The notes beneath the pieces were generated by a model that was not told where the DNA came from, ran no database searches, and was given only the letters and a program-made list of their open reading frames with translations. From a virus, in IMG/VR virus record IMGVR_UViG_3300036823_000383, positions 1 to 64,000 of that record: a DNA stretch of 64,000 bases; one strand, written 5' to 3'. This document shows, piece by piece, positions 1-64,000 of this stretch; position 1 is the stretch's first letter, and each line of letters opens with the position of its first letter. Made by a program: the position numbers and the translations under genes.

Positions 1-458
1 TCATGACGTCTCCGAGATGAAGAGTGGCGCAGGCGTAATGTTGCGGTTATGTGGCAAGTTGAGTTGTCGCACACGAGGGCATCGATTGATTCGCACGTGC
101 CTCACGGGTGAGACCGATATGTGCGACAGACTAAGGGAATTGACCAGGGGGTATTTGCGGACATCGGTCCTTACAGGTGAAGGCCCGCGGGTCGTGGCAA
201 AAATAACCGCTTTCGAACCCCGCGGAATCGCTCGCTGTGTGCAGTAGTTACACACCCCGGTGTGTCGAAACGTGTGAGGGCGGACGCGGTGCGGGGAACT
301 CCTCGGAGCGCGCGAGCTCCCGAGCGCCGGCGCCGCCGGGTGGCCTCCGGGGACATTCGGCGGAAGGCGCGCGACCGACCCTCGCGAACGAGAGGGCTCG
401 CTTTCGGCGCGCGTTGTCGGTATCTCTCGGCCGCGCTGGCCACGGCCGGTGAGTGCTC
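1..458. other. Chromosomal flank upstream of tRNA-Leu
   Basis: This stretch lies on the host side of the tRNA gene and should be bacterial chromosome. I see no convincing plus-strand gene. On the minus strand it stays open in the integrase frame down to a TGA at bases 1-3, but that translation is Arg/Pro/Ser-rich and looks like an accidental extension. No clear terminator or tRNA promoter could be assigned. Confidence 0.5.
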
Positions 459-1599
459 GGCCCCTTGGCGGAACGGTATACGCAGGGGATTTAAAATCCC
501 TGGACCGCGAGGTCGTCCCGGTTCGAGTCCGGGAGGGGCTACCGCTAGAATTCCCGCCGGATTCGTCTTCCGGGAGTGGGTCGCAGACGGAGCCGTCGTG
601 CTGCGATTGTGACGAATCTGTACCCATGTCCCGCTCGAGCTTCTTCCCGAATGCTTCCGCGGACTCCCGCCCGTAGACCTTGAAAACCATGGTCGTCGAG
701 CCATGGCCCATGAGCTTCGCGACGTCCTCTCGCGATACTCCGGCCTCGATGTTCCAGGTGGCGAAGGAGCGTCGAAGGTCGTTCGCCGTGACCCGCGGGA
801 TGCCGAGCTTGTCGCAGAGCGCCGGGAGGTCCTTCGACATCCGGGGCCAGGACGCCGGCAACCCGAGCCGCACTGCGGCGGTGAGGAGAAACCGGTGCGC
901 GTCGAGTGTGACCGGGATGATCCGATCGGACTTCTTCGTCTTCGTCCCACGGACGCGAACCGTCCAGTTCGCCAGGTCGACGTCATCAGCGGTGATGCGT
1001 GCGATCTCCGAGTGACGTGCCCCGACCGACAGTGCGATCGCTAGGGCAGCCTTCTTCGAATCGCTGAGCTGCGCGAACACCTTCGTCGCGTCTTGCCGTG
1101 TAAGGGTGCCGCTCCGAGGGGTGTACTCGATGGAGAACCCCACCGGGCGTAGCGACGAGATGTCGCCGGCGAACGCGCCGCCGCGCTTCGCGAGCTTGCA
1201 CATCTGCACGATCGCCGTGAGCTCCTTGCCGATCGTGTTCGACGACGCGCCCTCTTCACGACGCTGCGCGACGAAGCGGTCGACGCTCGTCGGCGTGATC
1301 GCGGCCATCTTCGTGTCCGCTCCGAAGATGCGCACGGCGTGACCGATCTTGACCGCGTACATCTCCGCAGTGCCCTCGGCCTTCGTTGCCGTCTTCACGC
1401 GGTTCAGCTCTTCGGACCACTTTGCGATAGTGGCCGTGTGCGAGGCTTCGTAATGCGGGTCGGCGGCGAGTCGCTCCCGCTCGGCGAGGTACGCTTCCGC
1501 TGCTTTGCGGTTCTTGCACCTCGTCGACTCCCGGTCACCGGTGACTGGGTCGGTACGGAGCCACCAGATCCCGCCTCGCTTGTAGAGCCCTTTCGACAT
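1..1599 (-). CDS. int: Tyrosine integrase with host-encoded C-terminal extension
   Basis: Site-specific recombinase that should integrate and excise the prophage at tRNA-Leu. The N-terminal arm-binding region (about residues 1-65) and the core-binding domain precede the catalytic domain. Visible catalytic residues are Arg195 (SVGARHSEI), an NDLRR box near 274-277 where the usual His of HxxR is Asn, GH at 298-299 and Tyr309 (VYG). The ATG at 1599 is chosen because GGAAGGAAAC sits just upstream; an in-frame TTG at 1617 would lie ahead of that Shine-Dalgarno. A normal integrase would end near residue 350. Here the frame passes antisense through the tRNA (about residues 354-381) and on into host DNA to a stop at base 1, giving 532 aa. 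The tail after about residue 350 is therefore a product of integration. Confidence 0.88.
   Translation of the reverse strand: MSKGLYKRGGIWWLRTDPVTGDRESTRCKNRKAAEAYLAERERLAADPHYEASHTATIAKWSEELNRVKTATKAEGTAEMYAVKIGHAVRIFGADTKMAAITPTSVDRFVAQRREEGASSNTIGKELTAIVQMCKLAKRGGAFAGDISSLRPVGFSIEYTPRSGTLTRQDATKVFAQLSDSKKAALAIALSVGARHSEIARITADDVDLANWTVRVRGTKTKKSDRIIPVTLDAHRFLLTAAVRLGLPASWPRMSKDLPALCDKLGIPRVTANDLRRSFATWNIEAGVSREDVAKLMGHGSTTMVFKVYGRESAEAFGKKLERDMGTDSSQSQHDGSVCDPLPEDESGGNSSGSPSRTRTGTTSRSRDFKSPAYTVPPRGRALTGRGQRGREIPTTRAESEPSRSRGSVARLPPNVPGGHPAAPALGSSRAPRSSPHRVRPHTFRHTGVCNYCTQRAIPRGSKAVIFATTRGPSPVRTDVRKYPLVNSLSLSHISVSPVRHVRINRCPRVRQLNLPHNRNITPAPLFISETS
459..541 (+). tRNA. tRNA-Leu, anticodon UAA
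   Basis: The sequence folds as a type II tRNA: acceptor strand 459-465 pairs with 534-540 (with a G-U closing pair), the anticodon stem is GGGGA/TCCCT around loop TTTAAAA (anticodon TAA), the long variable arm is GACC-GCGA-GGTC, and the T-arm is CCCGG-TTCGAGT-CCGGG. The discriminator is A541. CCA is not fully encoded (ACC followed by G). The long variable arm and UAA anticodon identify leucine. Its 3' half is the likely phage integration target. Confidence 0.93.
500..545. other. Probable attL core in the 3' half of tRNA-Leu
   Basis: A tyrosine integrase gene starts about 1 kb away and runs toward the tRNA, and phage genes begin immediately after the tRNA 3' end. Phages of this type commonly integrate into tRNA 3' ends and rebuild the tRNA with their own copy of the core. 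The exact core cannot be defined because attR is outside the window, so the limits given are approximate. Confidence 0.55.
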
Positions 1600-1757
1600 G
1601 CGTTTGTTTCCTTCCAAGCTGTGAGCTTGTCTTCATCTACCCGTACCGAAGTGCCGACCTTGAAGCCGATCTCGTGCGCGATCTCGTACGCCTTCGGGCG
1701 CGAGCACCCGAGCGCTTCCTGGAGCTGAGCGACGGAGATCGATCGCGCGACTGTCAC
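1404..1757 (-). CDS. Xis-like HTH protein overlapping int
   Basis: Small DNA-binding protein of 117 aa, likely an excisionase or integrase regulator. Residues 1-53 form an AlpA/MerR-type helix-turn-helix (ISVAQLQEALGCSRPKAYEI, then a basic wing). The GTG at 1757 has GAGGTGG upstream and overlaps the TGA of the preceding ASCH gene (GTGA). The remaining 65 residues are Arg/Ser/Pro-rich and overlap the first 196 bases of int in another frame, so only the N-terminal part is likely to be a folded domain. Position directly upstream of int supports an Xis role. The assignment rests on HTH pattern and location. Confidence 0.6.
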   Translation of the reverse strand: MTVARSISVAQLQEALGCSRPKAYEIAHEIGFKVGTSVRVDEDKLTAWKETNACRKGSTSEAGSGGSVPTQSPVTGSRRGARTAKQRKRTSPSGSDSPPTRITKPRTRPLSQSGPKS

Positions 1758-2170
1758 GACCCACCTCGCAGCTGCGCCGCGACGTCCGCCGGCACGTTGA
1801 AGAAGCCCTGCGCCCCGAGGCAGGGAACGATCTTCGGTGCCGGCTTCACGTCCTCGAGCACCAGCGCCCCCGGGCCCATGAACCACGGCGAACTCGCCTC
1901 GGTGACGAAGTCGACGATCGTCATCGCCCCGACGATGGCGCCGCGCGGGAGCTCCTCGAGCGGCGGCACCTCGAGCCCGCAGACGTCGAAGATGAACGCG
2001 GCCGCGTCACCGTACTCGCGCAGCGTGCAGCCCTTGGACGCGTGCAGGAGTACTCGGCCACGGAATTCGCGCATCCACGACGGGCAGCGCTCCCAGTCGC
2101 GGTTCTCGTGTCTCTTGTTGGCGTAGAGAATCGCCCACGGCCAGGGCTGGCGAACGGAGAGCGCCTTCAC
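1754..2170 (-). CDS. ASCH-domain protein
   Basis: 138-aa protein with the ASCH signature near the N-terminus (KALSVRQPWPWAIL), then the ENRDW segment, a GRVLLHASKG strand and a GAIVGAMTIVDF strand. ASCH domains are PUA-like beta barrels that bind RNA or modified nucleotides; the ligand here is unknown. The start is GTG at 2170, preceded by AAGGGACG and overlapping the upstream TGA. It is translationally coupled to the DUF4326 gene before it and the Xis-like gene after it. ASCH and DUF4326 proteins commonly travel together in phages. Confidence 0.75.
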   Translation of the reverse strand: MKALSVRQPWPWAILYANKRHENRDWERCPSWMREFRGRVLLHASKGCTLREYGDAAAFIFDVCGLEVPPLEELPRGAIVGAMTIVDFVTEASSPWFMGPGALVLEDVKPAPKIVPCLGAQGFFNVPADVAAQLRGGS

Positions 2171-2514
2171 GCGGCACGTCCCTTCGACGGCGCGTTCGCG
2201 ATCCGCAGCAGCACGTCGGCGTGACACCGGTGTCCGGGCTTGCACCAGCACGCGAGCGTCTTCCCGCGGAGCTCGCGGACCACGTCGTCGACGGTGACCG
2301 CGAGCATGCCGACGAGGAGCGCGTGTTCGAAGTCACGGACGGCCATCTCACGCGCGGCGTCCTCGTCGTGAGGCGCGGGCGAGCCATCCGCTTTCGCGAA
2401 CGTGTAGTAGCCGAGCGTGTAAGGGTTCCCCCACTTCGACGGGCGCGAGACGACGACAGCGTGCTCCGGCTTCCGCCAGCCCTTCGTGCGTCGAAGCTGG
2501 ATCCGCGTCGGCAT
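2167..2514 (-). CDS. DUF4326 family protein
   Basis: 115-aa protein with the family hallmarks: a conserved SKWGNPY motif near residue 30 and a C-terminal GKTLACWCKPGHRCHADVL cluster with two Cys and His residues that may bind metal. Function is unknown for the family. It overlaps the upstream gene by TGATG (ATG at 2514) and the downstream ASCH gene by GTGA, so it belongs to the leftward integration operon. Confidence 0.8.
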   Translation of the reverse strand: MPTRIQLRRTKGWRKPEHAVVVSRPSKWGNPYTLGYYTFAKADGSPAPHDEDAAREMAVRDFEHALLVGMLAVTVDDVVRELRGKTLACWCKPGHRCHADVLLRIANAPSKGRAA

Positions 2515-2747
2515 CACGCCGCCCCTTTCGGATCGCCGCTACCGATCCGGCCACCGCGCGCGCTCCACCCGGCGAGGTCTGGACCCTGGCCGCGAGCGCG
2601 TCGAGCGGCGGCGCTGGTGGACCGCCGCCGCCAGTTCGCCTGGAGCCACTCCCGCTCGTGCGCCTCGATGCGGGCGAGCATGGCGGCCCCCTCGCGTGCC
2701 GCGAGCACGCCCAGGACGAAGCCCAGCATGATTGCCGACGCCGTCAT
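2514..2747 (-). CDS. Small membrane protein
   Basis: 77 aa with one N-terminal hydrophobic helix (ASAIMLGFVLGVLAAREG) followed by a charged, Arg-rich cytoplasmic-type tail. ATG at 2747 has GGAG about ten bases upstream and overlaps the stop of an 18-codon leader ORF. No family recognised. Confidence 0.55.
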   Translation of the reverse strand: MTASAIMLGFVLGVLAAREGAAMLARIEAHEREWLQANWRRRSTSAAARRARGQGPDLAGWSARGGRIGSGDPKGAA

Positions 2748-2800
2748 GGGCGGCAGCTCCGCTGCTCGAAACGTTCCGGGATCTTCTCTACGTCAGACAA
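2744..2800 (-). CDS. 18-aa leader peptide ORF with canonical SD
   Basis: A near-perfect Shine-Dalgarno, AGGAGGTGATTGC (2801-2813), is followed directly by TTG and 18 codons (MSDVEKIPERFEQRSCRP) ending in TGA that overlaps the ATG of the next gene. The strong SD would otherwise serve no start codon. It may act by translational coupling to the membrane protein downstream. Too short to assign a function. Confidence 0.5.
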   Translation of the reverse strand: MSDVEKIPERFEQRSCRP

Positions 2801-2956
2801 GCAATCACCTCCTGACGGGACCGGCGTCCCGCCGCGTGGCAGGCGGTTTTCAGTCGGAGAGGCGGTGTGGCCACCGCGCGTTCAGGTGACTCGATGCGTC
2901 GAGTCGATGGCCGAATGGCAGGCGTTCGAAAGCGTGTGCTGTAGTCGTCATGTTGC

Positions 2957-3382
2957 CTACAGCGCCCGCCGATAGCCGATGCGCGGGATGCCCACGATCA
3001 CGTGCTTCGCAGAGAGCTTCTTTAGCTTCGTGCGCACCATCGTCTCCGACCAGCAACGTCGGGTGGCGAGACTCAGCGCGTCGGAGAGCTCCGCAGCGTT
3101 GGTGATGCCGGTGGTCGCTGCGCACCGATCGAACACGGCAAGGAAACGGATCTCCTCCGGGTTCGGCGCGTACGGCTGAACGACCGGAGAGTGTTGCGAG
3201 CAACCTCGTACACGCTGAATATGGGAGTCGCACAATGCGACATGCGCGGTGGTCACAGAACGCGGAAGAGCTTTTGCGCTGGCGTCGGACGAGCCGAACA
3301 GCCTCCGCAACATATGATCCGGATCGGACGATGCCAGGTCTTCTGGATCGAGCACCGCGGCGGCAGCGGGGGAACTCTTCAC
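2957..3382 (-). CDS. Protein with C-terminal winged-helix-like region
   Basis: 141 aa. The C-terminal half (from PNPEEIRFLAVF to the end) reads as a compact helical/winged-helix domain with basic residues (MVRTKLKKLSAKH). The N-terminal half is low-complexity. Start GTG at 3382 has GAGGTG upstream and overlaps the previous stop (GTGA). The overlapping 188-aa frame at 2850-3416 is rejected because it lacks a start signal. Function unknown; a DNA-binding role is inference. Confidence 0.6.
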   Translation of the reverse strand: MKSSPAAAAVLDPEDLASSDPDHMLRRLFGSSDASAKALPRSVTTAHVALCDSHIQRVRGCSQHSPVVQPYAPNPEEIRFLAVFDRCAATTGITNAAELSDALSLATRRCWSETMVRTKLKKLSAKHVIVGIPRIGYRRAL

Positions 3383-3789
3383 GACGCACCTCGCGCAACG
3401 ACGCCCGAGGATCCATCGCGGCAGAACCAGCACGTTCCGTCAGGCTCGATCGTATAGAGAGAGCGGCACGTCGGGCAGATCACCGTCGGCTCGGCGACGG
3501 CGTCCGGAGGCGCCGCGGCGCACCTCTCACGGATCTCGTCGAAGCGCATCAAGTGCGGATCCGTGTCCCGCTCTTCCGGGCGCGCAGCGGTAGCTTGCTC
3601 GATGGCAGCGCCGACGGCGACACTCGCCTCGGGGACGCGCCCATCCGTCACTGGCTTTGCGTCGGGCGCGCCATCACTCCCGAGCGGCGCGCCGCGGGCT
3701 GCGCGGAAGAGCACAGCGTAGATGACCACCACCAAGAGAACCGCGGCGAGCGTGGCTCCTCCCAGAAACGTCAATGCAAAGGCGAGCAT
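3379..3789 (-). CDS. Membrane protein with C-terminal zinc ribbon
   Basis: 136 aa. Residues 3-28 form a strong transmembrane helix (ALTFLGGATLAAVLLVVVIY), followed by a polar linker and a C-terminal CPTC...CWFC zinc-ribbon pattern near residues 108-127. ATG at 3789 immediately follows the stop of the upstream gene. Probably inner-membrane anchored with a cytoplasmic ribbon; function unknown. Confidence 0.65.
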   Translation of the reverse strand: MLAFALTFLGGATLAAVLLVVVIYAVLFRAARGAPLGSDGAPDAKPVTDGRVPEASVAVGAAIEQATAARPEERDTDPHLMRFDEIRERCAAAPPDAVAEPTVICPTCRSLYTIEPDGTCWFCRDGSSGVVARGAS

Positions 3790-4017
3790 CTAACGCCCCA
3801 ACTTTCGGCGCTCGGGTTGGTCCGACACGGCGAAGATCGCTGTCTTCAAGCGGCGCGCGAAAGGCGTTTTTCTGCTCGAGTATTCGTAGAGTTCGATGTG
3901 CGAGTTCGCCTTGATGGCCTCGAAGCAGCCAACGGTCTCTTCGTCGACGCATCGATCCACCTCTCGGTGGAGCGCACGCTTCAGAAGCGCGAGAGACGGG
4001 CGCAGCACCTTTGCCAT
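3790..4017 (-). CDS. Small basic protein of the lysogeny operon
   Basis: 75 aa, basic at both ends, with no recognised domain. It lies between the XRE regulator and the zinc-ribbon membrane protein with almost no spacing, so it is co-transcribed leftward from the switch region. Its small size and place next to the regulator would suit an accessory regulator, but nothing in the sequence shows this. Confidence 0.55.
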   Translation of the reverse strand: MAKVLRPSLALLKRALHREVDRCVDEETVGCFEAIKANSHIELYEYSSRKTPFARRLKTAIFAVSDQPERRKLGR

Positions 4018-4020
4018 TGC

Positions 4021-4329
4021 TCAGCCGCCCTCAGTTCCGGTGGCACGGTGCTGCTCCTGGTCCTCGGCGCCTGGCAGCGTGAACGGCTCTGCCGGCGGCA
4101 ATGCCCACATGGCCACCGGCACTCCGAAGAGCTGCTGGAGCGGGAGCACGACCGCGAGCGGCGGTTTCCGGTCCCCGTACATGACCCGGTGGATTGCACT
4201 TCCGTCCTGGCCGCTGTTCTTCGTCAGGTCCGCGAGCGTCCACGCCCGTGCGCGCAGCTCGAGCCACGCCAGGCGAGCACCTTCCGAAAAGTGCTTGCCC
4301 AGGTTTCGTCGATGCATCGGAGAGCCCAT
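4021..4329 (-). CDS. XRE/Cro-like HTH regulator (leftward)
   Basis: 102 aa with a helix-turn-helix (ARAWTLADLTKNSGQDGSAI, then HRVMYGDRKPP) in residues 25-55. It is the first gene of the leftward operon that ends with int. ATG at 4329 has no Shine-Dalgarno but lies 8 bases after a TATGTT -10 box, consistent with a leaderless transcript; ATG 4317 is the alternative start. It should bind the operators between itself and the divergent regulator. Whether it is the lysogenic repressor or a Cro-type protein cannot be told. Confidence 0.7.
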   Translation of the reverse strand: MGSPMHRRNLGKHFSEGARLAWLELRARAWTLADLTKNSGQDGSAIHRVMYGDRKPPLAVVLPLQQLFGVPVAMWALPPAEPFTLPGAEDQEQHRATGTEGG

Positions 4330-4425
4330 GAACAGGCAACATAGATGCGAAGGCGCAATATTGCAAGTACGCAAATGAGTGCGGCGCGGTTGCCGGCATC
4401 ATTGCCAGAGCGCAATAATGAACGC
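4330..4425. promoter_or_regulatory. Divergent switch promoters and operators
   Basis: Leftward promoter: -35 TTGCAA (4361-4366), 17-base spacer, -10 AACATA read as TATGTT (4338-4343). Rightward promoter: -35 TTGCCG (4390-4395), 18-base spacer, -10 AATAAT (4414-4419), six bases from the ATG at 4426. A perfect palindrome GCAATATTGC (4355-4364) overlaps the leftward -35, and a related GCAATAATGA (4412-4421) overlaps the rightward -10. These are likely operators for the HTH proteins on either side. Confidence 0.6.
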
Positions 4426-5064
4426 ATGGCGCGCCGCGGCAGCGATGACCCGCCGGATCTCTCAACTATTCGGGGCCGGTTCGAGTGGGCTCTGAAGCAG
4501 TGCGGTCACACGAAGCTCTCGCTGGCGCATGAAGCGGGGCTCGACCAGAGCCGGTTCTCAAGAGACATGAAGAGGCCGTCGGGCGAGGTGGTCCACGCCG
4601 TCACCACCGTCACAGGACTGGACTCCCGGTGGTGGCTCAAGGGCACCGGCACGCCGTGGCAGCCCGGACGGGAGCCGCGCCCCGAAGAGGTACGGAACCG
4701 CGACAAGCGGACGCGCGAGGGTCGGGAGGGGCCGGCGCAGGACGCTGAAGCCGCCCTCGAGGAATATCCGTTCGACGAAGGCGCTGACTACCGACGGGCG
4801 CGCGCGCTCGCCGCGTCCGACATGGTCCGTCTGCACGGCTGGAAAGCGTCACGCGTGATGGCGGATATTGGGAAGTTCATCGAGCGCTTCCACGAGCCGC
4901 ACGGCACGACGGATCGCCAGATCGCAGATGGGATCGTATCGACGATGGTGCGCGCTCGTGCCGAGGAAGAAGGCACCGCGAAGGTGAAGCCGGCGCCTTC
5001 ACGCGATCCGGCGCTGGCCCCTAAGCGACTCGCCGCGCGACCACGCGACGGATCGCGTCGCTAA
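4426..5064 (+). CDS. CI-like phage repressor (HTH)
   Basis: 212 aa. Residues 12-70 form an HTH domain typical of phage CI proteins (HTKLSLAHEAGLDQSRFSRD), ending in the characteristic WWLKGTGTP. The C-terminal half is charged and helical; no S24 peptidase/LexA-type Ser-Lys dyad is visible, so it is not a self-cleaving repressor of the lambda type. It converges on the ImmA/IrrE-like gene and overlaps its 3' end by 44 bases, suggesting inactivation by a partner protease rather than RecA. ATG 4426 sits six bases after the -10 box, as in leaderless lambda cI mRNA. Confidence 0.72.
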   Translation: MARRGSDDPPDLSTIRGRFEWALKQCGHTKLSLAHEAGLDQSRFSRDMKRPSGEVVHAVTTVTGLDSRWWLKGTGTPWQPGREPRPEEVRNRDKRTREGREGPAQDAEAALEEYPFDEGADYRRARALAASDMVRLHGWKASRVMADIGKFIERFHEPHGTTDRQIADGIVSTMVRARAEEEGTAKVKPAPSRDPALAPKRLAARPRDGSRR

Positions 5065-5623
5065 GCCAGCTTTTCCGAATACCGGGCGACATCTGTGGCG
5101 CTCGGAGCTCCTCGACGCTCGGCCAGGGCGCGGGCTCCCCACGCGTCCGAAGCAGGCGATCCGTCACCAACAAGATGGGCTGCCCTGTGACCTCGCCGAA
5201 CCGAAGCGCTGCGCAGCTCTGTGATGTGCCGAAGTCGAACGCGAGCTGGCGCCATCTCGCGCCACGCTCACGGCACGCGCTGACCGCCGCTGGCCGAGGT
5301 ACGCCGAGGCTCGCCGCAAGTCGGTCGGCTACGATCTCGGCGTCGGCCCCGCGATAGCCCTCCTCGATCAGCACCGCTTCCGCGCACTCGTGGAGCACAG
5401 CCCATCGGAGGCGGCGTGGCGGGAGGCCTTCGCGCACGTAGATCCGGCGCTGCCCGTTCACCCGCGCGAGGACGGCATCGCCAGGTAGTCCCAGGCCCGG
5501 CATCTGCCGAACGGCGACGAGCAGCTTCCTCGCGAGGCACATCGCGTCCACCGGTGCGTCCGAACGAAGCCTCAGCGTTCGCACCACCCGCTCCGCCAAC
5601 CCCTCGATGTCGATGCCCTGCAT
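5021..5623 (-). CDS. ImmA/IrrE-like metallopeptidase (variant active site)
   Basis: 200 aa. The segment WAVLHECAEAVL (about residues 90-101) followed by DAEIVADRLAASLGVP matches the layout of ImmA/IrrE (DUF955) zinc peptidases, where HExxH is followed by a third Glu ligand in an E..A..FA motif. Here HExxH reads HECAE, so the second His is Glu. ATG 5623 has GGGGAG upstream. In ICEBs1 and phage phi105, ImmA-type proteases cleave the repressor ImmR; its place facing the CI-like gene suggests the same job. Altered metal binding or loss of activity is possible. Confidence 0.6.
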   Translation of the reverse strand: MQGIDIEGLAERVVRTLRLRSDAPVDAMCLARKLLVAVRQMPGLGLPGDAVLARVNGQRRIYVREGLPPRRLRWAVLHECAEAVLIEEGYRGADAEIVADRLAASLGVPRPAAVSACRERGARWRQLAFDFGTSQSCAALRFGEVTGQPILLVTDRLLRTRGEPAPWPSVEELRAPQMSPGIRKSWLSDAIRRVVARRVA

Positions 5624-5793
5624 TTGCGCTCCCCATTCGACCAGCCGTCCCGTCGGTTGCTTCGAATCTTCACCGCCAGTCCCAACGTCGGGAAGCTGGT
5701 TACGTCCCCCAGGTCGGACAGGGTAAGACCTGCCTCGCTCAGTTCGCAATATTGCAGATTGACAATGTTGCGAATGAGCACGATAACGAGATC
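5624..5793. promoter_or_regulatory. Early rightward promoter with operators
   Basis: TTGACA (5759-5764), 17-base spacer, GATAAC (5782-5787); the predicted start of transcription falls at or next to the GTG at 5794. The palindrome GCAATATTGC recurs at 5746-5755 just upstream of the -35, with a second copy ACAATGTTGC (5762-5771) overlapping the -35. It should be the repressed early promoter. The rest of the gap is the 5' leader of the leftward ImmA-like gene, for which I could not place a promoter. Confidence 0.6.
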
Positions 5794-6126
5794 GTGACCA
5801 ACGCAGAGGCGACTTTCCGCGAGTGCCAAACCCCGAAGACCTGCGCCAAATGCGGCGCCGTCCACGACGCGACCCGCTGGGCTCTGCTCTCATTCGTCGG
5901 CCTCCAGAGCGTCGACGAGGAGACCCTCGAGCTCCGGAACTGCCGCTGCGGCTCCACGCTCAGCGTCGCGGTCCAGCCTGGCACGGACACGCTCGAAGGC
6001 GTCGCGCCGGTACGCGCTGGTAGCGCCCCGACGCCGACGCGCGCCCCCGTCCCGGGACGGTACTCGTTCGTTCACGAAGCGTACCTTCGTCGGCTTGCCG
6101 AGTCGACGACGCGGGGTGTCGCGTGA
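5794..6126 (+). CDS. Cys-containing small protein, first early gene
   Basis: 110 aa. Four Cys in a CxxC...CxC arrangement (CAKC near residue 14, NCRCGS near 49) suggest a zinc ribbon; the C-terminal third is Pro/Arg-rich. GTG 5794 is placed where the early promoter predicts the transcript to begin and lacks a good Shine-Dalgarno. First gene of the rightward early operon, so it may be a regulator or anti-host protein, but no family is recognised. Confidence 0.6.
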   Translation: MTNAEATFRECQTPKTCAKCGAVHDATRWALLSFVGLQSVDEETLELRNCRCGSTLSVAVQPGTDTLEGVAPVRAGSAPTPTRAPVPGRYSFVHEAYLRRLAESTTRGVA

Positions 6127-6422
6127 GCGGCCTCGGTTGCGTCGGCAACGGGCTCTACGTTCGCACCGGCGAACGGCGGACGCGCCTGCGACTGGTGCCC
6201 GTTGCGCAGCCTCGGGCAGCCGCGGAGCCGAAGCGTCCCCCGTGGACGCGGTTGGACGACGGTAGCTACGTCCTCGACTGCGGGGCTCGGCTGCATCGAG
6301 TCGAGAAGATCTGGTTCATCACCTTCCATGGGCGCTCTGTCCGCCTGGGTCGGCGCGCGACGTTCGTCACTGCGGCGCGCGCACTCGCCGCCTTCGCATG
6401 CGTGGGAGCGGTGTCCCGATGA
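6123..6422 (+). CDS. Small early protein, unknown
   Basis: 99 aa, basic and moderately hydrophobic at its C-terminus. GTG 6123 overlaps the previous stop as GTGA, and its own stop overlaps the next ATG. No domain recognised. The segment LDDGSYVLDCGARLHRVEKI reads like a small beta-rich fold. Confidence 0.6.
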   Translation: MSGLGCVGNGLYVRTGERRTRLRLVPVAQPRAAAEPKRPPWTRLDDGSYVLDCGARLHRVEKIWFITFHGRSVRLGRRATFVTAARALAAFACVGAVSR

Positions 6423-6700
6423 GAAGCCCGCACCTCTGCATCATGCTCGCTGGCGCTGGCTTCCACGGCGCTGCCCAGATCCTCGAGCGAGCCGAGGACG
6501 CGCGGGCAGAGCGCGAGGCGATCGCGATCGCGCTGGCGACGCTCGAAGGCGCGCAGATCACGCTCCGGAAGCACCAGAAGGCGTTGCTGCACACTTCCGC
6601 TGCCTTCGAGCGTGGGCAGCTGAAGGGTCTCGAAGAGGACCTGGTGAAGCGCCTCGGCGAGCTCGTTACCCGCGAGGCGCGCCATGCCGCAGCTCACTGA
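6419..6700 (+). CDS. Small helical early protein
   Basis: 93 aa, mostly alpha-helical and charged (AQILERAEDARAEREAIAIA), with coiled-coil character. ATG 6419 overlaps the upstream TGA (ATGA). The first ATG of the longer frame lies inside the previous gene and is not needed. No family recognised. Confidence 0.6.
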   Translation: MRSPHLCIMLAGAGFHGAAQILERAEDARAEREAIAIALATLEGAQITLRKHQKALLHTSAAFERGQLKGLEEDLVKRLGELVTREARHAAAH

Positions 6701-7073
6701 GCAGATCGCGCGAGACGCGGCTCGTCTTCGGCGCGCGCTCGGGGGCTTAACGCTCTGCATCGACTGCGGCGCCGAGAGGGCAATCGGCGCCAAGGAATGC
6801 ATGGCGTGCCGCCGGTGCACCCAGTGCGGTCTGACGGGCTGCTACCGCGAGGTGTGCGGGGAGGACGCGGGCATGGAGGCCGAGCGCTTCGACGAGCAGT
6901 TCGGACGGATCACCGATGCCTCCGCGGTGGTGCTCAGCGCGCTCTCTGTGGGGCCGATCTCTATCGAGCTCCTCAAGGAACGCCCGAAGTCCGCGCCGCC
7001 GGCGTCGTCGTTTCGTCCGGAGCACCAGGCGCGGATCGAACAGGCGCGCGCGGCGCGGGAGTGGCGGCCGTGA
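6684..7073 (+). CDS. Zinc-finger-like early protein
   Basis: 129 aa. A dense Cys cluster in residues 25-58 (CIDC, CMAC, CTQC, then CYREVC) indicates one or two zinc sites, followed by a helical C-terminal region. It overlaps the previous gene by 17 bases. Likely nucleic-acid or protein binding; function unknown. Confidence 0.65.
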   Translation: MPQLTEQIARDAARLRRALGGLTLCIDCGAERAIGAKECMACRRCTQCGLTGCYREVCGEDAGMEAERFDEQFGRITDASAVVLSALSVGPISIELLKERPKSAPPASSFRPEHQARIEQARAAREWRP

Positions 7074-7411
7074 TCCCGACATCGCTCGTCGAGCTGCACC
7101 GGCTGCAGAAGGCAGCCGTGATCGCGCTGAAACCGCACTGCCTCGAGAGCCGCGTGAAGGACGCTTCGAATCGGTATGACCTCTACCTGGCTGCATGCGA
7201 GCAACGTCGCTCGCTCGTCAGCACGCGCTTCATCTCCACCCAGGTGGGGAGCCGCGACGCTGCTCGGCTGATCCGGGCGCACACCCAGGCCGCCTTCGAA
7301 GCCGTGACCGCTCTGCTCGCCGAGTGCGAGCGGGAGCTGTGCCTTTCTCCGAACCCGCAACCGACTGGAGATGCCGATGGAAACGCAATCGACCGCCCTC
7401 ACCACGACTGA
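7070..7411 (+). CDS. Small early protein, helical
   Basis: 113 aa, alpha-helical throughout, no recognised domain. GTG 7070 overlaps the previous stop (GTGA); the 3' end overlaps the next gene by 35 bases. The longer frame starting at 6797 is a shadow of the preceding gene in its first part. Confidence 0.55.
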   Translation: MIPTSLVELHRLQKAAVIALKPHCLESRVKDASNRYDLYLAACEQRRSLVSTRFISTQVGSRDAARLIRAHTQAAFEAVTALLAECERELCLSPNPQPTGDADGNAIDRPHHD

Positions 7412-8369
7412 ATCCGCGGCTCTCGCGCGCCCCGACGAGCTCACCGTCCAGGAGATCATCGCGCGCGTGGACAAGGTCAAAGAGGTCCAGAAGGCGGTGA
7501 TGCGCGATGGCGTGCACTTCGGTGTGGTGCCTGGCATCAGCAAGCCGTCCCTACTCAAGCCGGGGGCGGAAATCCTCGGAATGGCGTTCCGCCTGGCGGC
7601 GAAGTTCGTCATCACCGAGACCTTCGACGGCCCGCACCTCACCGTAAAAGCGGAATGCAATCTGATCCACGCGCCGACGGGAGCGTTCCTCGGTCAGGGC
7701 TTCGGGTCGTGCTCGACGCGCGAGAGCAAGTACGCCTGGCGCAAGGGAGAGCGCGTGTGTCCCGACTGCGGCAAGCCGGCCATCATGAAGAGCAAGTACG
7801 GCGATAACGGGGCGCAGCCGGGGTGGTTCTGCTTTGCGAAGAAGGACGGCTGCAACGCGAAGTTCGCCGCCAACGACGATCGGATCACCAGCCAAATCGC
7901 CGGACGGATCCCGAACGAGGACGTCGCCGACACCTACAACACCGTCCTGAAGATGGCGATCAAGCGGTCGCACGTCGCCGCGATCCTCTTCGTCACCTGC
8001 GCGTCCGAGATCTTCACCCAGGACGTCGAGGACATGCCCCGGGAGCAGGCCGACGATGCTGGCGACCGTCCGCAGGAGGGCGCGCGTCCCCAGGATGCAC
8101 GGCAGCAGTCCGCTCCGCGGGGACAGCAGCAGAAGACCGGTCAGCGCCCGAACAACGATGCCTCGGCGCGCGTCTCGAGGCTCATCGCGGCGTACGGCGA
8201 CGCGATCTCGACGGAGCAGCTCCAGGAGCTCAACAACGAGCGCCAAGAGCTGTGGGCCAGCCTTGGCGCGAATGACAAGCGGACGCTGAAGAGCGCTGCC
8301 GACGGCGCCGAGCAGCGCATCCGCAACTGGGACGGCCAGGGGGCGACGGGCACGGACGGGAAGCTCTGA
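7377..8369 (+). CDS. Conserved phage protein with zinc finger, possible recombination function
   Basis: 330 aa. The N-terminal region has a conserved-looking block (VMRDGVHFGVVPGISKPSLL) followed by GAEILGMAFRL. A zinc finger, CPDCGKP...CFAKKDGC, occupies about residues 122-160. Then comes a block around DTYNTVLKMAIKRSHVAA and FTQDVEDMP. The last 100 residues are Gln-rich and helical. This layout recurs in phage proteins encoded near recombination genes, and it directly precedes the SbcD/SbcC pair, so a role in ssDNA handling is plausible but unproven. ATG 7377 is preferred over ATG 7371 because GGAG lies at correct spacing for the second. Confidence 0.7.
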   Translation: METQSTALTTTESAALARPDELTVQEIIARVDKVKEVQKAVMRDGVHFGVVPGISKPSLLKPGAEILGMAFRLAAKFVITETFDGPHLTVKAECNLIHAPTGAFLGQGFGSCSTRESKYAWRKGERVCPDCGKPAIMKSKYGDNGAQPGWFCFAKKDGCNAKFAANDDRITSQIAGRIPNEDVADTYNTVLKMAIKRSHVAAILFVTCASEIFTQDVEDMPREQADDAGDRPQEGARPQDARQQSAPRGQQQKTGQRPNNDASARVSRLIAAYGDAISTEQLQELNNERQELWASLGANDKRTLKSAADGAEQRIRNWDGQGATGTDGKL

Positions 8370-8680
8370 TGCCGTCGTTCTTTGTGAAGCAACCGGACGG
8401 GCGGCTCGCTCGCTTCTCGTCCGTCGTCGACGACTTCGTGGCGTTCGACATGACGGCAGAGGAGGCCGAGCAGCTCATCCTGGACGAACTCGTCGAGGTT
8501 GCCCGGGCAACCGCCAAAGCAGCCGTTAAGCGCGGTATCGACGATGAGCTCCCGCGGCACCACGGGGTCTACGGCGATGGTCAGGCGCGCTGGCGCGACG
8601 CGCTCGAGACGGTGGAGTCGATCCACGGCAAGAACGCCAGGGCGCAGCGCGAGCGGCGACGCCTCGGGAGCGATTCGTGA
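8369..8680 (+). CDS. Small early protein upstream of sbcD-like gene
   Basis: 103 aa, polar and helical, with N-terminal FFVKQPDGRLARFSSVVDDF. Start ATG overlaps the preceding TGA (TGATG) and its stop overlaps the GTG of the SbcD-like gene. Unknown function; coupling suggests association with the recombination genes. Confidence 0.65.
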   Translation: MPSFFVKQPDGRLARFSSVVDDFVAFDMTAEEAEQLILDELVEVARATAKAAVKRGIDDELPRHHGVYGDGQARWRDALETVESIHGKNARAQRERRRLGSDS

Positions 8681-9852
8681 AGCTCGCGTTCGTCACCGAC
8701 AACCACTTCGACGAGGCGTCCCGCTTCGAGGAGACGATCCGCGTCCACGACTTCATCGCCGAGGACGCTGCGCGCCGGGGCTGCGAGGGAACGCTCCTCG
8801 GCGGGGATCTCTACGAGGGGAAGAGCAGCATCGCGGAGCGGAACGCGGCGGTCGCGTGGGTGCTGAAGATGGCGACGATCGGCCCCGTCGTCGGCGTCAA
8901 GGGCAACCACGAGATCGACGGGGACCTCGACGTCTTCAACCGGCTCCGTGGGCGCCATCCGATCCGGATCCACTCGGATCCCGACGTAGACCGCATCGGC
9001 GACGTGCTGATCGCGTGCGTGCCGTGGCCGCGGAAGGCCTCTCTGATCGCGAAGTACGGCCGGCTCGGGCTCGAGGAGAGCAACGCCAAGGCGACCGACT
9101 ACCTTCGTCAGGACTTCCGCGGGCTCGCCGAGGCTATGGACGCGCACGGGGACGCGCCGCGCATCGCGCTCGCGCACGTCATGATCGACCGAGCGACGAC
9201 GGACCACGACCAGCCGATCGTCGGCGCCGACATGGCCGTCTCGCTCGAGGAGCTCGGGCTGCTCCGAGCCCACTTCTACGCCTGCGGGCACGTGCACGCG
9301 CAGCAGGCGTTCCGCATCGGCGATGCCGATTGCATCTACGGGGGCGCGCCGAAGCACTGCAACTGGGGCGAGCCAGGCCCGAAGGGGTACGTGGTGCTCA
9401 ACGTCGAAGGCGGCCGAGTCGTCGGGTGGGAGCGGGTCGCGACCCCTGCGACGCCCATGGCGCTCGTCAACGCCACGTGGTCGGGCCCGTTGGGCCAGGA
9501 CGACGGCGGTCAGCCCCGGGGGTTCCGCGACATGAAGCGCGAGGCCTCCGTCTCCGGCGCCGAGGTCCGCGTGCGTTACGCCGTCGAAGTGAGCGACCGT
9601 GCGGTCGCCAGTCGCGCCGCCGAGGAGTATCGCGCCGAGCTCCTCGCGAACGGCGCAGTGAGCGTCATCCTCGAGGAAGAGGTCATCGCGACGACGCGCG
9701 CCCGCGTCCCCGAGATCACGAGCGCCCTGACGATCGCCGAGAAGCTCTCGACGCTTTGGGCTGCGCGCGGCGAGGAGATTCCGGCGCCGGCGCGCGAGCG
9801 GCTGTTCACGAAGGTGACTGCTCTGGAGGAGGAAGCCCGTGCTGCAGCTTGA
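8677..9852 (+). CDS. SbcD/Mre11-like nuclease (metallophosphoesterase)
   Basis: 391 aa with calcineurin-like phosphoesterase motifs in order: DNH (residues 7-9), GGDLYEG near 46, GNHEID near 76, the His of ALAHVMI near 169, and CGHVHAQ near 206. The C-terminal third is the partner-binding and capping region. SbcD proteins are Mn-dependent exo/endonucleases that act with SbcC on double-strand ends and hairpins. The SbcC-like gene follows with a 14-base overlap. Comparable phage pairs are T4 gp47/gp46 and T5 D12/D13. GTG 8677 overlaps the previous stop. Confidence 0.88.
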   Translation: MKLAFVTDNHFDEASRFEETIRVHDFIAEDAARRGCEGTLLGGDLYEGKSSIAERNAAVAWVLKMATIGPVVGVKGNHEIDGDLDVFNRLRGRHPIRIHSDPDVDRIGDVLIACVPWPRKASLIAKYGRLGLEESNAKATDYLRQDFRGLAEAMDAHGDAPRIALAHVMIDRATTDHDQPIVGADMAVSLEELGLLRAHFYACGHVHAQQAFRIGDADCIYGGAPKHCNWGEPGPKGYVVLNVEGGRVVGWERVATPATPMALVNATWSGPLGQDDGGQPRGFRDMKREASVSGAEVRVRYAVEVSDRAVASRAAEEYRAELLANGAVSVILEEEVIATTRARVPEITSALTIAEKLSTLWAARGEEIPAPARERLFTKVTALEEEARAAA

Positions 9853-12286
9853 GCGCGTCGAGTATCACAACGTCGGTCCGTTCTCGGACTTCGTCGTCGA
9901 TCTGTCGAAGTACGCCGACAAGCTCCTGATCGCCGTCTGCGGCGAAAACGGGGTGGGGAAGTCCTTCTTCCTCGAGTCCGCGTTCGCCGGTGCGATGTAT
10001 CGGACGATGCCCACTCAGGGCACGCTCGTGAAGCGAGCCACGGCGAAGGACTCGTGGATGCAATCCACGCTCGTGAACGGTGCTACGCGGACGTTTCGGC
10101 ATGTCCTCGACGGCGTGTCCGGCAAGTCCGAGGCCGTCGTCCTCGACGAGCATGGCATCTCGGTCCTGCCGGACTCGAAGGTGCGGTCGTTCGACGCTTG
10201 GGCGGCGAAGCACTGCCCGCCGCCGGAGGTCACGTTCGCCTCGCTCTTCGCCGCGCAGAACTCATCGGGGTTCCTCGGCGCGAAGCCCGCTGAGCGCAAG
10301 GCCATCCTGCTCCGGGTGCTCGGCATCGAGCGGCTCGAGCTCCTCGCCGCTCGCGCCCGCGAGCACGTCCGCGACACGCGGGTTGCGATCAACACGCTCA
10401 CCAGCCGGATCGACGACGAGAAGCGGCGCGCCACCGGCGATCCGGCCGAGATCGAGAAGGAATTAGACGCAGCTCGAGCCGGCGTCGCGACCGCTGAGCA
10501 GTCCCTTGTCGCCGCCCGTGCTGCTGTCGATGCCGCGCGAGCGGGCGCCGTGCTCATCGAGCAGCGGACCTGGGAGTTCAACGCCGTCCGAGACCGCCGT
10601 GAGGAACTCTTTACACGCCTTGCGGCGAAGCGCTCGGAGATCGCTGACATCGAGGAACGGATCGCCAACAACCGGAACATCCTCATCGACGCGGTGAAGA
10701 TCCGCGCGGCAGAGACTCGGCTCGTCGAACTCCGCGCCGAAGCTGCATCGCTCGAGACGTCGGTTCGGACGCACGAAGTCGCTCGCCTTACCGCGGTGCG
10801 GGAGCGCGACGGGCACGAGCGTTCGCGAGTCGCCGCAGAGGGCAGGGCAGCCGACGCGCGGGCTCGGCGCGCTCGGGCCGAGAAGCGGCTCGCGGATCGG
10901 TCGGTCATCGAGGAGGCCGCCCGCGTCCTCCCAGCCCGGCGTGAGGCGCTCGCGTCCGCGACGGAGGCCGTCGAAGCAGCTCGTCAGGCGCTCGAGGAGC
11001 TCCGCGGGCAGCGCCTCGACGGCGCCGCGGAGCGGATCGGTTCGCTCCGCCAGGGTCTGACGAACATCGCCGGGGATTGGGAACCGGACACGGGACTCGA
11101 TTACGCCAAGCAGGAAGCACTCAATCGCCTCTCACTCGATGACGATGCGGTCGAGGAGGCGAGAGAATTCCCAGCCCGGCTCCGAGCTGCCGAGCAGGCC
11201 GTCCGCGAGGCGGATGACGCCAGGGCGCACGAGGAAATCGCCGTCCGTCGGTTCGAGCCACTCGCGGCCCGCGTCAGCGATCTGGCTGCTGCCGAGCAGG
11301 ATACGAAGGACGCTGACGAGGCGGCGAACAAGGCCATCGAGGAGGCCGACGCCGCGAGAGTCGCCCGAGGACTGGCGGATGCGACGGCCGTGGACCGTGA
11401 GGAGCAGCGTGCCGCCGCGCAGGCCCGGGTGGTGGTGCTCGACCAGGAGATCGCCGTCGCCGTTCCGCTGGCCGCGCGAGTGACGAAGCTCGCCGAAGCA
11501 ACGGCGCGCATCGCGACCCACGAGCAACGTCTCGCGTCCGTCCGAGCGGAGCTCGCTCAGATCGATACCGACCTGACGGCCACACCCGAGCCGTCGGCGC
11601 CTCCCCCGATTCCCGACGTCGCTGCGTGCGCGTCAGCCGCGGACGCCGCGGAGAGCGAGGCGAGGCGCGCCGCGACGTCAGTCGCAGCCCTGGAGCAGCG
11701 TCTCGCGGACGCCCGCGCCTCCGAGGAGCGCCTCGCCGTTCTCACGAACGAACGAGGGGAGCACGACGACGAGCTCGCGGAGTGGACCCGGCTCGCCGCG
11801 GACATCGGGCGGGACGGCATCCAGGCGCTCGAGATCGACGCCGCCGGGCCCGAGCTCACGGAGATGGTGAACGACCTGCTCCATTCGTGCTTCGGCACTC
11901 GCTGGACGATATCCATCGAGACAACGCGGCTCTCGGCCGACGGCAAGCGTCAGCTCGAAGGCTGCGAGGTGATGGTGATCGACACGGTGTCCGGGCGCAC
12001 CGCCGAGGCGGCCGACTTCAGCGGCGGTGAGAAAGCCATTCTTGAGACGGCGACGAGTCTCGGCCTGATGATGCTCGCCTGCAAGCGGGCGGGGTCGAAG
12101 GACTGCACTCTCGTCCGTGACGAGTCCGGCGCGGCCGTCTCGAAGGGCAACGTGCGGGCCTACGTGGCGATGCTCCGGCGGGCCGCGGAGCGTGTCGGCG
12201 CGCGTCACGTCCTGCTCGTCTCGCACGTGCCCGAGGTGGTCGAGCTGTGCGACGACCGCATCAACATCCCGAGAGCGGCGGCGTGA
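9839..12286 (+). CDS. SbcC/Rad50-like ATPase
   Basis: 815 aa. Walker A GENGVGKS at residues 35-42, long Ala/Glu/Arg coiled coil from about 170 to 660, ABC signature FSGGEKA near 727, and a D-E pair after it (LVRDESGAA) as Walker B. It should drive DNA-end tethering and unwinding for the SbcD-like nuclease encoded just before. It is short for the family, and I see no CxxC zinc hook in the coiled coil (only a lone Cys in the DVAACASAAD segment). Dimerisation may therefore differ from Rad50. Confidence 0.85.
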   Translation: MLQLERVEYHNVGPFSDFVVDLSKYADKLLIAVCGENGVGKSFFLESAFAGAMYRTMPTQGTLVKRATAKDSWMQSTLVNGATRTFRHVLDGVSGKSEAVVLDEHGISVLPDSKVRSFDAWAAKHCPPPEVTFASLFAAQNSSGFLGAKPAERKAILLRVLGIERLELLAARAREHVRDTRVAINTLTSRIDDEKRRATGDPAEIEKELDAARAGVATAEQSLVAARAAVDAARAGAVLIEQRTWEFNAVRDRREELFTRLAAKRSEIADIEERIANNRNILIDAVKIRAAETRLVELRAEAASLETSVRTHEVARLTAVRERDGHERSRVAAEGRAADARARRARAEKRLADRSVIEEAARVLPARREALASATEAVEAARQALEELRGQRLDGAAERIGSLRQGLTNIAGDWEPDTGLDYAKQEALNRLSLDDDAVEEAREFPARLRAAEQAVREADDARAHEEIAVRRFEPLAARVSDLAAAEQDTKDADEAANKAIEEADAARVARGLADATAVDREEQRAAAQARVVVLDQEIAVAVPLAARVTKLAEATARIATHEQRLASVRAELAQIDTDLTATPEPSAPPPIPDVAACASAADAAESEARRAATSVAALEQRLADARASEERLAVLTNERGEHDDELAEWTRLAADIGRDGIQALEIDAAGPELTEMVNDLLHSCFGTRWTISIETTRLSADGKRQLEGCEVMVIDTVSGRTAEAADFSGGEKAILETATSLGLMMLACKRAGSKDCTLVRDESGAAVSKGNVRAYVAMLRRAAERVGARHVLLVSHVPEVVELCDDRINIPRAAA

Positions 12287-12471
12287 ACGCGCAGTGGTTC
12301 GAAGTGACGACGGTTCTCGGCAAGACGTTCCGCGTGCTCGTCGTCAACGAGCGCGTTGCCGCGACGACGTGTCCGGAGGAGGCCGACGTCGGGTCGCTCT
12401 GGGCGGACGAGTGCCGCGACTTCGACCTGGCGGGCTGGACCGTGCGCCAGCTCCCGAGGGATCGGTCGTGA
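12283..12471 (+). CDS. Small early protein
   Basis: 62 aa starting at GTG 12283, overlapping the SbcC-like stop (GTGA). Beta-rich and acidic (TVLGKTFRVLVVNERVAATT). No family recognised. Confidence 0.6.
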   Translation: MNAQWFEVTTVLGKTFRVLVVNERVAATTCPEEADVGSLWADECRDFDLAGWTVRQLPRDRS

Positions 12472-12659
12472 CCTGGTTCCGCTGCACCTGGGTCGACCGG
12501 TGCGAGACGTACGTCCGCATGGTCGCGGTTGCCGAAGGCCGCATCGCGGGCAGCGACATCGCTTACCCGTTCGGATTCGGCAGGGAGTGGAAGGAGGCCA
12601 GCGCCTTCGCTCTCCGGATGGGGTGGACGATCGAGCGTCTCGAGCCGGCCGAGGAATGA
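12468..12659 (+). CDS. Small early protein
   Basis: 63 aa, start GTG 12468 overlapping the preceding TGA; stop overlaps the ATG of the HNH gene. Contains an aromatic-rich segment (DIAYPFGFGREWKEASAF). Unknown function. Confidence 0.6.
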   Translation: MTWFRCTWVDRCETYVRMVAVAEGRIAGSDIAYPFGFGREWKEASAFALRMGWTIERLEPAEE

Positions 12660-13033
12660 ACAAGAAGTGGCTCCTATCCAAGGACATCTACGGTCGCGAG
12701 CACGACCCGATCACGCGCGAGCGCGATCCCGAATCCGATCCGAAGCACCTCGCGTGGATCCGTTCGCTCCCGTGCGCTGTGCTCGCACATCCGTTGCCAG
12801 GCTCGACGCGGTGCCGCTTCCCGGTCGAGGCGCATCATCCGACGGGGGCAGGCCTGGCACTACGCGATGGGGACGCGGGCGCGATCCCGCTGTGCGGAAA
12901 ACATCATCGCGAGGAGCTGCACCTCTTCGCCGGATCGTTCCTCGGCTGGTCGAAAGAACGCATCCACGAGTGGGAGCGCGCGATGTCTGACTTGTACGAG
13001 CGCCTTGGGGTGCTGCGAAGGGAACTGCGATGA
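12656..13033 (+). CDS. HNH-type nuclease-like protein (DUF968-like)
   Basis: 125 aa. The pattern EAHHPTGAGL...AIPLCGKHHREELH (about residues 60-92) matches the H-H ... C-x2-HH metal-binding core of phage HNH proteins of the DUF968 type. Such proteins are nucleases or Holliday-junction-associated factors in lambdoid phages. ATG 12656 overlaps the previous stop (ATGA). The downstream helix (LGWSKERIHEWERA) completes the domain. Confidence 0.72.
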   Translation: MNKKWLLSKDIYGREHDPITRERDPESDPKHLAWIRSLPCAVLAHPLPGSTRCRFPVEAHHPTGAGLALRDGDAGAIPLCGKHHREELHLFAGSFLGWSKERIHEWERAMSDLYERLGVLRRELR

Positions 13034-13935
13034 GCGAACGAGCCGGCTACCTCCACGTCCACGACATGAGCGTGCACGTGTGGGAGGACACCGTCGAAGA
13101 GAAGGGGATCCGTGAAGTGTACGGTTCGATCCTCGCTGGCCTCCGAGGAAGGGGCTTCGCGACGAGACGCGACCCCGACGTGGAAAGGAGATGGCCCACG
13201 CTCGCCCCGTGGAATCACGTGGGCGAGAAGCGTGGCATCGAGTTCCACGCGAACACCTCGGGGCGGCACATCGAGCTGAGCTTCTTTCAAAACGTCAACC
13301 GCGGGCCGAACCCGAACTCCAACGGGGGCCGCTACGACTTCGACAAGTTCGCTCGACTGCCTCGGTACATGCGTCTGCACGCCGTCGCCGAAGTCGTGGC
13401 GGTGCTTGAGAAGCTGCGCCTGAACTATGGCTACGCGCTGAGCGCCGCACTCCGGAGCTCTGAGCCACTCGGGCGCGCCGTACTCCGCGTGCAGGAAGGT
13501 CGCCTCGACGAGGGCGATGCACTTGGCGCGTTCAACCGTTCGTGGTCGGCAGATCGTTTCGTCCGTGGCCCGGACGGCTGGCCCGCGAAGAGCGAGTTCA
13601 AGTCGTGGCCCTACTACGACCGAGACGGCATCGAGCTGCAGAGCGGTGACGTCCGGTACGCTCGCGTCGATGGGCGGCTCGTCCGTGGGACGGCGCACCC
13701 CGGCGTAAACGGGCAGTGGTTCCTCGTCTCACACGGCGAAAGCCTCGGCTCGCACCTGCACGCGAAGGCCCTCTTTCGGTGCGAGCACCCGGAGCTGGAG
13801 CCACGACGCCTCGTCCTGGGGCAGCCCGAGCGGCTTCATCGTGAGCTCGAAAAGCTGACCAAGGCGCGGTCGTATCGGCGAGTTGCCGCCGTGGGTGCGA
13901 CGCTCGCCCGCCTCGAATCGGGAGCGGCAGCGTGA
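13030..13935 (+). CDS. Conserved-looking early protein, unknown
   Basis: 301 aa, soluble. N-terminal two-thirds has the composition of a globular fold with a distinctive EFHANTSGRHIELSFFQNVN stretch near residue 71. A second region near 225-245 (VRGTAHPGVNGQWFLVSHGE) resembles a small beta barrel. It overlaps the HNH gene upstream and the methyltransferase downstream by four bases each. No family assigned. Confidence 0.65.
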   Translation: MSERAGYLHVHDMSVHVWEDTVEEKGIREVYGSILAGLRGRGFATRRDPDVERRWPTLAPWNHVGEKRGIEFHANTSGRHIELSFFQNVNRGPNPNSNGGRYDFDKFARLPRYMRLHAVAEVVAVLEKLRLNYGYALSAALRSSEPLGRAVLRVQEGRLDEGDALGAFNRSWSADRFVRGPDGWPAKSEFKSWPYYDRDGIELQSGDVRYARVDGRLVRGTAHPGVNGQWFLVSHGESLGSHLHAKALFRCEHPELEPRRLVLGQPERLHRELEKLTKARSYRRVAAVGATLARLESGAAA

Positions 13936-15521
13936 GACCTCCTGTCCTACGCGCCACGTTCGAGCCCACCGAGATGCTCGTCGACAACTTCGCCGGGGGC
14001 GGCGGGGCGTCCGAGGGTATCAAACGCGCCGTCCGCGCCCCGGACGTCGCGATCAATCACAACCCGGTCGCGCTCGCGATGCACCGCGCGAACCATCCAG
14101 AGACGCGGCACTACTGCGAAGACATCTGGGCAGCGGAGCCGCGCGAGGTGTGCTCCGGGCGTCGCGTCGGTTGGATCTGGTTCTCGCCCGACTGCACGTT
14201 CTTCTCAAAGGCTCGCGGAGCGAAGCCGATGCGGGACGCCGAGAGACGCGTGCGCGGGCTGGCATGGGTCGTTCCTCGCTGGATCCGAGCGGTGTGGCCT
14301 CGCGGGTTCCTGCTCGAAAACGTCGAAGAGTTCGAGGATTGGGGACCGCTCGGAGAAGATGGGCTTCCTGACAAGGGGCGCGCCGGGCGCACGTTCCGCG
14401 CGTGGGTCGCGCAGATCCGCGGGCTTGGGTACGCCGTCGAGTGGCGTCAACTCGTTTGCGCGGACTACGGCTCGCCGACTACTCGAAAGCGGCTGTACCT
14501 CATCGGTCGCCGCGACGGTCAGCCGATCGTTTGGCCGGAGCCGACGCACGGAAAGCATCGTCCGCAGCCGTGGCGCGCGACGTCCGAGATCATCGATTGG
14601 AGCCTCCCCGTCCGGTCGGTCTTCGGTCGCAAGAAACCGCTGGCGGAAGCGACGATGCGTCGAATCGCGAAGGGCCTGCAGCGCTACGTCGTCAATGCGC
14701 CGAACCCGTTCGTGATTCCCGTGACGCACCAGGGTGACTCCCGCGTGTATTCGATCGACGGTCCGTTGCCCACGGTGACGGGCGCGCACCGCGGCGAGCT
14801 TGCTCTGGTCAATCCGTTCGTCGTTCGGACCGGGCACTACTCCACCAAAACGGGCGCCGGCATCGAAGAAGGGCGCGGATGCGGCACCTTCCGGGGGCAG
14901 CCTCTCGACACGCCCCTCGGGACGATCTGCCGAACGAATGACAAGAACCTCGTCTGTCCGATTATCACGAAGCACTACGGCGACCCGGACCGAGTCGCTG
15001 GAGGCGGGACCGTAGTCGGGCACTCCGTCGATCGCCCGCTCGGGACGGTGACGTCACGGGACCACCACTCGCTGACAACGGCCTGGCTCACGAAGTACTA
15101 CGGCACGGCAACCGGCTCGTCGATGGACGCGCCGCTGCCCACGATCACTGCGAACGATCGCGGGGGCGGCCACCTCGCCGAGGTCCGGGCCTTCCTGATC
15201 AAGTACTACGGCGCGCAGTCCGGACAGCAGCAAAGCCTGTTCGACCCACTGCACACGGTGACGAGCAAGGCGCGCTTCGCCCTCGTGACGGTGTACGGGG
15301 AACTCTACGAGATCGTCGACATTGGGATGCGAATGCTGGCGCCTCGCGAGCTGTTCAGCGCGCAAGGCTTCGGCCCCGAGTACATCATCGATCTGGAGCA
15401 CAACGGGAAGCGGCTCACGAAAAGTGACCAGACAGAGCTCTGCGGCAACAGCCAGAGCCCCGACGTCGCCGAGGCACTCCTCGCGGCAAACACGGGACGG
15501 ACCAGGTCGGTGGCAGCGTGA
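13932..15521 (+). CDS. C5-cytosine DNA methyltransferase
   Basis: 529 aa. SAM-binding motif I DNFAGGGGASEGI (18-30), catalytic Cys88 in SPDCTFFS, motif VI LLENVEEF (128-135), motif VIII TTRKRLYLIGR (about 179-189), and C-terminal motif X (ELCGNSQSPDVAEA). Between VIII and X the target-recognition region holds about five degenerate repeats of the form D-x-PL-x-T(V/I)T ... TKYYG. These occur near DGPLPTVTG, DTPLGTICR, DRPLGTVTS, DAPLPTITA and DPLHTVTS. Probably protects phage DNA from host restriction. GTG 13932 is coupled to the previous gene, and its stop overlaps the Mom-like gene. Confidence 0.88.
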   Translation: MRPPVLRATFEPTEMLVDNFAGGGGASEGIKRAVRAPDVAINHNPVALAMHRANHPETRHYCEDIWAAEPREVCSGRRVGWIWFSPDCTFFSKARGAKPMRDAERRVRGLAWVVPRWIRAVWPRGFLLENVEEFEDWGPLGEDGLPDKGRAGRTFRAWVAQIRGLGYAVEWRQLVCADYGSPTTRKRLYLIGRRDGQPIVWPEPTHGKHRPQPWRATSEIIDWSLPVRSVFGRKKPLAEATMRRIAKGLQRYVVNAPNPFVIPVTHQGDSRVYSIDGPLPTVTGAHRGELALVNPFVVRTGHYSTKTGAGIEEGRGCGTFRGQPLDTPLGTICRTNDKNLVCPIITKHYGDPDRVAGGGTVVGHSVDRPLGTVTSRDHHSLTTAWLTKYYGTATGSSMDAPLPTITANDRGGGHLAEVRAFLIKYYGAQSGQQQSLFDPLHTVTSKARFALVTVYGELYEIVDIGMRMLAPRELFSAQGFGPEYIIDLEHNGKRLTKSDQTELCGNSQSPDVAEALLAANTGRTRSVAA

Positions 15522-16327
15522 TCGCCTCCGTCTGCCAGCGCTGGCGCGATCGCGCGGGCTCCTACCGCCCTGCGGGCGAGCCCATCCGGACGAGCGCGTA
15601 CGACGTTGCAGAGATCACGACGGACCGGGAGGCGCGCGCCTTCGTCGAGCGGCACCACTATAGCGGCTCGTACCCGGCGGCCCTGCGGCGCTTCGGGCTC
15701 TACCGTGGCGCCGAGCTCGTCGGCGTGGCCGTGCTGTCACAGCCCGCGAGCCAGGCCGCGCTCGATGCCGCGCTCCCATTCGCCGACGACGGCCGCGCGG
15801 AGCTCGGGCGCTTCGTGCTCCTCGACGAGGTCCCCGCGAACGGGGAGAGCTGGTTCCTTGCCCGCTGCTTCGAGCTGGCGCGCCGTGAGGGGTTCGTCGC
15901 CATCGTGGCGCACTCCGACCCCGAGCCGCGTCGCGCCGCCGGTGCCGTCGTCTTCGTCGGGCACATCGGCACGATCTACCAGGCGACGAACGCGACCTAC
16001 GTGGGGCGCACGGCGCGCCGCACGCGGCGGATGTTCGCCGACGGTACCGTTCTGTCGGACGCGGCGCTCTCGAAGCTCCGTAGTCGACGGAAGGGCTGGC
16101 GCTACGCGACGGAGCTCCTCATGGCGCACGGCGCGCCCCCGCCGGCTCGAGAGCTCATGCCCGGCGCGGACTGGCGTGCATGGGTGCGTGAGGCCGTAGA
16201 CGCCACCACGACCGCCTTCCGACACGGCGGCAACCATCGCTACGTGTGGGCGCTCGATCGCCGCCTGCGGCGCGCGCTTCCCGCATCGATGGCGTACCCG
16301 AAGTGGGAAAGCGCGGTGGCAGCGTGA
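15518..16327 (+). CDS. Mom-like DNA base modification protein
   Basis: 269 aa with the layout of the Mom family: FVERHHYSGSYP near residue 42, GLYRGAELVGVAVLSQP (60-76), ELGRFVLLD, and FVGHIGTIYQATNATYVGRT (146-165). In phage Mu, Mom uses a GNAT-like fold to convert adenine to N6-carbamoylmethyladenine and so block restriction. Coupling (GTGA) to a cytosine methyltransferase supports an anti-restriction role. No Com-like activator is seen nearby. Recognition is by motif memory rather than a search. Confidence 0.65.
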   Translation: MIASVCQRWRDRAGSYRPAGEPIRTSAYDVAEITTDREARAFVERHHYSGSYPAALRRFGLYRGAELVGVAVLSQPASQAALDAALPFADDGRAELGRFVLLDEVPANGESWFLARCFELARREGFVAIVAHSDPEPRRAAGAVVFVGHIGTIYQATNATYVGRTARRTRRMFADGTVLSDAALSKLRSRRKGWRYATELLMAHGAPPPARELMPGADWRAWVREAVDATTTAFRHGGNHRYVWALDRRLRRALPASMAYPKWESAVAA

Positions 16328-16347
16328 AGGTCGAGTGGATGAACGGG

Positions 16348-17142
16348 CTATTCCTCATCTTCCACGTCCGTCTTTTCGCGTTCAGCCGCGGCGGATTCGT
16401 CAGCCATTTTGTCTATGGCCTGCTTGAAACGCTGACCCGCCTTGACTTCCTCAGCAGTAAGCGGTCGCCCGGCCCTCTCCATTTCGAGAAGGTCGATCAT
16501 GGCATGGCGCTTGAACCTCTCCGTCTTTGTGGGGTCTCGCAAGAGCCTGAGAATCAAATCACCGTCGCTTTTCGGTGGCGTGCGCTCTCTTCGAAGCGCA
16601 CGAACGGTCTCGAGAATCTCCTTCAGCATGTCGTCCGTTTGCCGAGGAGGCGGCGCATCCGGTGCATCGCCCAGGTTGGCGAGAACATTCTCCAGTGTTG
16701 GCCACGCGCCGTTGAACAGGCGCTCCAGTCGAGCATCCGGCAATGGATCGGGAAGCTGCGAGTTGATGGTGCGGATCAACTCCAGCGTGCCTTCCTTCGT
16801 CGCCTTCTTGATCTGAAACTGCGTCAGCGGACCCGGCTCGAGGTCCTCGGTCTCCATGCGCACGAGGTACGGGCAAACAAGCGCGGCGTCGAACTGCTTC
16901 GCGAGTGCGCCCGCCTCGAAGAGCAACCACGGCTGCCGCTGGTTCTCGGGTGTTACGACGAGGATGCCGACCTTGGATTCCGCGAGCACCGTGGCGACCT
17001 GGTCGCTCCATCGCGCACCAGCGCGGATCCCTTCAGAGGACATCCATGGCTTCGCCGCCTGGAGAACGTCCCCGATCCACGTATGCAGCTCCTTCGCAAC
17101 CGTTTGGCTGCGCCCCTTCGACCAGCTGATGAAAACCCTCAT
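16348..17142 (-). CDS. TIR-domain protein
   Basis: 264 aa. Residues 1-140 form a TIR domain: MRVFISWSKGRS, the PWMSSEGIRAGARW loop, GILVVTPENQ, and PWLLFEAGALAK with Glu76 in the position of the catalytic Glu of NAD-cleaving bacterial TIRs. A conserved tail follows (GPLTQFQIKKA). The C-terminal 80 residues are helical and charged. It is the only minus-strand gene inside the early operon, so it is an independently expressed cargo gene, probably defensive. ATG 17142 is preferred since the fold begins there; no good Shine-Dalgarno is visible. Confidence 0.82.
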   Translation of the reverse strand: MRVFISWSKGRSQTVAKELHTWIGDVLQAAKPWMSSEGIRAGARWSDQVATVLAESKVGILVVTPENQRQPWLLFEAGALAKQFDAALVCPYLVRMETEDLEPGPLTQFQIKKATKEGTLELIRTINSQLPDPLPDARLERLFNGAWPTLENVLANLGDAPDAPPPRQTDDMLKEILETVRALRRERTPPKSDGDLILRLLRDPTKTERFKRHAMIDLLEMERAGRPLTAEEVKAGQRFKQAIDKMADESAAAEREKTDVEDEE

Positions 17143-17198
17143 TATCGCGGAGCGTACCGCGGACAGTTCCCCTCGCGAACACTTCCGGAGCAACCGGC

Positions 17199-17315
17199 AT
17201 GAAAAGCCTTCGAATCTCGTTGGAGATGTTCGCCGAAGAGCTCGAAGACGACCGCGACGAGGCAGAGGCGTGGCGCGAGGAGACGACGGAGCTGCTCAAG
17301 GAGACCGAGCCGTGA
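17199..17315 (+). CDS. 38-aa helical early protein
   Basis: 38 aa, strongly acidic and helical (MFAEELEDDRDEAEAWREE). ATG 17199 has GGAG eight bases upstream, and its TGA overlaps the GTG of the next gene. It restarts the rightward operon after the TIR gene. Confidence 0.6.
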   Translation: MKSLRISLEMFAEELEDDRDEAEAWREETTELLKETEP

Positions 17316-17788
17316 CCCGCTGTCTCGTTGATGACTGCGCCGGAGAGCTCCGCGTCGGGCTCGATGGAGGGATCGGCTGCTCGACCTGCCAGCGCGCGTT
17401 CGGGTCGGAGTCTTTGTTCCGCCAGATCGACCAGCTGCGAGCGGTTGCCGCCGGCGCGCCGTCCGTCATCGAGGAACTCTCACGTCTGCGCACGCTCATC
17501 AACACGCCTCGGATCGACGACTTTCTCGAAGCTGTCCGGCTCGAAGCGGCGCACCAAGCGGAGCGCTTCGGCGTCGTGCACGACGGCGGCAAGGCGCCAT
17601 CGGATTGGTTCTGGCTCCTCGGCTTCCTCTCGGGCAAGGCGCTCGCGGCCGCGGTGAAAGGCGACACCGACAAGGCGTTGCACCACTGCATCTCGTCGGC
17701 AGCGGTGCTGCTGAACTGGCACGCGCATCTGTCGGGTGCGCGTCGCGGCATGCGGCCGGGCATCGCGCCGCCGGAGGACATCCGATGA
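17312..17788 (+). CDS. Conserved-looking phage protein with N-terminal zinc finger
   Basis: 158 aa. Cys residues at CLVDDC and CSTC in the first 30 residues suggest a zinc finger. The C-terminal half carries a block (WFWLLGFLSGKALAAA ... KALHHCISSAAVLLNWH) that I recall from hypothetical proteins of many tailed phages. Function unknown. GTG 17312 coupled to the previous ORF. Confidence 0.68.
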   Translation: MTRCLVDDCAGELRVGLDGGIGCSTCQRAFGSESLFRQIDQLRAVAAGAPSVIEELSRLRTLINTPRIDDFLEAVRLEAAHQAERFGVVHDGGKAPSDWFWLLGFLSGKALAAAVKGDTDKALHHCISSAAVLLNWHAHLSGARRGMRPGIAPPEDIR

Positions 17789-18036
17789 GCACGTTCTGGT
17801 GCTGGGAGGCGGAGAACGAAGAGTCTGACGATGCGGAGCAGGTCGACGCTTACGATGCCGAGTGCGCCGCTGAGAAGTACATCGAGAGCCGGTGGTCCGA
17901 CTTCGATCACCCTGAGACGTCGTCGGTGGACGTGCGCGATGCGCAGGGGACCGTGACGCGCTGGACGGTCACGACCGAGCCGACGGTCGTCTTTCATGCG
18001 TCCCGCAAGAAGCTCGACGTCAAGGAGTTGCCGTGA
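17785..18036 (+). CDS. Small acidic early protein
   Basis: 83 aa, acidic N-terminus (EAENEESDDAEQ) followed by a beta-rich region. ATG 17785 overlaps the previous stop. No family recognised; acidic composition would suit a DNA-mimic or binding partner, but this is speculation. Confidence 0.6.
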   Translation: MSTFWCWEAENEESDDAEQVDAYDAECAAEKYIESRWSDFDHPETSSVDVRDAQGTVTRWTVTTEPTVVFHASRKKLDVKELP

Positions 18037-18176
18037 ATCCCGCTCCGACGCTTCCCATCATCGAAGCCGGCGTCGAGTGCACGCGCGTGGTGCACGGCGT
18101 CGGCGTGGCCGTCCTCGTTCGGCGCGATGAGCACGGTTTCATCTTCCGCCGCACCTACCGGAGGAACCGTCGATGA
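18033..18176 (+). CDS. 47-aa early protein
   Basis: 47 aa from GTG 18033 (overlapping the preceding TGA) to a TGA that overlaps the next ATG. Sequence resembles a single small beta domain (VVHGVGVAVLVRRDEHGFIF) with a basic tail. Supported mainly by perfect stop/start coupling on both sides. Confidence 0.55.
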   Translation: MNPAPTLPIIEAGVECTRVVHGVGVAVLVRRDEHGFIFRRTYRRNRR

Positions 18177-18607
18177 AAGACGAGTGGACCGCCGAGGAAT
18201 GGGCGGCGATGGTGCCGGCAGACGTCGGACTCACCCGCAAGCCCGCGGTGAAGTACGAGTGCGACGGCTCGTGCGGGCACGTGTTCCGATGCCGCTCGCC
18301 GGGGATGCGTTTCGCGTGCGGCCGCTGGTTCTGCGCATGCCCGGGCGGCTCGGACGACAACCGATGCGCGGAGTGCTGGTGCCGGCTCGACCGGGCGGCG
18401 CCGGGACTGATCCGCAAGCTGCTGCGCGGCTCAGCGTGGCTCGCCGAGACGACGCTCTGCAGGCTCATCGCGGGCGAGGACGAGCATCCGGTGGTCGTCG
18501 ATGCGCTGTTTCAGCTCGTCGTCGACAAGCAGATCGAGTGGTTCGGCGACAACGCGCGCCGTGGCGCTCCGCTCCGGTACCGGCTCACGCGTCGAAAGGC
18601 CGCCTGA
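18173..18607 (+). CDS. Cys-rich early protein
   Basis: 144 aa. Cys-rich central part (YECDGSCGHVFRC, then FCACPGG and CAECWC, about residues 28-66) suggests two zinc sites; the C-terminal half looks like a winged-helix unit (ETTLCRLIAGEDEHPVVVDA). Coupled on both sides. A regulator is plausible. Confidence 0.62.
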   Translation: MKDEWTAEEWAAMVPADVGLTRKPAVKYECDGSCGHVFRCRSPGMRFACGRWFCACPGGSDDNRCAECWCRLDRAAPGLIRKLLRGSAWLAETTLCRLIAGEDEHPVVVDALFQLVVDKQIEWFGDNARRGAPLRYRLTRRKAA

Positions 18608-18864
18608 TGAGCACCGTCGACGAGCATCCCGTCCACCGCGCAGCCCGCCAGCTCGCCGAGTGGGCCTACTGCGACTCGATGATCGAGCTCAATCGCTCGA
18701 AGCTCCGGGAGCTTTTGAGCGAGGACGAGCAGACGTCGGGGTACCTGCCCAGCGACGAGCAGTGCATGCAGTTCATTTGCGGTGGTGACGACGGCGCTCC
18801 TCCCCCTGACCTGGTCCGCGACTTCCCAAAGACGCACGCCTGGCTCGAGGAGTTCTGGTCGTGA
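18607..18864 (+). CDS. Small acidic early protein
   Basis: 85 aa, helical N-terminal half, acidic. ATG 18607 overlaps the previous stop as TGATG and its stop overlaps the next GTG. No family recognised. Confidence 0.6.
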   Translation: MSTVDEHPVHRAARQLAEWAYCDSMIELNRSKLRELLSEDEQTSGYLPSDEQCMQFICGGDDGAPPPDLVRDFPKTHAWLEEFWS

Positions 18865-19169
18865 TCCTGGTCGACGAGCTGGTGGTATGGCCGCACGCGA
18901 AACACCGCTGTTTCAAGGGCGGGTCAGCCCACCTGACGACTGACGGTGACATCGAGGAGCTTCACGCTTTCGCGAAGCGGATCGGTCTCCGCCGCTCGTG
19001 GTTCCAGGATCACCCGTCGCACCCGCACTACGACCTGTCTCCAAAGCGGCACGCGGCTGCAATGAAGGCCGGCGCGCACTTCGTTCCGGCGTTCGACCAG
19101 GCACGGATGCGGATCGCGGCGCGCCGCGCGAAGGAGCAAGCGAGGCTCGAAAGGGAACTCGGAGCATGA
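18861..19169 (+). CDS. DUF4031 protein
   Basis: 102 aa. The whole N-terminal part (MILVDELVVWPHAKHRCFKG, then HYDLSPKRHAAAMKAGA) fits DUF4031, a family of small proteins of unknown function common in phages. His and Asp residues are conserved-looking (HAKHRCFKGGSAHL). GTG 18861 overlaps the preceding stop. Confidence 0.78.
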   Translation: MILVDELVVWPHAKHRCFKGGSAHLTTDGDIEELHAFAKRIGLRRSWFQDHPSHPHYDLSPKRHAAAMKAGAHFVPAFDQARMRIAARRAKEQARLERELGA

Positions 19170-19471
19170 ACTTCTACGATCTCGGGCTCGAGGCTGTCAC
19201 CGATGTCGACGGCTGGGCGGTGTTCTCCGGCTGCGATGGAGAGGATCCGCGCTTCGTCTCGTTCCACGTCGACGAGTCAGACGCGTGCGAGTGCGTTCGC
19301 CGGATGAAGAGCGACCCCGAACGGAGCGACGACGTCGCTGCGGAGCTCGCAGTGCTCACCAGCGACATGGGTGTGGTTTCGGCGAACGACTTCGAGCTGC
19401 AGACGCATGAGCAGCTTCGCGCTCGGATCGAGCAGGCCAGAGCCGCCGGGCTGGCGGACGAGCTGCGATGA
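19166..19471 (+). CDS. Small early protein
   Basis: 101 aa, acidic, helical C-terminal half. ATG 19166 coupled to the DUF4031 gene; stop overlaps the next ATG. No recognised family. Confidence 0.6.
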   Translation: MNFYDLGLEAVTDVDGWAVFSGCDGEDPRFVSFHVDESDACECVRRMKSDPERSDDVAAELAVLTSDMGVVSANDFELQTHEQLRARIEQARAAGLADELR

Positions 19472-19959
19472 GTTCCTCGACGAAGTGCCCGGGCTGCTGT
19501 CGCGCCGTCGGTCACGACTGGAGCTGTCGCTTCTGTGGTCCGCAGGAGGACCAGCGAACCGCTGACGACTGTCTGCGGTGCTGCGTGGCGACCCTGATCG
19601 GGGTTCCGTACGAGGGTGTTCCGCACTTCGTCGAGCTCGCCGGCCCGGACGCTTGGCTCGCGCTGCTCTGGTGGTGCGAGTGGCAGGGGCTCGTTTTCGA
19701 GTGGGACTCGGACGACCCCGGCGTGCCTTGCATCGCAAAGGGGCCGAGCCCGCGCGACCCCGCTGCGAGGACGCACGCCGTAATCTGGTCGAGCGGCGGC
19801 GTCGTCTTCGACCCGCATGCGTCGCGTGACGGGCTCGCAGGGGCGCCGTCGATGTTCGCTCTGATTCGGCCAAAAGAGGCGCAACCGCGGGGCGAGGGCG
19901 CCGATTGCCCGCCGTGCGACGCCAGCGCCGATCCGTTCGAGGAGGCGAAGGAACCATGA
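19468..19959 (+). CDS. Papain-like/C39-like cysteine-peptidase-fold protein
   Basis: 163 aa. After a Cys-rich N-terminus (CPGCC, CRFC), the order DDCLRCCVATLIGVP (Cys near 36), AARTHAVIW (His near 103) and GGVVFDPH (Asp near 114) matches the Cys-His-Asp arrangement of papain-fold enzymes seen in small phage proteins. Whether it cuts a peptide or acts as a transferase is unknown. Coupled upstream and downstream. Confidence 0.6.
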   Translation: MSSSTKCPGCCRAVGHDWSCRFCGPQEDQRTADDCLRCCVATLIGVPYEGVPHFVELAGPDAWLALLWWCEWQGLVFEWDSDDPGVPCIAKGPSPRDPAARTHAVIWSSGGVVFDPHASRDGLAGAPSMFALIRPKEAQPRGEGADCPPCDASADPFEEAKEP

Positions 19960-20498
19960 CGAAGAGACTGGCGAAGGCCATCACGATGCTGAGCAAGCTG
20001 GACGAGGAGCAGACTGAGGAGCTGGCGAGAGCTCTACCGCCAGAAGCTCTCCTGTCGGCGCTTTGCGCTCTCGAGGGTTCACAGCGATCCACGTTGCTCG
20101 CGGAGTTACGCTGGGACGATTCCGGCGGGAAGTACTACAACAAAGCGCGCGTGTACGGCGCCGTCGCGGCTCAATACCGCGAGACTCTCGAACACCTGGC
20201 GAGGGCGGGCAGCGAGCGCGCCAAGGCGGCGTTGCTCTGGCGTGAATCCGAGCTGGGAGGCGTCCCTCGCGCGGAGCTCGAGGCGTTCGAAGCGCTCATG
20301 CGTTTGTCGCCGGCGGTTCCGGTACCGATGGTCCTCCACTGCCCGGAGTGCAGGGCCCGCCACGTCGACGAAGGCGAGTTCGCGACGAAGGTCCACCACA
20401 CCCAATCTTGCCAGTCGTGCGGGCTGACGTGGCGCCCGGCCGTCGTCGCCACGATCGGCGTGCAGTTTCTCCCAGGGTTCAAGAACGAGACCCCATGA
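19956..20498 (+). CDS. Helical protein with C-terminal zinc ribbon
   Basis: 180 aa. Residues 1-120 are helical; a zinc ribbon follows (HCPECRARHVDEG ... SCQSCGLTWRPA), ending in QFLPGF, a pattern I associate with phage zinc-ribbon proteins of unknown role. ATG 19956 overlaps the preceding frame's stop; its stop overlaps the start of the ATPase gene. Confidence 0.65.
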   Translation: MTKRLAKAITMLSKLDEEQTEELARALPPEALLSALCALEGSQRSTLLAELRWDDSGGKYYNKARVYGAVAAQYRETLEHLARAGSERAKAALLWRESELGGVPRAELEAFEALMRLSPAVPVPMVLHCPECRARHVDEGEFATKVHHTQSCQSCGLTWRPAVVATIGVQFLPGFKNETP

Positions 20499-22258
20499 AG
20501 ACGCTCCGAATCTCAGACACGTTCGCGCCGCCCGTGGAGTGGCTACAGCTCTCGACGGTGACGTACGGCGCCTCCGGCTCGGGCAAGAGCGCCTTCGGGC
20601 GCACGCTCGCGGAGGAGGCCCACGCCGCGGGTATGCGGTTCGTCGTGATCGACGTGAAGGGCGACTACTACGGCCTGAAGAGCAGCGCGGACGGGAAGCG
20701 CGAAGGGCTCCCTATCGTCGTGTTCGGCGGCGACCACGCGGACGTCCCGCTAGACATCAACGCGGGCGCGGTCTTCGGTGAGACGATCGCGCAGCTCGCG
20801 CAGAGCGGCATCCTGGACCTGGAGCACTTCCCGAAGGACAAGCGCCTCGGCTTCCTCGCGGACTTCTTCGCGGCGCTCTATCACCACAACCGCGAGCCGC
20901 TCCTGGTGCTCCTCGACGAGGCCCAGGACTACGCGCCCCAAACGCCTCGCGGGCAGCTCGGGAGGGACGCCGCGCGCTGCCTCTCCGCCGTCGAGGACCT
21001 CACGAAGATGGGACGGAAGCACGGCATCGGCCGAGTCTTCTTCACGCAGCGAGGGAGCGGGCTGAACAAGGAGGTCTCCGAGATCTGTGACGTCCTCGTG
21101 GCGTTCCGCACGCCGGGCACGCTCGACCAGGATCGGGTCAAGACGTGGCTCGGCTCGAGCGGCTCGAAGGCTCAGGTGCAGGAGGCCATGGCGCGGATTG
21201 ATGGGCTGCCGACAGGGACGGCGCTCTTCGCGAGCTCGCACCCGGCGGTGCGCCACTTCGGCGTGCATGCGGTCCGGATTCCCGTGACGTTCGACTCAAG
21301 CGCGACGCCGACGCTCGGGCGACGGAAGCAGGAGCCGACGAGGCTCGCGACGCCGGCGCTCGACGAACTCCGCGCGCGCCTCGCATCGACCATCGAGCGC
21401 GTTCAGGCGGATGATCCGAAGGCCCTCCGAGCGCGGATAGCGGAGCTAGAGAAGCGGTCGCGCCCCCACTTCGAATCGTGTCCGATGAACCCCGCCTGGT
21501 CGGGAACGGTCTGCAAGGGGCTGAACGACAAGTGCACGTGCGGCAAGCCTCCGGCGACGAAGGTCGAGCGCATCGAGGTACCGGTGCTCGGCGACGCTCC
21601 AGTCGGAGCTTTGGTCAGCAGCGCCGAGACCATGCGCATGCTCGGCGTCGACCTGGTCGAGACCGCCCGCGTCATTCGTGAGGCGCTCGATCGAGCACAA
21701 GGGGCCGCCATTGCTCCTCAGGGCGCGTTCCGTCCGGTCAGCGCGGGCTACGAGCCCCGGCCCCGGCTGGCCCATCCCGAGAGCGTTCATGCGGCGCCAC
21801 GAGCGCCGGCGCCATCGAAGGGAAAGCCGGCGCTCGACCGACGCATCCTGACGCTGCTTGCGCAGTACCAGGGTAAGGGCATGGACCAGGCGCGCCTCGC
21901 GCTGCACCTCGGTCTCCACCAGCGCAACAAGGGGCTCGCCAACACGCTCGGTCGACTGCGCACCGTCGGCTTCGTGCGCGGCCACGAGATCACGGAAACG
22001 GGGCTCACGGCGCTCGGCCCCTTCGCGGCGCTGCCGACGGGCCAACGACTCTTCGATTGGTGGTTCAACCAAAAGCTACGCCCGACGGAGGCTCGTGTGC
22101 TGCAGGCGATCTCCGAGCGCGACGACTGGACGCGCGAGGACCTCGCCTCGCGTCTCGGCGTGCACGAGCGCAACAAGGGGCTGGCGAACGCGATCGGGAA
22201 GCTGCGGTCGCTCCGACTCGTCGACGGGATGAGATTGTCAGAGGAACTCGTCGGATGA
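20495..22258 (+). CDS. HerA/FtsK-superfamily ATPase with two C-terminal winged helices
   Basis: 587 aa. Walker A GASGSGKS (25-32), Walker B LLVLLDEAQDY (about 138-148), and a sensor-like FFTQRGSGLN (about 178-187) define a DUF87/HerA-type motor. After a helical and Cys-containing linker, the last 150 residues contain two copies of one HTH-like unit: LALHLGLHQRNKGLANTLGR and LASRLGVHERNKGLANAIGK. HerA-type motors pump or translocate DNA with nucleases; here SbcCD is encoded in the same operon. A membrane pump role is not supported. Confidence 0.78.
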   Translation: MKTLRISDTFAPPVEWLQLSTVTYGASGSGKSAFGRTLAEEAHAAGMRFVVIDVKGDYYGLKSSADGKREGLPIVVFGGDHADVPLDINAGAVFGETIAQLAQSGILDLEHFPKDKRLGFLADFFAALYHHNREPLLVLLDEAQDYAPQTPRGQLGRDAARCLSAVEDLTKMGRKHGIGRVFFTQRGSGLNKEVSEICDVLVAFRTPGTLDQDRVKTWLGSSGSKAQVQEAMARIDGLPTGTALFASSHPAVRHFGVHAVRIPVTFDSSATPTLGRRKQEPTRLATPALDELRARLASTIERVQADDPKALRARIAELEKRSRPHFESCPMNPAWSGTVCKGLNDKCTCGKPPATKVERIEVPVLGDAPVGALVSSAETMRMLGVDLVETARVIREALDRAQGAAIAPQGAFRPVSAGYEPRPRLAHPESVHAAPRAPAPSKGKPALDRRILTLLAQYQGKGMDQARLALHLGLHQRNKGLANTLGRLRTVGFVRGHEITETGLTALGPFAALPTGQRLFDWWFNQKLRPTEARVLQAISERDDWTREDLASRLGVHERNKGLANAIGKLRSLRLVDGMRLSEELVG

Positions 22259-22386
22259 CGATCACCCTTACCATCCCTGCGCTGCTCATCACGCTCGTGC
22301 AGCTCGTCGGGCTCGTTCTCCTCATCGCGCTGGCGTTCGTCGGTGCGGTATTCCTGTGGGCCTTTCGGAAAGGGTTCTGGCGATGA
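22255..22386 (+). CDS. 43-aa single-pass membrane protein
   Basis: 43 aa, almost entirely one hydrophobic helix (ALLITLVQLVGLVLLIALAF) with a basic C-terminal end. ATG 22255 overlaps the ATPase stop. No charge pattern typical of a class I holin; unknown. Confidence 0.6.
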   Translation: MTITLTIPALLITLVQLVGLVLLIALAFVGAVFLWAFRKGFWR

Positions 22387-23273
22387 CTGACCGCGCCGCC
22401 GCCATCAAGGCCACGACCGAGGTCAGCCGCGTCGTCGAGGAGCTCCTGCGAGAGAACGCGAGCCTGAAACGCGCCAGCGAGCAGCGCCAGGAGCTCATCA
22501 GTGGCATCGCGTCCGTGCTCGGGTGCGATCCGAACCTGGCATCGATCGCGCTCCGCGCCGCTGCCGTCCACCGCGAGCTCTCCGAGATGACGAAGCGGGC
22601 GGAGACGGCGGAGCAAGCCGAGGCGCGTTGCCGCGAGATGTACGGAGACGCCTTCCACGCCGCACTCGCGAAAGAGGACCAGCTTGCCACCGTCACGGCC
22701 GAGCGGGACAACAACGCGGAGCCGATGGCTCGCATCGTCGACCTTCCCGCAAAGACTTCGACACGCCGTTGCATCAAGACGAGTAACCCATGCGGCACTG
22801 ACACGTGGATGGCCGGCTACGAGTGCAAGTGCGCCGAGTGCCAGACTTGGCTCGGGGAGTACGCCCCGTCCGTCCCCGCAGTGCCCGCTCACGTTGCGGG
22901 TGGGGAGAGCGACGAGTGGGACGACGCGAAGATTGACGAGTTGCTCAATCGCGGCTCGCACATGTGGCTAGAAGTGAAGTCGGCGCTGGTATGCATGAAG
23001 CGCCGCAATGCCCGCATCGCGTCGCTCGAAGCCGCCTCAACCGTCACGATCAACGGCGAGACCATGTCGACGAGCGAGGCGCTCCGAATCTCGCGGAACA
23101 ACACGTGGCACGCGCGGGAGGCGCTTGAGCGGTTGCGCGAGGAACTCGCCACGTTGCGCGCTCGGGAGACGGACGTGGCGAAGAGGCAACGGGAGAGCGA
23201 TATCGCGCACCGCGGGCACCACTCGCCGATGGATTGGCCCCTCGTCACCGCGCCGAAAGGAGACAGGACGTGA
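22383..23273 (+). CDS. Coiled-coil early protein with Cys cluster
   Basis: 296 aa. N-terminal coiled coil (SRVVEELLRENASLKRAS), a Cys motif (RRCIKTSNPC...CKCAEC) near 127-152, and a second coiled coil near the C-terminus. ATG 22383 overlaps the preceding stop. No family recognised. Confidence 0.6.
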   Translation: MTDRAAAIKATTEVSRVVEELLRENASLKRASEQRQELISGIASVLGCDPNLASIALRAAAVHRELSEMTKRAETAEQAEARCREMYGDAFHAALAKEDQLATVTAERDNNAEPMARIVDLPAKTSTRRCIKTSNPCGTDTWMAGYECKCAECQTWLGEYAPSVPAVPAHVAGGESDEWDDAKIDELLNRGSHMWLEVKSALVCMKRRNARIASLEAASTVTINGETMSTSEALRISRNNTWHAREALERLREELATLRARETDVAKRQRESDIAHRGHHSPMDWPLVTAPKGDRT

Positions 23274-23509
23274 AGACGCGCAAAGAACTCGACGGGGAAT
23301 GGCTGGACGCCGCCTTTGCTCTACGACGCGGAGAGACGCCGGATTTGGGTGCTCTGGTCAGGGAGGAGCGCGCCGTCGTCGACAGGCAAGTCGCGGCGAA
23401 GGCAATCCGGTGGGCGGCGAAAGAACGCGAGCACGTCTACCCGCAGGCCATGGGGTTTCTCCGGGAGCTCGCGGACCGCCTCGAAAGCGGCGAAGTGGAG
23501 ATCGAATGA
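23270..23509 (+). CDS. Small helical early protein
   Basis: 79 aa, helical and charged. GTG 23270 overlaps the preceding stop (GTGA). Unknown function. Confidence 0.6.
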   Translation: MKTRKELDGEWLDAAFALRRGETPDLGALVREERAVVDRQVAAKAIRWAAKEREHVYPQAMGFLRELADRLESGEVEIE

Positions 23510-23631
23510 AACCCCTCCGCATCCTCCTTGCCGGCGTGCTCTGCATCGTCGGCTGGATCGGGCTCGCGGCCATGGCGCTGGCGTTCGCGGTGTTTGATGC
23601 GGCTACGGGAGAGGAACGAGCCCGGCTTTGA
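23506..23631 (+). CDS. 41-aa membrane protein
   Basis: 41 aa with a single transmembrane helix (ILLAGVLCIVGWIGLAAMAL) after a basic MKPLR start, giving N-in orientation. ATG 23506 overlaps the previous stop; TTGA couples it to the next gene. Confidence 0.58.
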   Translation: MKPLRILLAGVLCIVGWIGLAAMALAFAVFDAATGEERARL

Positions 23632-23828
23632 CCCCCGCCGACGTCACGGACCGCGTCGACGCTCTCCGCCGGAGCGCGCGCGGACACGAGGGCGCGGATG
23701 GCTGGGCCGGCGTGGAGGGCCAGATCTGGCGCGACGCCCTCTCCGCGATCGCCGACGGGTGCACCGAGCCGGAGGAGATGGCGCGCGCTGCGCTCGAGAC
23801 GGAGAAGATCGACTTCTCTCGGTGGTGA
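23628..23828 (+). CDS. Last gene of early operon, small helical protein
   Basis: 66 aa from TTG 23628, overlapping the preceding TGA (TTGA). Acidic and helical. It ends two bases before a convergent lipoprotein-tail frame, marking the end of the rightward operon. Confidence 0.55.
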   Translation: MTPADVTDRVDALRRSARGHEGADGWAGVEGQIWRDALSAIADGCTEPEEMARAALETEKIDFSRW

Positions 23829-23830
23829 GG

Positions 23831-24093
23831 TCACTTCGCGCAGCCGCAAACCCCGCCGTGATGCGAACAGCAGCCCTGGTGGCTCCCGCTGCAAGTGCAA
23901 GTCGGTGACAGCATGCCGTCGCAGCACCGGAGCGATCCGTCGCCGTCATCGTCGTCGCTCACCGCGGTCGCCCGCGCGCGGGCGGGGGGCGGCGGAGGCG
24001 GCGTCTCCGCAATCTTGGCGAGCTTCTCGGACTCCTTCTCGTCGCCGATGGCTTCCGACATCTGCATGACGATCTCGGCGCAGTTGCGGGGCC
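23831..24093 (-). other. Displaced Cys-rich C-terminal tail of the lipoprotein
   Basis: In the frame that results from adding one C to the run at about 24088-24091, the protein continues NCAEIVMQMSEAIGDEKES, then a Pro run, an Asp run, and a Cys-rich end (CCDGML, CTCSGSHQGCCSHH, CGCAK). This is a natural-looking C-terminus and belongs with the lipoprotein upstream. Either a sequencing error, a true frameshift mutation, or slippage on GGCCCC explains it. Confidence 0.5.
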
Positions 24094-24615
24094 GTAGTCG
24101 CGGACGCAGGTGCGGACGCGCTGCTCGCGTCCGGACGGTCCGAGCAGCTTGATGTACGCGACATCCTTGTCGTGCTCCGCCTGCTTCACCGCGGCGGCTT
24201 GCGCTTCGCGCACGCGCTGCTCGTTCTCGCGTTGCTCGTGGGCGGCGATCTCTGCCGATTCGCGGAGCTTCTCACGCTGCTGCTGCTCGGCGATTGCGCG
24301 TTCTTGTCGCTCGTTCCCCTCCCGTATTTGCCGCTCTTCATCGGCACGCCGCCGTTCCTCGCGCCAATGGTTGGCGAGCCGCGAGGCGACTCCAAGGTCA
24401 GCGTTGGCGTCGTCGCACCGGATGTACCCGATGGTGTTTTCCTTGCACCGCGCCACCCTAGCCGCGGCCTCAGACTCGAGCGCCTCGCACGACTCGAGCG
24501 AGGCGCATCCGAGCTTCAGCTTGTCCGGGAAGTCGTCCGTCTGAAGAAAGACCGAGGCGCACCCCAGCAACGAGATACAAACGACGACGGACGCGACGTG
24601 GATACTCCGCCCCAT
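23959..24615 (-). CDS. Lipoprotein, probably frameshifted at its 3' end
   Basis: 218 aa in the uninterrupted frame. MGRSIHVASVVVCISLLGCA is a lipoprotein signal peptide with lipobox LLGC. A Cys-containing region (residues 30-70) and a long Arg/Glu/Gln coiled coil (75-150) follow. After CVRDYGP the frame turns Arg/Ser-rich and loses protein character, while the adjacent frame becomes convincing at the same point. The intact protein would probably be about 260 aa. Transcribed leftward, convergent with the early operon. Confidence 0.6.
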   Translation of the reverse strand: MGRSIHVASVVVCISLLGCASVFLQTDDFPDKLKLGCASLESCEALESEAAARVARCKENTIGYIRCDDANADLGVASRLANHWREERRRADEERQIREGNERQERAIAEQQQREKLRESAEIAAHEQRENEQRVREAQAAAVKQAEHDKDVAYIKLLGPSGREQRVRTCVRDYGPATAPRSSCRCRKPSATRRSPRSSPRLRRRRLRRPPPARGRPR

Positions 24616-24749
24616 GATCCATCGGTAAAGCACGAGACGCGCGCGGAACGGAATCCTGCCGTTTCGTTCAGGATAGCGGCCACCTCTGTGGTCGCCGTAC
24701 AGTCGTGGCGATCCGTCCTTCGACGGACACCACAAAGAAGGGGGGCGCG

Positions 24750-24926
24750 ATGCCCGACGATCCGAACAAGCGTGGACCAGCAGACCGCGAGCGCATCAAC
24801 ATCCACGAGCCATGGGAGCTTCGCTATTGGGCCGATCACTTCGGCGTGACGGAGCAGCAGATCATCGACTGCGTGAAGAAGGTCGGCGTGATGGTGAAGG
24901 ACGTGAAGAAGTGTCTCGGTAAGTGA
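24750..24926 (+). CDS. DUF3606 protein
   Basis: 58 aa. MPDDPNKRGPADRERINIHE followed by ELRYWADHFGVTEQQI and a basic end matches DUF3606, a small helical family of unknown function found in bacterial genomes. ATG 24750 has AAGGGGGG upstream. Monocistronic, followed by a strong hairpin. Confidence 0.75.
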   Translation: MPDDPNKRGPADRERINIHEPWELRYWADHFGVTEQQIIDCVKKVGVMVKDVKKCLGK

Positions 24927-24932
24927 AAGCCA

Positions 24933-24960
24933 GGCCCCTCGCTGGACAGGGCGAGGGGCC
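24933..24960. terminator. Strong hairpin, likely bidirectional terminator
   Basis: Perfect 10-bp stem GGCCCCTCGC (24933-24942) and GCGAGGGGCC (24951-24960) with an 8-base loop. No T-tract follows. It lies between the DUF3606 gene and a convergent small gene. Confidence 0.65.
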
Positions 24961-24962
24961 GT

Positions 24963-25169
24963 TCACGCCGTCCCGGAGCCTGGCGGCACGTCGTGGCCTG
25001 GCGCCTCCCACGTCCAGAACAGGATGATCCGCTCCGTCTCGTTCGTGTCGCGGCACGCGGCCGTCCCCACGAGCCGCCATTCCGGCTGCGGATTTTCGAA
25101 AGGCTCGACGGGGTCCGGCGGCTTCTCGCTCGAGGGGTCATAGCTCTCGAACATCGTTCGGTACCGCAT
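24963..25169 (-). CDS. Small protein, unknown
   Basis: 68 aa. Pro/Glu-rich N-terminus (SSEKPPDPVEPFENPQPEWR) then a beta-like region (IILFWTWEA). The start GTGATG has AGGGAAA immediately upstream, which favours ATG 25169. It ends three bases from the hairpin, which would terminate it. Confidence 0.55.
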   Translation of the reverse strand: MRYRTMFESYDPSSEKPPDPVEPFENPQPEWRLVGTAACRDTNETERIILFWTWEAPGHDVPPGSGTA

Positions 25170-25485
25170 CACTTTTCCCTAGCGCGCGAGCGCGCCGGCG
25201 GCAGCCCGCTATCCTCCCGGACCTGCCGCACCCGACCCACTCAGGCGACTGCCCTCACGCCCCGAGCTGCTCAGCGGCGCTCGGCTGCTGCCACGAGTAC
25301 GCGCGCGTGCCGTCCTCGTGGGGCGTCCTCACGGGGCTCGTCCGCGGCGTCTGGGTGGCGCACACCTGGTCCCACCCGCGAGAGGCGACCATCCATCGCT
25401 CGACGGCGGGCGAGCCGCTGGACGCGCCACCGAGGTGGGCGAGGTAACGCGCAACCGGGTCCCCGAGGCTGCCGACGAGGGCGCC
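25170..25485. other. Ambiguous region, competing frames
   Basis: No start with a good ribosome site was found. A plus-strand frame with Cys/Trp-rich sequence (CHEYARVPSSWGVLTGLVRG) ends at a TAA near 25450 but lacks a start codon. A minus-strand 116-aa frame (25255-25605) also reads plausibly. Neither is called as a gene. Confidence 0.3.
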
Positions 25486-25677
25486 ATGCTCACCGTCATC
25501 CTTGCCGCGCCCGGCGTCTACCGGGCGGAGCTCCGCGCCGCCGACGGCTCGCTCATCTGCCGTCTCGTTGGACCAGCGTGGTGGCTCCTCGAGCAGCTCG
25601 AGCACACCATGCCGGCGCCGCCCGCCGTTGACCCCTGCTCGATTGTTCCTTCTCAGGAGGCTCCTCGCGGATGGTAA
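25486..25677 (+). CDS. Possible small protein
   Basis: 63 aa from ATG 25486 (CGAGGG upstream). It begins with a beta-like stretch (MLTVILAAPGVYRAEL) and has a Trp-Trp pair (GPAWWLLEQLEH). An antisense frame covers the same bases, so coding strand is uncertain. Confidence 0.4.
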   Translation: MLTVILAAPGVYRAELRAADGSLICRLVGPAWWLLEQLEHTMPAPPAVDPCSIVPSQEAPRGW

Positions 25678-25709
25678 CTTTGAAGCATGAACCAGGGGAC
25701 CTCGTCGCC

Positions 25710-26387
25710 ATGAAGCTCATCGGATTCTCGTTTGCTGCGTTACTGCTGGTGAGCTGCGGTGCTCGCACGAACCTCGGCGAGGCCGTGAGCGATGGCCCGC
25801 AAGACGGCGCCGTCGTCGTCGGCGCTGGCGGTTTCGTCGGTACCGGCGGCGTCAGCGTCGTGTTGCCACCGGGCTCGGGCGGAGCTCGCCCGCTCGGCTC
25901 TGGCGGCTCGCGGCCGTCGGCTGGCGGCTTCCCGACGGGCGCCGGCGGGCACGGCGCAGGAGGCGTCGTCGTGGGCGCTGGCGGCTTCGTGGGCGCCGGC
26001 GGCACGACGATCGGGAGCGGAGGCCAGGTGATGGCGTCGGGCGGCACCGTCGGCGCGGGCGGCGCCATCGAGCCCGTCGACGCGGGCCCGAACTACTGCG
26101 ACCCGGCGATCCAATGCGCGGGACGGAAGTGCCGCGGCGTCATCGACTGCGGACACCTTCAGCAGATCGACTGCTCGCAGTACGTGACGTGCGCGTCGGA
26201 CGAGTACTGCCGCGGCCTCGACTTCCTAGGGTACTGCACGTCGGTGTTCGCGGGACTCGGCTGCGGCCCGGGCGGCGCGGTGCGCATCTGCGTCGGCAGC
26301 ACCTGCGAGGACTGCACGCTGCCTCCGGAGGAGCCAGGGTGTGCGACGCCGGATAACGGCGCCTCGTACCTCTGCCCGTCGAAATGA
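25710..26387 (+). CDS. Lipoprotein with Gly-rich linker and Cys-rich domain
   Basis: 225 aa. MKLIGFSFAALLLVSCG is a lipoprotein signal with lipobox LVSC. Residues 30-125 are a Gly/Ala/Ser-rich linker built from GAGG and GSGG units. The C-terminal 95 residues have about 14 Cys (YCDPAIQCAGRKCRG ...) and likely form a disulfide-rich domain at the cell surface. This architecture is typical of myxobacterial surface lipoproteins, so it may be host-derived cargo. ATG 25710 starts the signal peptide. Confidence 0.7.
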   Translation: MKLIGFSFAALLLVSCGARTNLGEAVSDGPQDGAVVVGAGGFVGTGGVSVVLPPGSGGARPLGSGGSRPSAGGFPTGAGGHGAGGVVVGAGGFVGAGGTTIGSGGQVMASGGTVGAGGAIEPVDAGPNYCDPAIQCAGRKCRGVIDCGHLQQIDCSQYVTCASDEYCRGLDFLGYCTSVFAGLGCGPGGAVRICVGSTCEDCTLPPEEPGCATPDNGASYLCPSK

Positions 26388-26389
26388 CG

Positions 26390-26421
26390 AAGGCCCCCAG
26401 CTCCGAAGAGCCAGGGGCCTA
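26390..26421. terminator. Hairpin between convergent genes
   Basis: Imperfect 13-bp stem: AGGCCCCCAGCTC pairs with GAGCCAGGGGCCT with two mismatches and a four-base loop. It separates the plus-strand lipoprotein from the minus-strand RCC1 gene and probably terminates both. Confidence 0.6.
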
Positions 26422-26443
26422 CCGCATTACCAGTAAGCGTCGG

Positions 26444-27871
26444 TCAGAGACCGCTGACGCGCGCGGGCGCGAGGCTCTTCGCCGGAGTGCCGCCGTTGCC
26501 GAGCTGCTTCTGAGAGTTGTCACCCCAGCAGTAGAAGTGCGCGTTGTTCAGGTCGCACGTCGCGCCGGGGAGCGCGGCCGGCGCCGCGACGAAGAGCGTA
26601 CCGGACCCGTGTCCTGAGACGGCAACGGGCGTCGTCGACAGGTGTGGGCTCGTCGGGCTGTTCGAATAGTCGAACCCGTCGCCGAGTTCGCCATCGTCAC
26701 CTAAGCCCCAGCACGACGCCGCTCCACTCGACGTGACCGCGCACGTCGTGAATTCGCTGGCGCTCATGTTCTGGACGCCGCTTGACAGACCCGACACCGA
26801 GACGGGCACGTTGCTGTCGTGATCGTTCATGCCGGATGTGTCGATGGTCCCGTTACCAAGCTCGCCGCCCGGGTTGTAACCCCAGCACTTCGCAGCGCCG
26901 CTCTGCACCGCACAGCTCCACCCGATCCCGACGGTTGCCCAGGTCACGCCGCTCGACATGCCGCTGACCGCGACGGCCGTCAGCGACGACGTGTTCGCCC
27001 CATTCCCGAGCCCTCCGTAAGAGCCGTCGCCCCAGCACTTCAGCGCGCCGCTGACGATCGCGCATGAATCCGCGCGACCCGTGGCCACCATCGTGGCGCC
27101 GGAGATACCAGATACCGCAACGGGTGCCGTTCGAGACGTCGTCGTACCGTCCCCGATCTGACCGAAGTAGTTGTCCCCCCAGCACTTGACGGCTCCCGTC
27201 GAGAGCGTTGCGCAAGTGGTGAAGTCGCCCGACGAGAGCTGCACGACGCCGCTGGTGAGCCCGGAAACGGATTGGCCGACGGTGCGACTGGTGAGAGTGC
27301 CGTCGCCGATCTGCCCGTCCGAGTTGTGTCCCCAGCATACGGCGGCCCCGTTCACGATGGCACACGCATGATAGGCGCCGCACACGACGCTCGTCGCGCC
27401 TCCGCTCGCGTTCGTCACCGGCACGGGAACGAGTGAGTCGAGAGTGCCTCCGTTCCCGAGCTGGCCGGCGGAGCCTTCGCCCCAGCACACGACGCCGCCG
27501 GAAGCGATCGCGCAACCGAAGTCACCGCCCTGGCAAATCTCCGTGTCGCCTACGAAGATCGATTGCGGAGCTGTTTCGACGGTACCGCCCGAGAAGGTGC
27601 CGATCGCCTTGAACGTGTGAGCACCGGGAGCGACCGTCGGGAATCCTACGCTCGTGTTCCACGGCGAACCGAACGACGTCGACATAAGAACGCCGTCCAC
27701 GTAGTAGTCGACCTTCGTGGCATCCGCCGACGCTGTGGCAGCGTACGAGGTGTTACCGCCGTGAAGGACAGCGCTTGCGCTGATCGAGCACGTCCCGGTG
27801 CACGCTGCCTGGCTCGGCGTGGCGTAAGCGAGAGCAATTGCTAACAGTGCGAATAATTTCAATGATTTCAT
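26444..27871 (-). CDS. Secreted RCC1-repeat beta-propeller protein
   Basis: 475 aa. Signal peptide MKSLKLFALLAIALAYATPS with cleavage near SQA, then an Ig-like domain (about 25-110; VDYYVDGVLMST) and seven RCC1-type repeats, each with a Cys-Trp-Gly followed by a G-Q/E-L-G-N/D-G motif (for example CWGHNSDGQIGDG). Seven repeats fit one complete seven-bladed propeller. ATG 27871 has AAAGGAGAAG upstream. It would be exported, so it may bind partners outside the cell. It lies in the accessory region left of the lysis genes. RCC1 proteins are rarely reported in phages. Confidence 0.82.
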   Translation of the reverse strand: MKSLKLFALLAIALAYATPSQAACTGTCSISASAVLHGGNTSYAATASADATKVDYYVDGVLMSTSFGSPWNTSVGFPTVAPGAHTFKAIGTFSGGTVETAPQSIFVGDTEICQGGDFGCAIASGGVVCWGEGSAGQLGNGGTLDSLVPVPVTNASGGATSVVCGAYHACAIVNGAAVCWGHNSDGQIGDGTLTSRTVGQSVSGLTSGVVQLSSGDFTTCATLSTGAVKCWGDNYFGQIGDGTTTSRTAPVAVSGISGATMVATGRADSCAIVSGALKCWGDGSYGGLGNGANTSSLTAVAVSGMSSGVTWATVGIGWSCAVQSGAAKCWGYNPGGELGNGTIDTSGMNDHDSNVPVSVSGLSSGVQNMSASEFTTCAVTSSGAASCWGLGDDGELGDGFDYSNSPTSPHLSTTPVAVSGHGSGTLFVAAPAALPGATCDLNNAHFYCWGDNSQKQLGNGGTPAKSLAPARVSGL

Positions 27872-27921
27872 TTCTTCTCCTTTGACCAATGAGCTGGTCG
27901 CTCAGGGCCGTCGGCCGACGG

Positions 27922-28167
27922 TCACTTCGGATTTCGCTGTTTCGCGCGCCACCGCTCCATTTCGCGGGCGCACTTTTCCGCCGCGCGGATGCGCGCCGCG
28001 GGCACGTCGAAGCGCTGCGCCATCCGAGCCCACGCGATGACCGTCTCGGGCGCGCAGAGATCGGACGCCCGCAAGACGAACGCCGGCTCATCCGGGTCCA
28101 GCAAGAGGCCCGATGGCGCCGGCTGGCTCGGGCGGTTCCCCCGGGGCGGCGGCCTCGTCGACCCCAT
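27922..28167 (-). CDS. Small late protein, unknown
   Basis: 81 aa, Pro-rich N-terminus, helical C-terminus (RIRAAEKCAREMERWRAKQR). ATG 28167 overlaps the upstream TAA (TAATG). Last gene of the leftward late operon. Confidence 0.6.
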   Translation of the reverse strand: MGSTRPPPRGNRPSQPAPSGLLLDPDEPAFVLRASDLCAPETVIAWARMAQRFDVPAARIRAAEKCAREMERWRAKQRNPK

Positions 28168-28700
28168 TAGGGCTCGTCGTCGTCGGGCTTGCCGGCGTAG
28201 TGAGGGAACGGCTCGGCGATCGCGATCGGCTGAAACGCCGTCGGCGTGTCCTCGCCGCGCTCACGCTGTCGCTGTCGGCGCTCCTCGTAGACGTCCTGCC
28301 CGCCGCCGGCGGCGCGGACCTGGTCCCGTGGGCTCGGCGCGAACGCCTCGAGCGCCGTCGTGTGCGGCAGCCCGCGGGCGCGCTCGGCTAGCATCTGCCG
28401 CTGGAGTTCGGCCTCGTGCTCCTTCTTCGTGCGGCTGTCCACGATCATGCTGAGCGTCGGCTGCTCCTCGCGGAAGCGCATCGACGGCCTGCCGTAGAGC
28501 GCCGTCTCGGCGTCGGCGATCCGCTTCTCGCGGGCGAGCTGCTCACCCTTCCAGAGGTTCTTGTACTGCAGGGCTTCAGCTTCCGCTTTGAGGAGCGGCC
28601 GCCGGATGAACCAGTGAAACGCGCCCATCAGTACGCTGCCCGTAGCTCCGCTCCCGGCAATCACCTTCAGCCAGGACATCACCTCGGGATCGATCGCCAT
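28167..28700 (-). CDS. Membrane-anchored coiled-coil protein (i-spanin- or holin-like candidate)
   Basis: 177 aa. A hydrophobic segment near residues 10-32 (VIAGSGATGSVLMGAFHWFI) is followed by a long charged coiled coil (LLKAEAEALQYKNLWKGEQL) and a Pro/Asp-rich tail. N-terminal membrane anchor plus coiled coil is the layout of an inner-membrane spanin, and the gene sits with the endolysin, but no family match is claimed. Confidence 0.55.
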   Translation of the reverse strand: MAIDPEVMSWLKVIAGSGATGSVLMGAFHWFIRRPLLKAEAEALQYKNLWKGEQLAREKRIADAETALYGRPSMRFREEQPTLSMIVDSRTKKEHEAELQRQMLAERARGLPHTTALEAFAPSPRDQVRAAGGGQDVYEERRQRQRERGEDTPTAFQPIAIAEPFPHYAGKPDDDEP

Positions 28701-28707
28701 CGTTGCC

Positions 28708-29076
28708 TCACTCGCCGTCGAGGTGCCCGAGGGGAGGCGCCGTGTTCTTCGCGACGACGGCGCGGAGTCGATCAGCCTCGCCGGGGAGCTCCATTCGGAC
28801 GAGGAGATCTATCAGCGTGTTGATGGAGATCGTGATGTTCGCCTCGTTGAAGCCGAAGCGCGTGTTGCCATCGCCGAGGCGCTGGTCGTTCTTCTGGCGC
28901 CACTCGTCGACTTCCTTGCGCCACAGGTCGATCTCGTCGAAGCGGTCGTGCGCTCGCGTGAGCATCGCCTCTATGCGGTCGAGTTGCGACAGCTCCGGAA
29001 GCGGATCGGCGGGCGGATTCGGGTCCGCCTGCAGAGGGAATTGCTCGGGCGCGCTAGCGTCGTCTCGTTCGCTCAT
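28708..29076 (-). CDS. Helical late protein next to endolysin
   Basis: 122 aa, Pro-rich start then amphipathic helices (RIEAMLTRAHDRFDEIDLWR) and an extended C-terminal part. Start overlaps the stop of the endolysin gene (ATGA). Unknown function. Confidence 0.6.
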   Translation of the reverse strand: MSERDDASAPEQFPLQADPNPPADPLPELSQLDRIEAMLTRAHDRFDEIDLWRKEVDEWRQKNDQRLGDGNTRFGFNEANITISINTLIDLLVRMELPGEADRLRAVVAKNTAPPLGHLDGE

Positions 29077-29651
29077 GATGCTCCCTCCGGGGGCAGGACG
29101 TCGGGCTGAACCTCGCCCGTCTCGTGCCCGATGACGCCGAGCGCCTTAATGAGCGCGGCGTAGTAGTCCTCGATGTTGAGGCGGTCCCCGTTCGGGTTTG
29201 CGTGCGTGTGCAGCCCGAGGAAGTAGTGTTCGTCGTACATCCCCGTCGTCGCTTGCAGGAAGTCGTTGCACGCGAGCGCGTCCGTCACCTCGGACGACCG
29301 GCAGATCGTATCGACAAGCCGCTTGAAGCCCAGCGCGGGCGTCGGGTCGCCCGCGAACCAAGTCGTGTACGGGACGACCTTGCCCGCGGCGTCGTCGAAC
29401 TTCGAGTCGACGTGCTTGAAGGAGTACTGGTCGGGGTGCGTCGTCGTGATCGCTCCCATGTTGTTGCTGCCGGCGCCTTCGCCCTCTTTCCACCCCGCGC
29501 CGTAATTCGTCTCGTGCCAAGCGACGAGCCGGCAGAAGAGCGACTTCGCGGCCGTCATGCCCGGAAGGGCATCGACGATCGACTTGGCTTGGGTGTGGGT
29601 GAGCATCAGAGCAAGTTCCGTAACCAAGGCGGCAGCCTCGGCGTGATCCAT
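29073..29651 (-). CDS. Endolysin, GH73/FlgJ-like glucosaminidase
   Basis: 192 aa without a signal peptide. LVAWHETNYGAGW (catalytic-type Glu near 47) followed by GSNNMGAITT and a later TWFAGDPTPALGFKRLVDTI matches lysozyme-fold glucosaminidases, where a Glu helix is followed by an NN-x-G-I motif. It should cut peptidoglycan at the end of infection. Neighbours include candidate holin and spanin genes. Confidence 0.65.
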   Translation of the reverse strand: MDHAEAAALVTELALMLTHTQAKSIVDALPGMTAAKSLFCRLVAWHETNYGAGWKEGEGAGSNNMGAITTTHPDQYSFKHVDSKFDDAAGKVVPYTTWFAGDPTPALGFKRLVDTICRSSEVTDALACNDFLQATTGMYDEHYFLGLHTHANPNGDRLNIEDYYAALIKALGVIGHETGEVQPDVLPPEGAS

Positions 29652-29722
29652 GCGGCGCAGAGCACGAGCACGAGGCTCACTCGCGCGTTCGGCGCGGCGG
29701 ACTCGGCTCGAGTCCGCGTCAC
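29606..29722 (-). CDS. Possible 38-aa membrane protein overlapping endolysin
   Basis: 38 aa. GTG 29722 overlaps the stop of the upstream gene (GTGA). One hydrophobic helix (ARVSLVLVLCAAWI) then a basic end. It overlaps the first 46 bases of the endolysin gene in another frame. Position and topology would suit a lysis regulator or small holin. Support is only the coupling and the hydrophobic helix. Confidence 0.4.
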   Translation of the reverse strand: MTRTRAESAAPNARVSLVLVLCAAWITPRLPPWLRNLL

Positions 29723-30669
29723 AGCGGCGCGTTCGCGGCGATGCCCGCCGAAGCCGCGGCCTCGGCTTCTTTCGCCGTCATGCCGGCGTGGTACTTCGCC
29801 GCGATCCCGGCGTTGGCCCACGCCTGGAACTGCGCGAGCGTCGGCGACGCCTTGGGCACCGGCACGTTGCCGCCGAATGCGTTGAAGTCTGCCAGCAGCC
29901 CGGCCCAGTCGAAGCCGCTTGCGGCTTTCGTCTGGCCCTTGCCGATGAGGTCCGGGGTGAGGAGCGCGTACGCCTCGCCGCCCGCGTGCGAGACGGCGTA
30001 CTTCTTCAGCGCGGCCCAGGTGAGCGTGATGATGAGCCCCCACGTCGCAATCTGAACGCCCGCGGCGTTGTAGCCGACGATTACGACGCAGTGTCCGTTC
30101 TCGGGGTTCGGTGCGCCCGCGACGTCCCACACCGCGCTGTCGTTCGCGGGGAAGGGCGAGATCCACTCATCGGGTAGCGCCATGCCGAGCACGACAGTCT
30201 CGAAGAGCTCGAGCGCCTGCATGACCTGCGTCTTGTTCGTCGCGTCGACGACGACCCAGCCGGACGCCTTCGTGCCGTTCGGGAAGCCCGTCTTGACGGC
30301 GTAGTTGAGGGCGGTCTCCTCGTCGCAGCCACGATCCGTGCTCGGGTCCTTCGGGTTGTAACCGCCGATCGCCGAGTACCACTTGATGATGTCGGGGAGC
30401 GCCGTGTGGTAGAGCGCGCCGGCGTTGCCGGTGAAGACGGCGAGCGAGTGTCCGAAGAGTCCCGCGATGACGCAGTCGCCGAGCCGGTCATTCCCCATCA
30501 CGTCGCGCAGAGCGGCGAGCGCCTTCGAGGAATACGAGCATGTCGCCGCCGGGGTCGGGAGCGAGACGGCGTAGCGCGCGAAGTGCAAGCGCGGTCCGAC
30601 CGCCACCGGCGGGGTCCGCCCGAACTTGACGTTGCGGTTCAGGTGCTGCGCGTAGACCTCTTTGAGCAT
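29719..30669 (-). CDS. Papain-like cysteine protease-fold protein
   Basis: 316 aa. NDRLGDCVIAGLFGH (Cys near 66), NGHCVVIVGYN (His near 193) and the following IATWGLIITL strand match the Cys-His-Asn order of papain-fold enzymes. The C-terminal 60 residues are helical and Ala-rich (AEAAASAGIAANAPL), perhaps a virion- or wall-binding tail. Encoded between lysis genes and a lipoprotein. It could process a surface protein or peptidoglycan peptide. Confidence 0.62.
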   Translation of the reverse strand: MLKEVYAQHLNRNVKFGRTPPVAVGPRLHFARYAVSLPTPAATCSYSSKALAALRDVMGNDRLGDCVIAGLFGHSLAVFTGNAGALYHTALPDIIKWYSAIGGYNPKDPSTDRGCDEETALNYAVKTGFPNGTKASGWVVVDATNKTQVMQALELFETVVLGMALPDEWISPFPANDSAVWDVAGAPNPENGHCVVIVGYNAAGVQIATWGLIITLTWAALKKYAVSHAGGEAYALLTPDLIGKGQTKAASGFDWAGLLADFNAFGGNVPVPKASPTLAQFQAWANAGIAAKYHAGMTAKEAEAAASAGIAANAPL

Positions 30670-30680
30670 GACGTTCCCTT

Positions 30681-31010
30681 TCAGTGCGCGCCGCCGTCGC
30701 GGACGACGAGCGCAGAGATGTTGTCGGCTGCGGACAGCCCGGAGGAGATCGCGGCGTCAGGCCCGTCCTCGAGGAACGGCTCGCACGCGGCTTCGAACAC
30801 GAGCGTCACGCGCTCGACCGGTAGGCCCTGCGCGGCCGCGCTCTCCGCGAGCTGGGCGGCGCGCTGACGCGCAAAGCGCTCGCAGCTGTCGGGGGTGCCC
30901 CCGTCCCGCGAGACCGGAGCCGGAGGCGGCACCGGCACCGGGGCAGGCGAGGGCACGACCGTGCACGAGCACACGGTGAGCAGACACGCGAGAATGAGCA
31001 GTCGTGCCAA
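30681..31010 (-). CDS. Pro-rich small lipoprotein (o-spanin-like candidate)
   Basis: 109 aa. TTG 31010 has GGAGGACC just upstream and begins LARLLILACLLTVCSCTVV, a lipoprotein signal with lipobox TVCSC. The mature N-terminus is Pro-rich (PSPAPVPVPPPAPVSRDG), as in outer-membrane spanins, followed by a helical domain. With the coiled-coil membrane protein at 28167 it could form a two-component spanin, but the order is not classical. Confidence 0.6.
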   Translation of the reverse strand: MARLLILACLLTVCSCTVVPSPAPVPVPPPAPVSRDGGTPDSCERFARQRAAQLAESAAAQGLPVERVTLVFEAACEPFLEDGPDAAISSGLSAADNISALVVRDGGAH

Positions 31011-31026
31011 GGGGTCCTCCAGCGCG

Positions 31027-31650
31027 TCAGGCGTAGACCGTGACGCCGACGTTCGTGGTGTTGCCGCCGACAGCCGCCGCCTTGATCCGTCGGACGGCGA
31101 CGGGTTCGATTGCGTGCGCTGCGACCTGGATGGCGTCGATCGCGTTGTCATCGCCCTGCGCCACGATCACGCCGGCCGCGTGGCCCTTAACGGAACGGAA
31201 GACCGAGCCGATCGCGACGATGTCGCCGACGCCGATCCGGAACTGTCCGAGCGCGTCGTTCTGACCGGGGAAGGAGACGACGCAGAGCGTCGGGTCGTCG
31301 AATGCCACGGCGCCGCGGATCGTCTCGCCACCGTTCGCCGCGGTGAGCAGGAAGTCTTCCGACGTAGTAACCCCGGCGACCGTTCCGGTGGCGGTGACCT
31401 TGTTGCCCGCGCCCGTCTTGTACGACCCCGTGTGAGCCGCCGTGGAGATGGTCAGCGTCCGAGGAGCGACGCGGTAACCCGCCGCTTTGAGGGTGGCCTC
31501 CGTGCCAGTGTAGGCGGTGTTTCCGGTCCCGTAGACGATCGGTGAGGTGCTCGTTGCCGCTGCGTTCAAGAGGCCCGACAGGTCATCGACGGTCCCGCGG
31601 GTGAACGATCCGGGAGAACCAAAGAGATCCTGCGGCGAGGTGCCGAGCAT
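31027..31650 (-). CDS. Beta-rich late protein, unknown
   Basis: 207 aa, Ala/Thr/Gly-rich and beta-rich, no signal peptide. ATG 31650 is preceded by the GTAGGGGC leader shared with head and tail genes, so it is probably a virion component. No family recognised. Confidence 0.6.
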   Translation of the reverse strand: MLGTSPQDLFGSPGSFTRGTVDDLSGLLNAAATSTSPIVYGTGNTAYTGTEATLKAAGYRVAPRTLTISTAAHTGSYKTGAGNKVTATGTVAGVTTSEDFLLTAANGGETIRGAVAFDDPTLCVVSFPGQNDALGQFRIGVGDIVAIGSVFRSVKGHAAGVIVAQGDDNAIDAIQVAAHAIEPVAVRRIKAAAVGGNTTNVGVTVYA

Positions 31651-31689
31651 GGGCCGCCCCTACGTTGCGGCCGCGTTGCCTGGCAAGGC

Positions 31690-32364
31690 TCAGGCCGACG
31701 TTTTCACCAGCTGGTAGGCGCGCGTTCCCGGGCGGCTCTTCGCATCGATGCGCCACCGCTCGCGGAGCTCGCCGAAGACCTGGTCCACCTCGCCCGTCTT
31801 CCGGTCCCGGCGAATCTGGTACCCGCGCGGCCGCGTCTCGAACGGCTGCTTCACGAGGCCCATGTGATCGTAGGGCGGCGGCGCGCCGACGATGAAGAAG
31901 TTGGGGAGTAGGAAGTTCGAGACGAGGATCCCGTCGATCGGGTACGAGTCGCCTTCGACGGCGTCGACGAGCTCGCGGGCGACGTCGTATCCGTCTGGGC
32001 CCGGTACCCACAGCGCCGTGTTCGGGTTCCCGGCCATCTCGCTGACCTCGTGCGAGAAGCCGACGGACGGCGCCTCGCCGGCCTGCGTCAGCGTCCCGAC
32101 GAAGACGTACGAGACCGGAACGCCGCGCTCGTCCTTGTCGTGGTAGGCGCCCGCTCCTGCAACGTCGGAAAGGTCACGCGCCTTCACGATGCGCATTCCT
32201 GGCAGAACAAACCGGGGCGACGGCAGGAACTCGATGGTCGGAGTGGGCCAGCCCCACGCGGGCGCCACGTGCTCGCGTTGCTGCTTCGCGCAGACCGTCG
32301 CGATCTCGAGCAGCTCGCCGCTCGACAGGGACGTCGACTCGTTAATGAACGCGGCGTCGATCAT
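31690..32364 (-). CDS. Putative metallopeptidase-like phage protein
   Basis: 224 aa. GFSHEVSEMAGNP (residues about 102-114) is a HExxE pattern, followed by ELVDAVEGDSYPIDGILVSN, an arrangement I associate with zincin-like phage proteins of unknown substrate. ATG 32364 overlaps the upstream stop. Catalysis is not shown; it may be structural. Confidence 0.55.
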   Translation of the reverse strand: MIDAAFINESTSLSSGELLEIATVCAKQQREHVAPAWGWPTPTIEFLPSPRFVLPGMRIVKARDLSDVAGAGAYHDKDERGVPVSYVFVGTLTQAGEAPSVGFSHEVSEMAGNPNTALWVPGPDGYDVARELVDAVEGDSYPIDGILVSNFLLPNFFIVGAPPPYDHMGLVKQPFETRPRGYQIRRDRKTGEVDQVFGELRERWRIDAKSRPGTRAYQLVKTSA

Positions 32365-32654
32365 GGCTCACACCACGCGTCCGACGAGCACATGAGCTCG
32401 CCGGCTTGGCACCGCGGGGTCGCGGCGGGTCCGGACAGCTGTGCCATGCCCGCCGTGCAGAACCGACCGCAGTCGTACTGGCTTCTCGCCGGACGGGCGC
32501 AGAGCGTCGCCGCGCTGGCACACGCTTCCGCGCACCGGCCGCCGGCGTCCGCGTGCACGGGCGGTGGCTTCTGACCCGTCCCCGCGCGGTCCTGATGGCA
32601 TCCCGTCGCGCCCCCGAAGAAGAGCAGGAGCGCGAGGAGCAGGAGCGCCCTCAC
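32361..32654 (-). CDS. Cys-rich lipoprotein
   Basis: 97 aa. GTG 32654 overlaps the previous stop. VRALLLLALLLFFGGATGCH is a lipoprotein signal with lipobox ATGC. The mature part has eight further Cys (RCAEACASAATLCARP ...), probably a disulfide-bonded periplasmic or surface domain. Confidence 0.65.
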   Translation of the reverse strand: MRALLLLALLLFFGGATGCHQDRAGTGQKPPPVHADAGGRCAEACASAATLCARPARSQYDCGRFCTAGMAQLSGPAATPRCQAGELMCSSDAWCEP

Positions 32655-33301
32655 TGAGCGTCGCCGACGGCCGGCGTCGGGGCGTCCGAACAGTCCTGCG
32701 CCCATTCCGTCGCGGCATCCGAGGAGAACTTCGTCGCTGCCACCGCGAGCGCTGCGAATGCGCCGGCCGTTGACGCGAGCCCGATGCGCCAGCCCTTGTC
32801 GGAGACGATGCCGGCAGCGACGCCGGTGCCCCCCGAGACGATGCCATCGGCCCACGCGGCGCGCGTGAAGAGCTGATGGTCACTGTCGAGCGAATCGCAG
32901 TGGTGCTGATCGCGCGGAGGCGCGGCGGTCCCGAGCATCATGCGAGGCTTTGCCGCCTCCTCGAAGGAGCCCGCGCAGCCGGTGATCGCAACGAGCGCCG
33001 CGAGAAGAACGAGCATCGTCACCGCAGCGGACCGAGGCGGCGCGCTCGCGAGCTTCGCCATCAGCGCGGCGCGCTCGTCCGGACCCATGACTCGAGCGAT
33101 CTTCGAGAGTGGCGCGACCTTGATTCGCGACAGCCGCGTGAAGACCCAGGAGATGACGCCGAACGCCATGCCGGCGAGGGTGAGGGCTTGAGCATCCGTC
33201 ATCCCCAGCGATGGCAGGTACTTCGCTGCCAGTATCGCGATCACGCCCGCCAGAAACTTTATCCATCCCGCCGTGTTGACGGGCTCGTCGCCGTTCATCA
33301 T
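32651..33301 (-). CDS. Multi-pass membrane protein, holin-like candidate
   Basis: 216 aa with about four hydrophobic segments: GWIKFLAGVIAILAAKYL, LTLAGMAFGVISWVF, AAVTMLVLLAALVAITGCAG and a C-terminal Gly/Ala-rich pair. The first two with a basic loop resemble holins; the third looks like an internal lipobox-type signal. The protein may be a holin fused to a second exported module. ATG 33301 has GGGAG upstream. Confidence 0.55.
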   Translation of the reverse strand: MMNGDEPVNTAGWIKFLAGVIAILAAKYLPSLGMTDAQALTLAGMAFGVISWVFTRLSRIKVAPLSKIARVMGPDERAALMAKLASAPPRSAAVTMLVLLAALVAITGCAGSFEEAAKPRMMLGTAAPPRDQHHCDSLDSDHQLFTRAAWADGIVSGGTGVAAGIVSDKGWRIGLASTAGAFAALAVAATKFSSDAATEWAQDCSDAPTPAVGDAQ

Positions 33302-33315
33302 GTTGCGTCTCCCTT

Positions 33316-34089
33316 TCAGAGTCCGCGCAGCGCCGATCGCAACGCGGGGTAGATGTCGTTTCCGAGCTTCGTGTAGCCCGTGGGCGTCGGATGAATCCCG
33401 TCGCATAGATCCCCACCGACGAGCGTCGTCGTCGCCCGGTATAGCTGAATACCTTCCTCGCCGAGGGTGTCCCACACGCCGGTTCTCGTGGTCGTAAGCG
33501 ACGTGTTGTTCGCCGCCGGCGCAGTGCCGCTGAAGACTGTGTTGACGACGAAACGCGCCTGAGGCTCACGCGAATGGATCTGCTCGATCAGCGACTGGTA
33601 GTTCGCAGCGAACGAGCCGCTGTCCTCGGCGTTCGTTCCCAGGTTCAACATGATCACCTGCACACCGTGCAGCGGCTTGCCCGTGCCGAGGTAGTTGGTG
33701 ATCGTATTGGTAGTGAAACCGCTGCCGTTGGTCGACGGCGCACCGGGCAGCTTGTCGTTGCACGAGTCGCCGTTGATGCCCTCGTGGTGCCGCGTCGGCG
33801 CGTACGAAGCCGTCGAGTTGTTCTGCTGCCCCAGCCACTGAATCGAGGTGTACCCGTCAGCGATCGCGAGCGTATCGAGCGCGGAGCGGTAGCCGTTGTA
33901 GACAGTGTCCGTCGTCGTCGATGTGCAGTCGTACCCGCGAGTGATCGAATCCCCGGTCATCAGGACCGAGGCGTCAGCACCGAGAGGAGAGGTACCGAGT
34001 CTTGCGTCGGCCCCGCAGCATCCAGTCGCTAGTAGGAGGCCACCGATGAAGGTGTTAGCCCTACGCAGCGACGCCGCGGGGCCGATCAG
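33316..34089 (-). CDS. SGNH/GDSL hydrolase lipoprotein
   Basis: 257 aa if started at CTG 34089. Block I TGDSITRG (Ser nucleophile), block III NLGTNAED, and block V DGIHPTPTGY with the Asp-His pair give a complete SGNH esterase set. Upstream of the first ATG (33960) the frame continues through a lipoprotein signal (RRANTFIGGLLLATGC), so the true start must lie earlier. The only candidate is CTG 34089, which overlaps the previous TGA (CTGA) and has AGGGAG upstream. It probably deacetylates or de-esterifies a surface glycan. Confidence 0.72.
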   Translation of the reverse strand: MIGPAASLRRANTFIGGLLLATGCCGADARLGTSPLGADASVLMTGDSITRGYDCTSTTTDTVYNGYRSALDTLAIADGYTSIQWLGQQNNSTASYAPTRHHEGINGDSCNDKLPGAPSTNGSGFTTNTITNYLGTGKPLHGVQVIMLNLGTNAEDSGSFAANYQSLIEQIHSREPQARFVVNTVFSGTAPAANNTSLTTTRTGVWDTLGEEGIQLYRATTTLVGGDLCDGIHPTPTGYTKLGNDIYPALRSALRGL

Positions 34090-35486
34090 AATCTCCCTGC
34101 TGGGAAGTCGACCCGCAGCGAGGTGTAGTCGGCCTTCATCATGTTGGTCGCCGCGGTGCCCGTGTTCTTGAAGACGCCCACTGCCATGCCGAGCAGCGTG
34201 CTATTCGGCAGGTTCGTGGTGACCGTCGCCTTCAGCGCCTTGTCCACGTAGAACGCGACGCTAGATGATCCAGGGTAGGTGACCACCTGCAGCTCGTTGT
34301 AGGTCGCAGCAACCAGCGAGATGGTGGTGTCCACCGGTGTTCCGACACCTCCCGTGGTGCACCCGGCGAGCCAGTCCGTCGTGTTGACTGCGCTCGTCGT
34401 GTCGTAGATGAAGCCACACCCATCAGCGAAGATTTTCTGAGACGGAGCGCGTTGCTTCATGAGCCCCGCGTTGATCGCAAACGTGTTCGTGCCGTTCGAA
34501 AGAACGGGTGCCGTGATGCGAGTGGTCAGACTGAAGCCGACGTTGCTAGTGGAGTAGACGATCGACTCGCCGCCGTCCGCGGCGGTATTGGATGCGGTCC
34601 ACGCATTTGCGATACCGCACATGCCGGTTGCGGTGGACGTACCGGATGCGCACAGAATCTCGCCTACCGCGGAGGCGGAGTTCGTGCTTTGCGCGGCGAC
34701 GGTAACACCGGTCCCGCTCGTGAATCGCGCCCACCCGGCGGACCCAGGCGCATTCGCGACGGCCGCGTTTTCCGTAAGATCGTCCACGTGCACGATGACT
34801 TCGTCGGGACCTGCTTTCGCGTCGGTTCGCAGCAGGAACACCGGAGACGTGCCGACGGTCACCGACGGACCGAGGTAGCTGTATTCGCCGCCTGCGCGGC
34901 GATTCCCAAGCTTCACGCGCACGCGCGCCCCCGGGAACTCCGCCGCCTGATCGAGATTCGGGTGGCGCGTGACGACGAACGTAGATCCGGCGCCGCCGAG
35001 GTTGGTCGCGCAGTACACACCGTTCTCGAACCGGTTCGTTCTCTGCTGAATCAGAAAGCAGTCGCCCGAGCCGAGCGTGACGCCGTCGATCGGGGGCAGC
35101 ACCCCGTTTGAGTTTTCCGTCAGCGTCGAGTTGACACCGCTGGAGCCGTTTGAATATGTGCTCGCCGGTAGATCTGCGACGGCTGCCGCCTGGACGGCGA
35201 TGCCTCTGGAGTCGATGTAATTCTTCGTCGCAAGATCTTGCGGGAGCGTCGGGTCTGCGCCGCTATGGACGGGGTGCCCGTTCAGGTCCATGTCCCCGGT
35301 GGTGTGCGAGATGGTGATGTTGCCCGCGTTGTCGACGACGGCGCCGAACACCGTCTTCTTCAGAACGCAGCCGAGGACGACGTCGCCCTTCGCGTCGAGG
35401 CAGTTCGCATTCGGGGGAGGCCCCGACGGGGCGCATCCGGCCAGCACCAGCAACGCACAGAGCAGCGCAAATAGACGCTTGTTCAT
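34086..35486 (-). CDS. Lipoprotein with tail-fibre-like body
   Basis: 466 aa. Starts MNKRLFALLCALLVLAGCAP, a clear lipoprotein signal with lipobox LAGC, and has GGTAGGAG upstream. The body looks like a phage fibre/spike: TTGDMDLNGHPVHSG and DLATKNYIDSRG early, a beta-rich central part, and a C-terminal concanavalin-like region (NELQVVTYPGSSSVAFYVDK). A secretion signal on a fibre-like protein is odd because fibres assemble in the cytoplasm. It may instead be displayed on the host surface. Confidence 0.65.
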   Translation of the reverse strand: MNKRLFALLCALLVLAGCAPSGPPPNANCLDAKGDVVLGCVLKKTVFGAVVDNAGNITISHTTGDMDLNGHPVHSGADPTLPQDLATKNYIDSRGIAVQAAAVADLPASTYSNGSSGVNSTLTENSNGVLPPIDGVTLGSGDCFLIQQRTNRFENGVYCATNLGGAGSTFVVTRHPNLDQAAEFPGARVRVKLGNRRAGGEYSYLGPSVTVGTSPVFLLRTDAKAGPDEVIVHVDDLTENAAVANAPGSAGWARFTSGTGVTVAAQSTNSASAVGEILCASGTSTATGMCGIANAWTASNTAADGGESIVYSTSNVGFSLTTRITAPVLSNGTNTFAINAGLMKQRAPSQKIFADGCGFIYDTTSAVNTTDWLAGCTTGGVGTPVDTTISLVAATYNELQVVTYPGSSSVAFYVDKALKATVTTNLPNSTLLGMAVGVFKNTGTAATNMMKADYTSLRVDFPAGRF

Positions 35487-35650
35487 GCTCCTACCTCGAC
35501 CTCATCGTTCGCGTCGTTGGTCTCAACGACGTCGTTGGTGTTGTCCACGCCGACGATGTCCTTCGTGTTCGTCGGTCCCCCGCCACCGCTCGATGGAAGC
35601 GCGTGAGGAGAGAGCAACGAGAGGCATCCGAGGCCCACGAAGAACGCCAT
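35483..35650 (-). CDS. 55-aa exported protein sharing the fibre C-terminal motif
   Basis: 55 aa. MAFFVGLGCLSLLSPHALPS looks like a short export signal, then a Gly run and the tail KDIVGVDNTNDVVETNDAND ending EVEVGA. The tail closely resembles the end of the fibre encoded just upstream (TDVIGVNSDVIEVDSASDDV, ending KVGA). ATG 35650 follows a GTAGGGGC leader; its TGA overlaps the next ATG. Confidence 0.6.
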   Translation of the reverse strand: MAFFVGLGCLSLLSPHALPSSGGGGPTNTKDIVGVDNTNDVVETNDANDEVEVGA

Positions 35651-35713
35651 TCGCGGGGCCCTACACCGCTGCGGTTCCCGATTCCTAGGCCGCGAGGTCT
35701 TTTCCGAACGGCC

Positions 35714-37459
35714 TTACGCGCCGACCTTGACGTCGTCGCTTGCGCTATCGACTTCGATCACGTCGCTGTTCACGCCGATGACGTCGGTGGTGTTGCTGGT
35801 CGGGATCGGGAACGTCTGGACTTCGACGCTGTAGGTGCCGTTGACGTCGCTGCGCGTTGAGGACCCCGTGGTGCGGCACAGGAGAGTCGTCGTTCCGAGC
35901 GAGAAAATTGCCCCCGGCATCGACGGAATCCCGGTGATCGTGGTCGCCGCGCCTCCAGGATCTTGCAGGACTGCGTTTGCGCCGCCCTTCCTGCTGAACC
36001 ATTGCACGTGCTCGTACAGGTAGTAGTCGGTGCCGGAATTGGCATACATCCAGAAGCGAACGCGCGTTATCGCGTTGTCGGCTAACGGGACCGTCGCGAG
36101 CGTGATCGGGGACAGCGACGCGACGGCGAACGGACCGGCAAAAGTCAGCTTGGTGAGCGGCGTCGTGTTGTCGAAGAAGAGATTGATTCCGTTCGCGCCG
36201 TCGCAGAGCAAACCAACGAGCGCCGTCAGGATGTCCTCGACGGTGGCGCCGTTCAGGTGAAACTTCGGAACCGGAGTGCCGCCGTGGAAGGCGTGCTGCA
36301 CCTCGCCTTCGTTGTCCGGCGTGACGGCGTACGCGGTGCTACTCGAGCCGTCCGAGTGGAGCGTCCCGAGAGCCAGCGTTCCGTCGCCGTGAATATCGGC
36401 GACGCCACCGAGCACCGTGAGCCCGGTGCCGTCCTTGCCGTAGAGCATCGACGCGGCCGCGATGCCCTGCGTTGCAGGGACCCAGTCGCCGAAGTCGGCG
36501 TCCCACACGATCATCTCGTCGGCGTAAGTGCCCGACCCGATGAGGTCCTTCAGCTTCGGGCGAGGGTGCACGTGCGCGGCATCAGCCGCCTTCCCGCTTG
36601 CGCCCGCGGCGGCGCTGGCGGCGAGCGCTTGGATGTCGCCGACCAACCCCGCGGTGACGGTGATCGTTCGGTTCGCAGAGAGGTCGCCTCCGCCCGTCGC
36701 GAGGCCTGCGGCGCTGACCGTTCGCGTCGTCGGCGGCGCCCCGACCTGCGTCGCGGTGTAGTCCCCTGTCTGCGCCGTGACGCCGCCGACGCGCCCGAAC
36801 ACGGACGAGACGGGCGAAGAAATGCCGGGCAGGTGCGAGATGCCGAGGACGCCCGTGACCGCGCTGTCGTCGGCGAGGTTGATGGCGCCGGCCTTGCCGA
36901 GCTTCCCGCTTGTGCCGTTGAACAGCACTGGGCGTCCGTCGACCGAGCTGCTCGGTCCGGAAAAGTCTCCGCCGCCTACTGGCGCGCCGTTGCTCCCGGG
37001 GACGCCGGGCCCGCACATGGTGAGATTGCCCGCGCCATCGACGGTTCCGACGGGGAAGTCGCCAGCTGAATAGGAGCCAACTCGTTCGCAGCGCCCCGTC
37101 GTCGGGCCGACGCGGACGAGCCCGTTGCTGTTCGCGGCAAGCCCAGTGACGGACGCCGGCAGCACGCCGAGCAGGGCGCAGAATCCCGAGGTCCCGCGAA
37201 GAGTCGCCTGCAGCAAGACGCCGTAGACGCTGCCTGCGTTCGAGAGAGACTCGGTGAGCGCGCGCTTCACGGTCGGCGCGGCCGGCGGTACGGGTCCGTT
37301 TTGCCCGACGACGACAACGTCACCGAGGGCGCCGTCCTGCGCGTCGTCGGCGGCGAGGATCACCTGCGTTGCGACCACGCCTCCGAGCAGCGCGATCCGC
37401 TCGCGGCGGTCGTACTCGTCGAGCTGCTGTTGCAGCTTCGCGACGCTCACGTCGCTCAC
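35714..37459 (-). CDS. Tail fibre / receptor-binding protein
   Basis: 581 aa. GTG 37459 overlaps the previous stop. N-terminal helix (VAKLQQQLDEYDRRERIALL) likely joins the baseplate. The middle is collagen-like and beta-rich with fibre signatures (DGRPVLFNGTSGKLGKAGAI, TGDYTATQVGAPP, GKAADAAHVHP). The C-terminal 150 residues form a beta domain ending in the TDVIGV ... KVGA motif. It is the best candidate for host recognition. Confidence 0.72.
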   Translation of the reverse strand: MSDVSVAKLQQQLDEYDRRERIALLGGVVATQVILAADDAQDGALGDVVVVGQNGPVPPAAPTVKRALTESLSNAGSVYGVLLQATLRGTSGFCALLGVLPASVTGLAANSNGLVRVGPTTGRCERVGSYSAGDFPVGTVDGAGNLTMCGPGVPGSNGAPVGGGDFSGPSSSVDGRPVLFNGTSGKLGKAGAINLADDSAVTGVLGISHLPGISSPVSSVFGRVGGVTAQTGDYTATQVGAPPTTRTVSAAGLATGGGDLSANRTITVTAGLVGDIQALAASAAAGASGKAADAAHVHPRPKLKDLIGSGTYADEMIVWDADFGDWVPATQGIAAASMLYGKDGTGLTVLGGVADIHGDGTLALGTLHSDGSSSTAYAVTPDNEGEVQHAFHGGTPVPKFHLNGATVEDILTALVGLLCDGANGINLFFDNTTPLTKLTFAGPFAVASLSPITLATVPLADNAITRVRFWMYANSGTDYYLYEHVQWFSRKGGANAVLQDPGGAATTITGIPSMPGAIFSLGTTTLLCRTTGSSTRSDVNGTYSVEVQTFPIPTSNTTDVIGVNSDVIEVDSASDDVKVGA

Positions 37460-38322
37460 AGCGGCTGCTCCGTTACCTCGAGCCACGCGTCGTACAAGTA
37501 AAACCCAGCCTGCTGCTGGTTCAGCTTCACCGCGATCGCGCCGCTGTTCACCTCGATGGACGGCAGCCAGTCCGTGTCAGCGACCTGCGTGCCGCCGGTG
37601 GACTTCGACGTGATGATGGCGCTCGCACTCGCCGCGACCGTGCCACCAGAATCCGTTGTGAAACGCCGCTTGATCGCCCAGATCGACTCACCGCCTCCGG
37701 ACTTCACGGCCGACACGTTCAGGCTCGCGATGCATGTGCGGCTCTTCGTCGGGACGATGGGGCCGACGAACGAGATGCCGACGGCGACCGTCGAGCCGTG
37801 CGCGAACTTCTTCCGCACCGGAAACGAGTTCTGCACCTGCGCGTCGAGCGTGCGATTCCAGCCGACCGCCTCGAACTCGCCGCGCTCGCCTGGAATGGTC
37901 TCCCGGTACGAATCGGGGAAGGCGTTCAGCGCGATCCCGCGTTCGAAGACGATCTCACCCGAGTCCGTGAGCGCGCGGCAGCGGCAGATCCAAGACGCCG
38001 CGCCACCGCCCGGGAGACCCGTGCCCGGCGGCATCGGTAGGTGGACAACGTCCTGGGGACCAGCGGGCGTGACCCTCGTCGCGCCCGACTCGGTGAACAG
38101 CAACGCCGTCGGCCACCACTCGCGCGCCGACTTGGATGCGAGCGGCGAGCTTGGGTCGGATGCGTCGTAGAGCTCGTACGTCACCGATGTGACTCCGGCA
38201 GCTGGGTTCGTCTCGAGCGTGAGCGCGAGCGTATCTCCAGATCTGGAGCGGTAGATCCGGTCGCCGCTGACGGGGTCCTCGCTCGGCGTACCTTGGATCG
38301 TGAAGGCGGCGAGGTTGTCCAC
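37456..38322 (-). CDS. Tail-associated structural protein
   Basis: 288 aa, beta-rich, no signal peptide. GTG 38322 is preceded by GTAGGGGG at the usual distance. N-terminal Ig-like region (TLALTLETNPAAGVTSVTYE), C-terminal region ending GFYLYDAWLEVTEQPL. Its position between baseplate and fibre genes suggests a fibre-attachment or tail-tip protein. Confidence 0.6.
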   Translation of the reverse strand: MDNLAAFTIQGTPSEDPVSGDRIYRSRSGDTLALTLETNPAAGVTSVTYELYDASDPSSPLASKSAREWWPTALLFTESGATRVTPAGPQDVVHLPMPPGTGLPGGGAASWICRCRALTDSGEIVFERGIALNAFPDSYRETIPGERGEFEAVGWNRTLDAQVQNSFPVRKKFAHGSTVAVGISFVGPIVPTKSRTCIASLNVSAVKSGGGESIWAIKRRFTTDSGGTVAASASAIITSKSTGGTQVADTDWLPSIEVNSGAIAVKLNQQQAGFYLYDAWLEVTEQPL

Positions 38323-38356
38323 GCGCCGCCCCCTACACCGGCATCTTCGCTTCTTG

Positions 38357-38740
38357 CTAGGCGGTGGGCCCGCGCCTCCGCGGCGCCTCCTCGAGCGAGT
38401 CACCGGCGACGTTGAACGTCAGCGCGCCGAAGGCCCGGTTGTGCCCGAGCTCCCTGACCATGACCATGTGAGCGCCCCCCGAGATCGGGATGACGACGAG
38501 CTGATCGAGGCGCGCTCGGGTGAGTACCTGCCGCCGGTACCCGTCGACGGTCGGTGCCTGGACGAGCACTTCGAGCGGGAGCACGACGCCGCCGTCGGCA
38601 TCCGCGCTGGAGTAGTCGACGTTCACGATGCACGCGACGCCGGCGGCCGGGCTCTGCGTCGTGACGTCGAGCGACAGCTTAAAGCGGTTCGTCCCGACAT
38701 TGTCGGGCGAGAAGTCCGCGAGAAAGGGCTGGTCGCTCAT
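38357..38740 (-). CDS. Small tail-tip protein
   Basis: 127 aa, beta-rich. ATG 38740 overlaps the previous stop. No family recognised. It lies in the tail-tip gene cluster with no signal peptide. Confidence 0.6.
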   Translation of the reverse strand: MSDQPFLADFSPDNVGTNRFKLSLDVTTQSPAAGVACIVNVDYSSADADGGVVLPLEVLVQAPTVDGYRRQVLTRARLDQLVVIPISGGAHMVMVRELGHNRAFGALTFNVAGDSLEEAPRRRGPTA

Positions 38741-39858
38741 TCGGTTGTCACGTCGAAGTGGGCGTACACCGAGCCGCCGCCGGGAGTCATCATGGCGAGC
38801 ATGTAGTGGCCGGCGCGCGACAGGGTGAGCTTGCAGACGCCGGAGAGACCTAGGTCCGGGAAGACGGGCAGCTCCATCGAGGAGCCGTCGAGCGGCCATT
38901 CGACGTACCAAGGCACGTAAGCGGCAGTCGAGATTTGCGGGTCGACGCCGGCGCCGGCGCTCTCGACGGCCTCGACGACGACGCTCACCGGGAAGCGAGC
39001 GTCGATCCGGAGCGACCGCAGCGGGTGTCCCGCGGCTGCATTCAGACGCGTCAGGCGGTCGCCGTCAGGCGGGTCCTGCCAGTCGACGACATCCGGCGCG
39101 ACGAAGCGCTCGATCGTCGGCGCGAGCCCGAACAGCGGAGGTAGAGTGCTCTCGAGCCACGCCACCTCGGTGTCAGTGAGCCTCCTGGTGAAGAACAGGG
39201 CTCGGCCGACGGTGCCGCCGAAGGAAGTCAGTCCTCCGCCGAAGAGCTTCGTTCCCGAACCGAGGAAGTCTGTCGGCGTGTAAGCCGCGGAGAAGAGCGC
39301 GGCGCAGTTCTTCCGCCAGTCGACCGTCGGCGACGCGAGAGCTGTGGCCTTGCCGAACCGCACGACGTGGAGCTGCGGACCGTCCGACGTGGGCGGCCCG
39401 CTCCCGCCTCCGCCGATGTCGGACCAGGACACGTTCCCAGCCCCGTTGTTCAGCTTCACTTGGAGCAGGCCGTCGTAGAACACGAGCTTCGGCTGAACGC
39501 CCGTGAACGTTCCATCCACGATGAAGACCAGCGTGTACTCGCCGGCCACGACGCCCGGGAGCGGAGCGAGCGTCGTCGGAGAAAGGTCGCTCGCTGTCGT
39601 GAGGACGAGCCCGCCCGCGCCGCCGAATGCCGACGGATCCGCGGCGATTGCAGCCCCCTCGACGACCGCGTTCCACCACGTGTGGACGGAGTCGCCGTTC
39701 TGGAATCGGCGTAGAGAAGACGGCGCGCGGTTCACCACGTCGACGACCACGCCCGCCGCAGTCCTCACGTCACCTGAGCTCGTGCGGGCGTCGAACGACA
39801 AGAGGCACGCCGGCATGTCCTCCGGCGAGGTGATGAAGCGCAGGTCGAACGCCGGCAT
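38737..39858 (-). CDS. LamG/ConA-like tail-tip protein
   Basis: 373 aa. The central region (WWNAVVEGAAI, GEYTLVFIVDGTFTGVQPKL, VFYDGLLQVKLNNG, GRALFFTRRLTDTEVAWLES) reads as a concanavalin/laminin-G jelly roll. It is the type found in phage adhesins that bind polysaccharide. A second beta domain follows. ATG 39858 overlaps the previous stop. Probably host-surface binding. Confidence 0.62.
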   Translation of the reverse strand: MPAFDLRFITSPEDMPACLLSFDARTSSGDVRTAAGVVVDVVNRAPSSLRRFQNGDSVHTWWNAVVEGAAIAADPSAFGGAGGLVLTTASDLSPTTLAPLPGVVAGEYTLVFIVDGTFTGVQPKLVFYDGLLQVKLNNGAGNVSWSDIGGGGSGPPTSDGPQLHVVRFGKATALASPTVDWRKNCAALFSAAYTPTDFLGSGTKLFGGGLTSFGGTVGRALFFTRRLTDTEVAWLESTLPPLFGLAPTIERFVAPDVVDWQDPPDGDRLTRLNAAAGHPLRSLRIDARFPVSVVVEAVESAGAGVDPQISTAAYVPWYVEWPLDGSSMELPVFPDLGLSGVCKLTLSRAGHYMLAMMTPGGGSVYAHFDVTTE

Positions 39859-41066
39859 CAGAGCCCCGCGGCATGCGAGCCGAGCAGCCGGCTCCGGTAC
39901 AGCTGCCCGTTCATGCCGAAGAAGAGGCGCCCCTTGATCGCGCGAACGCAGAACGACGACAGCGCGGCGACGGTGGGCGAGGACCGGTAGATCCGCGTCG
40001 CGAGGATCCACGTCGCGCCGCGATCGATCGAGAAGTAGATCTGCCCGAGAGGGAAGGACGCGACGAAGACGCCGTAAAGCGCGGTGAGGCACCGAGGGGA
40101 GGCCAAGGTGAGAGTGTTTCCAGATGGCCTTGCCGTGCCTGTCACCCAAACGTCGCCGTCGATCGACGTGGCGATGAAGTTGCCGACGCCGGCCGTCGAG
40201 ACCGCCAAGAACACGCCATCTCCGAACGTGTGCGTGTATGCGCCGGCCGTGAATGTCGTCGTGCTAGCGGTCCACGTGACGCCGTCGTCGGAATAGGCGA
40301 GCTTCGTCTGCGCTATCCAGCTCGCGACGAGCCGTCCATTCGATCGCTGCGAAATCTTCAGGCCGGCATTGGACCCGGTGATGGCGGCCGGCGGCGTGCG
40401 CTGCGTGGCTACCGGCGTCGCAGTGTTCGTGAGCGTAGCGATGTACGGGGTCGACGACGTCTTGCCGATCGCTACGAACAGGTCGTGCACCTGGTCATAG
40501 AAGATCGCGTCGATGGACGTCGGGCTCCCAGGGAGCGTGACGGTGGCGCCGGTGATGGCGAGCGACGACGACGTCCCGGATCGGAGATCGGCGGACCTCA
40601 TCGAGCCGTCCGAGGCACCGAACAACGTGATGATGTCGCTCGATGCGCAGCACTGGAAGTTGTGTGACCCGAACCCCGACGTGGTCGGGTCCTGCCACGA
40701 CGCGCCGCCGTCGGTCGACAGCTTCACCTCACCAGCGGCAGACGAATCGACGAGCGCCATGAAGCCGTCACCCTGCGAGCAGACGTCGTCCGGCTGGCTT
40801 CCGACGGTGGAGTCGGTGGACGCGGGGATGAGATCCATCGCAGCGCCGAGCCACTTCGCTCCGAACGTCGAGAAGAAAGCGTCCTCGTTCCGGTCCGAGA
40901 CGGCGAGCCCGCCTCCTGAGATTCGGATCGGAGCGATCGGCGAAACCTTGCCACCCGCGTAGCCGTCTACGGCCCGTGATATGTTCAGGTCGATCTGCGT
41001 GAAGGTCGCCCCGGTGATCCTCACGTTGTCGCCGATGCCCGTCGGCCAGACGCGTGCGAAGGTCAT
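39858..41066 (-). CDS. Asp-box (BNR) propeller tail protein
   Basis: 402 aa with at least four Asp-box motifs of the S-x-D-x-G-x-x-W type (LSTDGGASW, SDDGVTW, SIDGDVW, SIDRGATW), characteristic of sialidase-like beta propellers. No catalytic sialidase residues are evident, so binding rather than hydrolysis is likely. ATG 41066 overlaps the preceding stop. Confidence 0.68.
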   Translation of the reverse strand: MTFARVWPTGIGDNVRITGATFTQIDLNISRAVDGYAGGKVSPIAPIRISGGGLAVSDRNEDAFFSTFGAKWLGAAMDLIPASTDSTVGSQPDDVCSQGDGFMALVDSSAAGEVKLSTDGGASWQDPTTSGFGSHNFQCCASSDIITLFGASDGSMRSADLRSGTSSSLAITGATVTLPGSPTSIDAIFYDQVHDLFVAIGKTSSTPYIATLTNTATPVATQRTPPAAITGSNAGLKISQRSNGRLVASWIAQTKLAYSDDGVTWTASTTTFTAGAYTHTFGDGVFLAVSTAGVGNFIATSIDGDVWVTGTARPSGNTLTLASPRCLTALYGVFVASFPLGQIYFSIDRGATWILATRIYRSSPTVAALSSFCVRAIKGRLFFGMNGQLYRSRLLGSHAAGL

Positions 41067-41785
41067 GAGTCCGTTACTCCTGCGCACCCTGTCAGGGAGC
41101 TCGTTGTGAAAAACCCCACCTCGGTGATCACCGATCCTTCGGCCCACGCGGGCAGAGCATCGGCCAGGATTTCCTCGCCGCGTCGGATGAGCGAGAGCTC
41201 TTTCGAGCCCGGGGGGATCCCCGCTCCGATGTCGAGGACAGCGACCACGATGTCGCGGTCGCTAAAGTTCGGGTAGTCGGACCAGGTTCGCTCGCCGCTG
41301 ACGCCGCGCGAGAAAGGGTCGGCGCCGGGCACGTACGGAGCGAAGGCGCGACCCATGAGCGTCACGCGACTAGTGGACCACGGCGTGTCCAAGACGGAGA
41401 AGCGCGCATCGAGCGCGCGCAGCGTGGCGGTGAGGATCGGTATCTCGGACGACTGCACGTCGACCCACCTGCTCGAAGCGTCCGCTCGGCGCTGGACGTC
41501 GGTCTCGTCGACCGACGGCACGATGCCGAGGATGTCCTCGTAGGCCGGGAGCGCGTCTTGGGCGAGACTCGGAAAGGCCTGGAGCGCGGCGCGCTCGTCG
41601 AACGCGGCCGACGCCGCGAGCCCGATCGACATCGAGATGAGTCGGAGCGCGTCGATGCTGTCTTCGTCCTCGGAGGTGCCGCCGTCGCCGAGCGCGCTTC
41701 GCAGCGCTTTGTAGCTTTTCTCGACCGGCGAGTCGTCGCCGCCGAGGTCGACCGGCATCATCGACGGCCAACCGAGCCCGCTCAC
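41063..41785 (-). CDS. Baseplate protein, Mu gp48/YmfQ-like
   Basis: 240 aa. The segment AALQAFPSLAQDALPAYEDI followed by ETDVQRRADASSRWVDVQ resembles YmfQ/DUF2313 baseplate proteins, and the gene directly follows the gp47-like gene region as in Mu. GTG 41785 overlaps the preceding stop. An intervening gene (41782) separates it from gp47. Confidence 0.55.
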   Translation of the reverse strand: MSGLGWPSMMPVDLGGDDSPVEKSYKALRSALGDGGTSEDEDSIDALRLISMSIGLAASAAFDERAALQAFPSLAQDALPAYEDILGIVPSVDETDVQRRADASSRWVDVQSSEIPILTATLRALDARFSVLDTPWSTSRVTLMGRAFAPYVPGADPFSRGVSGERTWSDYPNFSDRDIVVAVLDIGAGIPPGSKELSLIRRGEEILADALPAWAEGSVITEVGFFTTSSLTGCAGVTDS

Positions 41786-42279
41786 AGGATCACCACGAGC
41801 ACGGCGCCGTCGACGGCCGCGAACGTGCCTCCGCCGAACTCCTTCAGGGCGATCGAGATGGTCGACCCCGACACGGATGCTGCGGCGTCGCGCACCGTCG
41901 TGCGGTTCACTGGGAAGGCGAGAGCGCACACGATCGACGTGGACTGCTGGACGCCGTTCTCGTCGGGGTAGCTGGAAGCGTACTGGAGAGAAAGGGCTCC
42001 GACGCCGGTCCGCCCCGGGATTGGCGGTAGATACGGCGCGCCGGTCTTGGTGTTCGGGTTCCAGCTCTCGGCGCGCGCGGAGATGACCGGCGTCACGCCG
42101 CCGGTCGAGTCGATCAGCGCCCACGCGCGAAAGCTGGTGAGTCCCAAGCCCGCGAGCTGGAACCTCACGAGGTTCAGCATATCGGCGCCGATCTGCGTCT
42201 CGGGGTTCGTGACGGGCTTCTGGTCGCGCAGCTGCGGTCCAAAGCTGTCGAGGCTCGGGCGTCGAGGAGAACCGCTCAT
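41782..42279 (-). CDS. Baseplate-region protein, unknown
   Basis: 165 aa, no signal peptide, mixed alpha/beta. ATG 42279 overlaps the stop of the baseplate J-like gene. It occupies a place not filled in Mu. Probably a baseplate accessory. Confidence 0.55.
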   Translation of the reverse strand: MSGSPRRPSLDSFGPQLRDQKPVTNPETQIGADMLNLVRFQLAGLGLTSFRAWALIDSTGGVTPVISARAESWNPNTKTGAPYLPPIPGRTGVGALSLQYASSYPDENGVQQSTSIVCALAFPVNRTTVRDAAASVSGSTISIALKEFGGGTFAAVDGAVLVVIL

Positions 42280-43853
42280 TGCGCGTAGACTCCGAAGTCG
42301 TTGAGGGTCAGCAGCCGAGGGCCTTCCTGCGAGATGTCAGGAGGGAGCGTCGGTGTCGTGTGGCTCACGAAGCGCAGGGACACACCCGAGAGCGCGCGCC
42401 CGAGCGCGTCGAAGAGGCTCGTACCGATCGACTCGCCAGCCTCGTAGGGGAACTCGTCCGCGGGCTCGGGCCACCGGTATGCGCGGCCCGCGCGCGGGCT
42501 CGTGGCAAGGTCGATCATCTCGCCAGGTCCGAGCGAATCGAAGTACGACTCGGCGGCTTCGGCGATCGACTCCAGCAACGGCGTGTAGGGGCAGACCACG
42601 CTGTTGACCGTGAGCGTTGCCGGGGCGTTGTCGCTGAGCTGCACGACGTACTCGGTTCCCGACACCAAGGTCACGCTGGCGACGAGCGGGAGCTTTTCGA
42701 AGCGGCTCGTTGTCGCGTTCCACACCATCATCGCCGGGCCGACGCCGGTCGACGGAACGACTGCGCTGTTCACGTGGAAGTGGGTCGCGTCCGGCAGTGA
42801 AGTGACTCGGCAGAACGCGTCGACGGACGTGTCCGTCCCGATCGGTGATGGCCACGGTGTGGCGTCCGCCCATCCACCGGTGGTCTTCGTGCGCATCTTG
42901 AGCGCCATCGACATGCTGATCGGGTCGGATACAGCGGCGTGCAGCAGCACGTATGGGCGCGCCGGGACGACCGGGGACGAGGGGGGCGTCAGGTAGTTCC
43001 GCGCCAGCGTCAGGACGGCGTTGGCGGAGTCCACGCGGGCAGTCGGCCCTTGGGTGCTGCGTTTCCCGACAATGACGACGCACACGGAGCCGGCGTTGAA
43101 GAGACACGGGTAGACGAAGGCCGTCCGGATCGCCGTCGAGACGCCGCGTGCCCACGCGCGGAACTGCGCGCGGTTCCCGCTCGCCGGCTTCCTGCGGATG
43201 CGGTCCAGCAGCCGATCGAGCACGTCCGCGTCATTCTCCGCATCGAAGCCACCGGCGAAGTCCGTCGAAGTGGTGCCGGTCGGGCCAGCTCCCAAAGGCA
43301 CGTTCGCGCCCTTCGACAGCGTCGTGCCGCTCTCGGGGTTCGTTCCCTTGCCGCCCTTGACGGCGACCATGGTGAGCGTCGCAATGCCGCTCACAGCGCG
43401 GACGGTCGAGCTCGCCTGGTAGGTGTTGCCCTGTGGGTCGGTCGCGGTGAAGACCGCCGGGTCGCCGAGCAGCGTGGACCCGACGAAGATCGACCCAGTC
43501 GTAGCAGGCCAGCTCACCTGACCCGCGCCGCTAGATGCCGGCAGCGGGGTTACGTCCCACTCGGCGCAGTGGAACCCGCGTAACCAAGTCGATGTTGCCG
43601 ACGAGGGGTTCGTCTGCTGCGCCGTGAAGCGCGCGCGCTGCTGCCCTGACTGCAGCCCGAGATCGAGCGCGTCGAAACGCAGGTAGTCTCGGCTGCCATC
43701 CTGCGTCGCCTGACGGATCTCCTCCTCGGTGAAGAAGTCCTTCGTGTCGGGATTGACGAGCCGCCTAAGGCCGTTGCGGAAGTTCGCGAGCATCTCGTCG
43801 CGGAGTACTCCGCGCGCGAAGGTAACGAAGGCTGGCTCGCTCGGCGTGGTCAT
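42276..43853 (-). CDS. Baseplate J-like protein (Mu gp47)
   Basis: 525 aa. Contains the Baseplate_J core around FAGGFDAENDADVLDRLLDR, then ARGVSTAIRTAFVYP. N-terminal helical region and a middle Ig-like insertion precede it. It should form the baseplate wedge that surrounds the tail hub and triggers sheath contraction. Coupled to gp46-like upstream. Confidence 0.82.
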   Translation of the reverse strand: MTTPSEPAFVTFARGVLRDEMLANFRNGLRRLVNPDTKDFFTEEEIRQATQDGSRDYLRFDALDLGLQSGQQRARFTAQQTNPSSATSTWLRGFHCAEWDVTPLPASSGAGQVSWPATTGSIFVGSTLLGDPAVFTATDPQGNTYQASSTVRAVSGIATLTMVAVKGGKGTNPESGTTLSKGANVPLGAGPTGTTSTDFAGGFDAENDADVLDRLLDRIRRKPASGNRAQFRAWARGVSTAIRTAFVYPCLFNAGSVCVVIVGKRSTQGPTARVDSANAVLTLARNYLTPPSSPVVPARPYVLLHAAVSDPISMSMALKMRTKTTGGWADATPWPSPIGTDTSVDAFCRVTSLPDATHFHVNSAVVPSTGVGPAMMVWNATTSRFEKLPLVASVTLVSGTEYVVQLSDNAPATLTVNSVVCPYTPLLESIAEAAESYFDSLGPGEMIDLATSPRAGRAYRWPEPADEFPYEAGESIGTSLFDALGRALSGVSLRFVSHTTPTLPPDISQEGPRLLTLNDFGVYAQ

Positions 43854-44323
43854 TGGGCGAGCCTCGACGCAATGTTGGACGGATCCCGAAGGGGTGTGCT
43901 GCGCTCACGGGCCGAATCGGATGCGCGGAGGTTCGTCCACCTCACGGTGACCTCGGCCCAGTCGTCGTCCGAGGCGACGTCGACACCGATGAGCTTGATG
44001 TCGCGGCGGTCGATCAGACGTTTCAGCGCGATCCGTGCCTCGGACTCGAGTCGCCGCGTGGCGCCCTGGTCGAGCTTCCTCACGTCGACGAAGCGCGCTC
44101 CCACCTCCGCGACGCACGCGCCCGACTTCCGAACGGTCGTGAGGGCCGTCAGCACCTGCTCGTCGATCGGGTGCAGGCCCTGGAAAAGGCTCAGCACCTC
44201 GAGCGTGCGCAGGTCGACCAGGTCCGCGAGCACGCCGGGGGGAGCGGTCGGGACGGTGTCCGTCGTCGCCGGCACGAACTGCCCGAGCGGCGAGACTCCG
44301 ATCGGCGGGATGACGAGCGGCAC
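43850..44323 (-). CDS. Baseplate wedge protein, gp25/Mu gp46-like
   Basis: 157 aa. The segment VRKSGACVAEVGARFVDVRK with EARIALKRLIDRRDIKLIGV fits the GPW/gp25 baseplate family (Mu gp46). It immediately precedes the gp47-like gene with ATGA-type overlap. GTG 44323 follows a GTAGGGGC leader, so it begins a transcription or translation unit after the accessory insertion. Confidence 0.65.
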   Translation of the reverse strand: MPLVIPPIGVSPLGQFVPATTDTVPTAPPGVLADLVDLRTLEVLSLFQGLHPIDEQVLTALTTVRKSGACVAEVGARFVDVRKLDQGATRRLESEARIALKRLIDRRDIKLIGVDVASDDDWAEVTVRWTNLRASDSARERSTPLRDPSNIASRLAQ

Positions 44324-44356
44324 GCGGCCGCCCCTACACCGCCGCGCGCTGCTACG

Positions 44357-45226
44357 TCACGGGCAGGCGAGCGGGCACGAATCGTCGGCCGCCAGCTTGA
44401 CCGCCTCGTAGCGGACCCAGGCCGGATCGGCGATCGGCGCGGTCAGCACCGTCACGGCCGTCGAGGGGGCATGGTCTACGGTGGGTCCCGTTACCACGAG
44501 GCACGCGCTGCGTTCGCACTTCCCGCTGATGTCGGTGGAGAACTGCCGCGCCGAGCTCGAGCTCGTGAATCGCACGCACTGCCGGTACCCGACGTTGAAG
44601 AGGAGGTCCGGCGTGCTGCCGCCGCAGTTCGCGAGCGGCGCGCAAACGGACGGCGCCCCATTGACCTCGCGTTGCTGTGGCTGGCTTGGAAGGACAAGCG
44701 ACTCGTCGTCGGCATACGTGTCCACGACCGTGCTGGCGCATGACTCGTAGCTGTCGCACTTGAATTGCCCGCTCGCAGGGTATCCGGACGGAGCACTGTC
44801 GGCCGTCCACCCGCACGCGCTGTCGCAGTCCTGGCCGGCGGCGCTCGGTGGCTTGCACGCATCATGGCTCGTCGGCTTCGGTAGGGCGCCGCCCGCACCG
44901 CTGTCCTTGGTCGCCTGCCGTCCACCGGCACCAGCGTCCTCGGCGCCCGAGCCTGCGCCGCTGTCGCCGGCAGGAGCGCCGCCGGCGCCACTATCGGCGA
45001 GATCGCCGCCCGCGCCGGGAGGCGGATCATCGGTGTGCGTCGCGCCGCCGGTACCGACGACATCTGCGCGCGCGCCGCCCGCGGCGTCCGCCAGCTCCAT
45101 CGCCGCCGCGCCGCCGCTCGCCGTCGCGTTGCCGGCGTCCTGCTCCGAAGCCGCGGGTGGGCTCCCAGATCCGCAGGCCACGAGGAACCATCCGAGACCG
45201 AGAATCGCTACCGCCCCACGAGTCAT
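44357..45226 (-). CDS. Cys-rich lipoprotein with Gly/Ala linker (cargo)
   Basis: 289 aa. MTRGAVAILGLGWFLVACGS is a lipoprotein signal (lipobox LVAC). A Gly/Ala/Asp linker with GAGGA units covers residues 20-120, then a Cys-rich domain (CKPPSAAGQDCDSACGW ...). It resembles the lipoprotein at 25710. It interrupts the baseplate genes between gp46- and gp45-like, so it is probably a cargo gene. Confidence 0.68.
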   Translation of the reverse strand: MTRGAVAILGLGWFLVACGSGSPPAASEQDAGNATASGGAAAMELADAAGGARADVVGTGGATHTDDPPPGAGGDLADSGAGGAPAGDSGAGSGAEDAGAGGRQATKDSGAGGALPKPTSHDACKPPSAAGQDCDSACGWTADSAPSGYPASGQFKCDSYESCASTVVDTYADDESLVLPSQPQQREVNGAPSVCAPLANCGGSTPDLLFNVGYRQCVRFTSSSSARQFSTDISGKCERSACLVVTGPTVDHAPSTAVTVLTAPIADPAWVRYEAVKLAADDSCPLACP

Positions 45227-45301
45227 TTGTATCAAGCCTGAATGCGGCAACCGAGGCTGTCGATACTGCTCGCGCGGTCACCGCCAGAGAGGGAGCCTCA
45301 A

Positions 45302-45319
45302 ACGCGTGACTTCACGCGT
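45302..45319. promoter_or_regulatory. Palindromic operator candidate
   Basis: Perfect inverted repeat ACGCGTGA-CT-TCACGCGT, 24 bases before the plus-strand gene at 45343, in the 116-base gap between two divergent cargo genes. A dimeric regulator could bind here to control either gene. No clear -35/-10 pair was found around it. Confidence 0.45.
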
Positions 45320-45342
45320 GAAAGTGACGACCATGATCGGTC

Positions 45343-45696
45343 ATGACCAGAACGAAGCGAGCGTTACTTGGAGCCGCCGGCGGGCTCGGCGCGTGGTTCC
45401 TTGTCGTGAAGGTGTTCGGATTCGGACAGGCGGACGCCTACGTCGAGTGCGTGCAGACACTTGCTGGGCTTAGCTGCACCGTGACCCACCGTGCCGGACG
45501 ATCATCGGCGAAGGTTTGTTGGGACGTCGTGTCGACTTGTGCGAACGGCGTCGTTGCGACGGGATCCGGGTGTGGCTCGGTCACTCCCGAAGCCAAGACG
45601 GTCGTCATTATCCCATGGTCTGAGGTTCGGAACTGGAGCGCCTGCGACGCGGTTCGCTCGGTGTCCATGACGAATATGAAGGTCGAGCTTCAGTAG
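45343..45696 (+). CDS. Exported Cys-containing protein, plus-strand cargo gene
   Basis: 117 aa. N-terminal membrane/signal segment (ALLGAAGGLGAWFLVVKVFG), then a beta-rich domain with six Cys (ECVQTLAGLSCTV ...). It is the only plus-strand gene within the leftward late block, so it must have its own promoter and may be expressed in the lysogen. Function unknown. Confidence 0.6.
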   Translation: MTRTKRALLGAAGGLGAWFLVVKVFGFGQADAYVECVQTLAGLSCTVTHRAGRSSAKVCWDVVSTCANGVVATGSGCGSVTPEAKTVVIIPWSEVRNWSACDAVRSVSMTNMKVELQ

Positions 45697-45701
45697 ACCT
45701 T

Positions 45702-45926
45702 TCACGCCGCGTGGTCGAGCGGGCAATTCGGGAATGGCAGCGTCGGGGGCGTGGGCGGCGCGGGTAGCGACGGCGACGGGATCGGCAACGGCCCGACGTC
45801 GAGTGAGGGCATGCCGGGCAGCGGCGGTGGCGCGGGCAGCGTCGGGGGCGTGGGCGGCGCGGGTAGCGACGGCGACGGGATCGGCAACGGCCCGACGTCG
45901 AGTGAGGGGAACGCGCACGCGCTCAT
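45702..45926 (-). CDS. Pro-rich repeat protein
   Basis: 74 aa. After MSACAF the protein is two copies of PSLDVGPLPIPSPSLPAPPT plus a short spacer, ending FPNCPLDHAA. ATG 45926 overlaps the stop of the gp45-like gene. The repeats are identical at DNA level, pointing to recent duplication. Extended Pro-rich structure; function unknown. Confidence 0.55.
   Translation of the reverse strand: MSACAFPSLDVGPLPIPSPSLPAPPTPPTLPAPPPLPGMPSLDVGPLPIPSPSLPAPPTPPTLPFPNCPLDHAA
45736..45908. repeat. Direct repeat, 74 bp identical, 99-bp period
   Basis: Copies at 45736-45809 and 45835-45908 match base for base and encode the two Pro-rich units of the gene at 45702-45926. The 25 bases between them are unrelated in length to the unit and encode APPPLPGM-type sequence. 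Confidence 0.9.
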
Positions 45927-46603
45927 GGCGAATAGAAGAAGCTCAACGAGGGAGGCATCGCGGGACCGCCGGCGAAGGGGAGCGCCGTCGCCGTGTTCGC
46001 GCCCACTGCGACGCTGCCGTTGATCGAGCACTTCGCTGCAACCACGTTGAACTCTCCGGGTTTCAGAGTGAGCCACGTCGAGGCGTCAGCCCGCATCGTG
46101 ATGCCGGTGTCCTTCGCCAGCGTCACGGCGTAGCCGTCACCATGCACGAGCGAGATGCTTTCCTGTTTCGGGTCCAGCGCGACGGCGAGCGCCTTCGTCG
46201 GCGCGCCTCCGCTGAAAGCGTACGGAACGTAGATCGTCGCGATCGTGTTCTTGTCCGAGTCGTCCGTATCGCTCAGCGACAGGAAGCCCCCACCGTATCC
46301 CGCAAGCGCGATCGTCCCCGACGCGAGGCCATTCGGGAACGCGCCGTCGAGGCGCGTGTCGCGGTAGGCGATCGGCACGACGCGATCGCCCGCGCGGAGC
46401 GCCACGACGTCGACGTGGTTGTCACCGTCCTCGTCGCGAGGGCGGCCGAGCAGTCCGAGACCGCCGTACGCGAGCTGGTCGTCCGCCTCCTCGTCGCCAG
46501 GCCCCGCCATCGTCAGGAGCACGCTTTTGGTTTTCGCCGCGAGCGACGTCGAGACGACGCGGAAGAATCCCGCCGTGAAGTCGAACAGCGTCGACGAGCT
46601 CAT
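45923..46603 (-). CDS. Baseplate spike protein, Mu gp45/gpV-like
   Basis: 226 aa. Begins MSSSTLFDFTAGFFRVV; a small OB-like domain (RPRDEDGDNHVDVVALRAG) is followed by a beta-helix-like C-terminus (TWLTLKPGEFNVVAAKCSIN). This fits gpV/gp45 central spikes. It lies between the DUF6527 and cargo genes near the hub gene, as expected for the piercing spike assembly. Confidence 0.65.
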   Translation of the reverse strand: MSSSTLFDFTAGFFRVVSTSLAAKTKSVLLTMAGPGDEEADDQLAYGGLGLLGRPRDEDGDNHVDVVALRAGDRVVPIAYRDTRLDGAFPNGLASGTIALAGYGGGFLSLSDTDDSDKNTIATIYVPYAFSGGAPTKALAVALDPKQESISLVHGDGYAVTLAKDTGITMRADASTWLTLKPGEFNVVAAKCSINGSVAVGANTATALPFAGGPAMPPSLSFFYSP

Positions 46604-46914
46604 GCGTCGCGCACCCCGCCGTTTTCGATGAAGCCGTGCCAGCCGCACGCGACCGTCTTCCCTTCATCGTCCACGAGGTTAATCGAAGGCGACAAGGTCA
46701 GGTCGGCGCAGCTCGTTCCTGATGCCTGCCATCTCGGACGCGGTAGAGCCGCCTCGGGAACGCCACGGTCGCGAAACCAGACGAGCAAACCGTGGTCGCC
46801 GCAGCCGGGACACACTTCGAGAACGATCCCCTGCGCGTCCGCCGCGGAGTCGACGTGCCCAAACCCCCCGTCCCTCCACACGACGAATCGGGCATCCAGA
46901 TCGACGAGTCTCAC
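46600..46914 (-). CDS. DUF6527-like protein
   Basis: 104 aa. EVCPGCGDHGLLVWF, a central Trp, then TLSPSINLV and CGWHGFIENG match small phage proteins of the DUF6527 type, with likely zinc-binding Cys and His. GTG 46914 overlaps the preceding stop. Role unknown. Confidence 0.65.
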   Translation of the reverse strand: MRLVDLDARFVVWRDGGFGHVDSAADAQGIVLEVCPGCGDHGLLVWFRDRGVPEAALPRPRWQASGTSCADLTLSPSINLVDDEGKTVACGWHGFIENGGVRDA

Positions 46915-48053
46915 GAGAGCCTCCAAACGCCCTGCTTCAGGAGCGTGATGCGCGAGGTGTCGCCCCCGTCGGTACCCTCGCCGGGGCGCCGCTCGAGACA
47001 CACTCGGGTGAGGTAGTACGGCCCGAGCGCGCCGCCGGCGATGTCCGTCGCGACGTCGCCGACCGTATCGGGCGCGAAGTTGATGAGGGTGCGCCCGTCC
47101 CAATACGAGAGCCCGTCCGCGGATATATCGAGCGCGTCCTTCCGCTGGCTGCGCGCGGAGAGCTCGCGATGCGCGGCGGCCTGAGCGAGCGCGTCGGTGC
47201 CCATTTGCTGCCCTGGGATCAAGATGGGCCGCGTGAAGCCCGCGGCCGTCACGTCGAGGTCCACGGCGTTGCCCTGCGTCTTGCCGATTGGGAAGCCGTC
47301 GCTGTCGTAGCGGGTGCCGTTCACCTGCACGATGTTCGGGATGCCGGAGAAGTCCTTCGCGCGCTCGATGTCGAGCACGTTGTTGATGCTCGCCGAGTCG
47401 CCACGGAAGTGGCGGAAGTCGTAGATCGACGGCTGCTCGTCGTCGGGCGCGGAGACCACGATCTTCCCGTCGGGGCTGTCCCAATGCATCATCCCGAAGC
47501 GCCGAAGGTGACGGTCGGCGGCCTGGAAGATCGTCTCCGGGAGCTGCACGCGGGCCTGCTGCTCCTGGACCTTGTCGGGCGGGGTGAGCGGTTCCTTCGT
47601 CGACTTCGACGGCTTCCCCGTGATCAGGTCGCGCGCGGCGTTGCCCTTGAAGACGAAGTCCGACGCCGTGTATCCGAGCGGCGCGTAGAGCTTCACGAGC
47701 CAATCGGCGAGGGTGATGTCCTTCACCTTCAGGTTCGGATTGCCGCTGCAGAAGTTCGCGTCGGCGAGCTTCGTCCGCGCCGTCATCCGGATCGCTGCGC
47801 CGCCCGTGACGTCACCCTTCACGTTGTTCAGCTCGAGCCGCCCGGTCAGCACGATGCGGCCGTTGACCTTCACCTGGTACTGCTTGCCAAGGGCAACGAA
47901 GTCCTCGAGCTCATCCCAGGTGCCATCGTCGCCGACCTCGAACGCCGCCTCGCTCGGCTGCGTCAGGTCGTTCGTGATGGCGAGCGAGGTGAAGGCGTCG
48001 AACTCGCCCTGGCCGATCGCCTCCACCGACACGACGTCGAGCGGGCGCGCCAT
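46911..48053 (-). CDS. Tail hub protein, Mu gp44/gpP-like
   Basis: 380 aa. N-terminal domain (SLAITNDLTQPSEAAFEVGD, then GRIVLTGRLE) and following domains correspond to the T4 gp27-like hub fold of Mu gp44. It should form the ring on which the spike and baseplate assemble. Adjacent to the gp43-like gene with a one-base overlap. Confidence 0.75.
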   Translation of the reverse strand: MARPLDVVSVEAIGQGEFDAFTSLAITNDLTQPSEAAFEVGDDGTWDELEDFVALGKQYQVKVNGRIVLTGRLELNNVKGDVTGGAAIRMTARTKLADANFCSGNPNLKVKDITLADWLVKLYAPLGYTASDFVFKGNAARDLITGKPSKSTKEPLTPPDKVQEQQARVQLPETIFQAADRHLRRFGMMHWDSPDGKIVVSAPDDEQPSIYDFRHFRGDSASINNVLDIERAKDFSGIPNIVQVNGTRYDSDGFPIGKTQGNAVDLDVTAAGFTRPILIPGQQMGTDALAQAAAHRELSARSQRKDALDISADGLSYWDGRTLINFAPDTVGDVATDIAGGALGPYYLTRVCLERRPGEGTDGGDTSRITLLKQGVWRLS

Positions 48054-49054
48054 CAGACGTACACCCTGACGATGGTGCCAGGGTCGATCGATAGCGGGTC
48101 CTCGATGCGGTACTGGTTCAGGTCGAGGAGGTCCTCGGCGGGCTGCCCGAGCTCAGCGGCGATGTCGAACAGCGTGCGCCGCTTGTCGAAGGTGCGCGTG
48201 GTCGTGGCTCGCTTTTGCCTCGAGACGGCGTCGCTTTCGGCGGAGCTCGCCATGTCGAGGAGTACCGAAAGCTTCCGCGCGAGGCGCGAGCTCGCGGGGT
48301 CGGTGAACATCGAGCGCGCCTCCTCCGTCTTGTCCGAGAAGGTCGTGATGAGGTTCTCGATGTTCCGACGGATGAGCCCGGCCGTAGCGATCGCGTCATC
48401 GAGCACCGTGTCGGGGTAGTTCAAGATCCCCTGCAGCTGGTTCACCGCGTCGACGAGCGCGTCGAGCGAGCCATCCCAGACGCCGGCCTGCTGCGCGTCG
48501 AAAACTGCCTCCTGCACGATGCGCGGCCCGCTCGATCTCGCCGAGGGTCGCGTGACCTTGCTGCCGTCGATCGAGTCCTCGTTGTCCTCGACGAACGTGA
48601 ACACCACGCCCGCGGCGTCGCGCTCGGCGTTCGCGTCCTCGGTGCGCTTGTACGTCAGCGCACGCGCGCGAACGCGACCAGTCGTGGGCAGAATGAGATC
48701 GCCCGTCTCCTGCGCATCGAAGGAGTCGAGGATCTGGTTCAGCACGTCCGGGTACTGGTTCTGCGAGTCGTCCAGCCCGGGCTCGTCGATGGTGTTGTTC
48801 TGGAAGAGGCAGGTGACGGTCCACTGGCGCTCCTTGCCGCCGGTCGAGTCGATCTTCACGCCCTTCCGGTACGGGCGCTGCCGGAGGACGAGGCGGTTGC
48901 CGCCCTCCTCCTCGATGCGCTGCACGGAGAATGCGATGGGATCGCCGCCCGCAACAGCCCACGTCGCGACGTCGAAGCCCTCCCACACCTCGGTCGCCGG
49001 GTTGTCGGCGATCGGGTTCTTCTTCCGCGCGGCGTTTAAGTCTGCTGCTCCCAT
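48053..49054 (-). CDS. Mu gp43/DNA circularisation protein-like, LysM-like end
   Basis: 333 aa. The N-terminal 110 residues (VWEGFDVATWAVAGGDPIAF, then HTGGKERQW-type segment) match the DNA_circ_N family of Mu gp43, a tail protein despite its name. The last 45 residues (TLFDIAAELGQPAEDLLDLN) form a LysM-like module. Sits between hub and tape-measure genes. Confidence 0.75.
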   Translation of the reverse strand: MGAADLNAARKKNPIADNPATEVWEGFDVATWAVAGGDPIAFSVQRIEEEGGNRLVLRQRPYRKGVKIDSTGGKERQWTVTCLFQNNTIDEPGLDDSQNQYPDVLNQILDSFDAQETGDLILPTTGRVRARALTYKRTEDANAERDAAGVVFTFVEDNEDSIDGSKVTRPSARSSGPRIVQEAVFDAQQAGVWDGSLDALVDAVNQLQGILNYPDTVLDDAIATAGLIRRNIENLITTFSDKTEEARSMFTDPASSRLARKLSVLLDMASSAESDAVSRQKRATTTRTFDKRRTLFDIAAELGQPAEDLLDLNQYRIEDPLSIDPGTIVRVYV

Positions 49055-49057
49055 GGG

Positions 49058-51127
49058 TCACCGGTTCGAAGGGGTAGGGGTGCTGCCCGGCACGTTCGGC
49101 AGACCCGCCACGGGGCCGCGTGAGCCGTTCCCGCCTGCGCCCCCCGGAGGCTTGATGCCGTTCAACGCCGCTGCAGCCGTGCGAGCGCCGCTGACGAGGT
49201 CCCGTAGAACCTTGCTGACGTCGTTCGCTGAGCGCGCCGTCTTCTTCAGGCCGTCGGCCGCATCTCGTCCGGCGGCGCCGGCGGACTTCGACTCCGGCTC
49301 CTGCGGCTTGAGCTGGACGGGCGGTGGCGGCACGAGGGAAGGCGGCGCGTTCTTCACCTTGAAGGCCATCTCGCGGTCGTAGTCGGCGCCGCTGACCGCT
49401 TTCGACGGACCGGTCATCGCTTCGCCGATCGCAGCGAAGATCCCGCCTTGCCCCTTCGTCTCGTCGACGAGCTTCTTCAGGTTGTAGATCGTCGCGATCA
49501 CGCCACCGGCTGCGGCGAGCCCCACCCCGGCAACGGCGGCAGTTCCCCCGGCGGCGACGGCAGCGCCGGCGCCCGCGAGCAACCCCCCGCCTCCGGCTGC
49601 GGCGGCCGTGCCGGCGCCCGCTGCTGCCACCGGAGCCGCCATCTGAGCGGCTTCGGCGGCGCCGACGAACCACTCGGGCATCGTCGTAGCGGCGGCCTCT
49701 GCAGCTGCCGCACCGCCCGTCGCTGCTGCCTCGCCGGCAGCTGCGGCCGCCCCACCGCCTTTGAGCGCACCGAGCAGCGCCTTCCCGCCGGCGAGCGCGA
49801 GCCCACCCGCGATGACGCCGCCGACGTCGGACGCGACCTTGCCACCGACGATGGCCGCGCCCGTCGCGACCGGGTGATCGACGGCGACACCGACGAACTC
49901 GGCGAGCTTGTCGGCGAGCTTCGGCATCGCCGCCGAGATCTTGTCCATCGCCGCGAGGACCTCGGGGCGCTCGAACGCCTTCGTGAAGCGGTTGAGCGCC
50001 GCGTCGAGGTTCCTCGATGGCTCGTTCAGGCGCGCCTTCGCCTGCGCCTCGAGCTCCGCCGCGGTGAGCGTTATCTTGCCGGCCTGGTCGAGATAGTGGT
50101 GATACGCGTCGAGACCCGCCTGGGTCTTCTGCTTCACCGTGCCCTGCATCTCGTTGAAGGCCTTCGAGTAGACCTCGCCGAACTGCGAGATGAGCTTCAG
50201 CTGGTCGCCGCTGAACGCCTTCGCGAGGATCTCTTTCTTGCCGCCCGAGTGGCCGAGGATCTTCTCGATCGCGTCCTTGTCGGTGACGCCCTTATGGGCA
50301 AGCTTCACGTGGAGCGTCTTCTCGACCTCCTTCACCTTGTCGGTCGCGCCGAGCGTGTCGAGGAGCCCGGCGACGGCGCCGATGCTCTTCTTCAGGCTGC
50401 CCGTCGCACCGTCGGCGACGTTGAGCATGGCGCCGATGCGCTCGAAGCCCTTCTCGCCCTGGAGCCCGAGCTGCTTCGCGCTGGCGCCGACGATGGATAG
50501 CTTCTCGCCCATCGCCTCGATCGAGATGCCGCCCTTGTTGCCCATCGCGATCGCCGCGGCCATCGCCTGCGGGAGCTCCTCCTTCGTGATGGCGAACTTC
50601 TCGTTCAGCTGACCAGCGACGACGGTGAGCGCCTGCATGCTCGCGCCCGTCGCGGTCTGCGCTTTGGCCACCTCTTCGGTCGCGGCCTTCGCGTACTCGA
50701 CGTCGCCGATGTCCTCGTAGAGCCCCTTGAAGCTCGCGGCGACCGCGGTGTTCGACTGCTTCCAGCGGTCGCCGACGCCCTCGATGTCCTTCTGAATGTC
50801 CCGCCAATCCGTCGCCGCGCCCGTGCCAGCCTGGATCGCGAATGCGAGATCTCGATACGACGAGACGAGCGCGAGCGCGTTCTTCACGCCGCCGCCGAGT
50901 GTGAGCGCGCCACCGAGCGTGACGGCGGTCTTCAGCGTGGACGCGATCTCGGAGCCGAGATTCCGGATCGAGTCGACGCCCGCCTTCGCCCCATCGCTGA
51001 GCGCGCGCTTCAGCGCGTTGCCGGATTCCGCGGACGTGCGCTTCGTCTCGTCGCCCATCCGACGGAGGCCGGCGACGTAGCTCGAGGACTCGAGCGTCGC
51101 CCGTACCGCTGCGTCGCGCGTCGCCAC
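49058..51127 (-). CDS. Tape measure protein
   Basis: 689 aa. Helical N-terminus, central helical region (SIEAMGEKLSIVGASAKQLG), then a strongly Ala/Gly-rich hydrophobic region (about residues 420-540) and a Pro-rich end. It sets tail length; at about 0.15 nm per residue this suggests a tail near 100 nm. GTG 51127 is preceded by GTAGGGGC. It follows the frameshifting chaperone, the standard order. Confidence 0.85.
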   Translation of the reverse strand: MATRDAAVRATLESSSYVAGLRRMGDETKRTSAESGNALKRALSDGAKAGVDSIRNLGSEIASTLKTAVTLGGALTLGGGVKNALALVSSYRDLAFAIQAGTGAATDWRDIQKDIEGVGDRWKQSNTAVAASFKGLYEDIGDVEYAKAATEEVAKAQTATGASMQALTVVAGQLNEKFAITKEELPQAMAAAIAMGNKGGISIEAMGEKLSIVGASAKQLGLQGEKGFERIGAMLNVADGATGSLKKSIGAVAGLLDTLGATDKVKEVEKTLHVKLAHKGVTDKDAIEKILGHSGGKKEILAKAFSGDQLKLISQFGEVYSKAFNEMQGTVKQKTQAGLDAYHHYLDQAGKITLTAAELEAQAKARLNEPSRNLDAALNRFTKAFERPEVLAAMDKISAAMPKLADKLAEFVGVAVDHPVATGAAIVGGKVASDVGGVIAGGLALAGGKALLGALKGGGAAAAAGEAAATGGAAAAEAAATTMPEWFVGAAEAAQMAAPVAAAGAGTAAAAGGGGLLAGAGAAVAAGGTAAVAGVGLAAAGGVIATIYNLKKLVDETKGQGGIFAAIGEAMTGPSKAVSGADYDREMAFKVKNAPPSLVPPPPVQLKPQEPESKSAGAAGRDAADGLKKTARSANDVSKVLRDLVSGARTAAAALNGIKPPGGAGGNGSRGPVAGLPNVPGSTPTPSNR

Positions 51128-51162
51128 GGCCGGCCCCTACTCCGCGAGGGGTGTCCGTGTCG

Positions 51163-51950
51163 CTACCGCGGGCGGAGGCGCTTCAGCCCGAACCCTTTGA
51201 GCACGAGTGAGCCGTACTCGAGGAAGGCATCTATGTCCTCACCCCGCGCGCCCCGCATCGTGTCGAGTAACTGCTGCGGGGTGATCAGCCCGCAGTCGAT
51301 GGCTCCGACGACCCAGGCGAGGACCTGGCCTTCAGATAGGCCAAGTGCAGCTGCGCCATAGTGATGAAATAGATCTCCTGCGTAGCGTCGTCGAATGCGA
51401 ATAAAGGGGCGAGGTTCTGCCTTGCGACGAGCGCGGCGCTGAGCGCCGTCATCTCCTCAGCGCGCATGCCCCCGAGCTTCGGGTCGAGCACGCGTCGGTA
51501 CTGCGCGAGCTTCCCGTTCACCTGCTCGAGCGATGGCCGGTCGTAGCTCTTCTCGAGCTCGCGCGCATCGAACGCGAGTTGCTCGTACGGGAACTTCGGA
51601 GAGCGGATCGCGAACCAGAGCTTGCAGAGCTCCTCGAGATCTTCGAAGAGGATCTTGTCCTTTTCCGGGTCGATCTTGTCGCTCTTCGCGATGCCGTATG
51701 CCTCGACACGGGCCTTCCGCATGTCCGGTCCTCGGAGCACGCGGAGAACGATCGGCTCGGCGACGAACGTGCCGGTCTTCGGGTCCCGCTTGTAGATCTC
51801 GTCGGGGAATCCGATGCTCCCGTCGGCTAGCTCGATCGCGCCGAGGTCATCCCACTTCTTCGCGGCGACCTGCTCCCAGACATGGGCTCGGTCGTCCTCG
51901 CGGAGCTTCTCGTTCCCCGCCAGCGTTGCGAATGGATCGGCTTCGCTCAT
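51163..51950 (-). CDS. Tail assembly chaperone, -1 frameshift fusion product
   Basis: Codons CCT-TTA at 51407-51402 preceded by C give the heptamer C CCT TTA (51408-51402), a canonical XXXYYYZ site in the correct frame. After a -1 slip the frame stays open for about 80 residues (AGDLFHHYGAAALGLSEGQV ... LKGFGLKRLRPR) to TAG at 51163. The sequence after the slip looks like a real protein domain. Product about 262 aa, equivalent to lambda gpG-T. Confidence 0.75.
51285..51950 (-). CDS. Tail assembly chaperone, zero-frame product
   Basis: 221 aa, soluble, acidic and helical, located between tail tube and tape measure genes as in nearly all long-tailed phages. It corresponds to lambda gpG or Mu gp41. 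A -1 slippery heptamer lies near codon 182, so a fraction of ribosomes should enter the overlapping frame. ATG 51950 starts the gene. Confidence 0.75.
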   Translation of the reverse strand: MSEADPFATLAGNEKLREDDRAHVWEQVAAKKWDDLGAIELADGSIGFPDEIYKRDPKTGTFVAEPIVLRVLRGPDMRKARVEAYGIAKSDKIDPEKDKILFEDLEELCKLWFAIRSPKFPYEQLAFDARELEKSYDRPSLEQVNGKLAQYRRVLDPKLGGMRAEEMTALSAALVARQNLAPLFAFDDATQEIYFITMAQLHLAYLKARSSPGSSEPSTAG

Positions 51951-51996
51951 GCCCGATCACCGTACGGGCAAAACGGTGTCGCGGTCCAGGGCGCGG

Positions 51997-52371
51997 CTAG
52001 ACGTACTCGCCCTTGCCGATGAGGTGGCAGGAGTACTTGATGGCGTCGTCGACGCTGCCCTCCGCGGGCCGCTCGGTGAACGCCCCGGTGAAGGTCATCG
52101 TCTCACCGGGGAACTTCACCCGGATCTGCACGATGGTGAGCGCCTTCACGGCCTTCAGGTAGTCGCGCTCGAAGCCGTCCTCGTCGACGAGTGCGTCGAA
52201 GGAGACCTCGCCTTCCTCCGGGCCCTTGGTGATGCCCGCGGGACTGCGCTTCAGCGTGTGCTGCAGCTTCGCGTTGTTCTTGATGTTCGTCTTGACGTTG
52301 ACGGCCTGCACCAGGTCGCCGGCGCCGAACGCGACGCGAGCTTTCGGATAGACCTTGAAGTCGTCGGACAT
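51997..52371 (-). CDS. Tail tube protein (Mu gpM-like)
   Basis: 124 aa, beta-rich. Contains LVQAVNVKTNIKNNAKLQHT and a region EEGEVSFDALVDEDGFERDY. Its size and location just after the sheath gene fit the contractile-tail tube protein that stacks into the inner tube. Confidence 0.78.
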   Translation of the reverse strand: MSDDFKVYPKARVAFGAGDLVQAVNVKTNIKNNAKLQHTLKRSPAGITKGPEEGEVSFDALVDEDGFERDYLKAVKALTIVQIRVKFPGETMTFTGAFTERPAEGSVDDAIKYSCHLIGKGEYV

Positions 52372-52381
52372 CGCGCTCTCC

Positions 52382-53911
52382 TCAGTTGAACCGCTGCCCG
52401 ACCACGCCGAACTTGGCGAGCGGCTTCACGATCTTGAAAGGGATGACGAGGTTCACCTGCGTCTCGTCTCCGTCGTCGACGGCGACGATCAGCGAGCCAT
52501 CGGCAACGGCCGCTTCGAACGCCTGGAGCTGCACGACGCCCTTCTTCACCCAGACCTGGCGGATCCGACTGACGACCCACGCGCGGACGTCGCGCTCCTC
52601 GATGACGCCCTCGATGTCCGGCGGGTCGCCGTCCGGAGGAACGTCCCGCATGATCTTCGCCCGCGGGAAGACGAGCGGCAGGTTGTCACGGATGTCGCGA
52701 ACGACGATGAATGCGCCGTCGACGTTCTGCACGTCCAGGCACCGACGGTCCGCGCCGCCAGAGGCGTCGAGGCTGTACGTCGTGATGGGACGAATCAGGA
52801 CGGGGTCACCGCTGACGTTGTATGCGACGAGGGATACGCCGTTGCCGAGCGCGTCCTCGCTCGTCGCGAGCACCGGGTTGTCCGTGATCGGGTCGATGGA
52901 GCCGTAGATGCCGTCGAGCACCTCGCCGATCCGATTGCCCGCCGGATCGATCGACACGACCGCGAGCCGAGCGCCCGCCTCGCGCCCGGAGATCTCGCAG
53001 GGGAGCGAGAGGGCGTTCGGCACGTCGACATCTTCGAACAGCGGTGAATTGAGGCCGATGGCCCCGACCTTCGTAGCGCTGAGCGCTCCGGTGCTCGCGA
53101 TGATGCATTGCTGCAGCTTCGCGTTGAGCCCGCTCCCCACGTTGCCCATGATCGTCCGGATGCGCTTCGCATTCGCGGTTCCCGACGCGGACTGCGCGTC
53201 GACGTTGCTGAGGCACGGGACGATGTAGTGGTATTCCTTGCCGCCCGCGGCCGTCGCGATCGCCGTGTAGTCCGGGTCGCTGCTGCCGCCGGACAAAGCA
53301 GTGAGGGTCGCAGCGCCTGCAACGGCTTCCGTGCCGTTCTGCGCGGCGTTCAGCTTCACACGCACCTTGCAGTCGTTCCCGTTGTTGCCGGTGACCTTGA
53401 AGGTCAGCGTGGTGACGCCAGTGCCGCCCGACGATGCCGTGAGCGGCAGGTCCGTCGTTTTCGAGCTGATGGTCGCGATCGCGTTCGCCTTGAACGTGTC
53501 CGCGGATTGTCCGGCGAGCCACGGCACGTCGATCGAGCGACCGGCGATGAGCCAGTTCACGCTCTGGTCGGCGACGGGAGATCCCGACGCGGTGATCGAG
53601 AGAGTGGCGCTGCCCGTTCCGGCGGTCGGCGCGCCGAAGTCGACGACGGCCGTTGGGTACTTCCGGTAGATCTGTTTCGCCGCAAGATGACCCACGGAGC
53701 CGGAGCCGTACGCGAGCGACGCCGTTGCCTCGCCGCCACCGGCGCGGATCTCGGTGTCGACCGTGAGGTTGCCGGAGCTCGCCTTCGGCGCGAGCAAGAG
53801 CACACGGAGCGGCGCGGAGCCGGGGCCCGCTGCGCCGGCGAGAAGATCGACGGAGACGTAGACGCCGGGCGTGAGGGTCGCCGGGCTGACTGCCTTCGGA
53901 ATGGTCATCAT
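52382..53911 (-). CDS. Tail sheath protein (Mu gpL-like)
   Basis: 509 aa. N-terminal TLTPGVYVSVDLLAGA and the C-terminal region (IRDNLPLVFPRAKIMRDVPP, then VWVKKGVVQLQAFEAAVADG) match contractile sheath proteins. It defines the phage as a myovirus. A central insertion (about 110-230) is probably a surface domain. Confidence 0.88.
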   Translation of the reverse strand: MMTIPKAVSPATLTPGVYVSVDLLAGAAGPGSAPLRVLLLAPKASSGNLTVDTEIRAGGGEATASLAYGSGSVGHLAAKQIYRKYPTAVVDFGAPTAGTGSATLSITASGSPVADQSVNWLIAGRSIDVPWLAGQSADTFKANAIATISSKTTDLPLTASSGGTGVTTLTFKVTGNNGNDCKVRVKLNAAQNGTEAVAGAATLTALSGGSSDPDYTAIATAAGGKEYHYIVPCLSNVDAQSASGTANAKRIRTIMGNVGSGLNAKLQQCIIASTGALSATKVGAIGLNSPLFEDVDVPNALSLPCEISGREAGARLAVVSIDPAGNRIGEVLDGIYGSIDPITDNPVLATSEDALGNGVSLVAYNVSGDPVLIRPITTYSLDASGGADRRCLDVQNVDGAFIVVRDIRDNLPLVFPRAKIMRDVPPDGDPPDIEGVIEERDVRAWVVSRIRQVWVKKGVVQLQAFEAAVADGSLIVAVDDGDETQVNLVIPFKIVKPLAKFGVVGQRFN

Positions 53912-54471
53912 TCGCTCCCAGCGCGACGACGCGCCTTAACGGGCGGCGCTTCAGCCGCGGTATCGATGAGCTCGACCGCCTTCGCGGGCGCGGGTTCCGG
54001 CGCGACTTGAGCCGGCGGGAGATCGCCGCTCCCTGGAAGCTGGTCGGCTGGTCCGAGGAGCGGCGTCTCGGTCTGCTCGAGCGTGCCTTTGACGATCTCG
54101 GCCTTGGCGGCTTCCGCCTTGGCGGCTTCCGCCTTGGCGAGTTCCGCCTTCTGCTCGGGCGAGGCGCTCTCTTCAGCCTGCGCTTTGCAGAAGGTTTCGA
54201 ACTCTTCCTTCGTCTGAAGCTTCAGCGACCCCGCGGCGAGCTCCGTCTGCCAGGCCTTGAGGTGCGCCTGTACATCGGCAGCCGGGATGAGGTGGACCTC
54301 GTCCGTGAGCCACTCGAGCTCGTCGAGCTCCTGGCTGCCGTCGGGGCGCGCGCGCATCTTCGCGCGCACGCCAATCCACTGCGGCTTCGTCGTCGGGCTC
54401 CCCGAACCAGGACGACCGACGATGTGCCCCTCGACGGAGCTGACGTAGAGATCGCCTTCCGGAACCTTCAC
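53908..54471 (-). CDS. Small tail protein, Mu gp38 position
   Basis: 187 aa. N-terminal 65 residues beta-like (MKVPEGDLYVSSVEGHIVG, WIGVRAKMRARPDGSQELDE), then a helical region with repeated AKAEAAKAEAAKAE units and a Pro-rich end. It occupies the place of Mu gp38 (DUF2635) just before the sheath. GTG start with GTAGGG upstream and TTGACA 18 bases further. Confidence 0.5.
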   Translation of the reverse strand: MKVPEGDLYVSSVEGHIVGRPGSGSPTTKPQWIGVRAKMRARPDGSQELDELEWLTDEVHLIPAADVQAHLKAWQTELAAGSLKLQTKEEFETFCKAQAEESASPEQKAELAKAEAAKAEAAKAEIVKGTLEQTETPLLGPADQLPGSGDLPPAQVAPEPAPAKAVELIDTAAEAPPVKARRRAGSE

Positions 54472-54515
54472 GCTCGCGGCCCTACTCCGCCGCGAGCGCG
54501 CTATGTCAAGCTGGC

Positions 54516-54704
54516 CTACTCCGGGTCACGCTGCTTCGGGAGGACGCAGATCGCTCTCTGGTCGCTCGCGCACGCGTCGCAGAGCTGGCGCAGCACACGG
54601 CGCCGGCCCGCTTCCTTGCGGGCCTCGTCGTCCCCGTGCCACGCGCGCACGCCAGGCACCGCGCCACCGACGCAGTTCTCGACGCCGTTCGGGCAGGTCG
54701 CCAC
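54516..54704 (-). CDS. Small Cys-rich protein
   Basis: 62 aa from GTG 54704. Six Cys (MATCPNGVENC ... LCDACAS ... ICVL) suggest zinc binding. No Shine-Dalgarno is visible; a TATACT sequence (54717-54712) ends seven bases before the GTG, so a leaderless transcript is possible. Unknown function. Confidence 0.5.
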   Translation of the reverse strand: MATCPNGVENCVGGAVPGVRAWHGDDEARKEAGRRRVLRQLCDACASDQRAICVLPKQRDPE

Positions 54705-54746
54705 GGCGGGGAGTATACGGGCGGATGAACCGCGCGCCCGCGACCA

Positions 54747-55742
54747 TCAGGGATCCTGCGGGATTGTTGTTTTGACGTTCGTCGTCGTAGGCAGCGGGTT
54801 CGGGTCCGTCGGCAGGTTCGTGTCCGGGTTCACGGAGCTGATATTCGCCGTCCGCCACGTCGCGAAGGTGCGCGGATCGTACTTCGAGTAGACGCGCGTC
54901 GTCGCGAGCCGCACGCCGTAGACGTAATACTGCTGGTAGAACGGCGTCCGCCCAGCGAGACGGAAGCGGGAGCGGATCTGCACGCCGTCGATGTCGCTCA
55001 CGCGAATCCCGAGCACGTCGTCGAACCAGATCTGGTCAAATAGAAGGTCGCTGCAGTTCTCGAGGATCCTCATCCCCTCGGCGCGCCGTCGCATATCGGA
55101 GTCTTGCCGCGAGGTGATGACGAGGAGAGACCACTGCTCCTTGTACGCGAGGCGCCCACGCGCGACGCGCGCGGTGCCGCGGTTCATCGTGCTCATCGTC
55201 AGGCCGTCGGCTGACTCGCTGCCCTCCCACACGAGCACGAGCGCCGGCGTCGCGCCGATGGCGGACGAGAACAGCTCGAGGTCCAGATTCGGCGCTCCTA
55301 CCGATTCGTAAATCGCGGCGTACTGGACGAGGTCCTCGCCGAAGATCGGCACGTCGGTGCCGCCGGCGAGGGGGTTCGCGACCGTGACGAAGAGCGGGTT
55401 CGCGATCTGGTCGAGCCCATCGGGAACCGCACCGTCGAGCCACTGCAGCTTCGTGCCCGCGGGCAGGTTCTGCTTCACGCCGCCGCACAGCGACTCGACG
55501 TCGATCGTCTGGGAGCCGGTCACCTGCCAGCTCCCGTCGGCGTTCGCTGGATTCGGGAGCACGCGATAGATGAGGTCCGGACGGATCGAGCCGTTGATTA
55601 CGGCCGCGAGCCACATGTTCCGGCCGATCGCTACGGGCGCGGTCAGCGGCGGATTGAACGACGCCTTGCCGCCCGCGCGTGTCCCGCACAGGCGACCGAC
55701 GATGCCGATCAGGCCCCGCGCCTGATCAAGGGTTGTTGCCAC
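54747..55742 (-). CDS. Tail protein in Mu gp37 position
   Basis: 331 aa. The middle and C-terminal parts (VLVWEGSESADGLTMSTMNR, KEQWSLLVITSRQDSDMRRR, VQIRSRFRLAGRTPFYQQYY) resemble DUF1834/gp37-type tail-terminator proteins, which cap the tail tube. GTG 55742 overlaps the small gene upstream by 17 bases. Assignment partly by order. Confidence 0.5.
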   Translation of the reverse strand: MATTLDQARGLIGIVGRLCGTRAGGKASFNPPLTAPVAIGRNMWLAAVINGSIRPDLIYRVLPNPANADGSWQVTGSQTIDVESLCGGVKQNLPAGTKLQWLDGAVPDGLDQIANPLFVTVANPLAGGTDVPIFGEDLVQYAAIYESVGAPNLDLELFSSAIGATPALVLVWEGSESADGLTMSTMNRGTARVARGRLAYKEQWSLLVITSRQDSDMRRRAEGMRILENCSDLLFDQIWFDDVLGIRVSDIDGVQIRSRFRLAGRTPFYQQYYVYGVRLATTRVYSKYDPRTFATWRTANISSVNPDTNLPTDPNPLPTTTNVKTTIPQDP

Positions 55743-55863
55743 GCTTCTCCGTCTGCCGGACCGCGACGACGGGGCGCTTCGGTCCCTGCGAGACGGCCAG
55801 CTTCTTCGGCTTCGGAACGGCCTTCACCACGCTCGGCCCGTCGCGCTTCTCGGTGAGTCGCAT
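55726..55863 (-). CDS. 45-aa basic late protein
   Basis: 45 aa, Lys/Arg/Val/Pro-rich (VVKAVPKPKKLAVSQGPKRP). ATG 55863 is preceded by GTAGGGAC at the usual distance, and it overlaps the next gene. Extended basic peptide, perhaps DNA- or capsid-binding. Confidence 0.6.
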   Translation of the reverse strand: MRLTEKRDGPSVVKAVPKPKKLAVSQGPKRPVVAVRQTEKRGNNP

Positions 55864-55896
55864 AACGCGTCCCTACACCGCGGGACCGACATCGAG

Positions 55897-56313
55897 CTAC
55901 CCGATGACCTCTCGCAGGAAGAGGTCCACGATCTCGTCGCTCGCGCCGTCGATGTCGATGTCGAGGAAGTCGCGCACCGGCATGATGCCCTTGCTCGAGT
56001 GCCCGCTCTTCTCGGGCGGCAGGTGATAGACGCCGTACGGCACGTCCGTGAACGCCGTCGCCCAGTCCTCGCCGTAGTCGGGCTGGATGCTGCCCGCGAG
56101 CACGCCCGTGTCGTTGAGGGTCTTCCCGCCCTCGAGGAGTGCCCGGAGGCTCGGCTTCCACTGCCCGCGGCCCTCCGAATAGAACTCGTAGTCGACGGCG
56201 TCGACGAGTACCTGAGCCGCCGACGGCATGAGCGCGCGCACGTTGCCGCCGCGGGCAATCCACTCGTCGAGGACGCCGTCGAGTTCGCTGGTGTCGAAGC
56301 CGACCTTCACCAT
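55897..56313 (-). CDS. Virion morphogenesis protein (Mu gpG / tail completion)
   Basis: 138 aa. GQWKPSLRALLEGGKTLNDT followed by GVLAGSIQPDYG is the conserved core of phage virion morphogenesis (tail completion) proteins of the Mu gpG/P2 gpS type. ATG 56313 abuts the gp36-like stop. Connects tail to head. Confidence 0.8.
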   Translation of the reverse strand: MVKVGFDTSELDGVLDEWIARGGNVRALMPSAAQVLVDAVDYEFYSEGRGQWKPSLRALLEGGKTLNDTGVLAGSIQPDYGEDWATAFTDVPYGVYHLPPEKSGHSSKGIMPVRDFLDIDIDGASDEIVDLFLREVIG

Positions 56314-56813
56314 CAGAAGCCGCCGCGCGGGCTCCGGCTCCGTCCCGACGGTGCGAAGACGAACGGCTTCTCGCCCGAGCGCAACGACGGCCGGATGAGT
56401 CCACCCGTCTGCTTGTTCTGCTGGCCGCTCGGCGTTGCCAGCCCGCCCTTCGACATCTTGTCGATATCGGTCTTCGCTGCCGTGTAGCGCGCCCAGTAGC
56501 GGCCCTTGCCGTCCTCGGCGATGAACTCGCCCTTCGTCTCGGACGCGAGCTCACAGGCTATCCACGCCATCTTCGCGCGCAGGCTGACGTCGGGGCCGTG
56601 GGCGCCTGGCGTGCCGACCATCGCCGTCACCTGGTCGAGCGTGAATGCGCGAAGAAGCAGCGCGAGCGCTTCGCCCTCGGCCTCGGCGAGGATCTCGTCG
56701 ATGACGCTTTGCTCGGCTCTTCCGTCTCCGTCCCGATCGAAGATCTGGTCGACGCGCGCCGCGGTGATGCGGCTGTCGAGATCGGCCCGGGAAAGGAACT
56801 GGGGCGTCGCCAT
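56313..56813 (-). CDS. Mu gp36-like (DUF1320) head-tail protein
   Basis: 166 aa. FLSRADLDSRITAARVDQIF with helical continuation (VIDEILAEAEGEALALLLRA) matches DUF1320, a head-completion/connector family. The C-terminal 50 residues are Ser/Gly/Arg-rich. GTAGGGGC leader six bases before ATG 56813. Confidence 0.75.
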   Translation of the reverse strand: MATPQFLSRADLDSRITAARVDQIFDRDGDGRAEQSVIDEILAEAEGEALALLLRAFTLDQVTAMVGTPGAHGPDVSLRAKMAWIACELASETKGEFIAEDGKGRYWARYTAAKTDIDKMSKGGLATPSGQQNKQTGGLIRPSLRSGEKPFVFAPSGRSRSPRGGF

Positions 56814-56851
56814 GGGACGCCCCTACCGCGCGACGATGACCCGGGTGAAGG

Positions 56852-57298
56852 TCAGTCGACGACGTGCGTCTCGGCGACGACGTGGCCCTGCCGCTCGAGC
56901 TCGGCGAGCTCGCTCTGGCTGAAGCCCGTCACCGGGTTGCCCGGCGTCATCACGGTCTCGCCGTGTCGGAGAACACACTGCGCGATGTGGCGCCCCGTGT
57001 GCCGGCGCTCCTTCGGAGGCGGGAGCGGAGCGAGCTGGCTCATCCCCTCGTCGTCGTCGCCTTCGTCGCCCTCGTCGCTGTCCGCGCCGGAACCGTCGTC
57101 ATCGGAGTCCGCGTCGTCGGGGGTGGAGTCGTCATCCGACGTCCCGTCGGGGGCGTCGGCCTCGTTGCCCGTTGCGTCGGCGGTGTCCGTCTCGGCTTCG
57201 GCGCCGGTGACCGGAGCGCCGCTCGCGCCCTCCACCGTGCCCGTGGCGGTTGCGGTTTCGCTCGTCGTCTTTGCGTTCTTGGCGCGTCGTCGTCCCAT
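56852..57298 (-). CDS. Acidic protein in Mu gp35 position
   Basis: 148 aa. N-terminal basic MGRRRAKNAKT, then an Asp/Glu/Ala/Thr-rich low-complexity region (30-85), and a C-terminal domain with VTGFSQSELAELERQGHVVA, a pattern seen in Mu gp35-like proteins. It shares a reading frame with the capsid gene upstream and contains one copy of a 46-bp repeat. GTAGGGGC leader precedes ATG 57298. Confidence 0.6.
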   Translation of the reverse strand: MGRRRAKNAKTTSETATATGTVEGASGAPVTGAEAETDTADATGNEADAPDGTSDDDSTPDDADSDDDGSGADSDEGDEGDDDEGMSQLAPLPPPKERRHTGRHIAQCVLRHGETVMTPGNPVTGFSQSELAELERQGHVVAETHVVD

Positions 57299-57388
57299 GG
57301 CTGCGCCCCTACCACGCGACTTCCGTCCCCCAAAGGCAGAGGCCGACGTCCCGTCGGGGGCGTCGGCCTCGTTGCCCGTTGCGTCGGC
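57136..57388. repeat. 46-bp perfect direct repeat (capsid/gp35 junction)
   Basis: Copies at 57136-57181 and 57343-57388. The first lies inside the gp35-like gene and encodes ADATGNEADAPDGTS. The second starts immediately after the capsid stop codon, in the same reading frame. Each copy can fold CCGACG ... CGTCGG into a hairpin. Confidence 0.9.
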
Positions 57389-58480
57389 TCAGACGTACGC
57401 GCCGGTCGCGATGACGCCGGCGATCGTCGACGTGATCACGCCGATTTCGCCCATCGACGCGACGACCATCGTGCCGCCGTAAGGCCCGCGGTTCTCGACG
57501 CGGAACTCCCGCGTCTCGAAGCCGGTGCCGTTCGGCCCGCGCCGACGGAAGGTGTAGGAAGTGGCGACTTCCTCGCCGTCGACCGGCACGCTCTGGTCGG
57601 GAACCACGATGCCCGACACGACGCCCTTCGGGAAGATGAAGTCGAGGCCACCGGTGGTCTCGTTCTTCACCTTGCCGGCGACCACGCGGATCGTTCCGAC
57701 ACCGGGGATGTCGAAGTCGATCTTCTGCTTACTCGCCTTGTTGAGCTGCTGAATCGCCCCACCGAGGATCGCATCGCCGTTGAACTGGCGATAGTGGTCC
57801 TTCACCTTGGGGTGCCGGACGAAGGCGTTCGCGAGCTGCCGGTTCATCGCGTAGAACGCGATCTCCTGAGCGCTCTGTTCGCCCATCGTCTGGATGTCGA
57901 GGATCGGGTCTGACGCCGTACCTCCGTTCCAGTTCTGCCCGGCGCCGATCACGTAGCGGTTCGCCGCTGCGAGGTTCGCTGCCGTGACGAGAAGGCCGCC
58001 CGTGCCGAGAATGTCGATCTCGCGATCGAGCATCAGCGCCTTGCTGCAGCGCTTACCGGCCGCGACGCGCGGCTTGTAGTTCGGGTTCGTCGCGTTCGCC
58101 TCGGTCTGGTCCGGGATGAACGAGCCGATGAACCGGTCGATGACCTTGTAGGTCGTCAGGCTCGAGCTCGGATCCACCTCGGGGACCATGCCCTGAGCGG
58201 AACCCTTCACGTCGACGCGACGATAGGTGTCGTCCGACGAGAAGGTTCGGAACTTGTCCTGGTCCTTGTCGACCAGCATGATCGGGCTCACGTCGTCGGC
58301 GCGCATGTCCGCGTTCCGATAGCCGGCGAGGTACGTCGGCAGCTCGGTGGGATCGTGCACGTCCGAGGGGAGCAGTGACAGCTTCACGCTGCCGTAGCCC
58401 TGGGACGCAAAGAAGCGCTGGGCGGCTTCGGTGACTGCCTCGACCGAGTTGCCCGAGGCGCGGAATTCTCCGGGTTTCAT
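57389..58480 (-). CDS. Major capsid protein
   Basis: 363 aa. ATG 58480 has AGGAG upstream. Layout fits HK97-fold capsid proteins of Mu-like phages: N-terminal arm (EAAQRFFASQGYGSVKLSLL), central domain (QSAQEIAFYAMNRQLANAFV), and late beta domain (DFDIPGVGTIRVVAGKVKNE, then GVVSGIVVPDQS). Position between decoration protein and gp35/gp36 genes is as in Mu. TGA at 57389-57391. Confidence 0.82.
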   Translation of the reverse strand: MKPGEFRASGNSVEAVTEAAQRFFASQGYGSVKLSLLPSDVHDPTELPTYLAGYRNADMRADDVSPIMLVDKDQDKFRTFSSDDTYRRVDVKGSAQGMVPEVDPSSSLTTYKVIDRFIGSFIPDQTEANATNPNYKPRVAAGKRCSKALMLDREIDILGTGGLLVTAANLAAANRYVIGAGQNWNGGTASDPILDIQTMGEQSAQEIAFYAMNRQLANAFVRHPKVKDHYRQFNGDAILGGAIQQLNKASKQKIDFDIPGVGTIRVVAGKVKNETTGGLDFIFPKGVVSGIVVPDQSVPVDGEEVATSYTFRRRGPNGTGFETREFRVENRGPYGGTMVVASMGEIGVITSTIAGVIATGAYV

Positions 58481-58508
58481 GATTGGCTCCTGTACTTCCT
58501 GCTCTGGG

Positions 58509-58898
58509 TCAGACCGAGGTGGTGATGCCGACTCCGAGGGTGACCTCGAAGAGATCGCTGAGGACGGCCGAGCGCTCGGCCATGCCGATGACGCTGACCT
58601 TGTCCGCGGTGGCCGCGACGATCTTGCCCGTCGCGTCCGGGCCGACGCGCTGGCCACGCGTGATGGTGCCGCCCGCGAGGGCGATGAACGTTCCGACCAC
58701 GCCGATGTCGCCGTAGTCGTTGACGGCGATGTCGGAGCGCGCGATGCCGTAGACGAGGTCGGTCGTTGCCGCCGTCGGCACGACGCAGTCGTCGGTGGCC
58801 GTGTCGAGCTTGACCGGCGTCCCTTTCGGGATGATGGAACCCGAAGAGTTCTTCTTGCTCTTCGAGAGAATGGGCAGTTCGCGGGGCTGAAAGGACAT
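58509..58898 (-). CDS. Capsid decoration protein (DUF2190-like)
   Basis: 129 aa, beta-rich. IIPKGTPVKLDTATDDCVVP then GTFIALAGGTITRGQRVGPD matches small capsid cement proteins of the DUF2190 type. ATG 58898 has AAGGAG upstream. It probably stabilises the mature capsid. Confidence 0.75.
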   Translation of the reverse strand: MSFQPRELPILSKSKKNSSGSIIPKGTPVKLDTATDDCVVPTAATTDLVYGIARSDIAVNDYGDIGVVGTFIALAGGTITRGQRVGPDATGKIVAATADKVSVIGMAERSAVLSDLFEVTLGVGITTSV

Positions 58899-58951
58899 GG
58901 TGGTCTCCTTGGTTGCTGCTCTTGGCTGCTACGTGGCCTCTGGCGGCTTCC

Positions 58952-59821
58952 TCAGCGGACCGCGCTCAGGTTGACGAACTTGCCCGTGCGCTTCGCCTCG
59001 CAGGCGGCGATGAACACGGTGTCGTAGTCCATGTTCTCCGCGCCCTTCACGGTGGCGCGGAAAGCGTTCACCGAACGCTCGGTGTCGTTGGCGCCGGGGT
59101 ACATCGACAGATCGACGACGTCCGTGCGCGTGGTCGGCGCAGTGCGCGGCGCGGTCGCGATCGTCCGTCCGCCGCCGGCGGGCGTCTTCGCGCCGGCACC
59201 GGTCGAGGTCCGGAGGACCGGGTTCTCGAGACCCTCGTTCCCCTCGCCGGGCGCGGGGTACTTCTCGAGGAACGCCTTGCGACCCTTCGTCGCGTGGAAG
59301 AGCTGAAGCACTTCCTTCTGCGACTCGTCGCCGCCGAAGTACGTGCGGCACGCGGCCGCGACGTCGGTCGTCTGCTCTTCCTCGGTGCGGGCCGAGTTGA
59401 TGTCCTGAAGGCTCTTCAGCTCGGGCATCACCTGCTCGAGCGTCGCGGCCGCCGCCATCGTGTCCGAGATGCGCTGCACGGCCGCATCGGGATTCTCGAC
59501 GCCGCCGGCCTTGAAGAGCGCCATCAGCTGGTCGGTCAGCGACGCCGCACTCGCCTCGAGCTTCCGCTTGTCGGCCTTGTCGGCCACGAGCTTCGCGCTC
59601 ACGAGCGCCTTGATCGCATCGAGCAGGGCGACCCGCTGCGCCGCGACCTTCGCGATGCCCGCCGCGCGATCGGCGAGGCGCTCGTCGCTGATGTCCGGAT
59701 CCAGCCCGAGCGCCGACACGAAGGCCGTGCGGATCGAGAGGAGAGACATGACGGAGTTGCCGATGGCGTCGTCGGTCTCTTTGACGCCGAGCTTCGAGGC
59801 GAGGAGTTTGCTGAGGGACAT
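58952..59821 (-). CDS. Nested scaffold protein (Mu Z-like) from internal start
   Basis: 289 aa, same frame as the protease gene. ATG 59821 (MSLSKLLASKLGVKETDDAI) is preceded by AGGAGAGA at ideal spacing, inside the protease coding region right after a Pro/Ala/Asp-rich linker. This would make free scaffold protein that forms the prohead core. Confidence 0.65.
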   Translation of the reverse strand: MSLSKLLASKLGVKETDDAIGNSVMSLLSIRTAFVSALGLDPDISDERLADRAAGIAKVAAQRVALLDAIKALVSAKLVADKADKRKLEASAASLTDQLMALFKAGGVENPDAAVQRISDTMAAAATLEQVMPELKSLQDINSARTEEEQTTDVAAACRTYFGGDESQKEVLQLFHATKGRKAFLEKYPAPGEGNEGLENPVLRTSTGAGAKTPAGGGRTIATAPRTAPTTRTDVVDLSMYPGANDTERSVNAFRATVKGAENMDYDTVFIAACEAKRTGKFVNLSAVR

Positions 59822-60805
59822 GGTGGATCTCTCCTGAGGGTTCCTGGATGCAGTGGCTGCGGCGGGCGCCGCTGCGGCGTCGCCAGGATCGGTTTCGGTT
59901 TCGGTGGCGCTGTCGTCGGTGACGGCGCCCGGGGTGAACAGCAGGAGCGCCTGCGCCATCACGTCGAAAGCGAGCGTGAGGGCGGGCAGTCCGAGGATCG
60001 TGCGGATGCCGCCGATGATGTCGTCGACGTCGATGCCGGTCATGTCGGCACCGGTCGCGAGCAGCGAAGCGAGCGTCTCGAGCTGACCGCGGATTTCTTC
60101 CGCCGTCGCCGTGACGGGCAGGCCGAGGCAGCGGCGGATGCTCGACTGCGCCTCTTCGGGCGTTCCAGCCGAGTAGTAGTAGTCGAGCCGGACGCGCTCC
60201 TGCGTCGGAGCATCCTTCGCCGCGGCGAGGTCAGTCATGCCCTCGATGAAGGGCTGATTGGTGAGCGCCACCGACGTGAGCAGCGGACCGATCGGCTTCG
60301 CCGTCTTGCCGTCGATCGCGTTCAGCGCGACGGCGACGGAAGCGGACTTGTACTGCCCGTTCTTGACGTAGCTCTTCGCGGGCTCGAGCCAGCGGGTGAG
60401 GGCCCAGAGCTCGGCGCCGCTCGTGCCGGTACGGGTCTCGAGATCGAGCACCCAGCCCTGCGCGGGCGCGCCCGTCGCCGGGATCGTGCCGCTCGTCGCC
60501 TCGTACTCGGAGGCGTGGTGGAAGTCCCACGGGATGACGTCCGAGGTGCCCTTGCCGTCCGAACCGGCGAGGAACCAGGGGTGCGCGTGGAAGTTCGCGA
60601 CGATGGCGTCGAACGTCTCCTTCGTCAGCTTGAAGGGGAGTTCGCCGCCGCCGTAGCCCTTGTAGTCGCCCTCGAGAGCGACCTGCTGCCACTTCGGTCC
60701 GTCGCCCACGGCGTCTGCGGAGAGCAGGAACGCGAGGCGCACCGTCCTCGTCGTCTCGCGAGCGAGACGGAGGTGTTGCGGCGTGGAGCGACGACGGAGT
60801 GCCAC
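58952..60805 (-). CDS. Capsid maturation protease/scaffold (Mu gpI-like)
   Basis: 617 aa from GTG 60805. The N-terminal half is protease-like: VRLAFLLSADAVG, FDAIVANFHAHPWFLAGSDG, DFHHASEY with a candidate His, WVLDLETRTGTSGAELWALT, and YKSASVAVALNAIDG with a candidate Ser. The C-terminal half is a helical scaffold region. In Mu, gene I encodes protease plus scaffold and Z the scaffold alone from an internal start; the same arrangement appears here. Confidence 0.78.
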   Translation of the reverse strand: MALRRRSTPQHLRLARETTRTVRLAFLLSADAVGDGPKWQQVALEGDYKGYGGGELPFKLTKETFDAIVANFHAHPWFLAGSDGKGTSDVIPWDFHHASEYEATSGTIPATGAPAQGWVLDLETRTGTSGAELWALTRWLEPAKSYVKNGQYKSASVAVALNAIDGKTAKPIGPLLTSVALTNQPFIEGMTDLAAAKDAPTQERVRLDYYYSAGTPEEAQSSIRRCLGLPVTATAEEIRGQLETLASLLATGADMTGIDVDDIIGGIRTILGLPALTLAFDVMAQALLLFTPGAVTDDSATETETDPGDAAAAPAAATASRNPQERSTMSLSKLLASKLGVKETDDAIGNSVMSLLSIRTAFVSALGLDPDISDERLADRAAGIAKVAAQRVALLDAIKALVSAKLVADKADKRKLEASAASLTDQLMALFKAGGVENPDAAVQRISDTMAAAATLEQVMPELKSLQDINSARTEEEQTTDVAAACRTYFGGDESQKEVLQLFHATKGRKAFLEKYPAPGEGNEGLENPVLRTSTGAGAKTPAGGGRTIATAPRTAPTTRTDVVDLSMYPGANDTERSVNAFRATVKGAENMDYDTVFIAACEAKRTGKFVNLSAVR

Positions 60806-60807
60806 GT

Positions 60808-61245
60808 TTAGCCGCGATCCTCTCGAGAAACCTGGTCGAGCAGGACGTAGTAGACGTGGATCCTGCACTGGCCGGCGGTGAGGGTGCTGAGATTCACGTT
60901 CGACGTGAACGAGGCTCGCGGCGTCTTGCCGCCGGCGAACTGCGGGCAGCCGTCTGCCGCGCCGTTGCCGACGCGGTTGATGGTTCCGAGGTTGTTTGCA
61001 CCACCGACCATCAGCGTGGTCGTGGCGCCGCTGAAGCCAAGGTCGACCTTCAACGTGCCGCTGGCGCCGTCGGTGAAGGCGGTCGTCGCGTTCGCATCGA
61101 CGCCGACGATCGATGCATCCGCGGGCAGCGCCGACGCGAAGTCGAGGAACTTCGTCATAGCCGCGGCGGTGATGTCCCCGAACGCGACGTCGAACGCTTG
61201 CTTTCGGATGCGGGCGTTGAACGCCTTGAGTTCTCGATCGAGCAT
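60808..61245 (-). CDS. Head-region protein, unknown
   Basis: 145 aa. ATG 61245 has GGAGAAG upstream. N-terminal helices (ELKAFNARIRKQAFDVAFGD) and a beta-rich C-terminal half (TLKVDLGFSGATTTLMVGGA). Located between portal and protease genes; no Mu counterpart recognised. Confidence 0.6.
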   Translation of the reverse strand: MLDRELKAFNARIRKQAFDVAFGDITAAAMTKFLDFASALPADASIVGVDANATTAFTDGASGTLKVDLGFSGATTTLMVGGANNLGTINRVGNGAADGCPQFAGGKTPRASFTSNVNLSTLTAGQCRIHVYYVLLDQVSREDRG

Positions 61246-61348
61246 CGGGTTTCTTCTCCAGCGGTTGAGGTGCCAGCCCTCGACGTTCGCGGCCCTACTC
61301 CGCGGTCTGCGCCGCGTGTCAAGGACGTCTCGGCGCGATGGCCGACGC
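61246..61348 (-). promoter_or_regulatory. Late leader with TTGACA-18-GTAGGG
   Basis: TTGACA (61322-61317) is followed after 18 bases by GTAGGG (61298-61293). An identical spacing of the same two elements occurs upstream of 54471. The combination resembles a late promoter feeding the protease and capsid genes. Confidence 0.45.
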
Positions 61349-64000
61349 TCAGACGCCGAAGTCGCCGAGGAGCGAACGCATGCCGCTGCCGCTGAAGCCC
61401 GGATCGGGAAGGTCCTGAATCTCACTTCCGTCGTGCACGGTGAGGCCACGCGCCTTCACCTGCTTCTCGGAGAGCGAGCTCATCCGGTCGCGGCAGTTGT
61501 ATCCCCACGGCGTCACCGCGTGCTGCCAGAACGGGTCGCTCGCCTTCAGCACCCAGCCGTCGACGGCGCCGTGAGTCGGTCGCTGCCGCGAATCCTTCAC
61601 GCCGCGGATCTGCCAGTACGGGCGATCGACGAGCGCCGCTGGCTGCGTCATCTCGGTGAGCCGCCCGACGGAGTGAGCCTGCGCGATGTTCGTTCGCGCG
61701 ATCGTCTCGATGTGCGACGAACTCGCGGGCGTCCACCCGGCGGAGACGATCCGCTCGTTCATGAACTTGGAGAACTGCTTCACGTCGGCGCCCTCGCCGA
61801 TCATTCGGCCGAGCTCCGCGTGCACGAGGTTCAGGAGATCCTGCGACTGGAGCCGCGCGACCGTGAACGCGCGACGCTTCGCGCCGGCGGCGAGCGCGTC
61901 GAACTTCTCCTTCGTCAGCACGTCCTTCGACTCGAAGAAGGACTGCGCGGACTTGAAGCTCTTGTCCGCGAAGCCGGGCTTCGCCGGTACCGCGGCCTTG
62001 TCTGCCGGGGCGGCGAACTTCGCCGGTGCGATCTCCACGTCGTGTGCGGCCTCGTAGCTCGAGTCGAGCGCGCCGAGCATCTCGCCGTGGAGTACTCGCC
62101 GCGAGAGCGACCGGACGTATTCGTCCAGGTCGAGCCCGCGCGCCGCGCGGCTCACGGCGCCGTAGATCTGAATCGGGCTGTCGAGTCCACTGCCGGCGGA
62201 GATGAGCTTCTTTGCCCACTCGGACGTGCGCAGCGCGAGCTCCGGGACGGCCTTGGCGATGATCGCCTCGATGGAGCCGTAGACGGAGCTCGGCTGCTTC
62301 GCAGCGCAGACGTGCTCGCCATACAGCTCGTGCGGCGTCAGCATGAGCGCGCGCTCGCCCATCGCCGCGAGAACGACCGGCGCGCGCTCTCCGAAGGCAG
62401 CGAATATGCGCTCCGCTCCCTGGTCGGTCACCGCGCCGCGCGCGAGCAGCACCGCTCGCGAGACGCCGCCTGCCGCGCGTAGGCCGGTCGCGTCCGCCGC
62501 GTCGTCGGATGCGGCGCCCGACTGCTGCTCGTCGGACTCCTCCGAAGAACCTACGGCGGGCGTACCCGGAGCTTTCGGCGCAGGCGGGGGAAGCGGCTTC
62601 GGGCCCTTCGGAGGCGGTGGGGCGGGGGATGCCTTCGGCGGTCCGTCGTTCGAGCTGGGCGGAGGTGGCGACGGCGGATCCTCAGCGGGTTCGACGCCCG
62701 CCGCTTCCTTGCCCTGCACCTCGCCCTTGGCGAGCCGCTTAGCCTCGAACTCTGCGATCGTGAGAGCGCCATCAGGATCGGTCTTCCCGTCTGCGCCGAG
62801 GAGAGGACCGAGCCCCTTCGTCTGGCGCGCCTCGTTCACCGAGACGACCTTCGCGAGATCTGTTGGAGCAAGCTCGAACGCCGCGGGCGGCGCGTCGGTC
62901 TTCCCGCCGGCGCCGTCGTTCTCCGTCGTCGCCTCGCCAGGCTGTGCCGCGAGGTCCCCGGGCTGCTCCGCCTGGCCCTTCGGGTAGACGATGGTGGCTT
63001 CCGGTGTCGCGGGGAACTCGCCTCCAGAAGCTCGCGTCACCATCCGGATGACGGCCTCGTTGTCGGCCGGCTGACGGAAGCCCGAGACCTCGTACGCGTC
63101 TTTCAGTGAGACGGGCATGCCGCCTTCGACGGTCTTCTTCAGACGGTCGAGCTCCTTCTCGCGGTTCTTGAGGTCCGCCTTCAAGACGAGGCGGGGGGCG
63201 TGGGCGACTTCCGCGGCGCCGTAGTTTGCCTCGATGATCTGGTCGCCGAGGTAGTCCTCGATCACCTCGCTCAGCATGTCCGCGTCGGCGAGCGTGATCA
63301 TGAGCTGCTCGCTCTGCATCACGACGGATTGGGTCGAACCGAGCCCCATCGCCTGGGCGTCCGTGGTCCCCGTCTGACCGAGCACGAGTTTGCTGTTCTG
63401 CTTGTCGGCCTCTTCGATCGTCTCCTGGTGAATGTCGCCCGCCATGCGTTGCGGCTGGGTGACGTTCAGCGAGACGCCACGCGGGAACGCGCCGTACCCG
63501 TTGCCGGGAAGCTGCTCGAGGATCTCTTCGATCGCGTCGATGTCGTTCTCGCCGATGTCGGCGTCCTTGTCGATCACGGCCGTGCGCCACGGCTTCGCGA
63601 AGAGCTCGAGCAGGATCATGCGCTCGCGCGCGCCGAACCGCTTGAAGAACGACCAGTAGAGGCAGCGCCGCGCGAGCCCCTCGCGCTCGATGTAGTCGCC
63701 GAAGAGCTGCGGCGTGAACCAGATGAAGTGCCGCGGCAGATCGCGGAGCGCGATGCCCTCGTCGGTGAAGCCGGTGACGCCCTGGCGCTCGACATAGCGG
63801 AGCTCCCGGTTCGGTCCGATGTTGAGTAGGCGCGGGTGGATCCACTCGAGCCCCGTGACGACCCACTTCACCTGTCCGTAGCGGGGGTGCACGGAACCAG
63901 GAACGAGCGTCCAGAGCTTCTCGAGCGCCGAGCGCCCGTCGAAGAGCCCCCACGCGAGCTGCCGGAACGCGAGCTTCAGATTCGGGATGCGCTCGACCTG
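61349..64000 (-). CDS. Fused portal (DUF935) and Mu F-like head morphogenesis protein, partial
   Basis: At least 883 aa; the 5' end lies beyond the window, and the frame is open to base 64000 (the GTG at 63892 is internal). First part matches DUF935 portal proteins (FDGRSALEKLWTLV, RFGARERMILLELFAKPWRT). A Pro-rich linker lies around the middle (PPPPKGPKPLPPPAPKAP). The last 250 residues match Mu gp30/F: KRRAFTVARLQSQDLLNLV, IARTNIAQAHSVGRL, DSRQRPTHGAVDGWV, WGYNCRDRM. In Mu these are separate proteins. Confidence 0.8.
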   Translation of the reverse strand, partial: QVERIPNLKLAFRQLAWGLFDGRSALEKLWTLVPGSVHPRYGQVKWVVTGLEWIHPRLLNIGPNRELRYVERQGVTGFTDEGIALRDLPRHFIWFTPQLFGDYIEREGLARRCLYWSFFKRFGARERMILLELFAKPWRTAVIDKDADIGENDIDAIEEILEQLPGNGYGAFPRGVSLNVTQPQRMAGDIHQETIEEADKQNSKLVLGQTGTTDAQAMGLGSTQSVVMQSEQLMITLADADMLSEVIEDYLGDQIIEANYGAAEVAHAPRLVLKADLKNREKELDRLKKTVEGGMPVSLKDAYEVSGFRQPADNEAVIRMVTRASGGEFPATPEATIVYPKGQAEQPGDLAAQPGEATTENDGAGGKTDAPPAAFELAPTDLAKVVSVNEARQTKGLGPLLGADGKTDPDGALTIAEFEAKRLAKGEVQGKEAAGVEPAEDPPSPPPPSSNDGPPKASPAPPPPKGPKPLPPPAPKAPGTPAVGSSEESDEQQSGAASDDAADATGLRAAGGVSRAVLLARGAVTDQGAERIFAAFGERAPVVLAAMGERALMLTPHELYGEHVCAAKQPSSVYGSIEAIIAKAVPELALRTSEWAKKLISAGSGLDSPIQIYGAVSRAARGLDLDEYVRSLSRRVLHGEMLGALDSSYEAAHDVEIAPAKFAAPADKAAVPAKPGFADKSFKSAQSFFESKDVLTKEKFDALAAGAKRRAFTVARLQSQDLLNLVHAELGRMIGEGADVKQFSKFMNERIVSAGWTPASSSHIETIARTNIAQAHSVGRLTEMTQPAALVDRPYWQIRGVKDSRQRPTHGAVDGWVLKASDPFWQHAVTPWGYNCRDRMSSLSEKQVKARGLTVHDGSEIQDLPDPGFSGSGMRSLLGDFGV

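Follow-up and report, generated by a model that had tools for sequence, protein, structure and literature searches.

A candidate two-base anti-restriction operon in a virus with myovirus genes: a C5-cytosine methyltransferase gene overlapping a Mom-family gene

Phages that modify one base of their DNA are well known. The locus described here, in which the gene of a cytosine methyltransferase runs into that of a Mom-like protein, raises the question of whether a phage could mark two bases from a single operon, or whether two anti-restriction genes have come to lie side by side. The locus is part of a window of 64,000 bases, the whole stretch of DNA that was analysed, which comprises bases 1–64000 of a virus record of 73,433 bases; the other 9.4 kb was covered by a list of its open reading frames. 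The record carries myovirus genes for tail sheath, baseplate, portal and major head protein; a comparison of the capsid protein with a phage collection, which bears on phage lineage, returned no match. The best reading, which we hold at a probability of roughly 0.7 on the basis of sequence comparison and structural models, is that the pair forms a phage two-enzyme anti-restriction module that would modify two bases.

Two predicted enzymes and their overlapping genes

The first claim made from the sequence, that the second gene encodes a Mom-like protein of 269 aa, has gained firm ground. The Pfam profile PF25680 (Mom) covers residues 30–261 and scores 84.1 bits, its cut-off being 27.1, and phrog_1384 matches the protein with an E-value of 8e-30. 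An AlphaFold (AF2) model built from 30 aligned sequences reaches a pLDDT of 90.3. The sequence-only reading had named a fold unrelated to Mom as evidence against itself; when the fold was compared with the PDB by Foldseek, the best match was phage Mu Mom itself (8bv8; two chains, E 4.3e-11 and 4e-10, TM 0.59/0.70), followed by general GNAT enzymes at E 1e-5 and weaker. Residues H47, Y48, R98, N108, E110, D134, Y154, H236 and Y242 are identical in 31 of 31 aligned sequences, Mu Mom included. Position 111, a serine here, is Ser or Thr in all 31 rows and aligns to Ser124 of Mu, the residue changed in 8bv8, whose title calls this form of phage Mu Mom the 'inactive mutant S124A'. Taken together, the profile match, the modelled fold and the conserved active site make a strong case for assigning the 269-aa protein to the Mom family.

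The product of Mu Mom is N6-carbamoylmethyladenine in DNA. The mark made here would be unlike it if the GNAT-fold enzyme had shifted to another acyl donor or another target base, for which there is some room: identity to Mu Mom is only 25%, a C-terminal segment of about 30 residues has no counterpart in Mu Mom, and donor chemistry is not readable from a sequence. Against such a shift, the putative active-site residues of Mu are all kept, with the Ser124 position among them, and Mu Mom is far ahead of other GNATs as a fold match, so that we regard a changed donor or target as improbable. A review of jumbo phages (PMC7824862) describes Mom as an enzyme that moves an acyl group onto N6 of adenine.

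Two observations on the wider family may be added. In contigs L020 and L021 (6001–6790 in both), whose Mom sequences are identical, a frame change close to residue 37 interrupts the Mom relative. More distant Mom-like genes (L186, L188–L190, L194, L197 and L199, and L182–L185, L195, L196 and L198), from Chloroflexi and other genomes, lie near proteins which by eye resemble ParB-domain proteins in sequence.

The product of the first gene, 529 aa long, had been read as a cytosine methyltransferase, and family matches, catalytic motifs and fold all agree with this. It matches PF00145 with 81 bits against a cut-off of 22 and phrog_116 with an E-value of 1.2e-86. The methyltransferase motifs can be followed along the chain as I (FAGGGG), IV (SPDC, with Cys88), VI (ENV, 129–131), VIII (RKR, 185–187) and X (GN, 505–506), and Cys88, ENV 129–131, R185, R187 and GN 505–506 are invariant among 50 aligned sequences. 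The structural model, good in the catalytic domain and below pLDDT 50 over most of the length of the repeat region, has the fold of C5 enzymes, with Foldseek matches to M.HhaI, M.HaeIII, DNMT1 and MET1.

Among the best Foldseek matches is also the CmoX structure 8yf3, which brings up an enzyme that adds a carboxymethyl group, and hence a phage with two hypermodified bases. CmoX, however, requires an arginine at the position of Asn304 in M.HhaI (PMC12783734). The corresponding residue here is Asn506, which is invariant in the 50 relatives, and motif IV reads SPDC, not SPPC. CmoX chemistry was ruled out on the strength of Asn506, and a carboxymethylating enzyme is scarcely credible. Because Asn506 stands in place of the CmoX-type arginine, the 529-aa enzyme is expected to perform ordinary methylation of cytosine from SAM. 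A different variation is seen at L008:1876-3543 (+), where motif X of a C5 methyltransferase near a Mom gene reads GD instead of GN; the substrate or activity of that enzyme may differ.

The coordinates of the pair and of its immediate surroundings are given in Table 1.

Table 1. Predicted features at the methyltransferase–mom locus (positions in the window)
Feature	Coordinates	Strand	Evidence or remark
301-aa protein, function unassigned	13030..13935	+	phrog_7674, E 4.9e-27; gene before methyltransferase
C5-cytosine DNA methyltransferase, 529 aa	13932..15521	+	PF00145, phrog_116, invariant residues among 50 relatives, Foldseek
Five tandem PLxT(V/I)(T/C) repeats, residues 259–456 of methyltransferase	14706..15299	+	target-recognition region
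Repeat CGGTGGCAGCGTGA, methyltransferase end and mom start	15508..15521	+	exact 14-bp copy at mom end, 16314–16327
Mom-family DNA modification protein, 269 aa, GTG start, GNAT-like fold	15518..16327	+	PF25680, phrog_1384, AF2, PDB 8bv8, conservation

About five repeats had been noticed where the methyltransferase recognizes its target, and five were indeed found, far beyond chance. The motif PLxT(V/I)(T/C) occurs at residues 278, 328, 369, 401 and 439, while shuffles of the repeat region lead to an expectation of 0.013 copies, and the summed pairwise scores of the five units, each of about 35–45 aa, amount to 392 against a null maximum of 234. Across 85 methyltransferase relatives the motif count ranges from 1 to 7, as would be expected of a modular target-recognition region. 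The presence of several target-recognition domains in one methyltransferase chain is established for temperate phages of Bacillus (PMC12707154).

The two open reading frames overlap by four bases exactly as first described, sharing GTGA at 15518–15521. Overlaps of this kind are common along this string of genes and not peculiar to the pair: the genes at 8369–8680 and 8677–9852 share four bases too. On its own, the overlap with mom says little, because the preceding gene overlaps the start of the methyltransferase gene in the same way, by 4 nt. A comparison of the 301-aa product of that preceding gene with the 36 related Mom loci gave no hit at E ≤ 1e-5.

The exact 14-bp repeat CGGTGGCAGCGTGA bounds mom on both sides. 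Its last 10 bases recur at the start of the methyltransferase gene (13926–13935), and the window has 5 copies of this 10-mer where 0.29 would be expected. The genes for the 301-aa protein, the methyltransferase and Mom all end in -AA. The 14-bp repeat could be a recombination joint for gain and loss of mom, or it could simply reflect like C-terminal ends.

Other genes of the window deserve mention in their own right. Shortly upstream of the operon, on the same strand (+), lie genes for SbcD-like (8677–9852) and SbcC-like (9839–12286) nuclease subunits, matching phrog_100 and phrog_77. A HerA/FtsK-like ATPase is encoded at 20348–22258 (+), with PF01935 barely above its cut-off, a PADLOC assignment to HerA and a terminase-like PHROG match as well. 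The gene at 26444–27889 (-) is similar to PHROGs of the regulator of chromosome condensation (RCC1-like), which is unusual for a phage.

Recurrence of the pairing among Mom loci

Viral contigs scanned with the Mom protein yielded 36 relatives, which together with the window make 37 records. A PF00145 C5 methyltransferase is present in 16 of the 37, and in 12 of these 16 it lies no more than 3 kb from mom, on the same strand in every case (12/12). Random placement would lead to 3.6 close cases, and none of 200,000 simulations reached 12. When two records are left out, namely L017, which nearly duplicates L012, and L035, which is so short that closeness is certain, 10 of 14 are close against 2.2 expected with the same per-record figures. 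The coupling proposed from the sequence is therefore more than the accident of a single genome. An exact NTGA overlap of methyltransferase stop and mom start is found in the window and in L007, L012, L014 and L017, with GTG as the mom start codon in the window and ATG or TTG in the other four; the overlaps in these relatives support the mom start called here. The C5 enzymes paired with Mom belong to different subfamilies, of the SPDC type in L012, L014, L019, L033 and L165, of the SPPC type in L030, L032 and L034, and conventional in L125. Therefore, the pairings arose more than once.

The constant strand in all 12 close cases, the five exact overlaps and the recruitment of several C5 subfamilies beside mom weigh against the rival explanation that these are two independent anti-restriction genes in a common accessory region, which are gained and dropped separately and have no joint function or control. 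The same loci also speak for it. On a tree of 89 Mom proteins (65 labelled rows) the paired state is scattered and changes at least 10 times. The records of the closest Mom relatives, L002 and L003 (identity about 69%), contain no C5 methyltransferase, that of L003 being only 26.6 kb long, and the Mom loci L006 and L025 have an N6/N4 methyltransferase nearby instead. The methyltransferase family, for its part, usually occurs without Mom, with a Mom match within 4 kb in 1 of 80 relatives, and that a weak one. To this may be added the ordinary nature of 4-nt overlaps in this gene string and the repeat around mom, which could allow clean gain or loss. We place independent genes at slightly less than even odds; an anti-restriction role holds for this explanation as for the two-enzyme module, and our confidences in the two overlap.

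Over all Mom loci examined, some 115 in number, only about 15, the window included, have a C5 methyltransferase alongside. Among 80 bacterial and archaeal Mom loci there are 3 with a C5 enzyme inside the flank examined, of which one duplicates a viral locus, and distant phage Mom proteins in annotated records have other genes as neighbours. An N6/N4 methyltransferase as the usual partner of Mom was considered and rejected, as only 3 of the 37 records have one. The C5–Mom pairing is thus both recurrent and optional: the 12 close cases among 16 stand on one side, and the unpaired L002 and L003, the scattered tree and the mostly Mom-free methyltransferase relatives on the other. In a literature search, in which coverage of key Mom papers was incomplete, no report of a Mom gene next to a C5 methyltransferase gene came up. 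Both enzyme families are known; their recurrent side-by-side arrangement is apparently undescribed.

Control of mom and the proposed mechanism

The absence of a Com-like regulator near the pair, noted at the outset, extends further than the neighbourhood: PF10122 (Com) has no match in the 73,433-base record, nor in any of the 36 related records, while the same search finds Com in phage Mu. A masking hairpin at the mom start, as in Mu, was rejected, since folding of the start region is no better than that of shuffles (RNA fold z 0.52). Shared transcription with reinitiation at the overlap would be the simplest control of mom.

In the module that we favour, the first gene would provide a C5-cytosine methyltransferase that uses SAM and, through its tandem repeats, probably acts on several short sites. 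The second would provide a Mom-type GNAT-fold enzyme which places a bulky group, carbamoylmethyl in the case of Mu, on adenine N6 within short, degenerate target sequences. Both are probably translated from one message, in which the start of mom overlaps the stop of the methyltransferase gene, so that Mom is likely made by termination–reinitiation, keeping pace with the methyltransferase and needing no Com. Enzymes which read cytosine-containing sites would be stopped by the cytosine mark and many other endonucleases by the bulky group on adenine, and the two marks together would stop more host endonucleases than either alone. For this module we infer enzyme activity, the presence of both marks on virion DNA, the choice of sites, translational coupling and a benefit to the phage.

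A stronger form of the same idea would make Mom–C5 a recurrent, coordinately translated dual-base operon, in which the methyltransferase replaces Com as the factor that determines how much Mom is made, and perhaps also gives protection from a modification-dependent nuclease provoked by the other mark. We consider this doubtful.

Directly behind mom, and convergent with it, lies a gene for a TIR-domain protein (16348–17193, -; PF13676; PADLOC TIR-TM, E 1.6e-54), possibly a superinfection-exclusion or defence gene. It was dropped as a candidate third part of the module because none of 28 other Mom records has a TIR gene and viral contigs hold no close relatives of the protein.

If the two-enzyme module is real, a single operon that yields both methylated cytosine and a bulky adenine would amount to a counter-defence layered by base. 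A Com-free Mom system would likewise offer a test bed for the restraint of a toxic DNA modifier and for the donor needs of Mom, and the repeats of the methyltransferase make it possible to test whether one enzyme can serve several targets.

Relation to known systems

The nearest counterpart is Mom of phage Mu (8bv8, PF25680), a single phage gene for bulky adenine modification, which is alike in fold, active-site residues and size class. Compared with com-mom of Mu, the protein described here is diverged (25% identity) and extended at its C-terminus, and its record has no Com. Its gene stands behind a C5 methyltransferase gene, and its start lacks an unusually stable hairpin.

The methyltransferase is 45–47% identical over nearly its full length to phage C5 enzymes of phrog_116 such as those of Myxococcus phage Mx4 and Aeromonas phage vB_AsaM_LPM4. 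These relatives differ in that they are normally not beside a Mom gene and vary in repeat number. The multispecific C5 enzymes of Bacillus temperate phages are similar in being phage-borne, with serial elements where target recognition lies, those of the present enzyme being units of about 35–45 aa. With CmoX, the cytosine C5-carboxymethyltransferase of Synechococcus phage S-B43, the enzyme shares the C5 fold, but it lacks the carboxy-binding arginine and is expected to use ordinary SAM. Finally, Mom proteins of jumbo phages are fused to endonuclease domains (PMC7824862), which places the Mom family in phage conflict as is proposed here; in contrast to those fusions, the Mom protein of this locus is unfused, and its partner is a methyltransferase and not an endonuclease.
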